Of a stretch of DNA of 35,801 bases, positions 1 to 35,801 are shown piece after piece. Under the pieces are notes generated by a model. It had not been told where the DNA came from and did no database searches. It saw only the letters and a program-made list of their open reading frames with translations. Source of the DNA: a virus. The translations under genes were made by a program, and so were the position numbers. Where the stretch lies: IMG/VR virus record IMGVR_UViG_3300032294_000447, positions 1 to 35,801 of that record. One strand, written 5' to 3'. Numbering within the stretch: position 1 is the stretch's first letter; each line of letters opens with the position of its first letter.

Positions 1-123
1 CATCAGGGACTTCAGCCTTGGTTTTGATTATGGACAACTGCGCCATAAACGGTTCTTTGTCTTCATGCTGATAACCGAATATGTGACGAGCTGCCTCTAG
101 CGGAACTTCGACTGTCTCGCCCA
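1..123. repeat. Terminal direct repeat, copy 1
   Basis: Bases 1-123 are identical to 35679-35801. Either the sequence is an assembly of a circular or circularly permuted genome read slightly past its start, or it is a true short direct terminal repeat. The coding frame of a 111-residue protein continues across the join, which supports a closed map. The repeat lies inside a gene and carries no special motif, so an assembly overlap is the simpler reading. Confidence 0.95.
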
Positions 124-202
124 CCGGAAAGGTGTACCAGACATACTCGAAACTAAAGGTTATGGGCTTATCCCACTTGTTCGTCACATAAACGGTTGTC
201 AT
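1..202 (-). CDS. Small virion-region protein, 5' part (gene crosses the circular join)
   Basis: This is the N-terminal part of a 111-residue protein. It starts with ATG at 202 on the minus strand, leaves the window at base 1, and resumes at the right end, finishing with TGA at 35545-35547. The joined product begins MTTVYVTNKWDKPITF and ends GKFNIAA. It has no signal peptide or membrane segment and looks like a compact beta-rich protein. It sits between small capsid-associated genes and the head-tail connector gene, so a head or neck role is plausible. No strong Shine-Dalgarno is seen; the upstream gene stops 2 bases before the ATG, which suggests coupled translation. I do not recognise a function. 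Confidence 0.8.
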   Translation of the reverse strand, partial: MTTVYVTNKWDKPITFSFEYVWYTFPVGETVEVPLEAARHIFGYQHEDKEPFMAQLSIIKTKAEVPD

Positions 203-204
203 AT

Positions 205-651
205 TTAGAAGCTCACTACGTCGCCATAGACTCGAATGTCAACGGTGTTTTCGTTGCCAGAGGCAGTTCCAACATTGACAAACAAGGCTTGGCTATTAAA
301 GCCAGAGACAGCAACATTACCTGCGTTAATGGCAACGTCTTGGAATGTAACCGCACCCGAAACGCTTGAGAGGGTCGTGGCATTTGCAATGACGTTAGAG
401 CCATCAGAGGTAGTCGAAATAGAAATGTTGGCTGACGATACTGAGCCGGATGGGTTGCAAACCGTAATTCTACGGATAACAACCTGACCGGAGTTCGTCG
501 TTGCATTTCCCTTCGTCAAACCGCCGCCGAGGAATGGAAGGGCAACAACTGCGTTGCCCGTCGTGTTCAGCTTAGTTGCGGTAATGGTTGCAAGCCGCCC
601 CTGACCAAACGAGTCAAGATAGAGTTGACCGACTGAATCAGCGTTAGCCAT
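205..651 (-). CDS. Putative virion (head decoration or fibre-like) protein
   Basis: This gene encodes 148 residues, rich in Ser, Thr, Ala, Asn, Val and Gly with almost no Lys, Cys or Trp, a composition typical of beta-sandwich virion proteins. A purine-rich Shine-Dalgarno (TAAGGGGG) precedes the ATG. It is two genes downstream of the major capsid gene in the late unit. Segments such as VVIRRITVCNPSGSVSSANI look like an Ig-like or head-decoration strand pattern. There is no signal peptide, since it would be assembled in the cytoplasm. Decoration or head-fibre protein is an inference from position and composition. Confidence 0.75.
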   Translation of the reverse strand: MANADSVGQLYLDSFGQGRLATITATKLNTTGNAVVALPFLGGGLTKGNATTNSGQVVIRRITVCNPSGSVSSANISISTTSDGSNVIANATTLSSVSGAVTFQDVAINAGNVAVSGFNSQALFVNVGTASGNENTVDIRVYGDVVSF

Positions 652-660
652 GCTGCCCCC

Positions 661-984
661 TTAAGCGTAAGTGCTGCTGACGTTCTGACCACCATTGGTC
701 GCCAGCAGAGTAACGGTGTCGCTGGTTGCGCTGGTCTTCGCATACACGTTCACGCCATCAGAAATGATGACACCGCCCGTGTTGGCTGCAATCAGCGTTG
801 CGTTCGACGAACCGTTATAAGCAATCACCGAGGTGTTTGCTTGTGGGAACATCAGGTAAACACCTGCTGGAATGACCGTACCGTTTCCGGTATTGACCGC
901 AGTAACGGTCGTAGTCAGGAAATAAGCACCAGCGGTATTCGACTGTGCGCCAGCTAGGATGATTTTGTTTGTGCTTAGTGACAT
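661..984 (-). CDS. Small beta-rich virion protein next to capsid gene
   Basis: The product has 107 residues, with alternating hydrophobic and Thr/Asn-rich stretches and no charged clusters. A full-consensus ribosome site (TAAGGAGG) lies 7 bases before the ATG, which suggests high expression, as expected for a stoichiometric head component. It lies 12 bases downstream of the major capsid gene. Composition resembles the 148-residue protein that follows it, so the two may be related decoration proteins. No catalytic motif is seen. A role as capsid decoration or cement protein is inferred from position. Confidence 0.75.
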   Translation of the reverse strand: MSLSTNKIILAGAQSNTAGAYFLTTTVTAVNTGNGTVIPAGVYLMFPQANTSVIAYNGSSNATLIAANTGGVIISDGVNVYAKTSATSDTVTLLATNGGQNVSSTYA

Positions 985-996
985 GGTTATTCCTCC

Positions 997-1998
997 TTAG
1001 ATGCTCAGAGAGTTGTAACCCGACACCACAGTCATCGACTTCGGCTTGGTCGAAACCAATTCCGCAATCATCAGAACTGCACCCACATAACCAATCTGCC
1101 AGTTCGGGAGCGTCGATTCAAAACCAGTAAACACGAACGAACCCTGCTCATGGATGTAGAGCGACAGGTAGTTAGTATTCAGGAAATAAACCGTTCCTTC
1201 CGGGCAATACGGGTCAGGATAAATCGGCACACCAGCAACCATCAGGGCGCGGAACGCAGCCTGTGGGCCATTTGCATCGCCATCAAAACCGGAACCCGGT
1301 GTGATGACGTATTGCTCTTGACCAACATAGTCTTGCGCCAACAGCGTCCAAGTACCGAAACCGCAAACGCCAAAGGTCGGAACCTCTGCGCCGTTTTTCA
1401 CAGTACCGGAGATGTATTGCAGAATGTTCTGGCGGGTCGGGTTGACGTTGCCAGCCGAGTACGACTTCGATTGCCACCAGCTATACGCCGAACGGCTGAT
1501 GTTACCGTAAGTGCCAGAAGCCGAAACTGCTGCTGGTAGGCCGGTAAACTGTTGCGTGTTCGTGCTGTTGGTGTACAGCGCGGTTGCCATTGCATCCATC
1601 ATGACGTTGGTTGCGTCATTCATCCGTGCTTCAATCAGCGGGATGATGGCTGCGTCTTGCTGAACCGCACCTTCCATTCCGAGGAACGGAACCGGAGCAA
1701 TCATCAGTTTCAGGTCGAATTCAGCGTTGTACGCACCTTGCTGGACTGCTGGCTGGTTGAAAGAACCAGAGTAGTCCGACCATTGTGCGTTCACGAACTG
1801 TGCGCCCTGAACTGGAACGGTTACGGAGGAAACACCGCCGGAAGCCTGTTGCGAATTCGCAATCAGAGCCGCCATTAGCGGAGTTGAGTTATAAAGTTGT
1901 ACGACCAGCTTGGGAATGAACGCCCGACGAGTAACGTAGGTTAGCTCGGTGTATTGCGTACTTCCTGTTGCTGGAATGATACCGCCACCAATAGGCAT
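997..1998 (-). CDS. Major capsid protein
   Basis: The 333-residue product forms the icosahedral head shell. It follows the scaffold gene directly, the usual podovirus or P22-type order, and has a strong AAGGAG site. The N-terminus (MPIGGGIIPATGSTQYTEL) is followed by a helix-rich region and then a mixed alpha/beta body containing MEGAVQQDAAIIPLIEARMND (about residues 108-128), the kind of spine-helix segment found in HK97-fold capsid proteins. No proteolytic maturation domain is fused. Length and gene order fit a capsid protein; I assign it from context and composition rather than from a decisive motif. Confidence 0.82.
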   Translation of the reverse strand: MPIGGGIIPATGSTQYTELTYVTRRAFIPKLVVQLYNSTPLMAALIANSQQASGGVSSVTVPVQGAQFVNAQWSDYSGSFNQPAVQQGAYNAEFDLKLMIAPVPFLGMEGAVQQDAAIIPLIEARMNDATNVMMDAMATALYTNSTNTQQFTGLPAAVSASGTYGNISRSAYSWWQSKSYSAGNVNPTRQNILQYISGTVKNGAEVPTFGVCGFGTWTLLAQDYVGQEQYVITPGSGFDGDANGPQAAFRALMVAGVPIYPDPYCPEGTVYFLNTNYLSLYIHEQGSFVFTGFESTLPNWQIGYVGAVLMIAELVSTKPKSMTVVSGYNSLSI

Positions 1999-2027
1999 TT
2001 CATTCTCCTTGGAAACTTATCCCCTGA

Positions 2028-2558
2028 TTAAAACCCAATGGGTCGCGTGTTTTTACGCAACTCTTGGAGTGCTTTTGCAGCTTCGTCACGGGCAGCACCA
2101 ACAGGATTCTTGTAATACTTCGACAAGTCAAACTTGTTGATGGCTGACGGGCTGTAGCCCGTTGGCGTGGGTGCAGCAGATTGCTTCATCCATTGCCAGT
2201 ATTCCGCTGCGGTGTCATGGTCTGCAATTTTCTTTTCCAGCATGACTTTTTCAATTTCCTCAACATCTTCGTCGGATGACGCATAGCCCTTGCGGATTAG
2301 CGAGTTCCGGCGACGTTCTAGGTCTTCCTCTGCGCGTTTTTGAGCCAGTTCTGCTCTCATCGCTTCGAGTTCCCTACGAGTCTCGCCTACAGCGTTGGTA
2401 GTGGTTTCTTCAATATCTAGCTCTGGAATCACAAGGTCAGGCTTGATTTTCTTGGTCAAGCGCAACACTTCTTTTCGCGTTGCTGGATTATCAGAAAGCT
2501 CACGCATTAAAGCAGCGAGTTGGTCGCGCTGCTCATAAGACACATCTTCGAGACTCAT
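2028..2558 (-). CDS. Capsid scaffold protein
   Basis: The 176-residue product is strongly charged and helical. Residues 40-110 form a likely coiled coil rich in Glu, Arg and Lys (for example RRELEAMRAELAQKRAEEDL), and the C-terminus is basic (ALQELRKNTRPIGF). Short, charged, coiled-coil proteins directly upstream of the capsid gene are typically internal scaffolds that direct procapsid assembly and then leave. The ATG is preceded by AGGGGATAGCT, a leader form recurring in this phage's late genes. There is no protease domain, so exit without cleavage is more likely. Confidence 0.78.
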   Translation of the reverse strand: MSLEDVSYEQRDQLAALMRELSDNPATRKEVLRLTKKIKPDLVIPELDIEETTTNAVGETRRELEAMRAELAQKRAEEDLERRRNSLIRKGYASSDEDVEEIEKVMLEKKIADHDTAAEYWQWMKQSAAPTPTGYSPSAINKFDLSKYYKNPVGAARDEAAKALQELRKNTRPIGF

Positions 2559-2576
2559 AGCTATCCCCTAAATAAA

Positions 2577-2762
2577 TTAAATTACTTTTTTGCCATCACC
2601 CGGCTTTTGTACTGCCATCTTGTTCTTAGCGCCAATCTTGTTGCCGCCAGACAAGCCGCCGAATTCCGCAAAGCGCGGAGTGTTGGTAACGACACCGTTT
2701 TGCTGCTGATTGTCCGTTGGACGGCGCACGTTGTTTGCGCCACGGGGTTTAAACAAATCCAT
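2577..2762 (-). CDS. Small hypothetical protein before scaffold
   Basis: The product has 61 residues, is basic and disordered-looking (many Asn, Gln, Lys, Gly), and has no membrane segment. AAGGAAAAATC precedes the ATG, giving a good ribosome site. It lies between the 168-residue Pro/Met-rich protein and the scaffold gene with short gaps on both sides, and other frames here lack a ribosome site. I do not recognise it. Its position suggests a head-assembly accessory. Confidence 0.65.
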   Translation of the reverse strand: MDLFKPRGANNVRRPTDNQQQNGVVTNTPRFAEFGGLSGGNKIGAKNKMAVQKPGDGKKVI

Positions 2763-2771
2763 GATTTTTCC

Positions 2772-3278
2772 TTACATCGGAGTTGGAGTTGGAGAAGCAC
2801 CACCACCAGCTCCGGGCATTGCCATCGGTGACGGCGAAGCTCCCGGCATTGGTGGAAGGTTCGGAACAGCGGGGGCCGCTGCCATGAGGCGACCCTCAGG
2901 GGTTCCGCCACCGGCATTTGGCAAGTTTTGCAACAACTGAATAATTTCAGATTGCTGCAATTCGCGTGTCTTTTGTTTACGGGGGCCAATCAGACCCGTC
3001 AACTGACGAATAGCTGCTAATGCTTTTTGGCCTTCTGGTGTTTCGCTGCCAAGACTCGGCAACGCTTGTTCAATCAAATCCATCGCCATCGACAAGTTGA
3101 CCATTGCACCCTCGCGGTTGCCCATCTTGGGTTCCGGCGTAGACATCGGCGCACTCATCGGCGCAGTCGATGGGTCAGACATTGCAGGTTCAACTTCTGC
3201 CGGATTAGGCATATCGGCTGGTGGAGTGCCGCGCTGTGCGCTAATCATTTCCATCAGCTTATCGGGTGGGACACTCAT
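2772..3278 (-). CDS. Pro/Met-rich head-region protein
   Basis: The 168-residue product has a disordered Pro/Ser/Met-rich N-terminus (residues about 15-50, repeated SAPMS-like units), a central helical region (about 55-120, including LIEQALPSLGSETPEGQKAL), and a C-terminal tail of Gly/Pro/Ala with repeated PxP units. It is the first gene after the capsid-region promoter at 3308-3335 and precedes the scaffold and capsid genes. The ATG is preceded by AAAGGATAGCT. Possible roles are scaffold partner or portal-proximal assembly factor; neither is proven. Confidence 0.72.
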   Translation of the reverse strand: MSVPPDKLMEMISAQRGTPPADMPNPAEVEPAMSDPSTAPMSAPMSTPEPKMGNREGAMVNLSMAMDLIEQALPSLGSETPEGQKALAAIRQLTGLIGPRKQKTRELQQSEIIQLLQNLPNAGGGTPEGRLMAAAPAVPNLPPMPGASPSPMAMPGAGGGASPTPTPM

Positions 3279-3307
3279 AGCTATCCTTTATCGTCTGTCT
3301 CGGCGGG

Positions 3308-3335
3308 ATTAGACCAGACTATAAAAAGTTGTCAA
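3308..3335 (-). promoter_or_regulatory. Sigma70-type promoter for the capsid genes
   Basis: On the minus strand TTGACA (3335-3330) is followed by a 16-base spacer and TCTAAT (3313-3308), matching the -35 box perfectly and the -10 box at five of six positions. It lies about 30 bases before the ATG at 3278. It would add transcripts for the Pro/Met-rich protein, scaffold and capsid genes on top of read-through from upstream late genes. Confidence 0.7.
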
Positions 3336-3337
3336 GT

Positions 3338-3359
3338 GGGGGAGTATCACCCCTCCCCC
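3338..3359 (-). other. GC-rich hairpin upstream of capsid promoter
   Basis: GGGGGAG (3338-3344) and CTCCCCC (3353-3359) form a 7-bp stem with an 8-base loop. It sits between the 13-residue peptide genes and the capsid promoter. No T-run follows it closely on the minus strand, so it is a weak terminator candidate or an RNA-stability hairpin. Confidence 0.45.
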
Positions 3360-3380
3360 GTTGGGTTAATCCGCTAGGGA

Positions 3381-3422
3381 TTACTTGCGGCCTTTACGAC
3401 CTTTGCGACCTTTGCGTGCCAT
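3381..3422 (-). CDS. 13-residue ultra-basic peptide (RKG repeats)
   Basis: ATG at 3422 to TAA at 3381 encodes MARKGRKGRKGRK, which is an MA start followed by three RKG units and a final RK. A strong GGAGG lies at ordinary spacing before the ATG, which is why I believe it is translated despite its size. The product should bind nucleic acid or acidic protein surfaces. It is the second of two 13-residue basic peptides between the portal and scaffold genes. Function unknown; a DNA-condensing or head-internal peptide is speculation. Confidence 0.55.
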   Translation of the reverse strand: MARKGRKGRKGRK

Positions 3423-3490
3423 GATGACCTCCACAAAATGCGGCCAACTTTACAGGGGAAGTCAGCCAGACCCCATCCCTTGCGGGGGAA

Positions 3491-3532
3491 TTACCGACGG
3501 GTCTTGCGACCGCGCTTCATTTTCTTGTACAT
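3491..3532 (-). CDS. 13-residue basic peptide
   Basis: ATG at 3532 to TAA at 3491 encodes MYKKMKRGRKTRR. An AGGAG lies 6 bases before this ATG, and another ATG directly abutting the AGGAG is too close to be used. More than half of the residues are Lys or Arg. The gene begins just after the stop of the 54-residue gene (3542). It is similar in size and charge to the peptide at 3381-3422. Function unknown. Confidence 0.5.
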   Translation of the reverse strand: MYKKMKRGRKTRR

Positions 3533-3541
3533 CGTCATCTC

Positions 3542-3706
3542 CTATCGAGTAAACATCCGGCCTTCTCTACGAGTCTGCCGGGGATTCATGGTTTTGATAC
3601 CTGTGACACGGTACTGCATACTCGCCGGGGCTTCAGTACGCTTCAAATCACGGGTTTGTGCTAACGGCTGGTCTGCCTTTGGCGAGTAATCGGAGCGTTG
3701 AACCAT
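3542..3706 (-). CDS. Small basic protein coupled to portal gene
   Basis: This encodes 54 residues from ATG 3706 to TAG 3542. The start overlaps the portal stop as TAATG, so it should be translated by re-initiation after the portal protein. The product is Arg/Gln-rich and soluble, beginning MVQRSDYSPKAD and ending TRREGRMFTR. No family is recognised. With the two 13-residue peptides that follow, it forms a cluster of basic polypeptides between portal and scaffold. Confidence 0.68.
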   Translation of the reverse strand: MVQRSDYSPKADQPLAQTRDLKRTEAPASMQYRVTGIKTMNPRQTRREGRMFTR

Positions 3707-5325
3707 TATTCCCCCACGGCTTTCAAATCAGGTTTGCCCTGCGGTTGCGGCGGCTGTTGCGCTTGCTGCTGTTCGCGCTTCTTTAGTTTGTCTTTCAACA
3801 ACTGTTTCATCGGCGGTTCAAGCAAATCTATCAGAGATTCCTTGTCGATAGCCTGTGCCTTATACATATTGAACGCCAGTTGCCGCATATCTTCGGTGAA
3901 GATTGGGCTATTGGAATGGGCATCGACTTTGACAACGTAATCTTTGGTGAACTGTTCTGGAACGAACTTATTGCCTTCTTCGTCAACAAAGTGCGTGTCG
4001 TCGTAGGCTTGCATCAGCTTCAGATACAGCGTTGCTACTTTCTCAAGGCTGTCTTCGACAATCAGCGCCCGTTTCTTTGCGCGAGAGCTTCCAAGACGGG
4101 CCAACTGAGAAGCATGACCAGCGGAGCGTACACCTTGCTCACCACGACCAGACAGAACGCTTGAAATTCCAGAGGCTTCAGCAAACATTGCATCCACTTC
4201 ATGAATCACCTCAAAAAGTGAGCTTGGCATTTCTGGCGCTAACGCATCAACCTTAGCGTTAGGCATATCCGAACTGACATGGGTTCCGGGGCGATTCAGC
4301 GCAAAGGCTTTTTCGTCCGTGATGCCCATAAAGCCAGAGAAGACCTTGGGCGGAGAAACTTGCTTAGAAAGCAAATCCAAAATTTCTGTCATGCGAACAT
4401 TCCGCATTCCTTGCAGCAAGAGCAACCGCTGCACTTCGGATTGACCCCAATAGTAGTCAAATTGCGGGTTCGGACAAATCTGTACGAAGGGTAGTTCACC
4501 GCGCAAGAACACCGATGCGCCGGGACGGTCGTAAATAAATACGTCCGGGTCAGCCATCGTGACTACCTGATAGTCAGAAATCTCATCATTCCAAACCCAT
4601 AGCTCATACATTTTGACGGTATCTTCGGCAACCCGTGCCTTGTATCGGTTCATACCGTACAGGTCTAGGTTGACATTGCCGTAAATGGTTGGGTTGACTT
4701 GGGAAGTCATGATGCGGTCAAGACCTTCAGGTATATCTTCAGTCTTGGTGTGAACATTCGTTGTGATGCGTTTCACAATCGATTCGCGCTTGGGGTGCGA
4801 ATACAATCGATTGTACAAATCGGATTTGGTAATGTAATAGGTTTGAACTAAGGCTTCTTGTCTATCGGTGTAGGCAACGTCTTCTCGCAACACGCCAACG
4901 GATGAAGGTTCCACCATATACGGGTGGATGCCGTTGTTGTAGACCAGTTTGATGAATGTTGTGTTGAACACAAGCGACCACGTTAGCGCAGAGCTAAACA
5001 CTTGGTCGGCGTTGGAATTTAACCATTCATCGTTGAGTGCTGCGGTTAGCCGAGGAACCTTGATGTGTTCTTGTTCGGGAACGGCAGCGCCGATGTTGAT
5101 AGAGAAACGTGTGGTTTCTGCGGAATACAGGAATGAGGTGAGCTGGTCGATGTGCGGATAAATCTTATTGAACATCGCCGGTTGTTCTTCCGGCCCCGCA
5201 CCGAACAGAAACCAAGAGCGCAAAGCGGTATAGTCGCCCTTGCGGTCAGGCAAGGACACCATGCACTTCTCTATGAGGTCACGGTAGAAGAACTCCCGTT
5301 CGTCGTCGCCTTTAGGTATCCTCAT
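3706..5325 (-). CDS. Portal protein
   Basis: The 539-residue product should form the dodecameric ring at the head vertex through which DNA is packaged and ejected. Length, acidic-helical character and position shortly after the large terminase fit the podovirus portal family. Segments that look portal-like include the wing region around LRGELPFVQICPNPQFDYYW (about 290-310), a long clip/stem region with EILDLLSKQVSPPKVF, and a Gln-rich C-terminal tail (KKREQQQAQQPPQPQ) that could form a barrel. The ATG overlaps the preceding stop as ATGA and has only a poor Shine-Dalgarno, so translation is probably coupled. Confidence 0.88.
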   Translation of the reverse strand: MRIPKGDDEREFFYRDLIEKCMVSLPDRKGDYTALRSWFLFGAGPEEQPAMFNKIYPHIDQLTSFLYSAETTRFSINIGAAVPEQEHIKVPRLTAALNDEWLNSNADQVFSSALTWSLVFNTTFIKLVYNNGIHPYMVEPSSVGVLREDVAYTDRQEALVQTYYITKSDLYNRLYSHPKRESIVKRITTNVHTKTEDIPEGLDRIMTSQVNPTIYGNVNLDLYGMNRYKARVAEDTVKMYELWVWNDEISDYQVVTMADPDVFIYDRPGASVFLRGELPFVQICPNPQFDYYWGQSEVQRLLLLQGMRNVRMTEILDLLSKQVSPPKVFSGFMGITDEKAFALNRPGTHVSSDMPNAKVDALAPEMPSSLFEVIHEVDAMFAEASGISSVLSGRGEQGVRSAGHASQLARLGSSRAKKRALIVEDSLEKVATLYLKLMQAYDDTHFVDEEGNKFVPEQFTKDYVVKVDAHSNSPIFTEDMRQLAFNMYKAQAIDKESLIDLLEPPMKQLLKDKLKKREQQQAQQPPQPQGKPDLKAVGE

Positions 5326-5819
5326 TGTTTTATTTTCAACTGTTCATGGTCGGCTATATAACTCGCCGTCTTCGGCCCTGTCAAGTTTCCTGCATCTTTT
5401 GGGTTAAATCCGACCGATTCGCCAGCCACAGGGCGTACCGCCCCGCCTCTTAGGACGTTGCCCATCGAATAACGTCCATCACCGCCCCAAATAACGGAAT
5501 CTCGCGGCTGTGGCTGTCTATTTTGCTCGGCAGCGGCTGCGGCTTCCTTCTCAAGCTGCTTTTTCGAGGTTTTGTTCTTTCGTGTGAAGAATCCAGCCTG
5601 ATTTTCGCCTTCTTTTGCCGATTTGACATTTGTCATGTCGAAATCCATTGCTAATTGCTTAATTGTCTTGTCATTCTTCTTTGTTTTGTCCGACATCAAG
5701 CCCGGAGGCTGCAAATAGACCACAAAGACCTCCTCATGGCAGTCTTTCATCGGACATTGGGCTTTCATCGACTCAAAATAGCCGTGGCGTGGGCATTTAT
5801 AGTCATGCAGTACCGGCAT
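5322..5819 (-). CDS. Zinc-finger-like protein upstream of portal
   Basis: The product has 165 residues from the ATG at 5819. I prefer this over the ATG at 5825 because AAGGGG sits 6 bases before it, whereas the upstream ATG directly follows the AAGGGG. Near the N-terminus Cys9-x2-His12 and Cys22-x4-Cys27-His28 look like a small zinc-binding knuckle (KCPRHGYF ... CPMKDCH). The rest is charged, with a Lys/Glu/Ala helix in the middle and a Gly-rich tail. It overlaps the neighbouring genes on both sides. A role in head assembly or DNA binding is possible but not shown. Confidence 0.75.
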   Translation of the reverse strand: MPVLHDYKCPRHGYFESMKAQCPMKDCHEEVFVVYLQPPGLMSDKTKKNDKTIKQLAMDFDMTNVKSAKEGENQAGFFTRKNKTSKKQLEKEAAAAAEQNRQPQPRDSVIWGGDGRYSMGNVLRGGAVRPVAGESVGFNPKDAGNLTGPKTASYIADHEQLKIKQ

Positions 5820-6210
5820 AGTCATCCCCTTCTAAGATTGGTGGCTGCGAATAATCGTCTATATTCCTCATACCTACTTTAATCTTGATACTCCCATTAA
5901 CCATTTGCAGTTGCGTGGTCGGCAGTATCCTTGGTCGCGCTTCTTCGCGGTAATCCACGAACTTGGTGCGGTTACGGTTTTGCATGATGGCTAATTTTCC
6001 GTCACGCCAAGCCTCATAGGTCTTGGATACCCGTATTTGCATCTTTTCGGTCAGCGGCACGTTGCGATACCAGAAAATATCCATGAAATGCGCTTTGTTG
6101 AGGCCAGCGGCCTCGCAGAACAGCCTGATAGAGATGCCTCTGTCCTGATTACGGATAAACCGGCGCATCAACGCCATCAGTTCAGCCTTGGTATGCGCTT
6201 TCGTGGGCAT
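5803..6210 (-). CDS. Small protein with helix-turn-helix-like segment
   Basis: The product has 135 residues. Residues about 25-68 (starting GISIRLFCEAAGLNKAHFMD and continuing to KTYEAWRDGK) read as a helix-turn-helix with a following helix. The C-terminal half is rich in Arg, Gln and Asp and is probably extended. The gene overlaps the glycosyltransferase gene by 29 bases and the zinc-finger-like gene by 17 bases, and has AAAGG ahead of its ATG. It may regulate late genes or act in packaging; neither is shown. Confidence 0.75.
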   Translation of the reverse strand: MPTKAHTKAELMALMRRFIRNQDRGISIRLFCEAAGLNKAHFMDIFWYRNVPLTEKMQIRVSKTYEAWRDGKLAIMQNRNRTKFVDYREEARPRILPTTQLQMVNGSIKIKVGMRNIDDYSQPPILEGDDYAGTA

Positions 6211-6982
6211 AGTTCAGAACGTAACCTTTGCTTTGCAAGAACTCCAGAAACTCAACTTCCCGATACCAAGTCTTTGATTGGCCTCTGACCAGTATTTCGT
6301 TGTCCTTGATAAGTCGGCGGCTAGTGGAATGATGTCCAAGCAACTTGGTGAAGTCCAAGTCATCGTGGAATACGGGAGCTAGATGTTCTATTGAGAACTC
6401 TTTAGCAACCTCTGGCGGGGCTATCGAATAGCCCAATTCTTCAAACCAAGGCTTACGCAAGCACGATAACTGGACATCTTCGTTCCACAGGTGGATTTCA
6501 CCGGAGTAGGCTTGGGCTATGCCGTGCTTGTTGGAGGCTTTTAAAAATCGGCGGCTACGCAAGGAGAAGCCACCGTTCTGGACTAACACAGCGTTAGGGT
6601 GGGCTACCCATCCAAAGCCCAAAAGAAGGCTATCACCAACAAGACCAGCATGAGTAATTCCACCGATGTAATCATAGTCGTAATACTCCGGCTTGAAGTT
6701 GCGACCATCCAAGACCCATCCATCATCCTGCACGACTAGACAGAACTCGGTATCAATAAAGGCATACAAGCAATGCAGCATAAATGTTGAGTATTCTCGA
6801 TACCCAAGCGGATAAATCTTGTGCCACTCAACGCCTTCAGGCATTTCCTTCGGGCGCTCAATCGACAACAGCAAGCCCCTTGACCCCGGCAGTTCTCGCA
6901 TACTGCGAACGATGGACGGCAATGCGCCTGACCCATCGTTGTGTCCATAGACAGAAACTATGGTTAAGTCTTTATGTTCCAT
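6182..6982 (-). CDS. DUF5672-like glycosyltransferase
   Basis: The 266-residue product resembles the DUF5672 family of GT-A-type glycosyltransferases. It has a nucleotide-sugar-type N-terminal fold (LTIVSVYGHNDGS), an Asp-rich metal/donor motif VVQDDGWVLDG with Asp86-Asp87, a typical acceptor segment NGGFSLRSRRFL (about 136-147) and NEDVQLS (about 166). There is no signal peptide or membrane segment, so it works in the cytoplasm, on DNA, a virion protein or a host saccharide. It starts 11 bases inside the terminase gene, an unusual place between terminase and portal, and may be an acquired extra. Substrate unknown. Confidence 0.75.
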   Translation of the reverse strand: MEHKDLTIVSVYGHNDGSGALPSIVRSMRELPGSRGLLLSIERPKEMPEGVEWHKIYPLGYREYSTFMLHCLYAFIDTEFCLVVQDDGWVLDGRNFKPEYYDYDYIGGITHAGLVGDSLLLGFGWVAHPNAVLVQNGGFSLRSRRFLKASNKHGIAQAYSGEIHLWNEDVQLSCLRKPWFEELGYSIAPPEVAKEFSIEHLAPVFHDDLDFTKLLGHHSTSRRLIKDNEILVRGQSKTWYREVEFLEFLQSKGYVLNYAHESAYQG

Positions 6983-8732
6983 AAACGCCTATGGCCTTCA
7001 AGTAGTTCGCAACGCTTCTGCCGACAGCGACTTGTTCAGCCGTCTTCTCATCCTGCGCCCTAGCGATTTCGCGGGTGTACTTCATGTTGATTAGCCGAGG
7101 CTGGACTTGCTCAGAGAATGCGACACAGGCCAAGGCGGTCGCAATCACTCGGTCATCCTTGTTGCGCCCTGACGCTTGGATAGAGCCGCCATCACGCACG
7201 ATGGTCTTCATTTCCTCAATCGTGTCTTCTGAATAAATGGCTAACATCCCGCGCTCAAACAAATCCTTCATGTAGTTCATCATGCGTTCTTTGGTCGCAG
7301 CGGTAGTCAGAAAACCGATGGAGTTGGATAACCCGCCCATCGTGTCATTACGTCGCCAGATGTAGTTCTGCATGGAGCCTAGAACGTCTAGCAGGTCTTT
7401 ACTGATTTTGCCGCCCAAGGCGACAGCCTGACGTTTGAGATTATTCATCTCATTGATGACGGCCTGTCCCGGCCCATTGACTTCCAAGTTGACGGTGGAA
7501 TTCTTGTAAGCGCCAGCAAGGTGGGCAATGACCCACGCAAACTGGTAGGTGTTCATTTCCGGCGACGCGAACTCAGCGACTTGCTCCATGCCATCAGCAT
7601 AGCAACGGAAGACCTGAATGCAGAAGCGGTCAGCCCAATCAGAAGAACCATAAGCAGGGTCTGCACCAATAACGTAATAAGCTGTATCAACCGGTTCCTC
7701 CCACACCTTCAATGTTCCCATCTTCTCGGTCGAGGACTTGACTTCCGTGTCTTGGAAGTTAACGCCCATGACATACCGATAATTGTCGTGGTCAATCTTC
7801 TTTGCTAACTTCATTGCGTCGGTGCAACGGGAATTCGAGAAGAACGAAGTCCCCGTCATGATGAAGGCGTAGTCTTCTGTTGGCGGAAACTCCTGATACA
7901 TCAGGGCATCGTCCTTGATACCTTCTGCCATCATCCAGCGCCACCAAGCAAGTTGTCTGGACGTTATCTCAAAGTTGTAGAGCTTCTTGATGTCCCGTGT
8001 CCATTCCTTTTCTTCGCCGGTCAGTTTGCCGTCCCAATACACCTTGTAGATGTTGGAGGTGGGGTCAGCCGAGTAGAACTCATTGCGCCACCAGCCACAG
8101 AAGATGGCACGTTGGTTCAACGCCCGTTTCGCTGTCACATACATATCGTGAAACATATTGAAGCCACGGGCGGTGGACTCAAAGATGTACAAGCGATTCG
8201 GGTTGGTTTGAGCAAGCGAGGCTAACAGCGAAGCTAGACCTTCTTCATCTCCCCAAGACGACGTTTCAGTTCCATGAAGGAAGGTGATGGCTTTTCCGCG
8301 ACCAAGACTGCCCTTTGCCCGTAGCCCCGCGACTTGATAAAAGAGGCGGCTTCGGTTCTTGAGCGAAAGCTGGTTACGGTTGTGAGCGACCAAGGGTATG
8401 CGATATTCTTTAGGCAAACCTTCCATATACATGGCAAGGGTTGACCGGAACATATCTCGGTTTTCTTCGGTGTCTGTGGTGAGTGTGCCTTGGAGTCCAT
8501 CGTTTATAAAGTGCCAGTAAAGGTCTAAGGCCAGCGAGATAGTCGTAATTCCAAGTTGCCGACCCTTCAGAATGACAAAGAAATGAATGTCGTCAGCCAA
8601 ACCTGTGGCTATCTCATTCATCACATAGGTTTGGGTTCCCAACAGGTTGTCCATGCGGCGCAACCCCTGTTCTTTCGTCTCAATCTTTAATTGGGAACAG
8701 AACGCATAGAACTGCTTTAGATTGAACTTCAT
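6972..8732 (-). CDS. terL: Large terminase subunit
   Basis: The 586-residue product is the DNA-packaging motor. The ATPase domain has the P-loop variant KGRQLGITT (56-64), a Walker B/acid region around FLHGTETSSWGDEEG (151-165) and motif III FESTARGFN (184-192). The RNase H-like nuclease has GADPAYG with Asp358, LEVNG with Glu417 and KDDRV with Asp526/527, the usual acidic triad. The P-loop lacks the terminal Lys of GKT/S but has the upstream Lys typical of terminases, so it should be active. It starts at ATG 8732, overlapping the previous stop as ATGA. Length is normal for the family. Confidence 0.93.
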   Translation of the reverse strand: MKFNLKQFYAFCSQLKIETKEQGLRRMDNLLGTQTYVMNEIATGLADDIHFFVILKGRQLGITTISLALDLYWHFINDGLQGTLTTDTEENRDMFRSTLAMYMEGLPKEYRIPLVAHNRNQLSLKNRSRLFYQVAGLRAKGSLGRGKAITFLHGTETSSWGDEEGLASLLASLAQTNPNRLYIFESTARGFNMFHDMYVTAKRALNQRAIFCGWWRNEFYSADPTSNIYKVYWDGKLTGEEKEWTRDIKKLYNFEITSRQLAWWRWMMAEGIKDDALMYQEFPPTEDYAFIMTGTSFFSNSRCTDAMKLAKKIDHDNYRYVMGVNFQDTEVKSSTEKMGTLKVWEEPVDTAYYVIGADPAYGSSDWADRFCIQVFRCYADGMEQVAEFASPEMNTYQFAWVIAHLAGAYKNSTVNLEVNGPGQAVINEMNNLKRQAVALGGKISKDLLDVLGSMQNYIWRRNDTMGGLSNSIGFLTTAATKERMMNYMKDLFERGMLAIYSEDTIEEMKTIVRDGGSIQASGRNKDDRVIATALACVAFSEQVQPRLINMKYTREIARAQDEKTAEQVAVGRSVANYLKAIGVYGT

Positions 8733-8989
8733 CTGCTCTTTCGACGGTGCTGGTCAAACTCGGTCAGATTCCAGTTAGCAATCCTGACCCGTGCCTCTGG
8801 ATTCTTGGCTACGCGCAATAACTCGGCAGCCAACGAGGGCGAATAATGTTCTTTCCACAAAGCCAGCAAGTCCCGTTTCTCTGACGGGGAAATAGCCCGT
8901 ATCGCCTTCTGCATCTCCGCCTTCAATATCTCTCTCGACAGGCGTAGCTCCTCGGCGTACTTGTCAGTTGACGGTCTGTAGGCGCTCAA
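8729..8989 (-). CDS. Possible small terminase subunit
   Basis: The 86-residue product is helical and charged, and sits directly upstream of and overlaps (ATGA) the large terminase, where the small subunit usually lies. The segment SPSEKRDLLALWKEHYSPSL (residues about 34-53) could be a DNA-binding helix pair. It is short for a small terminase, so it may be only the DNA-binding part or a different packaging accessory. Identity rests on position. Confidence 0.6.
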   Translation of the reverse strand: MSAYRPSTDKYAEELRLSREILKAEMQKAIRAISPSEKRDLLALWKEHYSPSLAAELLRVAKNPEARVRIANWNLTEFDQHRRKSR

Positions 8990-9182
8990 GCGTATCCTTC
9001 AAACGCTCATTCTCGGCATGAACATCCTGCAACAGCCTTGCAGACTCGGTATGCACCCGCATCAGCTCATGAAACAACTCTGCATGCGTCATCGCATACA
9101 CCCGTTCCATGTACGCCTTCTTCACATCCTCCATCGCTATTGGCATCATGCTGCTAATTTGCTCCGTCATTCTGACCCCCAT
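8964..9182 (-). CDS. Coiled-coil small protein
   Basis: The product has 72 residues with a long amphipathic helix covering most of it (HAELFHELMRVHTESARLLQ and onward). The start is taken at 9182 (MGVRMTEQ), which has AAGGGG 7 bases upstream; the alternative ATG at 9170 has GGGGG closer by, and I cannot separate them. It overlaps the HTH-protein gene and the possible small terminase gene. Function unknown; a regulator or packaging partner is possible. Confidence 0.65.
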   Translation of the reverse strand: MGVRMTEQISSMMPIAMEDVKKAYMERVYAMTHAELFHELMRVHTESARLLQDVHAENERLKDTLERLQTVN

Positions 9183-9378
9183 TCAACATCCCCTTAATGT
9201 CCTTAATCGGCATCTCAAACGCATCATGTATCGCTAGTATCAAATTAGCCCCAACGACCTTATGACCCGTCCTGACACGCGACAACGTGGGCGCTGAAGT
9301 CCCCAACTCCTGCGCTAACGCATAGTCCGACTCAATGTGAAACTTGTCCTTCAAGTAATCCAGCAACCTTGCACTCAT
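9154..9378 (-). CDS. Cro/CI-like helix-turn-helix regulator
   Basis: The product has 74 residues. A classic lambda-repressor-type helix-turn-helix is visible in SDYALAQELGTSAPTLSRVR (about 17-36), and the rest is helical. This resembles small single-domain Cro-like regulators. I chose ATG 9378 because AGGGGG plus six bases precedes it; the ATG at 9384 would be too close to that site. It is the second gene of the leftward unit and lies next to the divergent control region, so it is the natural candidate to bind the inverted repeat at 10123-10148 and shut off early genes. Binding is inferred. Confidence 0.82.
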   Translation of the reverse strand: MSARLLDYLKDKFHIESDYALAQELGTSAPTLSRVRTGHKVVGANLILAIHDAFEMPIKDIKGMLNGGQNDGAN

Positions 9379-9388
9379 CCCCATCCCC

Positions 9389-9601
9389 CTAAGCGGTTCT
9401 CCAAACCCTCACCCCATCGCCTTCCTTCCTAGCGATAAAGCTCATCCCTAACTTCTTGCCCATCCGGTAATTCTGATTACACACATTCTGTATCCCACCC
9501 CCGCTGACAAAGAATGAATCCCCGACCTCCATCTCCTTGTACGGGTACTTCTGCCTAGCCACAGGTAACGGCACACCCTTCTCTAACTCAACACTAATCA
9601 T
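9389..9601 (-). CDS. DUF7303-like small protein
   Basis: The product has 70 residues with the pattern YPYKEMEVGDSFFV (about 20-33) and a C-terminal GVRVWRT, which I recognise from small phage and bacterial proteins often called DUF7303. These tend to be beta-rich and are of unknown function, sometimes linked to DNA-binding regulators. It is the first gene of the leftward unit, with GAGGGA before the ATG. It lies just upstream of the Cro-like gene. Confidence 0.75.
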   Translation of the reverse strand: MISVELEKGVPLPVARQKYPYKEMEVGDSFFVSGGGIQNVCNQNYRMGKKLGMSFIARKEGDGVRVWRTA

Positions 9602-9627
9602 ATCTATCCCTCATAACCAACATACGC

Positions 9628-9656
9628 ACTATAGGCGAAAAAAAGGGACTCCGCAA
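9628..9656 (-). promoter_or_regulatory. Possible leftward promoter overlapping a terminator stem
   Basis: Minus-strand TTGCGG (9656-9651), a 17-base spacer and TATAGT (9633-9628) form a candidate promoter about 27 bases from the ATG at 9601. Its -35 box lies inside the terminator hairpin, and the -10 box lies beyond the T-run, so start of transcription and termination from upstream could compete. The -10 box is good and the -35 box weak. Confidence 0.45.
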
Positions 9657-9665
9657 GAGAGTCCC
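9638..9665 (-). terminator. Intrinsic terminator in the late leader
   Basis: On the minus strand GGGACTC (9665-9659), a 7-base loop and GAGTCCC (9651-9645) form a perfect 7-bp stem, followed by seven Ts (9644-9638). This is a textbook rho-independent terminator acting leftward. It lies just before the first late gene, so it would stop transcripts from further upstream unless they are anti-terminated, or it insulates a promoter downstream. Confidence 0.75.
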
Positions 9666-10089
9666 CAAAGCCCTTCTCACCACGAGGAGAGGCCAGCAAG
9701 AAATCAGTCACCACAGCATACCAAAAGTAAGAAATTTTTTTGGGGGGAAATGCGAATGGGGCGCGCACCCACAGCCCTTCAAACCCATTCAAGTTGGCAA
9801 CCTTGCAACGATGACAGACTGACAATCTTGCCCATTACCCAACTGACCAAATTAGCAACTAGCAAGCTGATAACACCATGCAGAATTGATAACGTATGAG
9901 CAGACTGTTACCCCTATGTAATTACCGTTCTGGCAAGTGGGCAGAGTGTTGCCTATCACACAACATTACCGCATTGTTAACTGTGATGGTGGTCTTAATA
10001 TATAACTACCATTTACTATACATACATATATATATTTATATAACTATAGGAAAGAGTGTTTCAATTTAAAAATACAATTATGTATTCAC
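9666..10089. other. Divergent control region, no gene seen
   Basis: This stretch between the leftward and rightward units shows no convincing gene. A leftward frame at 9604-9825 has no ribosome site and is rejected. The stretch has a T7-G6 homopolymer pair near 9735-9747, loosely repeated CTGAC/CTGATAAC-type words at 9818, 9842, 9866 and 9885 (24, 24 and 19 bases apart), and a strongly AT-rich segment (about 9995-10065) full of ATATATA. It could hold a replication origin or regulator sites. Confidence 0.6.
9818..9893. repeat. Loose direct repeats with 24-base spacing
   Basis: ACTGACAAT (9818), ACTGACCAA (9842) and GCTGATAAC (9866) start 24 bases apart, and ATTGATAAC (9885) follows after 19. 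The copies are short and imperfect, so they could be binding sites for a regulator or replication protein, or chance. Confidence 0.3.
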
Positions 10090-10117
10090 TTGCCATAATC
10101 CTTTTAATCGTTATAAT
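10090..10117 (+). promoter_or_regulatory. Early rightward promoter
   Basis: TTGCCA (10090-10095), a 16-base spacer and a perfect TATAAT (10112-10117) form a strong sigma70-type promoter. Its predicted start, at about 10124, lies in an inverted repeat (10123-10148), as expected for a repressor-controlled early promoter. The first gene begins at 10175. Confidence 0.78.
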
Positions 10118-10122
10118 AGACC

Positions 10123-10148
10123 TATACAGAGTTCGCTATCTCTGTATA
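10123..10148. promoter_or_regulatory. Perfect inverted repeat, candidate operator
   Basis: TATACAGAG (10123-10131), an 8-base centre and CTCTGTATA (10140-10148) are exact reverse complements. It lies directly downstream of the TATAAT box, where a bound dimer would block transcription. The Cro-like protein encoded at 9154-9378 is the likely binder. It could also form an RNA hairpin at the 5' end of the early transcript. Confidence 0.6.
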
Positions 10149-10174
10149 TTTCCTAACTTAGTGGAGTTACTACC

Positions 10175-10360
10175 ATGCAAAAACAAAGATTAACCAAAGA
10201 GCAAAAAGCTGCGGTAGCGCATTATGAATATTGCTTACGTCAAGAGGATAGATACTTAGGTAGCGTATTTGTCAATGCATACGGTCAAAAGCAAATCGAA
10301 GCAAAAACAAAAGAGGCTTACGAAGCTGCTAAACGGCTCGGCGTAAACCATCTTTGCTAA
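10175..10360 (+). CDS. Small basic early protein
   Basis: The product has 61 residues with many Lys, Gln and Ala, mainly helical, and no membrane segment or known motif. It is the first gene of the rightward unit. Its leader contains TTTCCTAACTTA (10149-10160) followed by GTGGAG and the ATG. Small first-early proteins of phages often act on host enzymes; no such role can be read from the sequence. Confidence 0.72.
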   Translation: MQKQRLTKEQKAAVAHYEYCLRQEDRYLGSVFVNAYGQKQIEAKTKEAYEAAKRLGVNHLC

Positions 10361-10370
10361 TTAAACCGCT

Positions 10371-10393
10371 TGCCAGAGCGTATCTGGCATTTT
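10371..10393 (+). terminator. Hairpin with short T-run after the first early gene
   Basis: TGCCAGA (10371-10377), a 5-base loop and TCTGGCA (10383-10389) form a perfect 7-bp stem followed by TTTT. It is a short rho-independent-type terminator that could trim the amount of message reaching the next genes. The Ts also belong to the TTTCCTAACTTT leader element of the next gene. Confidence 0.6.
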
Positions 10394-10415
10394 CCTAACT
10401 TTTAAGGGGTTTACC

Positions 10416-10751
10416 ATGTCAAATATTTTTGAACAGTTTCAGGGTGCGGACTTAGACCGCTTGGCTGAGTGCATCAAAGCGGTTCGCGCTGCTGGCCTGA
10501 CAATCGACAAATACACTCACACAGGGGTCAATGAACATTCCGGTAATGTGTGGATTGCTTCCGAAGACTGGCCGGGTTGCGTTTACTGTTCTATTAGCTT
10601 CAATGTGCAATGGTCTTATTTTTGCCCTGAGTGCGGGTCTGAGTACGATTTCGACACTTACGAATCAATGTGCGACTACGTTAAAAAACACGAAACAATC
10701 GATTATGACCTTGCTTGCGAAAATTGCATTAAAGAAAGTGAGATTGTATGA
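10416..10751 (+). CDS. Small zinc-ribbon-like early protein
   Basis: The product has 111 residues. Cys pairs in FCPECGSEYDF and CENCIKE, both CxxC, suggest a zinc ribbon in the C-terminal half; the N-terminal half is predicted alpha/beta with acidic patches. TTTCCTAACTTT and AAGGGGTTTACC precede the ATG. The next gene starts inside its stop (ATGA). Possible roles are binding nucleic acid or a host protein. I recognise no family. Confidence 0.75.
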   Translation: MSNIFEQFQGADLDRLAECIKAVRAAGLTIDKYTHTGVNEHSGNVWIASEDWPGCVYCSISFNVQWSYFCPECGSEYDFDTYESMCDYVKKHETIDYDLACENCIKESEIV

Positions 10752-10834
10752 AACAGACAATTCTTGAAATGCTTGGTGGAATCTTAGGCTTTGCCATGCT
10801 GTGGGCTTTCCTATTCGTATTGCTTTCCTTTTAA
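10748..10834 (+). CDS. 28-residue single-membrane-segment protein
   Basis: ATG overlaps the preceding stop as ATGA, and the gene ends at TAA 10834. The peptide MKQTILEMLGGILGFAMLWA plus FLFVLLSF is a short N-terminus followed by a single hydrophobic span of about 20 residues with no charge. It could lodge in the inner membrane. Tiny membrane proteins in early operons sometimes interfere with host membrane proteins; here function is unknown. Confidence 0.55.
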   Translation: MKQTILEMLGGILGFAMLWAFLFVLLSF

Positions 10835-10849
10835 CTTTAGGGGTGATTT

Positions 10850-10993
10850 ATGACTAGCGCACTAATCGATTCAATTCTTGAAATTTATTTCAATCAGACT
10901 GATGACTACGACGTTATCGCCAATCAATGCGGCTGTACTGTTTTAGATGTTGCCAATGCGCTTAATGATTACATGGCAAGAAAAGAGTTTTAA
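10850..10993 (+). CDS. 47-residue early protein
   Basis: The product has 47 residues, acidic, with a central CGC motif (NQCGCTVLDVANALND) and helix-forming ends. The leader reads TTTAACTTTAGGGGTGATTT, close to the leader of neighbouring genes, which supports translation. It is too short for a family assignment. Confidence 0.62.
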   Translation: MTSALIDSILEIYFNQTDDYDVIANQCGCTVLDVANALNDYMARKEF

Positions 10994-11009
10994 GACGTTT
11001 TCTACACTT

Positions 11010-11035
11010 GGGGTTGTCTACATATGGGCAACCCC
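11010..11035 (+). other. Stem-loop between small early genes
   Basis: GGGGTTG (11010-11016) and CAACCCC (11029-11035) form a 7-bp stem, extendable by two pairs, with an A-rich rather than T-rich tail. It may stabilise or process the message. A second small palindrome (GCCTGTAAAGGC) follows, just before TTCCTAA. Confidence 0.5.
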
Positions 11036-11084
11036 TAAAAATCGCCTGTAAAGGCTTCCTAATCGATTTTAGAGGGGTTTAACG

Positions 11085-11249
11085 ATGAAACAATCAATTC
11101 ATTTGCCAGCTATCAGGGAAATTCAGATTCCAACGATGGAAATTTGGCTTGACCAAGGAACGATTGTCGAAACGGAAAGAGGTGAGGAAAACATCTATTT
11201 CGTTGACCAGTTCGGGCAAGAGTTCTATTGCAAGTGTTATCCACAATGA
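11085..11249 (+). CDS. 54-residue early protein
   Basis: The product has 54 residues with mixed beta/alpha character and ends FYCKCYPQ with a CxC. The leader is CTTCCTAATC...AGAGGGGTTTAACG, a variant of the recurring early leader. No family is recognised and no membrane segment is seen. Confidence 0.65.
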   Translation: MKQSIHLPAIREIQIPTMEIWLDQGTIVETERGEENIYFVDQFGQEFYCKCYPQ

Positions 11250-11285
11250 GGTGCGATATGGAAATCAATATAAGGAGAATTAGTC

Positions 11286-11549
11286 ATGGGTAAGCTGAAA
11301 GAGAAACTTATCGAATTGGAAGAAATCATGATGGAAAAGCTGGATAAACAATACAGGCCATTTCAGCCGCCAACACGCTTGGATGATGTCCAAGTACTAG
11401 GCGCGGCTGTGAAGCCTGTAGACAGCCTTTTGGACGGTAGAGAATGGGTTCCCAGTACGCAAACCGATGTCACGCGCACATGGCGCAAATTCGGCTGGAA
11501 ACCCATTGCCGAGATTGAAGCTGAAAAGGCTCTGAAGGGTGAATTGTGA
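11286..11549 (+). CDS. 87-residue early protein
   Basis: The product has 87 residues: an amphipathic charged helix at the N-terminus (GKLKEKLIELEEIMMEKLDK), a Pro-rich middle and a C-terminal helix. AAGGAGA precedes the ATG. The gene ends with a TGA overlapped by the GTG start of the next gene. Function unknown. Confidence 0.72.
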   Translation: MGKLKEKLIELEEIMMEKLDKQYRPFQPPTRLDDVQVLGAAVKPVDSLLDGREWVPSTQTDVTRTWRKFGWKPIAEIEAEKALKGEL

Positions 11550-11668
11550 CAAGCCCTGAGCTTGCCACTTTGATACTACTATTCGCGGGGGGATTTATGG
11601 GCGTTGGACTGATGGTATTCGCAGGTGCGTGTTATGTCGTTTATTTGGTGTTGACACCGGATGATTAG
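11546..11668 (+). CDS. 40-residue membrane protein with GTG start
   Basis: It starts with GTG at 11546, overlapping the preceding TGA as GTGA. The 40-residue product is mostly one or two hydrophobic spans (LILLFAGGFMGVGLMVFAGA plus CYVVYLVL) ending PDD. It is likely a small inner-membrane protein. The last bases include the -35 box of the noncoding RNA promoter. Function unknown. Confidence 0.55.
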   Translation: MTSPELATLILLFAGGFMGVGLMVFAGACYVVYLVLTPDD

Positions 11669-11680
11669 ATAGATTATCTT
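11651..11680 (+). promoter_or_regulatory. Promoter candidate for the structured RNA
   Basis: A perfect TTGACA (11651-11656), 18-base spacer and TATCTT (11675-11680, four of six) predict a start at about 11687. This is five bases before the first strong RNA helix (11692), which makes the placement convincing, although the -10 box is only moderate. Confidence 0.55.
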
Positions 11681-11686
11681 TGCGTT

Positions 11687-11793
11687 GTCTATGTACCGGC
11701 ATGGATAACGCTAAAGCCCACCAGCTTTGGTTCTTTACCCTTAGGGGGCGTGCCGGTACACGCGAGAGCCAAAACTTGTGGGTTTTTTTTCGC
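11687..11793 (+). ncRNA. Attenuator-like RNA with two exclusive folds and a T8 terminator
   Basis: Two competing structures can be drawn by hand. Fold A pairs TGTACCGGCA (11692-11701) with TGCCGGTACA (11751-11760), a perfect 10-bp helix, and CTAAAGC with GCTTTGG (11711-11717 / 11724-11730). Fold B pairs 11713-11733 with 11766-11786 as a long stem with two mismatches and a few G-U pairs, leading straight into eight Ts (11783-11790), plus an inner GCGTG/CACGC hairpin (11748-11752 / 11759-11763). The two cannot form together as nested structure, and fold A blocks the terminator arm. This is the pattern of a transcription attenuator ahead of the recombination genes. The signal and the family are unknown. 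Confidence 0.6.
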
Positions 11794-12030
11794 CTAGACC
11801 GTACTCCGCACGATAGCAAGGCTCGAAACCCGAGTGCGCGGAAGAAAAGGGTACACGGTATGCCGAAAGGCTAGGGGGCAGTTCCCGAATAACCCGTGCG
11901 GCTGGTCGAATCGTCAAGCCGAGGGGCGTACGGTATCCAATCCGTAGCATGACGATGCCCGATTGTGGGCGGTGAACCTTCCCTCTCTACCCTTTGCGTT
12001 TGGGGTAGGGGGGTCTTTGGGTGAACGGGG
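11794..12030 (+). ncRNA. GC-rich, helix-dense untranslated region
   Basis: No gene with a ribosome site is visible and the base composition is visibly GC-richer than the AT-rich early genes on both sides. Helices that can be drawn are ACCGT/ACGGT (11798-11802 / 11855-11859), TCCG/CGGA with CAC/GTG (11805-11811 / 11834-11842), CTCG/CGAG (11822-11825 / 11831-11834), a GNRA-capped GCC-GAAA-GGC (11862-11871), CGGCT/AGCCG (11899-11903 / 11917-11921), TACGG/CCGTA (11929-11933 / 11942-11946), GCAT/ATGC (11947-11950 / 11955-11958), GCCC/GGGC (11957-11960 / 11967-11970) and CTACCC/GGGTAG (11987-11992 / 12003-12008). Neighbouring helices share a few bases and would compete. I recognise no known ribozyme, riboswitch or tmRNA motif. 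It may continue the attenuator RNA or be a separate RNA. Confidence 0.5.
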
Positions 12031-12050
12031 GCTATATGTGAACAAATATC

Positions 12051-12079
12051 TTGACTAACACAACATAATGTAATCTACT
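12051..12079 (+). promoter_or_regulatory. Candidate promoter of the second early block
   Basis: TTGACT (12051-12056), 17 bases and TCTACT (12074-12079, four of six) form a moderate sigma70-type promoter. A start near 12086 would place the TTTCCTAACTTA leader at the very 5' end of the message for the gene at 12116. Confidence 0.45.
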
Positions 12080-12115
12080 CTTAATACCTTTCCTAACTTA
12101 ATAAAGGGGTACATC

Positions 12116-12337
12116 ATGGAAGCAAAGCTCTGCATTGATTGTAAGCACTACACGCCTGTCCGTAGCTGCAAGCACCCATCTCTCGGCATTTCCTTTGTTG
12201 ACGGCTCACCAAACTCTGACGTTTGCTCTGTGATGCGGTTGCCTTCGCAAGCCTGTAAGCCAGAGGGCTTACTTTTTGAACCGATGGAGGCCGTTATCTA
12301 CGACATGGCTGACATTTTTCCTAACCAAAAGGGGTAA
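12116..12337 (+). CDS. Cys-rich small phage protein
   Basis: The product has 73 residues with Cys in CIDCKHYTP, CKHP and a CSVMR / CKPEGLLFE arrangement that I know from many small phage proteins of unknown function, probably zinc-binding. It is the first gene of the second early block. Its leader is TTTCCTAACTTA...AAAGGGGTACATC. It has no catalytic motif and is probably a regulator or host-interaction protein. Confidence 0.75.
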   Translation: MEAKLCIDCKHYTPVRSCKHPSLGISFVDGSPNSDVCSVMRLPSQACKPEGLLFEPMEAVIYDMADIFPNQKG

Positions 12338-12339
12338 TC

Positions 12340-12567
12340 ATGGCTACCAAAAAAGTAACCAAAGAATCCAAACACGAACCAACCAAAGCATTTGATTGGC
12401 AACCCTATGCCGAAGAACTCGAAAAAGAGTGTGAACGGCTGAAAAGAACTATCGAAATTATGTCTGACCAATCTAATAGGGATGACGAAATAATTTCTAG
12501 TCGAGACAAAGCTATCAAGCATCTCATACTTGCTATGAGTTACATGGGGGAATTAAACGATGAATAA
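12340..12567 (+). CDS. Coiled-coil early protein
   Basis: The product has 75 residues: a basic N-terminus, then heptad-like Leu/Ile positions through EELEKECERLKRTIEIMSDQ, ending LNDE. The leader is TTTCCTAACCAA...AAAGGGGTAATC. Its final codons, AAC GAT GAA TAA, belong to the repeated 21-bp element shared with the end of the next gene. Function unknown. Confidence 0.7.
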   Translation: MATKKVTKESKHEPTKAFDWQPYAEELEKECERLKRTIEIMSDQSNRDDEIISSRDKAIKHLILAMSYMGELNDE

Positions 12568-12576
12568 CAGAGATGA
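12556..12576 (+). repeat. 21-bp direct repeat, copy 1
   Basis: These bases are identical to 12812-12832. In both places they encode the last NDE-stop of the upstream gene and, in another frame, the first MNNRD of the downstream gene. The copies are 256 bases apart and precisely flank the gene at 12560-12823. Confidence 0.9.
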
Positions 12577-12823
12577 AATGGTCGCTTCAAAAGAAGATTT
12601 AGATAATTTGTTTAATTCTGTCTTGCTAGATACAGACGCGCTAGAAGACGCAAAGATGACATTACAAGTCATTAAGAAGACAGACCCTAATGTGTACGAT
12701 GAAATCATTGATTCGTCCATCGCTTTGATTGATAAAGCATTGAGCAATTCGATTATGAGTACCATTGCAAACATTCTTGATGATGATAATTGGTTCCTAA
12801 CTAATGGAGGTAACGATGAATAA
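12560..12823 (+). CDS. Acidic early protein in a repeat-flanked cassette
   Basis: The product has 87 residues, acidic and helical (many Asp, Leu, Ile, Ser), and starts MNNRDEMVASKEDLD, sharing its first five residues with the exonuclease gene downstream. Both upstream and downstream overlaps are ATGAATAA. No family is recognised. The repeat arrangement suggests the gene was gained, or could be lost, by recombination. Confidence 0.72.
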   Translation: MNNRDEMVASKEDLDNLFNSVLLDTDALEDAKMTLQVIKKTDPNVYDEIIDSSIALIDKALSNSIMSTIANILDDDNWFLTNGGNDE

Positions 12824-12832
12824 CAGAGATGA
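12812..12832 (+). repeat. 21-bp direct repeat, copy 2
   Basis: This is the second copy of the element at 12556-12576. It overlaps the end of the acidic gene and the start of the exonuclease gene, so recombination between copies would remove the intervening gene and fuse reading frames correctly. Confidence 0.9.
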
Positions 12833-13715
12833 TTTCGCACCTGAGGTGCGTAACTCCGCTTGGTGGTCTGGCGACTCAAGAAAAGCCGCTAATGGTCGTG
12901 GCAACGAAGCTGTTCTTGAGAAGCTCGGCCTGAAGGAACGTCCTGACCTGTCCAATGTTGAAGCTGTCCAAATGGGTCATGTCATGCAGCCTATCATCGG
13001 CAGACTTGCTCAAGACAAGCTAAAGATTGAACTGAAAGATGCTGACTATGCACTCACCCACCCAAAGGAAACATGGTTACGTTCCCACTTTGATTTCATC
13101 AGCGCTGACGGCAAAACGCTTGTTGAGGCTAAAAACTACAACGCGAATGTTCGTAATAAGTTCGATGTGGAAGGGAACATCATACCGCCAGCGGATATGG
13201 CGCAGCTTATACACGAAGCAACTGTTCACGGGGTCGAACGCATTGTCCTCGCAGTTCTCTTTGGTGGGCAAAATTTTGAGACGTTTGATTTCACAATTAC
13301 TGATGCCCAAAAGGAAACGCTCATTAAGGATATGGCGAAGTTTTGGGGTGCTGTCGCTACCAACCAGCCACTTGACCCTGAAACAACGGAGCAAACAAAA
13401 ATTATCTACGCTCAAGACAAGGGTACGTCCATCGTTGCGCCGCAGCCCATCGAAAAGGCCGCAGACGCTCTCAAATACGTCAAGGAACAAATCAAAGCAC
13501 TAGAGGAAAAAGAAGAACAGCTACTGACTGCGCTTCAATCCCATATGCAATGGTCAAGTGAACTGACAACCTTTGACGGTCGAGTGCTAGCAACATGGAA
13601 AAACACCAAAGGTAGCAAACGCTTTGATGCCAAATTGTTTCAACAACAAATGCCAGATTTGTATGAAAAGTTTATGGTCGAAACGCAGGGTGTCAGACGA
13701 TTCTTGCTCAAGTGA
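12816..13715 (+). CDS. YqaJ-type recombination exonuclease
   Basis: The 299-residue product is a PD-(D/E)XK nuclease of the YqaJ/lambda-exonuclease type that makes single-stranded tails for annealing. The core is visible: SHFDF with Asp93, VEAKN with Glu104 and Lys106 (ExK), and Gln130 in DMAQLIHE. The usual upstream GxxxE motif reads GHVMQP, with Gln58 in place of Glu. The start is ATG 12816 (MNNRDDFA) with GGAGG upstream, not the ATG four codons earlier. It pairs with the RecT-like gene two genes downstream. Confidence 0.85.
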   Translation: MNNRDDFAPEVRNSAWWSGDSRKAANGRGNEAVLEKLGLKERPDLSNVEAVQMGHVMQPIIGRLAQDKLKIELKDADYALTHPKETWLRSHFDFISADGKTLVEAKNYNANVRNKFDVEGNIIPPADMAQLIHEATVHGVERIVLAVLFGGQNFETFDFTITDAQKETLIKDMAKFWGAVATNQPLDPETTEQTKIIYAQDKGTSIVAPQPIEKAADALKYVKEQIKALEEKEEQLLTALQSHMQWSSELTTFDGRVLATWKNTKGSKRFDAKLFQQQMPDLYEKFMVETQGVRRFLLK

Positions 13716-13722
13716 GGTGACT

Positions 13723-13950
13723 ATGTACGCATTTCCTAACCAACACAATCCGCAAACCGGAAGGCAAGAAACCGGTATGACATTGAGAGATTACTTTGCT
13801 GCTAAAGCTATGCAAGCCTTGATAAACGAAGACGAAGTGGATAGCGTAGCCAATGAAGAAGGATTTGACAAAAATGAATGGGCTGAGTTTGTTGCTTTCA
13901 GTTCTTATAAATTTGCTGACGCAATGATGAAAAGAAGGGGTGAACTATGA
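13723..13950 (+). CDS. Small early phage protein between exonuclease and RecT
   Basis: The product has 75 residues, acidic, containing the pattern MTLRDYFAAKAMQALI that is frequent in small phage proteins of unknown function. GAGGTGACT precedes the ATG. An alternative start at 13777 has GGAAGG upstream. It overlaps the RecT-like start (ATGA). Position between two recombination genes suggests a related accessory role, unproven. Confidence 0.75.
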   Translation: MYAFPNQHNPQTGRQETGMTLRDYFAAKAMQALINEDEVDSVANEEGFDKNEWAEFVAFSSYKFADAMMKRRGEL

Positions 13951-14759
13951 GCGCATTAGTGCCACTTAACGACATTAAACAAATGGCTGAAGTCGCAGCC
14001 AAATCCAAGATGTTCGGCTTTAAGAACGAAGACGAAGCAATGGCAATCATGTTGCTCTGCCAAGCAGAGTCTATGCACCCCGCTATCGCTATGCGTGACT
14101 ATCACGTTATTCAAGGCAGACCCGCATTGAAGGCCGATGCGATTCTTGCCCGTTTCCAACAGGCCGGAGGTTCAGTTAAATGGGAAACCTATACCGATGA
14201 GTGCGTATCTGGCACTTTCTCTCATCCTGCTGGCGGTAGCGTGTCTGTCGTTTGGACATTCGATATGGCAAAGAAAATCGGTCTTACCGGCAAAGATAAT
14301 TGGCGCAATTACCCTAGAGCTATGCTTCGTTCGAGATGCGTATCTGAAGGCGTTAGAACTGTTTTCCCCGGCTGCGTGGTGGGTGTCTACACCGATGAGG
14401 AAACCGAGGACTTTACGCCCCGCAAGAGTGCGCCTGTCCAAGCAGCGCCAAAAGATATGGGCGCAGCAGAAATCGTCGAAGTTAAGGAAACGGACTACCC
14501 GTTATATCTCCCTGATGGGTCGTGCTATGCGTATTGCCAAAGCTGGAAAGACTATACAGACCAGTATGTCAACATGGTAGCCAGCATCAATGAAAGCAAG
14601 AAGATGGATGCCGAAACCAAAGCAGAGAAGCTCCTGCAATGGGCGAAAGCAAATGAAGCCACCATCAACAGAATGGATGCGCCGACAAGGGTAGCGTTCA
14701 TGGCGGCAAAGCAAGGAGTCGATACCTTCGGGGATTTGGAGGATGCGATTGAGGGATAA
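13947..14759 (+). CDS. recT: RecT-like single-strand annealing protein
   Basis: The 270-residue product matches the type of phage RecT/Red-beta relative I know from mobile elements: CQAESMHPAIAMRDYHVIQG and RPALKADAILARFQQAGG are the conserved middle, followed by WRNYPRAMLRSRCVSEGVRTVFPG. It would anneal complementary single strands made by the YqaJ-type exonuclease. The C-terminus has a charged helix. It starts with ATGA overlap on the preceding gene. Identity is by recognised pattern, not by a search. Confidence 0.78.
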   Translation: MSALVPLNDIKQMAEVAAKSKMFGFKNEDEAMAIMLLCQAESMHPAIAMRDYHVIQGRPALKADAILARFQQAGGSVKWETYTDECVSGTFSHPAGGSVSVVWTFDMAKKIGLTGKDNWRNYPRAMLRSRCVSEGVRTVFPGCVVGVYTDEETEDFTPRKSAPVQAAPKDMGAAEIVEVKETDYPLYLPDGSCYAYCQSWKDYTDQYVNMVASINESKKMDAETKAEKLLQWAKANEATINRMDAPTRVAFMAAKQGVDTFGDLEDAIEG

Positions 14760-14820
14760 CTGGCGGCATCATGACATACAGCCCATCGGGGCATTTTTAC
14801 CTAAATTTGAGGAACCAAAA
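14760..14820 (+). other. Short intergenic region
   Basis: Contains GCCC-ATCG-GGGC followed by ATTTTT (14781-14798), a weak hairpin, then TTTGAGGAACC before the next ATG. No gene is visible. Confidence 0.35.
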
Positions 14821-15099
14821 ATGGAATACCAAAAATATGTGCCGCTGGAAGGCAAAGGCAAGATAAAAAAGAATTACAAGAAGCAAGAAGGGGACAAAAA
14901 GCCACATTGGGAAGGCACAATGATGCACAAAGGTGAAATCATTGAGTTCGGGGTGTGGGAAAACGAAGGTCAGTACGGTAAATGGTTCACGATTAACGTC
15001 AAAGACCCGAACTACAAAGAAAAGGTAAAAGACGCGCAATACCCGAAAGACATCACGCCAAGAGAACCCCGCAAAATGGCAGGTGATGTGCCTTGGTAA
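14821..15099 (+). CDS. SSB-like small protein
   Basis: The product has 92 residues: a Lys-rich N-terminus (GKGKIKKNYKKQEGDKKP), a predicted beta core (HWEGTMMHKGEIIEFGVWEN and onward), and a C-terminus ending AGDVPW, reminiscent of the acidic hydrophobic tip of single-strand DNA-binding proteins. Similar short beta-barrel proteins sit in phage recombination operons. The start is the ATG at 14821 with GAGGAA before it. An SSB or annealing-accessory role is inferred. Confidence 0.6.
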   Translation: MEYQKYVPLEGKGKIKKNYKKQEGDKKPHWEGTMMHKGEIIEFGVWENEGQYGKWFTINVKDPNYKEKVKDAQYPKDITPREPRKMAGDVPW

Positions 15100-15476
15100 G
15101 CTCTTTTGAACTTCCCTTCCCGCCATCGATGAATACGATGTGGCGCAACTTTAGAGGCCGCACCGTACTCTCGAAGGCTGGCAGGGTGTTCAGAGAAGAA
15201 GTCCAAAACATCATTATTGACAAGAACATTCCTAAATTCGGGGATAGCAAATTGAAAATCACGATGATTTTGCGCCCAAGAGATAAGCGCAAAACAGACA
15301 TCGACAACCGCATCAAGGCTGTTTTAGACGCACTAGAACACGCAGGGGTGTTTGATGACGATTTCCAAGTAGACCACCTTGAGATGATTCGTGGTGAGCC
15401 ACTTAAAGGCGGTCTATTGCACGTTGTGATTGAAGAAATGCCAGACCCCCGCCAACCGGAAGGTGAGCGCCCTTGA
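15093..15476 (+). CDS. rusA: RusA-type Holliday junction resolvase
   Basis: The 127-residue product matches RusA-family resolvases, which cut four-way junctions. The signature TDIDNRIKAVLDALEHAG with Asp69, Asp71 and Lys75 and the later acidic cluster VFDDD (88-90) are visible, as is the N-terminal PPSMNTMWR segment. It starts with TTG at 15093, overlapping the preceding TAA. It completes a replication-recombination set with exonuclease and RecT. Confidence 0.88.
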   Translation: MVSSFELPFPPSMNTMWRNFRGRTVLSKAGRVFREEVQNIIIDKNIPKFGDSKLKITMILRPRDKRKTDIDNRIKAVLDALEHAGVFDDDFQVDHLEMIRGEPLKGGLLHVVIEEMPDPRQPEGERP

Positions 15477-15536
15477 GCGCAGTTAGGAACGGTACGGGGC
15501 ATCGTTTCCGGTAGCCCCACTTATTAAGGAATTGCT
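15477..15536 (+). other. Leader with hairpin before the PAPS-reductase-like gene
   Basis: GGGGC (15496-15500) and GCCCC (15514-15518) can pair around a 13-base loop; TTAAGGA lies further on as the ribosome site. No gene is seen. Confidence 0.4.
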
Positions 15537-16361
15537 TTGCGTAACCCTTTTTTAATTGATGAGCCAACAACTATCAGCTTCTCTGGCGGCAGAACGTCTG
15601 CCTACTTGTTGTGGCGCGTTTTACAGGCGAATAACGGGTTGCCAGAGGAAGCCATTGTCTGCTTTGCTAACACCGGCAAAGAAGAAGAAGCAACTTTAGA
15701 GTTTGTTCGAGACTGCTCTGTAAATTGGAATGTGCCGATTCATTGGCTTGAATACAGAGACAACGCGCAAAAGTTTGAAGAAGTCACTTTCGAGACAGCC
15801 AGCAGGAATGGTGAACCGTTTGAGCAAATCATTCATAAAAGACAAATATTGCCAAATGTTAGGGCAAGATTTTGCACGGTCGAATTAAAAATTAGAACGA
15901 TGGCAAGGTTTACAAAAAATTTGGGTTGGGGTGATTATCAAAATTTTATTGGCATTCGAGCAGATGAGCCTAGACGCGCAGCCAAGATGAAACCTGACAA
16001 TGTTAGAGAACACGTTCGTATGCCATTGCATGAAGCCGGGATTAGCAAAACGAACGTTCTATCTTTTTGGAGAAATAGCGACTTTGATTTAAATCTGCCA
16101 ATTATTAACGGCGAAACGATTGGAGGCAACTGTGACCTTTGCTTTTTGAAGGCCGTGCCCAAAATTATTACTTTAGTCAAACAGAATCCAGAAAGAGCAA
16201 AATGGTGGGCAAAAATGGAGGAAATTGGGTCAACATACACAACGGGCAATGGTGCTGTATTTAGCTTGAATCGTCCTAAGTACGCTGAAATACATAAGTA
16301 TTTGGATAAACAAACAGAATTATTTTCTCAAGAATCAATCGATTGTTTTTGCGGAGATTAA
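15537..16361 (+). CDS. PAPS-reductase/PP-loop-like enzyme
   Basis: The 274-residue product starts with TTG (AAGGA upstream). It has the PP-loop SGGRTS (16-21), a CFANTGKEE segment (42-50), a conserved RFC (Cys113), IGIRADEPRRA (138-148), and two Cys pairs: CDLC (199-202) and CFC (270-272). This fits the PAPS reductase/DndC-like family, which binds ATP or PAPS in sulfur transfer; the Cys pairs could hold an iron-sulfur cluster. Its codon use is more AT-rich than its neighbours, so it may be a later acquisition. Substrate unknown; sulfur modification of DNA or tRNA is possible. Confidence 0.78.
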   Translation: MRNPFLIDEPTTISFSGGRTSAYLLWRVLQANNGLPEEAIVCFANTGKEEEATLEFVRDCSVNWNVPIHWLEYRDNAQKFEEVTFETASRNGEPFEQIIHKRQILPNVRARFCTVELKIRTMARFTKNLGWGDYQNFIGIRADEPRRAAKMKPDNVREHVRMPLHEAGISKTNVLSFWRNSDFDLNLPIINGETIGGNCDLCFLKAVPKIITLVKQNPERAKWWAKMEEIGSTYTTGNGAVFSLNRPKYAEIHKYLDKQTELFSQESIDCFCGD

Positions 16362-17102
16362 ATGAACAAACATATCTTTGTAGCTTCGCCCATGTACGGC
16401 GGTCAATGCTTCGGTTATTTCATGCAGTCGTGCCTGAAGCTGCAAACCCTGTGCAGCCAACACGGAATCAATATCAGCTTCAGCTTCCTGTTCAATGAGT
16501 CGCTTATCCAGCGCGGCAGAAACCTGCTATCAGCGAACTTTTTGAAGTCAGAAGCCACCCACTTGATGTTTATTGATGCCGACATCCTGTTTAGGCCAGA
16601 AGACATCTTTCCAATGATTGCAGCCGACAAAGACATCATTTGTGGCATTTATCCAAAGAAAGAAATCAACTGGCACACCGTCAGAAACGCTATGAACGCT
16701 GGCGTACCTGATAGCGAACTGAAGTTCCACACAGGGGCGTTTGTCGTGAACCTGAAGGACTACACGCCAGAAGTCACAGTTCCCGTCAATGAGCCTGTCG
16801 AGATTTGGAACGGCGGAACTGGATTTATGCTGATTAAGCGTGAAGTCATGGAAGCTATGGGGACGCAGTTGCCGAATTACCTGAACAACGTGCTAGACAT
16901 GAACAACCCGACCAACGGGGAGCGCATCGTCGAGTTCTTTGCGACCATGATTGAGCCGGAAACCGAACTACTGCTGTCAGAGGATTACTACTTTTGCAGA
17001 AAAGCAAGAGAAGCAGGGTTTTCGGTGTGGGCAGCACCGTGGGTTGAGTTAAGCCACATCGGAACGTATGCCTTCGAGGGCAGACTGCTGAAAAGCCCGT
17101 GA
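16362..17102 (+). CDS. Glycosyltransferase-like protein (GT-A fold)
   Basis: The 246-residue product starts MNKHIFVASPMYGG, has an RGRNLLSANFL segment (51-61) and the metal/donor motif MFIDADILF with Asp72-x-Asp74, followed by IICGIYPKK and EDYYFCRKAREAG near the end, as in family-2-type glycosyltransferases. There is no membrane segment. It directly follows the PAPS-reductase-like gene (stop and start abut) and is a second glycosyltransferase besides the one at 6182-6982. Possible targets are DNA bases or host polysaccharide. Confidence 0.75.
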   Translation: MNKHIFVASPMYGGQCFGYFMQSCLKLQTLCSQHGINISFSFLFNESLIQRGRNLLSANFLKSEATHLMFIDADILFRPEDIFPMIAADKDIICGIYPKKEINWHTVRNAMNAGVPDSELKFHTGAFVVNLKDYTPEVTVPVNEPVEIWNGGTGFMLIKREVMEAMGTQLPNYLNNVLDMNNPTNGERIVEFFATMIEPETELLLSEDYYFCRKAREAGFSVWAAPWVELSHIGTYAFEGRLLKSP

Positions 17103-17464
17103 GAAACCCCTACGCCGCACATATCGACTTCACAGAACTGACGGGACTGCTTGGCAAGGTGGTTCCGTCAAATCTGGATATGGTCTATGAGCGCAAGGGG
17201 AGCTTTCTGGTCGCGGAATGGAAGCGGGACGGGGAACAGGTCAGCAAAGGCCAAGAAATCCTCTTAAAAAGCCTCTCAAGGCTTCCTAGCCATACCGTAC
17301 TCATTATCAACGGGTACACAGAAGACCGAGAAATGACGGTCAGCAAGTTTTGGCGTGTTTTGCCCGATGAACCATGCGTCCTCGCCGGTAAAGGTTTAAC
17401 CGAACTCAAGGATTACATCGTTGAGTGGTATATGGTTGCTGATGTTTCAAATGTGGAATTCTAG
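17099..17464 (+). CDS. Small PD-(D/E)XK nuclease candidate
   Basis: It starts with GTG at 17099, overlapping the preceding TGA as GTGA, and gives 121 residues. NLDMVYERKGSFLVAEWKRD (about 24-43) shows Asp followed by ExK (AEWK), and GQEILLKSL follows, consistent with the compact core of VRR-NUC or restriction-like nucleases. It could process recombination intermediates. The assignment is by motif only. The stop shares the palindrome CTAG with the stop of the convergent methyltransferase gene. Confidence 0.6.
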   Translation: MRNPYAAHIDFTELTGLLGKVVPSNLDMVYERKGSFLVAEWKRDGEQVSKGQEILLKSLSRLPSHTVLIINGYTEDREMTVSKFWRVLPDEPCVLAGKGLTELKDYIVEWYMVADVSNVEF

Positions 17465-18003
17465 ATTTTCTTGGGGGGTGGTAAGCCCGATTTAACGCCC
17501 CAAAAGTAGAGGTCATGCGCTTGCTCATCAACCTCGAAGCCGTAAGCCTCAAATGCGCTCAAATCGCACTTTTCACGCACATCAGCTTCGGTGACATTAG
17601 CGTAATAATCGCCAGCGGTGTGCGGCGAATCCCACGGGTTGCAGCGGCTGGTTCCGTGTTCAGGGCGACCGGTTGTAGCGCAAGTAAAGAAGACAAGGTG
17701 GTTGGCAAACTTCACCATGTTGGCAAAGATTTGAGGCCATGCAGCCGTATGCTCAAAGCACTCCGTGCTGCACACCACATCAAAAGAGCCGTCGGTGTAG
17801 GTTAAGTCTTCACCTTTGGCAACCACATCAACGCCGGGGCCGGGGCCAACGTCCACCCCAATGTAGTTACATTGCTCAAAGTAAGGGCGAATCGTGCCGT
17901 TCAGGTTCAAAGAACCTATCTCTAGCACGGCCTGACGCACAAAGTATTCTGGAAACTTTTCTTTCAGACGAACGACGAACGCCATCTGCGCTGGATGCGC
18001 CAT
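17461..18003 (-). CDS. Class I SAM-dependent methyltransferase
   Basis: The 180-residue product has the SAM-binding motif VLEIGSLNLNG (motif I), an acidic IGVDVGPGPGVD (motif II) and DGSFDVVCSTECFEHT (motif IV region), the pattern of Methyltransf_11-type enzymes. It lacks an obvious DNA-target domain, so the substrate may be a small molecule, sugar or protein. AGGGGATAAGT precedes ATG 18003. It is the last gene of the long leftward unit and converges with the early unit. Confidence 0.8.
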   Translation of the reverse strand: MAHPAQMAFVVRLKEKFPEYFVRQAVLEIGSLNLNGTIRPYFEQCNYIGVDVGPGPGVDVVAKGEDLTYTDGSFDVVCSTECFEHTAAWPQIFANMVKFANHLVFFTCATTGRPEHGTSRCNPWDSPHTAGDYYANVTEADVREKCDLSAFEAYGFEVDEQAHDLYFWGVKSGLPPPKKI

Positions 18004-18022
18004 ACTTATCCCCTAGTTGTGA

Positions 18023-18175
18023 TTAACGGCGACCTTTTCTCGCCGTCTTCGCTGACTTTCTAAACGCTGCGTCTGTGGGCGCACCTTTGCTTCCGGCTGT
18101 TCTCATGCGCTCACCTGAACCACGCTTGATACGCTCACGTTTAGCGTTAATGTTGGCGTATAGTCCGTCGCTCAT
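18023..18175 (-). CDS. Small basic phage protein (MSDGLYANINAKRERI type)
   Basis: The product has 50 residues from ATG 18175: MSDGLYANINAKRERIKRGS and a Lys/Arg-rich end. I recognise this start from many small phage proteins of unknown function, which supports this ATG over an upstream one. It is strongly basic, probably nucleic-acid or virion associated. Confidence 0.72.
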   Translation of the reverse strand: MSDGLYANINAKRERIKRGSGERMRTAGSKGAPTDAAFRKSAKTARKGRR

Positions 18176-18176
18176 C

Positions 18177-18350
18177 TTATCTTGCTCCGCGACGGGCAGG
18201 TCGCATAGCTCTGGTTGCAACATCCTTCATCACGCGACCGATTGCTTTTGAGGAATCGCTTTTGGCCTCGCTTTGACGCGAACCTGCCGATGCAGCTTTG
18301 TCACCCAAAGAACGCACCGTAGCGCCGACTGCTCTTTTGATACCTTTCAT
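18177..18350 (-). CDS. 57-residue basic protein
   Basis: I chose ATG 18350, which has AGGAG before it. The product is Ala/Arg/Lys-rich and helix-prone (MKGIKRAVGATVRSLGDKAA). It lies one base upstream of the previous small basic gene. Function unknown. Confidence 0.62.
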   Translation of the reverse strand: MKGIKRAVGATVRSLGDKAASAGSRQSEAKSDSSKAIGRVMKDVATRAMRPARRGAR

Positions 18351-18366
18351 GACATCTCCTTTGAAG

Positions 18367-18597
18367 TTAACGACATCCCCATCTACGTCTAGCTGCTTTG
18401 CCGCGCTCACCCTTCCAAGACTTAGACCGCGCACAAAACGACTTGTGGCGAGGATTCTTGGGGTCTTTGGTCGGGGCTTTTAGTTTGCTGCCGGTAGCAC
18501 GGTTGTACTTCTTGCGACCCTTAGCGGTCAAGCCACTACCAGCTTTGACAGACAGCTTCTCGCCCCTACCGACAGAGAGATTCACGTTCCTAGACAA
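18367..18597 (-). CDS. DUF6321-like small basic protein
   Basis: The product has 76 residues, with SGLTAKGRKKYNRATGSKLK and RHKSFCARSKSWKG as recognisable motifs of the DUF6321 family found widely in phages. The start is TTG at 18597, with GGAGG upstream overlapping the endolysin's last codons. It is strongly basic. Function unknown; a head-internal or DNA-associated protein is likely from its charge. Confidence 0.78.
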   Translation of the reverse strand: MSRNVNLSVGRGEKLSVKAGSGLTAKGRKKYNRATGSKLKAPTKDPKNPRHKSFCARSKSWKGERGKAARRRWGCR

Positions 18598-19009
18598 TGG
18601 TTCCTCCCTGCTGTAATTGAGCTAACGTCAATCCCCCCGTGTATTGGAAGTGCGGGTACTCCTTAAACCGCTTCCAATCCCCTGCCCACTCCAGACCCAC
18701 GGCTTTGCCTTTGCTGCCAATCTTTTGCCAAACTTCGTCTTTGACATCCCATCTCGGTTTGCCAGCCACAATAGGCACAACATCAACAGCACAACGATGA
18801 TTATGAAAACTTTGACCAGCCCTTGCGTTCGTGACAATCTTTCCCGGCTTTGTTCTACCTTGCGCGTATAGCGCGTCTTGACTCGCATTGTCTCTATAGG
18901 TACTGGTTACTAACAAATCGATGCCATCAGCCTTACAAGCCGCAATGAACGCTTCAACACGGCTTTTAACCGGTGGCAGCAAGTCATTCAAGTTGCGGCT
19001 GTTAATCAT
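18590..19009 (-). CDS. Endolysin, VanY/M15-type L-alanyl-D-glutamate peptidase
   Basis: The 139-residue product is a peptidase of the M15C type that cuts the peptidoglycan stem peptide. SFHNHRCAVDVVP provides His69 and Asp76, YPHFQY provides His120, and STYRD is typical of the family. No signal peptide is present, so a holin is needed; candidates lie just upstream. It overlaps the membrane-protein gene (ATGA) and the DUF6321-like gene. The length is that of a single catalytic domain. Confidence 0.88.
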   Translation of the reverse strand: MINSRNLNDLLPPVKSRVEAFIAACKADGIDLLVTSTYRDNASQDALYAQGRTKPGKIVTNARAGQSFHNHRCAVDVVPIVAGKPRWDVKDEVWQKIGSKGKAVGLEWAGDWKRFKEYPHFQYTGGLTLAQLQQGGTIV

Positions 19010-19170
19010 CCCTTCGTCACCATCCCAACGATGCCAGCTAAACCAAGACCTACCGTCACGATGTTATTCGCCAACTCTGGTGCAATCGGCACACCTATAG
19101 CCGTCAGAAATAACAGGATGCCGCGCCATGTTGACGGTTCTTTTGCTCTTTCAAGAATGTAAGTTCTCAT
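19006..19170 (-). CDS. Small membrane protein, holin candidate
   Basis: The product has 54 residues: a basic N-terminus (MRTYILERAKEPSTWRG), then two short hydrophobic spans (ILLFLTAIGVPIA and NNIVTVGLGLAGIVGMV). ATG overlaps the preceding stop and GGAGAAGGA is a good ribosome site. It sits directly before the endolysin, as holins do. The size is small but within the range of class II/III-like holins. Confidence 0.65.
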   Translation of the reverse strand: MRTYILERAKEPSTWRGILLFLTAIGVPIAPELANNIVTVGLGLAGIVGMVTKG

Positions 19171-19511
19171 AGTCCTTCTCCCGGAGTCACATACACTTCA
19201 GAGTTATTGTTTTCCCCGATTAACGATACATAAACCGTTTTTGTCGGGCCACATTGAACGCTAGTAAAAATGACACGAGTGCTTGGCGGCACTAACATCG
19301 TGTATTGCCCCGTACTATCTGGCAACACAGCGGCTACATTAGATTCGCTAATGCGAACGTATGCCCCTTTACCAGCGGCTTCGTGGTTTGAAAAATAATA
19401 CTGATTACAAGGGCTGTCAGCAGTAATGGCAATCGTGACAGCCGTGTTTGCCGAGGGCGCAGCAATTTTGTACGTCTTGCCCATCGGCTGAAACGCAATG
19501 TTATTAGCCAT
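19167..19511 (-). CDS. Small virion protein ending VTPGEGL
   Basis: The product has 114 residues of beta character (Thr, Ser, Val, Ala-rich) starting MANNIAFQPMGKTYKI, a start I know from phage virion proteins, and ending VYVTPGEGL. The 109-residue protein at 29016-29345 ends IYITPGDGL with a similar architecture, so the two are probably paralogous. It is translated by coupling (TAATG with the gene before). Confidence 0.75.
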   Translation of the reverse strand: MANNIAFQPMGKTYKIAAPSANTAVTIAITADSPCNQYYFSNHEAAGKGAYVRISESNVAAVLPDSTGQYTMLVPPSTRVIFTSVQCGPTKTVYVSLIGENNNSEVYVTPGEGL

Positions 19512-19753
19512 TAGTACACCTTTTTGCCGCCACCAGACGTTTTAGAGAGTTTCGAGGTGTAGTTGCCATCCTCAAAACAAAGAATTGAACGGTAGCCACC
19601 CATCGGTACTTGACCGGGTTGCCACTTCTGCTTGTTCTCGGTCGCGTCAGAAGGCTTCTGCGGTCTGACAGCCTTTGCATACTTCTGGCTGTAATTCAGC
19701 TCCTCTGCGCCGGGAACGCTACTCTTGTATTGAAGGTCTTTCGGGTCGCGCAT
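19511..19753 (-). CDS. 80-residue hypothetical protein
   Basis: The product is polar, with a Lys/Gln-rich middle and a C-terminal GGGKKVY. AAAGGAA precedes ATG 19753, and the end couples by TAATG to the next gene. No family recognised. Confidence 0.65.
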   Translation of the reverse strand: MRDPKDLQYKSSVPGAEELNYSQKYAKAVRPQKPSDATENKQKWQPGQVPMGGYRSILCFEDGNYTSKLSKTSGGGKKVY

Positions 19754-19946
19754 CGCTATTCCTTTCTTTCACTCTTACTAACAAATAACTGAATAGTACG
19801 AATATCGCTAGGGTCGATACTCGCTCCCACATCGGGTTCCACATCGTCCAACACCCTAGACCAAATGAAGTCAGTAGTGCCAAAATCGTAATCAAGCGGT
19901 CGCTGATGACGCGCAAGGCTATAGTAATGACTTGGATTGCTTCCAT
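19719..19946 (-). CDS. Two-membrane-segment protein, holin candidate
   Basis: The product has 75 residues with two hydrophobic spans (LITILALLTSFGLGCWTM and TLAIFVLFSYLLVRVK) and a charged C-terminus, a good class II holin-like topology. AGGGGATAACT precedes the ATG. It overlaps the next gene by 35 bases. Together with the 54-residue protein it may form the holin or holin-antiholin pair that releases the endolysin. Confidence 0.72.
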   Translation of the reverse strand: MEAIQVITIALRVISDRLITILALLTSFGLGCWTMWNPMWERVSTLAIFVLFSYLLVRVKERNSDARPERPSIQE

Positions 19947-19976
19947 AGTTATCCCCTAATATGAAGAATCTCAAGT

Positions 19977-20186
19977 CTAATCCTTATCGTCATCCTCATC
20001 AAGATTAAAGCCGGAACCCCATTCATCGTCCGACATCTTCAGCTTGATGGCCTCCAGCTTCAAAGCCCTATCAATCACCTTCATCTTCTCAGTAATGCTT
20101 GCCATGCTGTCATTCATCACCGACTTCAAGGTACTCGAAATCGCATCCTCTAGGTCAGGATTTATCCCCTTGCTTTTCTTAGCCAC
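19977..20186 (-). CDS. Acidic 69-residue protein with GTG start
   Basis: It starts with GTG at 20186, overlapping the preceding stop (GTGGCTAA). The product is helical with [20 protein letters not shown] and ends in an acidic patch (LDEDDDKD). It resembles small helical phage proteins of unknown role; a packaging or assembly function is a guess. Confidence 0.68.
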
Positions 20187-20328
20187 GCTTGCCTCGCTTA
20201 CCCTTCTTTGCTTTTCTTGCAACTGACAACGCGATTGCAACCGCCTGTTTCTGCGGTCTGCCGCGCTTTATCTCACGACGGATGTTCTTACTAATGGTCT
20301 TTTGGCTATAGCCTTTAGTCAACGGCAT
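20179..20328 (-). CDS. 49-residue basic protein ([16 protein letters not shown] type)
   Basis: ATG at 20328 to TAA at 20179. The start [20 protein letters not shown] is one I recognise from small basic proteins in many phages. It is Lys/Arg-rich and helix-prone with no known function. It is located just downstream of the 772-residue internal protein. Confidence 0.72.
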
Positions 20329-20332
20329 ATCA

Positions 20333-22651
20333 TCACCTTGGTTCCATTGAAGTAACTTGGCCTTTGCCGGTCAAATAATCGTAACCAGACGAACCAGCTC
20401 TATATACGCCGGGAGCCGCATAACCGGTAATTGCATTGCGTAATAGACGTTGAGACAAACTCAACTTTTGTTCTTCATTTATAACTACTTTAGCTATTTC
20501 ATCAAGCTGCGATTGCAACTGAGAAATCTTTGCTTCATCCATCAAACCAGTACGGCGTAAGGCTGGCGCAACATTCTCTCTAAACGTAATGCCTGCGCTT
20601 CTCATGCCTGTAGAAGCACGGTCAGCCATGATTTGACTAACAGCGTCTGCCAGCGTTTCCTTACCTTTTGCTGACTTGCTAATTACAGGCGCAATGGCAT
20701 TCCATGTTTCTCTGTCGCCAGACAAAATCATGTTCTTAACTTGTAACGGCGCTTCTTTTGAGCCAATCAAACGGTCAACCATTTTCTCGGCTTCTTTTGT
20801 AATCTTTGCAGCCTCTTTCCCCGCAACTTTTTCAACAACCTCGCCCTCAGCGCCAGCCATCTTGCCGCGCTGCTCAATGCCCTTCTGAACTTTTGCGCTT
20901 CTTGCAGCAAACCCTTCCGCACGTTCTAGAGCATTTAAATAAGAACTAACTTTTGCATTAACTTCAGGCAATGCCTTGAGCCAATCAGAATTAGAGTTAG
21001 CCCATCGACGAACCGCAGTAGCGTCTTTTAGATTACGCAACTGATTAGCAGCAAAGTTGCTTGCCTCTGTTGTAACAAACGCTCTGTCACCAGTTAAATC
21101 AATCAAATCTTTGACGCTCTGCTCACTCTTGAAATAATCTTTCGGCAAAGACTGTGCGTCGGTCTTGTAGCGTGTGGCATCAAACCGGTCTAGCGCAGTT
21201 GCTCTTTCACCAGCCTTTGATTTGTATTTTTCTAACAAGCGAGATGCCATTTCATAATCACGCTGCAATACATCTTGCGCGTCACCCGCAAACTTGGACT
21301 GTATCTCGCTAATCTTTCCGTAATACTTTTCTGCTAACTTTGTTCCAATCGCAGAATATCCTTCAACCTCTTTTCCAAAAGCAGCATCACCTAAACGACG
21401 ACGAACATCATCAAGCGCCTGAAACGATGTCGGGAAAGTTTTGAACGCCGTTGGTTTTCCCGCTGCATCAAAAGCTGTCGCAACACGCCTTGCTGTAATC
21501 GCGTCATAAATGTTTTGGTAAACCTGCAACACGCCTCTCTCTGTTACTGGCGCTGTCTTTTGTTGTTGAGCTGTTTGACCAATCAACAACTTATTTCTAA
21601 GGTCAGTAATTAAAGATTTGTACTCCGGCAACGAATCAACCAAGATGCCTTTGCTTTCTTTCTCGGCAACTGCGGCATCCCTGATTGCTTCTTGTTGTTT
21701 GTATGCTTGAGAACGCTGAACCGACTCTGTGCTAAACCGGTTTACGATTCTCTCTCTAATGGTATTGCCGATAGATGATGTTTCTTGTGATGGGTCGCCG
21801 ACTCTACTAATCTTAGATTTGGCTTCATCAATCAGTTGCTTGCCAGAAGCACCGACATCTTCAGCAAGGCCAGCCGCTTGCATAGCTTTGCGCTTTTGCT
21901 CCAAGCCAGCAGCCGTTCCAGCGCGTTCTACGCCACCAGCGCGTTGAGCCGCCTCAGCAGCAACCCGTTCTGCTTCTGCGTTCAAATCAGCGAAAATCTT
22001 TTCTTGAGGAACGCCAGCTTTTGTTTTGCCGCGAATGTCACTAATTTGTTTTTCGATAAACGCTCTTTGACTTGGCGTAAGTTTAGCCTCGTCAACGCCT
22101 AAATCTTTGGCAACGGCGCTAATAGCACCAGCGGTGTTAAGTCCTAATAAACCTTGAAACCCTTTTCTGATTGCAAAGGTAGCGGCGTTAGCAAACTCTG
22201 GAACAACGATTGCCCCACCAAATCTGATGGCCTCTACAGTTGCCGGAGAAGCACCCATAGCTTCCGCTGTTTCACCCGCTGCCCCGCTACCAAATCCACC
22301 AAGCGCACCAAGACCAGCTTGAGCCAAGCGTTGACCCCGCATAGCTTGACCAGTAGAGAACAAAAACGGGGCCGCTGGAGCCGTTAATGGAAAAGCAGCC
22401 GCAGCACCACCGGCAAGCGTAAACAATTCTGGCGCTGCCGCACCAACCGCTGCACCCATACCTGTTTCCGCAGCAACCTTTTTTGCTCGACCAAAAAAAT
22501 CATCTTTTGGTTCTTCTTTTAAATCTAACTTCGGAGCTTTGTCACGGGTTGCGCCAGACGGCAACGGTGGCGCATCCATCGTAGCGCCTTCAGGCAATGG
22601 GGGCATATCCATAGTTGCCCCTGCTGGCAATGGTGGAAGTGGTTCAGCCAT
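20333..22651 (-). CDS. Large internal virion (ejection-type) protein
   Basis: The product has 772 residues. The N-terminus has three Pro-rich repeats of the form PPLPxGATMD (residues 5-36). A Gly/Ala-rich hydrophobic region follows (about 60-140, including [20 protein letters not shown]), then long charged helices with coiled-coil character and repeated Lys/Glu/Ala patterns. Large helix-rich proteins of this sort in the tail part of podovirus late operons are typically ejected into the host to make a DNA channel. No lytic-transglycosylase motif is visible. Role inferred from position and composition. Confidence 0.7.
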
Positions 22652-24288
22652 TATTTAGCCTCCGTCCCATCATCTTCAAATACCCATTTGTTGCCGCGAG
22701 GCACAATCGCTCTACCTCTTAGAAATGCGCGATTCGCCGATGGCGTTGAAGCCGCATTGCCAGAATCAACCGGTAAATTTATGTCGCCTCTAGGAGTTGC
22801 CAATTCTTCAAATTGTTTATTGATGGTTTGTCGAGAACCTCTGGTTGCATCCAAAACATCGTTAACATTGTATGGAATAGCCTTGTTAACAGCGTTCATG
22901 TAATTGTTAACTTTGCCAGCCATCTTGTCAGACGAACCCGGATGCGCCTCAAACACATCCGCAAAAATACCAAGTTCTTGTTTGAATCGGGCCAAGAATA
23001 AAGCTGAGGTCGCAGCAGAATCACCAGCTCTTGGTAATTGCTGTTTGTACGCTTCAATCGCGTGTTTAGCGCCAGAGTTTGCGTAACCACCGCCCAAAGT
23101 TCTAGCCATGTTTTGGTCAAGACCGGCTACTAATTGAGCAAACATACGCTCATCTTGGCTAGTCATCTTCCTACCTAATGCTGCCGTTAAGCCTTGCTTT
23201 AGCGAATCACCAGATTTACCAGCCAACTCTGCAAAATTGCCCATAACGGTATCTCTAGGCATATTTGTAATGTTGACCAAATCTTGAGCCGCTTGGCTAA
23301 ACGCTTCAGCCATATTGAAAGCATATCGAGTGTTTGCTGCGCTTCCCTGACCCCTTGGTTGGGATGCTCTAATTTCAGCCAAGCGCTCTCTATGGTCCAT
23401 GTCTCTGCGACTGCGCCTTTCAGCAGCCGCCTCTCTATCTCTAGCCAATTTATCTTGTTGAGCAAATTGAGCTAATTGTCTTTTTTCAGCAGCCTCATCT
23501 TTTTTAGATTGAATTCTTTCTTGAGAAGCCAACTTTTCTGTTTCTTTAAAGTCTTTCTTGATGCCATCTAAGAAATTGACATATCGCTCAATGCCCTGTT
23601 TCTCAAGAATCTGCTTGCCAACCTGACCGCCTAACTTTGCAGCCGACTGACCTGCCAAGGCTTGCGCTTCCTCTCGGTTGTAAGCAAGTGTCTTGTAAGC
23701 ACGGTCTGCATCTTTATAAGCGTCATCAAGAACGGCTTTTACTCTAGCCATGTTCTTGTCAAACTCAACCTTCTCTCGCTCCCACAAGTCTTTACGACCT
23801 TGTTGCCATCCCTTCAGCATCCCGTTCATGCTGACCAAGGTGTTCATCGCTGACATCTTGCCTTCACCACCCATGCCCGTGCCGACCAACCCAATCAAGC
23901 TAAACAGGGTTGCCATGCTTTGCACGTTCTCTTGCGTCGGATGAAACTGTGGATGAGGAAACCGCTGACGAATAGTGTCAAGGCCAGCCTCAATGTCCTG
24001 CGCTCCCTCTCTGGTCTGACGCGCTATATCGGCTTCAGCACCAGCCTGAAACTGTTGCGTTGCCAACTGTGCAGCACCAATGTCTTGCTCTGCCTTTTCT
24101 AGCCTTCCTAGCTGCCGACCTTGTTCTGCGCCAACTTCTTCAGACGTTTTGAACTTTTTTCCGCTTTCTTCAAAACTTCCAACAGACGGAATCGGCCCCA
24201 ACTCCGTTTTGAATCCAGCCAAGTCAGGCGCTGCTGGCAAACTAAACGCCTTCGGTCTAGTCGTCAGAGCTTTTGTTTCTTCAGCCAT
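22651..24288 (-). CDS. Helical virion-associated protein
   Basis: The product has 545 residues, starting MAEETKALTTRPKAFSL. Residues about 60-330 are Gln/Glu/Lys/Arg-rich with coiled-coil character (QAGAEADIARQTREGAQDIE, AEKRQLAQFAQQDKLARDR), and the C-terminal half is mixed. TAATG coupling joins it to both neighbours. It is likely an internal or tail-associated protein in the ejection set. Confidence 0.68.
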   Translation of the reverse strand: MAEETKALTTRPKAFSLPAAPDLAGFKTELGPIPSVGSFEESGKKFKTSEEVGAEQGRQLGRLEKAEQDIGAAQLATQQFQAGAEADIARQTREGAQDIEAGLDTIRQRFPHPQFHPTQENVQSMATLFSLIGLVGTGMGGEGKMSAMNTLVSMNGMLKGWQQGRKDLWEREKVEFDKNMARVKAVLDDAYKDADRAYKTLAYNREEAQALAGQSAAKLGGQVGKQILEKQGIERYVNFLDGIKKDFKETEKLASQERIQSKKDEAAEKRQLAQFAQQDKLARDREAAAERRSRRDMDHRERLAEIRASQPRGQGSAANTRYAFNMAEAFSQAAQDLVNITNMPRDTVMGNFAELAGKSGDSLKQGLTAALGRKMTSQDERMFAQLVAGLDQNMARTLGGGYANSGAKHAIEAYKQQLPRAGDSAATSALFLARFKQELGIFADVFEAHPGSSDKMAGKVNNYMNAVNKAIPYNVNDVLDATRGSRQTINKQFEELATPRGDINLPVDSGNAASTPSANRAFLRGRAIVPRGNKWVFEDDGTEAK

Positions 24289-25376
24289 TAGACTCTCCTA
24301 ACTTGTTGAGTTCCGGGTACGCCGCCTGATGCGAATTGAGCAAGGTTAGTGTAGAAGTTTTGATTTGCTTCAAGCAACTGTCTATCAAGCTGCATACCAG
24401 TTCTGATAGCGCCCAATGCAATCTGGTCGCCAATCTGCGACACCTGCAAGCCGTAGTTAAACTGATTCTGCAACAAGTTATTGCGGAACATCTCTAGTTG
24501 AGCCTGTGCTTGTGCTGCACCGACACCACCCCTAGTCTCAACACCTTGCGCTAACTGTGCGCGAAGGGCTTGGAAAGCCTGTGCAGACTGCGGAGTCATT
24601 TCACCGGATTGTGCTTGACGCTGCAACTCCGAACCCATCTGCTTGTATGGGTCGCCTAACGCTCTCTGCTCTGCCACAGACTGCTCACGCTGACGTTGCG
24701 CCTCTTGCATAGCGCGTCTGCCCTGCACAGCGCCGAATGCCGCCGTGCCAAGTCTCAAGGCTTCAGAAGGACTGACGTTTTCTTTGAGATATTCAAAAGC
24801 ACTCTTGGCTGGCCCAACCAACGCTCTGTCTACTAAGCTAGGTTGTGCTGGCATTTCGACATTTTGGAAAGGATAAGTGTCGGGAGCAACTACAGGCGCT
24901 GGACTGAAACCTGTTGGGTTGTAGTAAGTGTCAGCAAATTGGCGAGATGAAGTTTGCGCTGGTGTATCAAACTCAATCGGCGCAGGGCTGTAATTGATAT
25001 TTGCTGGAGAAGCAAAACTCTGGTCTGGCATAGACCGAGGCATAGCAAAAGAATAACTCGGTTCTAACTGAGCCGCTTCTTGCGCTACGTTAATCGGCTG
25101 TCTAGTTCCATAGCCACCCGTTCTAATATCAGGCGCATCAAAATCAGCGTAATCGCTAAATTTAAAGTCGCCGTCATAGAACTCTAGCAAGCCGGTATCA
25201 GGGTTGACTGTGCCAGCGCCACCAGAATCTTTCAGAAGCGCAGCCTCTTTCGGCGTAATGTGTGCAAGCATCGTGTCACCACCACGACCTTTTTTAGATA
25301 GCATCTTCGCTATCTCTTTCAGGTCGCTAGTTTCCTGAATGCTTGCCTTTAACAGTTTTGCAATTTGCTTTGCCAT
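24288..25376 (-). CDS. Helical virion-associated protein (362 residues)
   Basis: The product starts MAKQIAKLLKASIQETSDLK, has a Pro/Asn/Gln-rich middle and a Gln/Ala-rich helical C-terminal half. It directly follows the previous stop, with GGAGG upstream. The genes on either side are also large virion-type genes. No catalytic motif; likely part of the ejection proteins. Confidence 0.68.
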   Translation of the reverse strand: MAKQIAKLLKASIQETSDLKEIAKMLSKKGRGGDTMLAHITPKEAALLKDSGGAGTVNPDTGLLEFYDGDFKFSDYADFDAPDIRTGGYGTRQPINVAQEAAQLEPSYSFAMPRSMPDQSFASPANINYSPAPIEFDTPAQTSSRQFADTYYNPTGFSPAPVVAPDTYPFQNVEMPAQPSLVDRALVGPAKSAFEYLKENVSPSEALRLGTAAFGAVQGRRAMQEAQRQREQSVAEQRALGDPYKQMGSELQRQAQSGEMTPQSAQAFQALRAQLAQGVETRGGVGAAQAQAQLEMFRNNLLQNQFNYGLQVSQIGDQIALGAIRTGMQLDRQLLEANQNFYTNLAQFASGGVPGTQQVRRV

Positions 25377-26465
25377 TTAAGCCTCCGAATTACCCATATA
25401 GCGGAGCGACTCTACGTTCCACCCTGACCTTCTTCCTTCTTCTCTCTCACCACCAAATACCGGCGCACCCGCATCGCCAATCCGTAATGCTTGCGCTAAT
25501 GCCTGTGAACCGGGAGAAGCCTGTGTTAGCGGCGCTCCTAAACGTCTTGTCGCACCAAGTTGTGTCGGAGACTCTGTTGGCGTTTCCGGCTGACCTCTAA
25601 ACAAGTAACCAAAAGCCTCACCCAAAGACTCTCTTAATAAATCTTCTTCTCGCCTTGTTAAAGAAGGCGGCACAAAATCAGGTCTATCTCTGTACACGGA
25701 TGTGCCTGTTTGAATTCCTGACGGGGTAATCAAGCTCTCGCCAGACTGATAAGCAGGTTGAACTCCACCGCTTTCTGTTCCTCTCATTGCACCAGAGGGC
25801 GCAAATGTTGAGCTATATAAAGAACCGATTGGCGTTACTAAGCCCTCGCCGCCACCAGTAGGTACACGATTAGTAAAACCGACCTCGGTTGGCGTATTGG
25901 CAATCGGTTGACCTCTTTGATACTGTCCTTGCGCTGGAACCCGCAACCGTGCTTCACCGGCTTGCTGTGGGCCTTGCGCTGACATCCCTCTCACACCTTC
26001 AATACCCGTTTGAGTCAAACCAGCAGTTGCTGCACCCCTTAAACCAGCTCTCAACGCTTCATCGGGTTCAGCGCCCTGAACTAAAGCGCCAGTAGTTGTC
26101 CCTGCACCGCCACCAGCCGCAGCACCAGCAACCCTGCCCGTTGTGCCACCTATAGAACTACTTACCTTTGAACCAACAGCGCTACCAGCGAAAGTACCAG
26201 CACCAGCAGCAGCACCCGCTTTCAAAATGTCTGAACCAGTAGCATTAGGATTTAACGCAGTTAGCCCCGCGCTAATTGTTGCCGCACCCGCAGCAGCAGC
26301 GGCTGTCCCCGTTAATCCCATAGCACCGCCAATGGCTGTGCCAATAGCAGGATTGATAATTGTGACAACAGCAGCCACAATCGGTGCGTTTTGAACAATA
26401 ACGTCACCAACTTTTCTTACAGCCTTTTCTAATTTTTTTGCTGCTTTTTTTATTGGATTACCCAT
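25377..26465 (-). CDS. Gly/Ala-rich membrane-active-type virion protein
   Basis: The product has 362 residues. After a basic N-terminus, residues about 25-100 are a long Gly/Ala-rich hydrophobic stretch with glycine-zipper spacing (NPAIGTAIGGAMGLTGTAAA and onward), followed by further Gly-rich repeats and an Arg/Pro-rich tail. Such segments can form membrane pores, so a role in DNA ejection through the inner membrane is plausible. There is no signal peptide. Confidence 0.65.
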   Translation of the reverse strand: MGNPIKKAAKKLEKAVRKVGDVIVQNAPIVAAVVTIINPAIGTAIGGAMGLTGTAAAAAGAATISAGLTALNPNATGSDILKAGAAAGAGTFAGSAVGSKVSSSIGGTTGRVAGAAAGGGAGTTTGALVQGAEPDEALRAGLRGAATAGLTQTGIEGVRGMSAQGPQQAGEARLRVPAQGQYQRGQPIANTPTEVGFTNRVPTGGGEGLVTPIGSLYSSTFAPSGAMRGTESGGVQPAYQSGESLITPSGIQTGTSVYRDRPDFVPPSLTRREEDLLRESLGEAFGYLFRGQPETPTESPTQLGATRRLGAPLTQASPGSQALAQALRIGDAGAPVFGGEREEGRRSGWNVESLRYMGNSEA

Positions 26466-26478
26466 GATTGCTCTGCCT

Positions 26479-26817
26479 TCACACTAACTTGGCGGCTGTC
26501 GCTAAGACAGCGAGAACGCCATAATTGATAGTGGGGCCAAATACTCTGTCATCATCTTGGCCTAGCTCTCGAACCTTTTCTAAGAACATCGGGTACAAAC
26601 TTCTGTTGTAAATCGCTAACTCTGCTGCGTTACCCAATTCTTTTATTTCCTGCGCTGACAGCCCCGTTTCTTGCATCATCATCATTGCTACCCGCTTGGC
26701 TTCCGCTACCTTCGGGTTCGACATTGGGTTCAAGTCCTGCTGTAACCCTTGCAACGACGCTTGAGTTTGCTGTTGTGAAAAATCAGATTTTTTTTGGGAC
26801 GGGGAAATCATTTTCAT
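26479..26817 (-). CDS. Small helical late protein
   Basis: The product has 112 residues from ATG 26817, which overlaps the preceding stop as ATGA; an upstream in-frame ATG is less likely. A Gln-rich N-terminus precedes helices including KRVAMMMMQETGLSAQEIKE. Function unknown; likely tail or internal-protein accessory. Confidence 0.68.
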   Translation of the reverse strand: MKMISPSQKKSDFSQQQTQASLQGLQQDLNPMSNPKVAEAKRVAMMMMQETGLSAQEIKELGNAAELAIYNRSLYPMFLEKVRELGQDDDRVFGPTINYGVLAVLATAAKLV

Positions 26818-27152
26818 AGTCCTAAAGAAGCCACGATTTGTTCGTGAATGTACAAATGGCTGGCTAACCAATCGTAAAAATCCGATTCATTGTTGAAATC
26901 AACGTCTAACAAATTGAACGGATTGTTCAAATCTAACAGTCCAGCAAACGCTTGATGCTCGACCTGATGAGCCTGTAACCAGTCATCTAGGTTGCTTATT
27001 TCAGCGTCTATAAGGGGATAAATAGGCACTACAAAGTTGCTATCCATCAAAACCTGCTGAAATAGCCGGTGTTGCATCCCGTTTTCAAACAAAAACTCGC
27101 TCAATGAGTCGTTATCACCGAACTCAACCATTGAAAGCGTGTTCATGTTCAT
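26814..27152 (-). CDS. Acidic late protein
   Basis: The product has 112 residues, acidic and helical (many Asp, Leu, Glu) with an NNPFNLLDVDFN core. It is coupled by TAATG to the small membrane protein before it. No family recognised. Confidence 0.66.
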   Translation of the reverse strand: MNMNTLSMVEFGDNDSLSEFLFENGMQHRLFQQVLMDSNFVVPIYPLIDAEISNLDDWLQAHQVEHQAFAGLLDLNNPFNLLDVDFNNESDFYDWLASHLYIHEQIVASLGL

Positions 27153-27361
27153 TATTTGTCTGCCTTACTTTCTAATTTGTCAAAAATCTTACCCAACATC
27201 CCTTTGATTTCGTTGATGTCGTTCTTGTAATCATCTTTGCTCAAATAAACGTGCGGCAACTCACGAATGTCATCATCAATACGATTCAACATCCGAGTAA
27301 TGTTGTTTAACGTCCAGCCTCCGAAGAAAGCTGCTACGCCAACGACTAAGTTAAATAACAT
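27152..27361 (-). CDS. Small membrane-anchored protein
   Basis: I chose ATG 27361 with GGAAGG before it. The product has 69 residues: one hydrophobic span (MLFNLVVGVAAFFGGWTLNN) followed by a charged helix (MLNRIDDDIRELPHVYLSKD). It resembles small phage proteins with one membrane anchor, such as i-spanin- or antiholin-like proteins, though it lies away from the endolysin. Confidence 0.62.
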   Translation of the reverse strand: MLFNLVVGVAAFFGGWTLNNITRMLNRIDDDIRELPHVYLSKDDYKNDINEIKGMLGKIFDKLESKADK

Positions 27362-27374
27362 TTGGCCTTCCAAT

Positions 27375-27965
27375 TTACACTCCGTAGTAAGGAATCTTCT
27401 TGTTAGTACCGTTAATGCTAATTGTGATGTAACCCTCCGGCACAAGCGGCAAACTAGAGGTCGCAAACGTCGCATTGGCTGACGTAGTTGCACTTATGTT
27501 GGCATTGCTTAATGTTGCAGCGTTAATCGTGACGCTATTGATAGTGCCGCCAGTAATCGTCACATTATTCGCATTTTGCTGCGACATCGTGCCGTAACCG
27601 GTCTGCTTCATCGAACCAAAAGTGTCAAACGTGCCGTCGGTTGTCCAAGTGTCACCAACATTTAATGTCACTTTGTAAAGTGTTCGTAGCGTACCGTTGT
27701 TGTTGTAGCTGATAGTTACCGTAACCGCAGCCGTATCCTTGTTCTCAACGGTAATAGACTTAATAGTGCGTCGTGTAGAGGCCGCTGGAGCCGCAACAAG
27801 CGTTACCTCACTTGTCCCGTTAAGTGCGCCGTCATTAGCACCCTCTGTAAAGTTTGTGCCGTTGTTGTCGCCGTAAGCGGCAGTAAAATCAGGGTTTGTT
27901 GTTGCTGCCGACCCTGACATGGTGGCAACAATCGATTTTGTGGTTGCGTCGAGTATGAGATTCAT
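27375..27965 (-). CDS. Beta-rich virion protein with fibre-like end
   Basis: The product has 196 residues, Thr/Asn/Ser/Gly-rich. It starts MNLILDATTKSIVATMSGSA, has Ig-like patches (TVENKDTAAVTVTISYNNNG) and a C-terminal fibre-like NVTITGGTINSVTINAATLS repeat. It follows the repeat fibre in the operon. Likely a tail or fibre component. Confidence 0.7.
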   Translation of the reverse strand: MNLILDATTKSIVATMSGSAATTNPDFTAAYGDNNGTNFTEGANDGALNGTSEVTLVAAPAASTRRTIKSITVENKDTAAVTVTISYNNNGTLRTLYKVTLNVGDTWTTDGTFDTFGSMKQTGYGTMSQQNANNVTITGGTINSVTINAATLSNANISATTSANATFATSSLPLVPEGYITISINGTNKKIPYYGV

Positions 27966-27974
27966 GTCGTCCTC

Positions 27975-29006
27975 TTAACTGATAAACCAAGCGTAGGCGT
28001 ATGCCGTATTTGCGCTGACGTTGCCGCCGCCACCACCTGTAATTGTTACATTCGATACCGCAGTAATCCGACCTTGCGCGTCCACCGTAATCTGCGCTAC
28101 TTGCGTATTGCTACCGTAGGTTCCCGCATTTGCTGTCGTATTGGCAAGACTAATCGTGACATTGCTTGCCAGATTGCCGCCACCTGTTAAACCCGTACCT
28201 GCCGTAATCGTTGTCGTATTTACGACAGCCCCCGACACGTTGGCAACCGCTATGTCAATCGCTACATTGGCAGCACTTGTTAGCCTTCCCTGTGCGTCAA
28301 CCGTGAACTGCCCCACAGAGGCGGCTGTGCCGTAATTTCCAGCCGCTACCGCTGTGTTTGCTAGAGCCAGCGTTACGTTGCTTGACAGGTTTCCACCACC
28401 AGACAAGCCTGTGCCAGCCAAGACGCTGACGGTATTTGCAACGCCGCCAGTAACATTGGCAATAGGTACGTTTGTCAGGGAAACCGTCACATTGCCCGTC
28501 AAAGCCCCGCCACCTGTCAATAAACCGGCAGCTAGGACGTTGACCGTGTTGGAAACAGCTCCCGCAACATTAGCCACAGCAATATTGATAGCCACATTTC
28601 CTGCGGCTGTCAGTTGACCCTGTTGGTTGACCGTAAACGTGGCTACGTTGGAAGCGTCGCCATAAGACCCCGTTGTAACCGCTGTGTTGGCTATGCTGAT
28701 AGTGCCGGTCGATGTGACAGGGCCACCCGTCAAGCCGGTTCCGGTGTTGACCTGCGTTACCGTACCAGTACCACCGACATCAATCGTGACGTTACTCGCA
28801 GAAGTAATGCGCCCCTGCGCGTCAATAACAATTTGTGGAACAACAACATTGCTTCCGTAAGTTCCAGCCGTAACAGTCGTGTTTGCAAGTCGAATGGTTC
28901 CGCTGGTCGTAATTGGGCCACCGGTCAGTCCAGTACCCGTATTGACTTGGGTTACTGTGCCTGACGCATTACCTCCACCCCCTACACCACCAGCTACCTT
29001 TAGCAT
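27975..29006 (-). CDS. Repeat-containing tail fibre protein
   Basis: The product has 343 residues and is built of imperfect repeats of about 70 residues. Each has the pattern GTGLTGG ... GTIxLANT ... AGxYG ... VDAQGRITSAxNVxI, with about four to five units. The Asn/Gly/Thr/Val-rich composition is typical of phage fibre shafts. It ends AYAYAWFIS. It should be a tail fibre or fibre-associated protein. Variation among the repeats points to duplication. Confidence 0.78.
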   Translation of the reverse strand: MLKVAGGVGGGGNASGTVTQVNTGTGLTGGPITTSGTIRLANTTVTAGTYGSNVVVPQIVIDAQGRITSASNVTIDVGGTGTVTQVNTGTGLTGGPVTSTGTISIANTAVTTGSYGDASNVATFTVNQQGQLTAAGNVAINIAVANVAGAVSNTVNVLAAGLLTGGGALTGNVTVSLTNVPIANVTGGVANTVSVLAGTGLSGGGNLSSNVTLALANTAVAAGNYGTAASVGQFTVDAQGRLTSAANVAIDIAVANVSGAVVNTTTITAGTGLTGGGNLASNVTISLANTTANAGTYGSNTQVAQITVDAQGRITAVSNVTITGGGGGNVSANTAYAYAWFIS

Positions 29007-29015
29007 GACTGCTCC

Positions 29016-29345
29016 TTACAGGCCATCGCCCGGAGTAATGTATATCGTTGCCGAGCCACTTGACGTTATGCCCGTAAAGTACGCATTCGGCACAAACGTC
29101 AAAATCTCATCTGTATTTGGCAATAACGGAAATGCAGTCTGGCTACTGGTAACTATTACTGCATTATTGCTTGCTTGAGAAGCTGTGCTACCATAACCAA
29201 GAAATACAATGTCTGTGCCAGCGTTAATCACACGATATTGATTACCGCCAAGCGTTGTGGATGCGCATTGAACCGGCGTAGGCGCTGTGGTATCTGCAAT
29301 AAACGCAACCGTGTTACCAGTTTTGGTAAAAGCATTAAGCCCCAT
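29016..29345 (-). CDS. Small virion protein ending YITPGDGL
   Basis: The product has 109 residues from ATG 29345, with GGGAGG before it and an 11-base overlap with the preceding gene. It is beta-rich and ends IYITPGDGL, like the 114-residue protein at 19167-19511 that ends VYVTPGEGL. The pair is probably a duplicated virion component. Confidence 0.72.
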   Translation of the reverse strand: MGLNAFTKTGNTVAFIADTTAPTPVQCASTTLGGNQYRVINAGTDIVFLGYGSTASQASNNAVIVTSSQTAFPLLPNTDEILTFVPNAYFTGITSSGSATIYITPGDGL

Positions 29346-29697
29346 CTTGAGCCTCCCATGCTTGGTTAGCTTCATCCCATGAGTACCTGCCGCCGTCAGT
29401 TGGCATCGCTACAGGCGGTTGCCAATTAGCGTCATCGTCTAATGTCCATGACGGGTAAGGCTGCGGTGGAATGAAGGCATCGCGCACCGAGTTGTAGGTG
29501 TAGCCGATGCCAGCGTAGTGCTTGCGAATGCTGCCGTTGTAGCTGGTCTGCTTCCAGTTGCCACCAAACAGCCGCTCACAGAATGCAGCACCAATGTGTT
29601 CTTTCTCGACACCGTTGGCATCAGCCGTGTCTTTGTTATCCACCACAATGACGCGCAACACCACATTGTTTGCGTCGAGTTCAGCGAAGTGCGCCAT
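29335..29697 (-). CDS. Small phage protein MAHFAELDANNVVLRVIVVD type
   Basis: The product has 120 residues with the recognisable start MAHFAELDANNVVLRVIVVD, a Trp/Pro/Tyr-rich middle and the tail EANQAWEAQDGA. I know such proteins as short virion-associated ones in marine and freshwater phages. It lies between the oxygenase and the small virion protein. Confidence 0.72.
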   Translation of the reverse strand: MAHFAELDANNVVLRVIVVDNKDTADANGVEKEHIGAAFCERLFGGNWKQTSYNGSIRKHYAGIGYTYNSVRDAFIPPQPYPSWTLDDDANWQPPVAMPTDGGRYSWDEANQAWEAQDGA

Positions 29698-30300
29698 TTA
29701 AGCCTCCAGTTTTAATCCAGTTAGTTGCATCTCATCGCCCACCACGCCGACAGGGAATGTGTTGAACGACATACTTATCCTTACATCGTCACCAGTTACC
29801 GTCGGCACGTTATGCTCTAGCGACGATGGGAACAAAATCAATCTTCCGGTAATAGCTTCAAACCACCACGACTCGGAGTTGTACAAGTTCCAATCTTCAG
29901 GTGGAAACTTAATCTGTTGCCAGCCAGAGCGATAGAAGAAAATCTTATCGTTAGGATTAGTATTCAGATAGAACACGCCAGACACAAAGCTATTCGGATG
30001 CGCGTGCTTGTGATGCCATTGCCCTTGCTCTGAATAGTTGAACCAGCTTTGCGTAATCCGCAAATCAACGTCGTGCTTTGGATTGCTGGTTGCCTTGAAG
30101 TATTCAGCCACACAGTCCTCAAGCCAACCGCGTAGGGAAGTCATTGTTGGGTCACGCAGCACAAAGTTATTTGTACTAGTCGTGTTGCCCTCATTTGCCC
30201 TAGTTTCCTGACCGCGCACGAACAACATTTCTTCGTCGGTCAACGGACGGTCAAGGTCAAACATCCCAACAGGCGTTGGAAAAAGATTGTGCATATTCAT
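29698..30300 (-). CDS. 2OG-Fe(II) oxygenase
   Basis: The 200-residue product resembles phage 2-oxoglutarate/iron oxygenases of the 2OG-FeII_Oxy_5 type. Iron ligands are suggested by the HHKHAHPNS segment (His99/His101) and LEHNVP (His163), with Arg174 in DVRIS as the oxoglutarate anchor. SGVFYLNTNP follows the first motif as expected. It may hydroxylate virion or host proteins or DNA bases. It sits among fibre genes, so a fibre-modification role is possible. Confidence 0.78.
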   Translation of the reverse strand: MNMHNLFPTPVGMFDLDRPLTDEEMLFVRGQETRANEGNTTSTNNFVLRDPTMTSLRGWLEDCVAEYFKATSNPKHDVDLRITQSWFNYSEQGQWHHKHAHPNSFVSGVFYLNTNPNDKIFFYRSGWQQIKFPPEDWNLYNSESWWFEAITGRLILFPSSLEHNVPTVTGDDVRISMSFNTFPVGVVGDEMQLTGLKLEA

Positions 30301-30551
30301 CCGATGGCTTCCTCAATCTCTTTCATCTGAACGCCCATCTGCTCAAGCTGCTCTGGTAGCCACATGGTCGGGATGCTGTCCTCGAACTCTTTGATTCTGT
30401 CCATCACCCAATACACTTCTTCAATGGATGGGCATGGTCTTGGGTCTTCCCAACGGGTAAAGAAGTTGTTTGAGATTTCCCATTTAGCACCCGGACGTAG
30501 CAACTGCATTGCCGTGTCGATGCCCATAAATCGATAGACTTTAGTTTCCAT
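30297..30551 (-). CDS. 84-residue protein METKVYRFMGIDTAMQLLRP type
   Basis: The product has 84 residues with a start I recognise from phage proteins of unknown function (METKVYRFMGIDTAMQLLRP), a Trp-rich middle and a helical C-terminus. It is translated by coupling after the glycine-rich protein and overlaps the oxygenase gene as ATGA. Confidence 0.72.
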   Translation of the reverse strand: METKVYRFMGIDTAMQLLRPGAKWEISNNFFTRWEDPRPCPSIEEVYWVMDRIKEFEDSIPTMWLPEQLEQMGVQMKEIEEAIG

Positions 30552-30553
30552 AG

Positions 30554-32182
30554 TTATTGGTTGATTTTGATTATTACGATGCCAGAGCCACCTGCGCCAC
30601 CGGATAAAGCTGGAGAGCCGTCCGTTCTTGTTCCCCCGCCGCCACTACCAGAATTTGCGGGAGCAGAGCCTCCTGCTGTATCGGGATTGGTTGCGCCAGC
30701 GCCACCGCCTCCGCTTCCTCCGGTTCCTGCAGAGGGCGCAGAACCACCTCCACCACCAGCATAAGTTACCGATGAACCGCTAATGCTAGACGCAGTTCCG
30801 TTACCTCCATTACCACCAGTATTACCGCTGGCATCCGTACCAACAGCACTTGAGCCACCACCGCCACCGCCACTATTACTACCGCCACCGCCGCCATTGC
30901 TTCCTTGTGCTGGTGATGTAGATGGTGTGTTACCAGTTCCCCCGCCAGTTCCACCGGGAAAACTTCCTCCGCCACCACCACCAGAACCGCCATTTATTCC
31001 ATTATTTCCGTTAGTGCCACCGCCGCCACCGCCAGCAGAAACAATACCCGGAGATGCAAATGGTGAAGGTGAAGTACCCCCAACAATAGATGAATTACCA
31101 CCAGTTGACCCCGGATTAGAGTTAGATAATCCACCAGCACCACCGGCACCTACGGTAATTGTGTATTCCGTTCCAGCCGTAACGCTTTGGCTTGTTCCAG
31201 TTCTAAAGCCGCCAGCGCCACCACCACCAGCACCTTGGTTTACATTTTGGTCTGTGCTTGCACCACCACCACCACCAGCCACAACAAGGTAATCCACACT
31301 CGTCACGCCTGTCGGAGCAACCCATCTAGTAGTTGACTTGAAGGTAAAGACAGTCTGTGATGCTACGTTGTACTTGAGGATGACAATGCCAGAGCCTCCA
31401 GAGCCAATCACTTGTCCGGGATAGTTTGCCCCACCACCACCACCACCACCACTATTTGTTGTTCCAGAAGTAGCTGCGGCAGATGGACTTTCCCTTCCAC
31501 CATTTCCTCCCCCGCCAGTACCTCCCGGACTTAATGGTGTTAAATTAAAAGTACCACCACCGCCGCCGCCAGCATATGTCGTAGATGAGCCAGAAATAGA
31601 TGACGCTGTTCCATTGCCACCATTGCCGCCATTAGACCCAGTACTTCCTGCTGAATTTGAACCGCCACCACCACCCGCTCTTGCAACAGAGCCCCCAGCA
31701 CCACCGTTATTTCCTTGTGCTGGTGAAGTAGAGGGGGTATTACCTAATCCAGCCGGATTTCCTCCAAAATACTCGGCTCCTCCGCCGCCTGAACCGCCAG
31801 AACGTCCACTCAATCCGGGTGCTGATGTTCCCCCGCCTCCACCACCACCGCCATTAGAAGTAATTGTGCTAAAAATAGAATTGCCACCATCTGAACCAGA
31901 AGAACTAGTAGCCGCCGCCCCGCCAGAACCAACAGTAACCGTGTAGTCAGTACCCGCCGTAACGCTTAAACCCGTACCAGTTCTAAACCCACCGGCACCA
32001 CCGCCACCACCAGAACCACCACCTAATCCACCCCCACCTCCACCAGCGACCACTAGGTACTCAACCTCGGTCACACCAGTCGGTGCAGTCCAAGTGCCAG
32101 ATGCGGTAAAGGTCTGGACAACAGAGAAGCCGCCGCTAACGGCGACCCTACCCATTAACAATGCTTGAAGTATGCCTGTCAT
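30554..32182 (-). CDS. Glycine-rich tail adhesin, internally duplicated
   Basis: The product has 542 residues from ATG 32182 (overlap ATGA with the previous gene). It has two related halves of about 260 residues. Each starts with a TWxAPTGVTxVxYLVVAGGGG-type segment and holds many polyglycine runs (GGGGG) and SITVGSGG-like strands. Such Gly-rich domains act as receptor-binding adhesins in phage fibres. Length and the duplication suggest a fibre tip; host range would be the trait most affected. The antisense strand shows proline-rich frames that are shadows. Confidence 0.78.
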   Translation of the reverse strand: MTGILQALLMGRVAVSGGFSVVQTFTASGTWTAPTGVTEVEYLVVAGGGGGGLGGGSGGGGGAGGFRTGTGLSVTAGTDYTVTVGSGGAAATSSSGSDGGNSIFSTITSNGGGGGGGGTSAPGLSGRSGGSGGGGAEYFGGNPAGLGNTPSTSPAQGNNGGAGGSVARAGGGGGSNSAGSTGSNGGNGGNGTASSISGSSTTYAGGGGGGTFNLTPLSPGGTGGGGNGGRESPSAAATSGTTNSGGGGGGGANYPGQVIGSGGSGIVILKYNVASQTVFTFKSTTRWVAPTGVTSVDYLVVAGGGGGASTDQNVNQGAGGGGAGGFRTGTSQSVTAGTEYTITVGAGGAGGLSNSNPGSTGGNSSIVGGTSPSPFASPGIVSAGGGGGGTNGNNGINGGSGGGGGGSFPGGTGGGTGNTPSTSPAQGSNGGGGGSNSGGGGGGSSAVGTDASGNTGGNGGNGTASSISGSSVTYAGGGGGSAPSAGTGGSGGGGAGATNPDTAGGSAPANSGSGGGGTRTDGSPALSGGAGGSGIVIIKINQ

Positions 32183-32697
32183 GTGATATTCGACCCTGAA
32201 ATGACCCACACATTCGATGTCACCTTAACAGCCGTAGCCACACCCCATTGCGATATTGTCCGGCTACCCGTCGCACCGTTTGATGACAAATACATGGTGT
32301 CAGTTGTAATCGCAACCGTTACGTTGTTCGCTGAACCATTCACAATCGTAATGGCTGTACCTGTCGTAAATCCGACATTCGAGTTAGCCGGAATCGTATA
32401 AGTCGCAACAGCCTGACCCGTGGGGTGGTAAATATGCTTACCTGCATCACCCAACACAACGTCGTAGTTACCATTTTGGCTATTCTGCGGAATGCCCATG
32501 TAACCAGTTATGTTGACACTATCCACAACCGCATTAGCTACCGTGACGTTAGATGCAGTCAGGTTACTCAGTTGCGTGACAGTATTGCCAAGCTGAATGG
32601 CTGAATTGCCAATAGTTATCGTAGTGGCAAAGTTTTGGTCTAGCTGCGACAACGGAATAGCAGTTGTTGCTGTCGCAAATGTATTAGGTACTGGCAT
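32179..32697 (-). CDS. Fibre-like virion protein
   Basis: The product has 172 residues, Asn/Thr/Val/Ala-rich, starting MPVPNTFATATTAIPLSQLD. It lies between the 660-residue tail protein and the adhesin, and its end overlaps the adhesin start. It probably links fibre and tail, an inference from order. Confidence 0.72.
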   Translation of the reverse strand: MPVPNTFATATTAIPLSQLDQNFATTITIGNSAIQLGNTVTQLSNLTASNVTVANAVVDSVNITGYMGIPQNSQNGNYDVVLGDAGKHIYHPTGQAVATYTIPANSNVGFTTGTAITIVNGSANNVTVAITTDTMYLSSNGATGSRTISQWGVATAVKVTSNVWVISGSNIT

Positions 32698-34680
32698 TTA
32701 GAACCTCACTCTCAATTCATGTTCATACTCAAAACCGTTATAAACGATGCCGGGATTGGCTGACGTAACGGTCATCCCAAGATATTTGCCATACTGCTTT
32801 GCGTCGGTCTTATACAGCGTGTAACCAGAGGAACTCGCAAACCAACCAATTTGGGTAGCACTATTATTGACCCAAGGAATCACAATAGAAAAATTGTTAA
32901 TCCAAGTTATTTCTTGACCAAGCGCCACCACAGGACTTTGACCTTGTTCAGAGTCAACGGTCACAGCAATAGTTGAAGCATTGGTAAGCGTTGCTTCAAT
33001 GCCAATCTTTAGTGCTTGCTTTGTACGAATTGGGTCTTTCATCGGGTTCAGAGAAGTCTGAACATAACTGCTGATGTCTGTTGTCGTATTGGCGTACAGT
33101 CTCACGCAAGAGTTCCCATTTGTTCCGTACAGCGTAATCCTTCCGTCTACCGGCACAGAGACAATGTGCTTCAAGTCGTTTGTTGCACTTGTAAAAAACC
33201 ATTTTTTCTCAAAGAAAATTGCTTGTATGTATCTGTCTGCACTTGATACACCCAAGCCTCCCGTGTACTTAAAATTAAAGGCCGCACACAGAATGTTGTT
33301 TAGCAATACCTGACCAGAAGTAACATTGCTAGTAACAAAATCAATATCGGTAAATATGCCGTCCAAAGGGTCAGAAATCTTCGACGTCGTAGAGCCAACA
33401 AGCGCATAGACACCATAATCATTCATGAACAACACCGAACGGAAGTACGGGAAAATGGCATAAGCCAACTTTGTACCTACCGATGCGCTGACGTTCGTGT
33501 TAGTAAAAAGTGTTGTTCCTAGATTTGAAACTCTAACGTCGGAAAACACGTTAATACTGTCATCACCAAAGATGTACAAAAAGTTATTGGCTGATAACAG
33601 TTGAACAATATTGCCGTGCAATGTTGCGTCTGTTAAGACAACAGCACCGGCAGAAATAGAGACAAAATCACTATAAGAGCCAGCAACAGAATAAAAAACG
33701 GTTCGTCCATTGGCTATCCAGACACGACCAGAGAATGACTGAACAGCAACATTGTCATCCGTGTTGATGATGGCTTTGGCTGTAGCGTTGGAACCACCGC
33801 CACCAGTAATCGTTACCGAAATGTTTGACGAATTGGTATAGCCGCTACCCACGTTTGTCATAATGACTTGGGTAACAATCCCTCCGCTTACCACCGCTTG
33901 ACCTGCCGCATTTGTGCCACCACCACCCGTAATCGTAACTACGGTATTCGCTGAATTCGTGTACCCCGTGCCGCCGTTCGTCACTAAAACGGACACCGTT
34001 CCTTTAGCAAAGGTTGTGATGCTTGCAATAGCAGCAGCATTGTTGCCGCCACCACCGGTCAACGTCACCGTGGGGGATGACGTATAACCTGTGCCAGCTT
34101 CTGTAATTGTGATAGAGGAAACGGTGTTTGCTGTAACCGTTGCAAAAGCTGTGGCTTGAATGCCGTTTGCTTGATTAGGCGCAGAAATAATGACCGCTGG
34201 TGCGCTGGTGTAGCCGCTGCCAACATTGGTAATGCCAATAAAGCCAACAGCACCGATAGTAATTAAGTCTGTGCCATTCCAAGTAAAGTAGCCCTTAGAT
34301 GGGTCGATAATTAGAACGCGCTCATTTTTCCATTGGCTGACATTGATACCGCTGCCAGAGAATGTGCCAGCAGCCGCCAAGGTGTACTTCGTGTTATTCG
34401 TCAGGTCAACATATTCGCAACTGCCATCAGCCTGAAAAGCCAATAAATAGTCTTTAATGCCGATGTTTGCAGAGAAAAAGCCGGTTACGTCGTTGTTAAA
34501 TGTGACAGAACCAAGTGCTTGATAGGTTGGCGTGATACGCAAGTTAGCGTAGCCAACTGGCATCGCATTCTCAAGCCAGAAGAATTCGTCATCGCCAATA
34601 GCCGTGCGGTTAGCTTTCGTGTTGACTCCACGAAAGTTCTTAACCACTTCATACGACTTTTTTTGTTCAGCAGCAGCCAT
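32698..34680 (-). CDS. Large tail tube/nozzle-type protein with repeats
   Basis: The product has 660 residues, starting MAAAEQKKSYEVVKNFRGVN, a start typical of podovirus tail-tubular-B-type proteins. Residues about 148-310 hold four repeats of the form GxGYTxxPxVxxTGGGG, in which the Gly-Tyr-Thr motif recurs. The C-terminal half is a beta-rich domain. It follows the connector protein in the same order as T7 gp11/gp12. It should form the tail nozzle through which DNA leaves. Confidence 0.75.
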   Translation of the reverse strand: MAAAEQKKSYEVVKNFRGVNTKANRTAIGDDEFFWLENAMPVGYANLRITPTYQALGSVTFNNDVTGFFSANIGIKDYLLAFQADGSCEYVDLTNNTKYTLAAAGTFSGSGINVSQWKNERVLIIDPSKGYFTWNGTDLITIGAVGFIGITNVGSGYTSAPAVIISAPNQANGIQATAFATVTANTVSSITITEAGTGYTSSPTVTLTGGGGNNAAAIASITTFAKGTVSVLVTNGGTGYTNSANTVVTITGGGGTNAAGQAVVSGGIVTQVIMTNVGSGYTNSSNISVTITGGGGSNATAKAIINTDDNVAVQSFSGRVWIANGRTVFYSVAGSYSDFVSISAGAVVLTDATLHGNIVQLLSANNFLYIFGDDSINVFSDVRVSNLGTTLFTNTNVSASVGTKLAYAIFPYFRSVLFMNDYGVYALVGSTTSKISDPLDGIFTDIDFVTSNVTSGQVLLNNILCAAFNFKYTGGLGVSSADRYIQAIFFEKKWFFTSATNDLKHIVSVPVDGRITLYGTNGNSCVRLYANTTTDISSYVQTSLNPMKDPIRTKQALKIGIEATLTNASTIAVTVDSEQGQSPVVALGQEITWINNFSIVIPWVNNSATQIGWFASSSGYTLYKTDAKQYGKYLGMTVTSANPGIVYNGFEYEHELRVRF

Positions 34681-34683
34681 GAC

Positions 34684-35532
34684 TTAGTACGCTTGAGAGT
34701 ACGGGTCAGGCATCCTCCGTGTATAGACCGATGCCTGAACCGCTTGAACTTGCTGTTTGTATTGACCAAGATAAATCTCGGCTTCCCCAAATGACTGTTC
34801 GTAGTATTTGGCGGTGTAAGCGGCATAAAACTTGACCGGCGAACTGTAGGGTTCGTCTATGCTGTCCTCATCAGCCAGATTCACTAAGTCCTCTGGCAAC
34901 AGCACCGTATCTAGGTCAAGCGTATAAGATTGGTCGGGTATCGGCCCGATATAGATAGTTGACTGCCCATAAATGCTATAGGCAATCGGCGTACCAACAT
35001 AATTCTGCCAATAACGCAGTCTGGCGTTAAAGTCAGTCCACGGCATATACCGTAGCGGAATTCTTGAGTTACCCCAATACAGATTGATGTTCACGACATC
35101 CAGCGTGTTTACCCCTTCGGGCAACGACGCATAGGGAATCAACTCGCACTTACCGGCATACTGCAAAGTTGCAGTTCCATCAGTAAACGGTGTTGACGGC
35201 GGGTACACATAAGTACCCGATGGGTACGGGGGCGCTTGTGTTCCCAATATCCCACCTGACGTTACCTTGTAGATGTAGATATTGGAAAAAACGTAGTCGT
35301 TCGTATTGACAACTAGCCCTTCAGACCAAATGTTAGGCGTAGCACCACCAGCAACAGGAGCGCAGGGAATCGTAGTTGTTTGGACATCACGCAGACAGCC
35401 CGTATCACGCACTACGCGTTTACGAGCGCCATTGATATAGTCAGTTAGCTGACTATTGGTATAGAAGTTGGCGTTAGCGTCATGCAGCAAGCGCCGGACT
35501 TCAGTAATGTACCCTTGTAGAGTCTGCGACAT
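34684..35532 (-). CDS. Head-tail connector/adaptor (tail tubular A-like)
   Basis: The product has 282 residues. The N-terminal helices include YITEVRRLLHDANANFYTNS and QLTDYINGARKRVVRDTG, which match the adaptor-protein pattern of podoviruses that binds the portal ring. The rest is beta-rich. Its order, before the tail tube protein, supports the call. It ends GQYKQQVQAVQASVYTRRM and a short tail. The ATG at 35532 has only a weak GGGA ribosome site. Confidence 0.76.
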   Translation of the reverse strand: MSQTLQGYITEVRRLLHDANANFYTNSQLTDYINGARKRVVRDTGCLRDVQTTTIPCAPVAGGATPNIWSEGLVVNTNDYVFSNIYIYKVTSGGILGTQAPPYPSGTYVYPPSTPFTDGTATLQYAGKCELIPYASLPEGVNTLDVVNINLYWGNSRIPLRYMPWTDFNARLRYWQNYVGTPIAYSIYGQSTIYIGPIPDQSYTLDLDTVLLPEDLVNLADEDSIDEPYSSPVKFYAAYTAKYYEQSFGEAEIYLGQYKQQVQAVQASVYTRRMPDPYSQAY

Positions 35533-35544
35533 TTACGTCCCATA

Positions 35545-35801
35545 TCAAGCTGCAATATTGAATTTTCCCTCCACCCCCTTAACAGAGGGCAGAGGTACTT
35601 TTTCAACCACGGGGGATATAGCGTGGCCTTTCTTGGGCGGTTGGTCTGTAATCAAAATCTTTTGAAGCACCTTTAATCCATCAGGGACTTCAGCCTTGGT
35701 TTTGATTATGGACAACTGCGCCATAAACGGTTCTTTGTCTTCATGCTGATAACCGAATATGTGACGAGCTGCCTCTAGCGGAACTTCGACTGTCTCGCCC
35801 A
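35545..35801 (-). CDS. Small virion-region protein, 3' part (gene crosses the circular join)
   Basis: This is the C-terminal part of the 111-residue protein that begins at 202. The stop TGA is at 35545-35547. Residues 123 bases beyond the join duplicate positions 1-123. On the closed map the gene covers 336 bases and lies between the small virion protein gene (205-651) and the connector gene, 12 bases before the latter. Confidence 0.8.
   Translation of the reverse strand, partial: GETVEVPLEAARHIFGYQHEDKEPFMAQLSIIKTKAEVPDGLKVLQKILITDQPPKKGHAISPVVEKVPLPSVKGVEGKFNIAA
35679..35801. repeat. Terminal direct repeat, copy 2
   Basis: Identical to bases 1-123 and most simply an overlap from sequencing a circular or terminally redundant genome. 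It should be removed once when the map is closed. Confidence 0.95.

Follow-up and report, generated by a model that had tools for sequence, protein, structure and literature searches.

A putative small RNA gene upstream of recE/recT

The window analyzed here, i.e., the whole stretch of DNA examined, is a 35.8-kb virus record (35,801 nt; IMG/VR IMGVR_UViG_3300032294_000447), and the element under study is flanked by small early ORFs on one side and by the recE/recT genes on the other. A 10-bp inverted repeat is formed by TGTACCGGCA (11692–11701) and its exact reverse complement TGCCGGTACA (11751–11760), and a long imperfect stem (11713–11734 with 11765–11786) leads into eight T residues (11783–11790). 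The initial annotation of this DNA, made from the letters alone, had described a TTGACA-18-TATCTT promoter, the 10-bp helix, and the long terminator stem running into the eight T residues, and all of these were confirmed in place. The features of the region are summarized in Table 1.

Table 1. Positions of the predicted features in the window.
Feature	Position	Strand	Remarks
Sigma-70-like promoter of the small RNA, TTGACA (11651–11656), 18 nt, TATCTT (11675–11680)	11651–11680	+	Promoter position conserved
Small RNA gene, ~104 nt, +1 at the HP1 base, 3′ end at the terminator U-run	11687–11790	+	Predicted ends; covariance model R1
Hairpin 1 (HP1), stem GTCTATG/CATGGAT, loop TACCGG (11694–11699)	11687–11706	+	Covarying stem
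Terminator stem, left arm	11713–11734	+	98.2% of cells paired, 6 pairs changed on both sides
C of the kept mismatch C11725–A11774 within the terminator stem	11725	+	Opposite base A, C, or T (2 cases), never G
Small variable hairpin P3 (CCC/GGG), terminator apex	11738–11747	+	Loop length varies among relatives
Hairpin 2 (HP2), stem GCGTG/CACGC, loop CCGGTA (11753–11758), perfect complement of the HP1 loop	11748–11763	+	66/67 class I
Terminator stem, right arm, and U-run	11765–11790	+	U-run 5–8, 67/67 class I
el2, second structured, GC-rich, modular non-coding region; a neighbour, not part of the small RNA	11799–12030	+	Slot varies in relatives
Separate recE/recT operon promoter, TTGACT-17-TCTACT	12051–12079	+	Position conserved in most relatives

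When the best promoter was taken from each of 43 distinct upstream regions, the −10 box ended 6–7 nt before the first base of HP1 in 41 of them, while only 16% of shuffled upstream regions had a −10 end even within 5–9 nt of HP1. The same 41 regions thus carry a predicted promoter of their own that would start the transcript at the RNA 5′ end, as expected of a stand-alone small RNA gene. At the other end, a U-run of 5–8 residues was present in all 67 members of the group of relatives termed class I, directly after a GC-rich, covarying stem, as expected of an intrinsic terminator; a diverged bacterial copy (L255), with a poor and interrupted U-run, was the exception. Since both the promoter spacing and the U-run are kept, the conserved unit probably extends from +1 through the terminator, as a self-contained phage small-RNA gene (11687–11790). 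The prediction of the initial annotation that a structured RNA starts at 11687 and ends near 11790 is consistent with the promoter placement, the U-run, and the covariation described below, which support these positions as predicted ends. The covariance model R1 matched the window at 11687–11790 with 100.9 bits, the window being one of R1's own sequences. No Rfam 15 family reached its gathering score on the element, on class I, or on the divergent class II, in agreement with the initial annotation, which had recognised no known family, and no description of the element was found in open-access papers. Rfam matches of the microRNA type (mir-9, mir-290) lay below threshold and were dismissed as chance.

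The folding energy of the 107-nt + strand was −45.2 kcal/mol, compared with −29.6 ± 3.5 kcal/mol for 200 dinucleotide shuffles (z = −4.5), none of which folded as well; the − strand of the element folded more weakly (z = −3.1). An RNA cut before the right arm adopted fold A, in which the 10-bp repeat forms a continuous helix (−32.5 kcal/mol at 77 nt), and the terminator fold won from 96 nt onward; therefore, both folds exist thermodynamically, as had been anticipated. In every class I member, the full terminator fold exceeded the truncated fold in stability by at least 9 kcal/mol. In the predicted structure, each arm of the 10-bp repeat corresponds to a hairpin loop plus a few of its closing bases, one arm to HP1 at the RNA 5′ end and the other to HP2 at the terminator apex. 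The two folds had been regarded as mutually exclusive, which holds for a nested drawing; in a loop–loop (kissing-loop) pseudoknot, according to this model, the terminator can form together with the 6 bp at the core of the helix.

Covariation of the loops and stems in class I

Class I comprises 67 distinct sequences collected from RecE relatives in IMG/VR and by pattern scans. Most of them were found through the fixed stretches AAGCC, GCTTTGG, and GAGCCAA, whose invariance is in part a consequence of the search itself; the bait did not include the loops, HP1, HP2, P3, the promoter, or the U-run, and the first 14 members, found without any pattern, gave the same picture. Three of the six viral matches of a longer-spacer pattern scan (L110, L111, and L112) were true members with a spacer one base longer.

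The HP1 and HP2 loops were perfectly complementary in 66 of the 67 sequences (65 by script count plus L165, whose HP2 was reread by hand as CGTG[CGCACA]CACG), with 20 distinct loop pairs whose lengths of 5, 6, or 7 changed in step. At most 5 of 22 distinct loop pairs matched in a shuffling control. The only class I member with non-complementary loops was L041 (41–146), where TGACGG faces CCGCATA. Across the loop–loop helix, 97% of the cells were paired and all six pairs exhibited double changes, i.e., the covarying complementary loops expected of a kissing loop or pseudoknot. The HP2 stem was paired in 100% of the cells, L206 and L222 having changed it in a compensatory way, the terminator stem in 98%, and HP1 in 87%, where pair 5–17 was AU in 33 sequences and CG in 13 and the closing pair was GC in 49 and AU in 1. 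HP1, HP2, and the terminator stem each showed independent covariation, and the comparative data as a whole lay far beyond chance. Because G-U cells greatly outnumbered A-C cells (166 versus 15), the + strand RNA is indicated as the selected molecule.

The loops evolved faster than the rest of the element: where two sequences differed by 3–6% elsewhere, 44% of the pairs already differed in the loop, and between L018 and L029 four of the six loop bases had changed on both sides. Diversifying selection is one reading of this fast change, and template switching between the repeats is another.

A mismatch in the middle of the terminator stem (11725/11774) was kept although the rest of the stem covaries, and class II seemed similar by eye. 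The counts at this site in class I were ACCT 22, GACT 15, AACT 14, GCCT 14, and GTCT 2.

Class II, distant copies, and neighbouring genes

A covariance search revealed a sequence-divergent version, class II, which occupies this locus in other recE phages and has the same promoter spacing. Its HP1 loop complements a single strand at the terminator apex over 7–9 nt in all 21 members (9 distinct), as counted by script, the MAFFT alignment having the apex shifted by one column; L053, L061, L062, L065, L081, and L094 were further members. The small AAAGC/GCTTT hairpin, which had been proposed to hide the left arm of the terminator, was absent from class II, and this proposal does not hold across the two classes.

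By our own tally, class I or II occurred at 51 of the 57 recE loci for which 1.7 kb or more of upstream sequence was present. No recognisable copy was present at six recE-bearing loci with enough sequence or in two related GenBank phages. A search with R1 of ~1170 genomes around a Polaromonas genome gave two matches, a search of ~400 genomes with R2 gave none, and BLASTN searches of the GenBank phage collection with four class I variants as queries, and of plasmids with one, also gave no match. Diverged copies were present in two bacterial genomes in prophage-like surroundings. One, on a bacterial contig (L255/L258), is much diverged but retains the overall architecture, with the loops GCGCAAT/ATTGCGC, new stem letters, and an ERF-like gene nearby; judging by its U-run, termination may not be needed everywhere. 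In the other, a chromosomal prophage-like copy lacking el2 (L256/L257), the ribosome-binding site of a replication-like gene lies directly 3′ of the element. The loop pairing of L256 is kept as a 9–10-bp complement, and its HP1 stem is weak.

Class I was found in at least four gene neighbourhoods: recE/recT; a P22-Cro-like gene with a divergent nuclease; divergent ERF/PD-(D/E)XK genes with a ParB-like gene after the element; and helicase/VRR-NUC-like genes before it. Among these names, P22_Cro, ERF, and a weak PDDEXK_1 match are tool results, and several others are our reading of the sequences. The sequence 3′ of the U-run also varied, consisting of different types of el2, of ORFs, or directly of a replication-like gene. 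The recE promoter, located 3′ of both the small RNA and el2, had a mean score of 10.9 versus 7.4 in shuffles (n = 17). At 12080–12115 of the window, ahead of the first recE-operon gene, lies a leader, TTTCCTAAC...AAGGGGTA, that is conserved in nearly all relatives.

Possible function of the RNA

The element most likely encodes a compact early RNA that acts in trans, perhaps with read-through as in IsrK. Its promoter would start an RNA of ~104 nt at 11687, and the two loops of this RNA could pair to give a kissing-loop pseudoknot in which a helix holds the 5′ end and the terminator holds the 3′ end. During transcription, HP1 would form, and HP2 would dock on it upon emerging; the terminator arms would then zip, releasing a compact and probably nuclease-resistant RNA. 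In the most tentative step, the released RNA may bind a protein or another RNA and thereby work in trans at an early stage of infection. Partial read-through could give a second, long isoform as in IsrK. The flanks yielded no complementary target, neither the own loop nor its complement being clearly enriched in the flanking 2 kb, and a trans role is therefore something that we infer. Of the two options offered by the initial annotation, an RNA switch or a short trans-acting RNA, the latter is the better supported.

The switch, in which a continuous 10–12-bp helix (fold A) would alternate with the terminator and govern transcription of the exonuclease and RecT genes, appears very unlikely. The 10-bp complement is present and kept in most members, and the conserved C that faces A or C in the terminator stem might take part in the alternative hairpin, but the outermost extension pair (17–83) of the continuous helix was broken in 14 of 50 sequences and pair 7–93 was lost in L206. 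Because this extension is lost while the HP1 and HP2 stems are kept by compensatory changes, a kissing loop seems to explain the 10-bp complement better than a continuous switch helix. Moreover, the small hairpin of fold A is missing from class II, the recE operon has its own promoter 3′ of the element, and the element occurs in several neighbourhoods. A leader attenuator could also be imagined, in which the ~104-nt RNA is a terminated leader and an antiterminator or an RNA–RNA contact allows read-on into el2 or the genes behind it. This is rather unlikely, even though el2 of the L029 type starts ~10 nt past the U-run, too close for a promoter of its own, the L256 element abuts a ribosome-binding site, and the RNA truncated ahead of the right arm takes fold A. 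The downstream content is not constant, and no constant regulated gene emerged; the recE operon is served by its separate promoter; the full terminator fold is favoured in every class I member by the margin given above; and the two conserved, exclusive folds expected of a riboswitch or attenuator were not observed, the alternative fold with its AAAGC/GCTTT hairpin not being conserved across the classes. An attenuator dedicated to the genes after the element is tentatively disfavoured.

Complementary loops also allow for pairing between molecules. In the phi29 packaging RNA, complementary loops pair between molecules to form a ring on the packaging motor, and dimers or rings of the present RNA can be envisaged, each molecule having two complementary loops that change in step, a pattern of covariation that fits intra- and intermolecular kissing equally. 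The GOLLD and ROOL phage RNAs, which form assemblies via complementary loops between molecules, provide a precedent for intermolecular kissing loops in phage RNAs (PMC12286853). These RNAs share complementary loops with the element, but their loops are intermolecular and their genes lie at other places in the genome, whereas one loop of the element sits on the terminator apex, where pairing in cis is simpler. Both loops belong to a single ~104-nt molecule, within which they can meet, and the loop and apex strand of class II are as expected of an internal pseudoknot; pairing between molecules is accordingly given a low probability. A similarly low probability attaches to a dual RNA in the manner of IsrK, in which the short RNA would act in trans on its own read-through transcript. 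The IsrK RNA of the Salmonella Gifsy-1 prophage has its own promoter, a terminator, and partial read-through into a downstream phage gene (PMC4825925). In both IsrK and the element, a small phage RNA is framed by a dedicated promoter and an intrinsic terminator, and el2 seems to need read-through. However, own and foreign partners scored alike over 450 nt downstream (22 members; duplex energies only, two segments), the loops do not recur in the flanks, and, unlike IsrK, the element has no found pairing to its own downstream region and no Rfam match. The available part of the IsrK description, in turn, contains no complementary-loop pseudoknot (PMC4825925).

Finally, the complementarity might persist with no selection involved, if replication switched template between the inverted repeats. 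The repeats are near-perfect and ~50 nt apart, and close relatives (e.g., L018 and L029) have loops that changed in step, which would suit such a process, but it leaves the covarying stems, the G-U bias, the promoter spacing, the U-run, and class II unexplained, and we consider it barely plausible. A self-recognition code, in which the paired loops diversify between close phages while staying self-complementary, is a speculative and improbable reading; if it were true, each phage's RNA would recognise itself (whether in cis, within multimers, or through an immunity-like reaction) but fail to recognise that of a relative infecting the same cell. The P4 CI and P1 c4 immunity RNAs are small phage RNAs of the early region with short, group-specific complementary segments that pair with a separate target; for the element, no separate target was found. 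In the plasmid systems RNAI/RNAII and CopA/CopT, fast-changing loops of 6–7 nt stay complementary automatically, being encoded on opposite DNA strands, whereas in the element two sites on one strand must change together.

The element represents a phage RNA class outside the Rfam families, for which covariation supports a 5′ hairpin docking on its own terminator apex, and two sequence-divergent versions keep this one design. The quick but in-step change of the loops makes a self/non-self or structural role directly testable, and the models R1 and R2 can be used to find the RNA elsewhere. The element also marks a place in phage genomes that hosts several further structured RNAs (the el2 types) and ORFs. 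Several different large RNAs occupied the el2 slot in relatives, among them Rfam RF02932 (Betaproteobacteria-1), which lay directly downstream in L005, L008, L011, and L029 and is a different RNA with no match to the element. In L111, L189, and L221, an extra block bounded by inverted repeats was present between the small RNA and el2, e.g., GGCTATAAGGTGGCG ... GCCACCTTATAGC in L111. In L186 and L229, an ORF followed right after the U-run instead of el2, and the beginning of its translation resembles, by eye, an endonuclease of the NUMOD4/HNH type.
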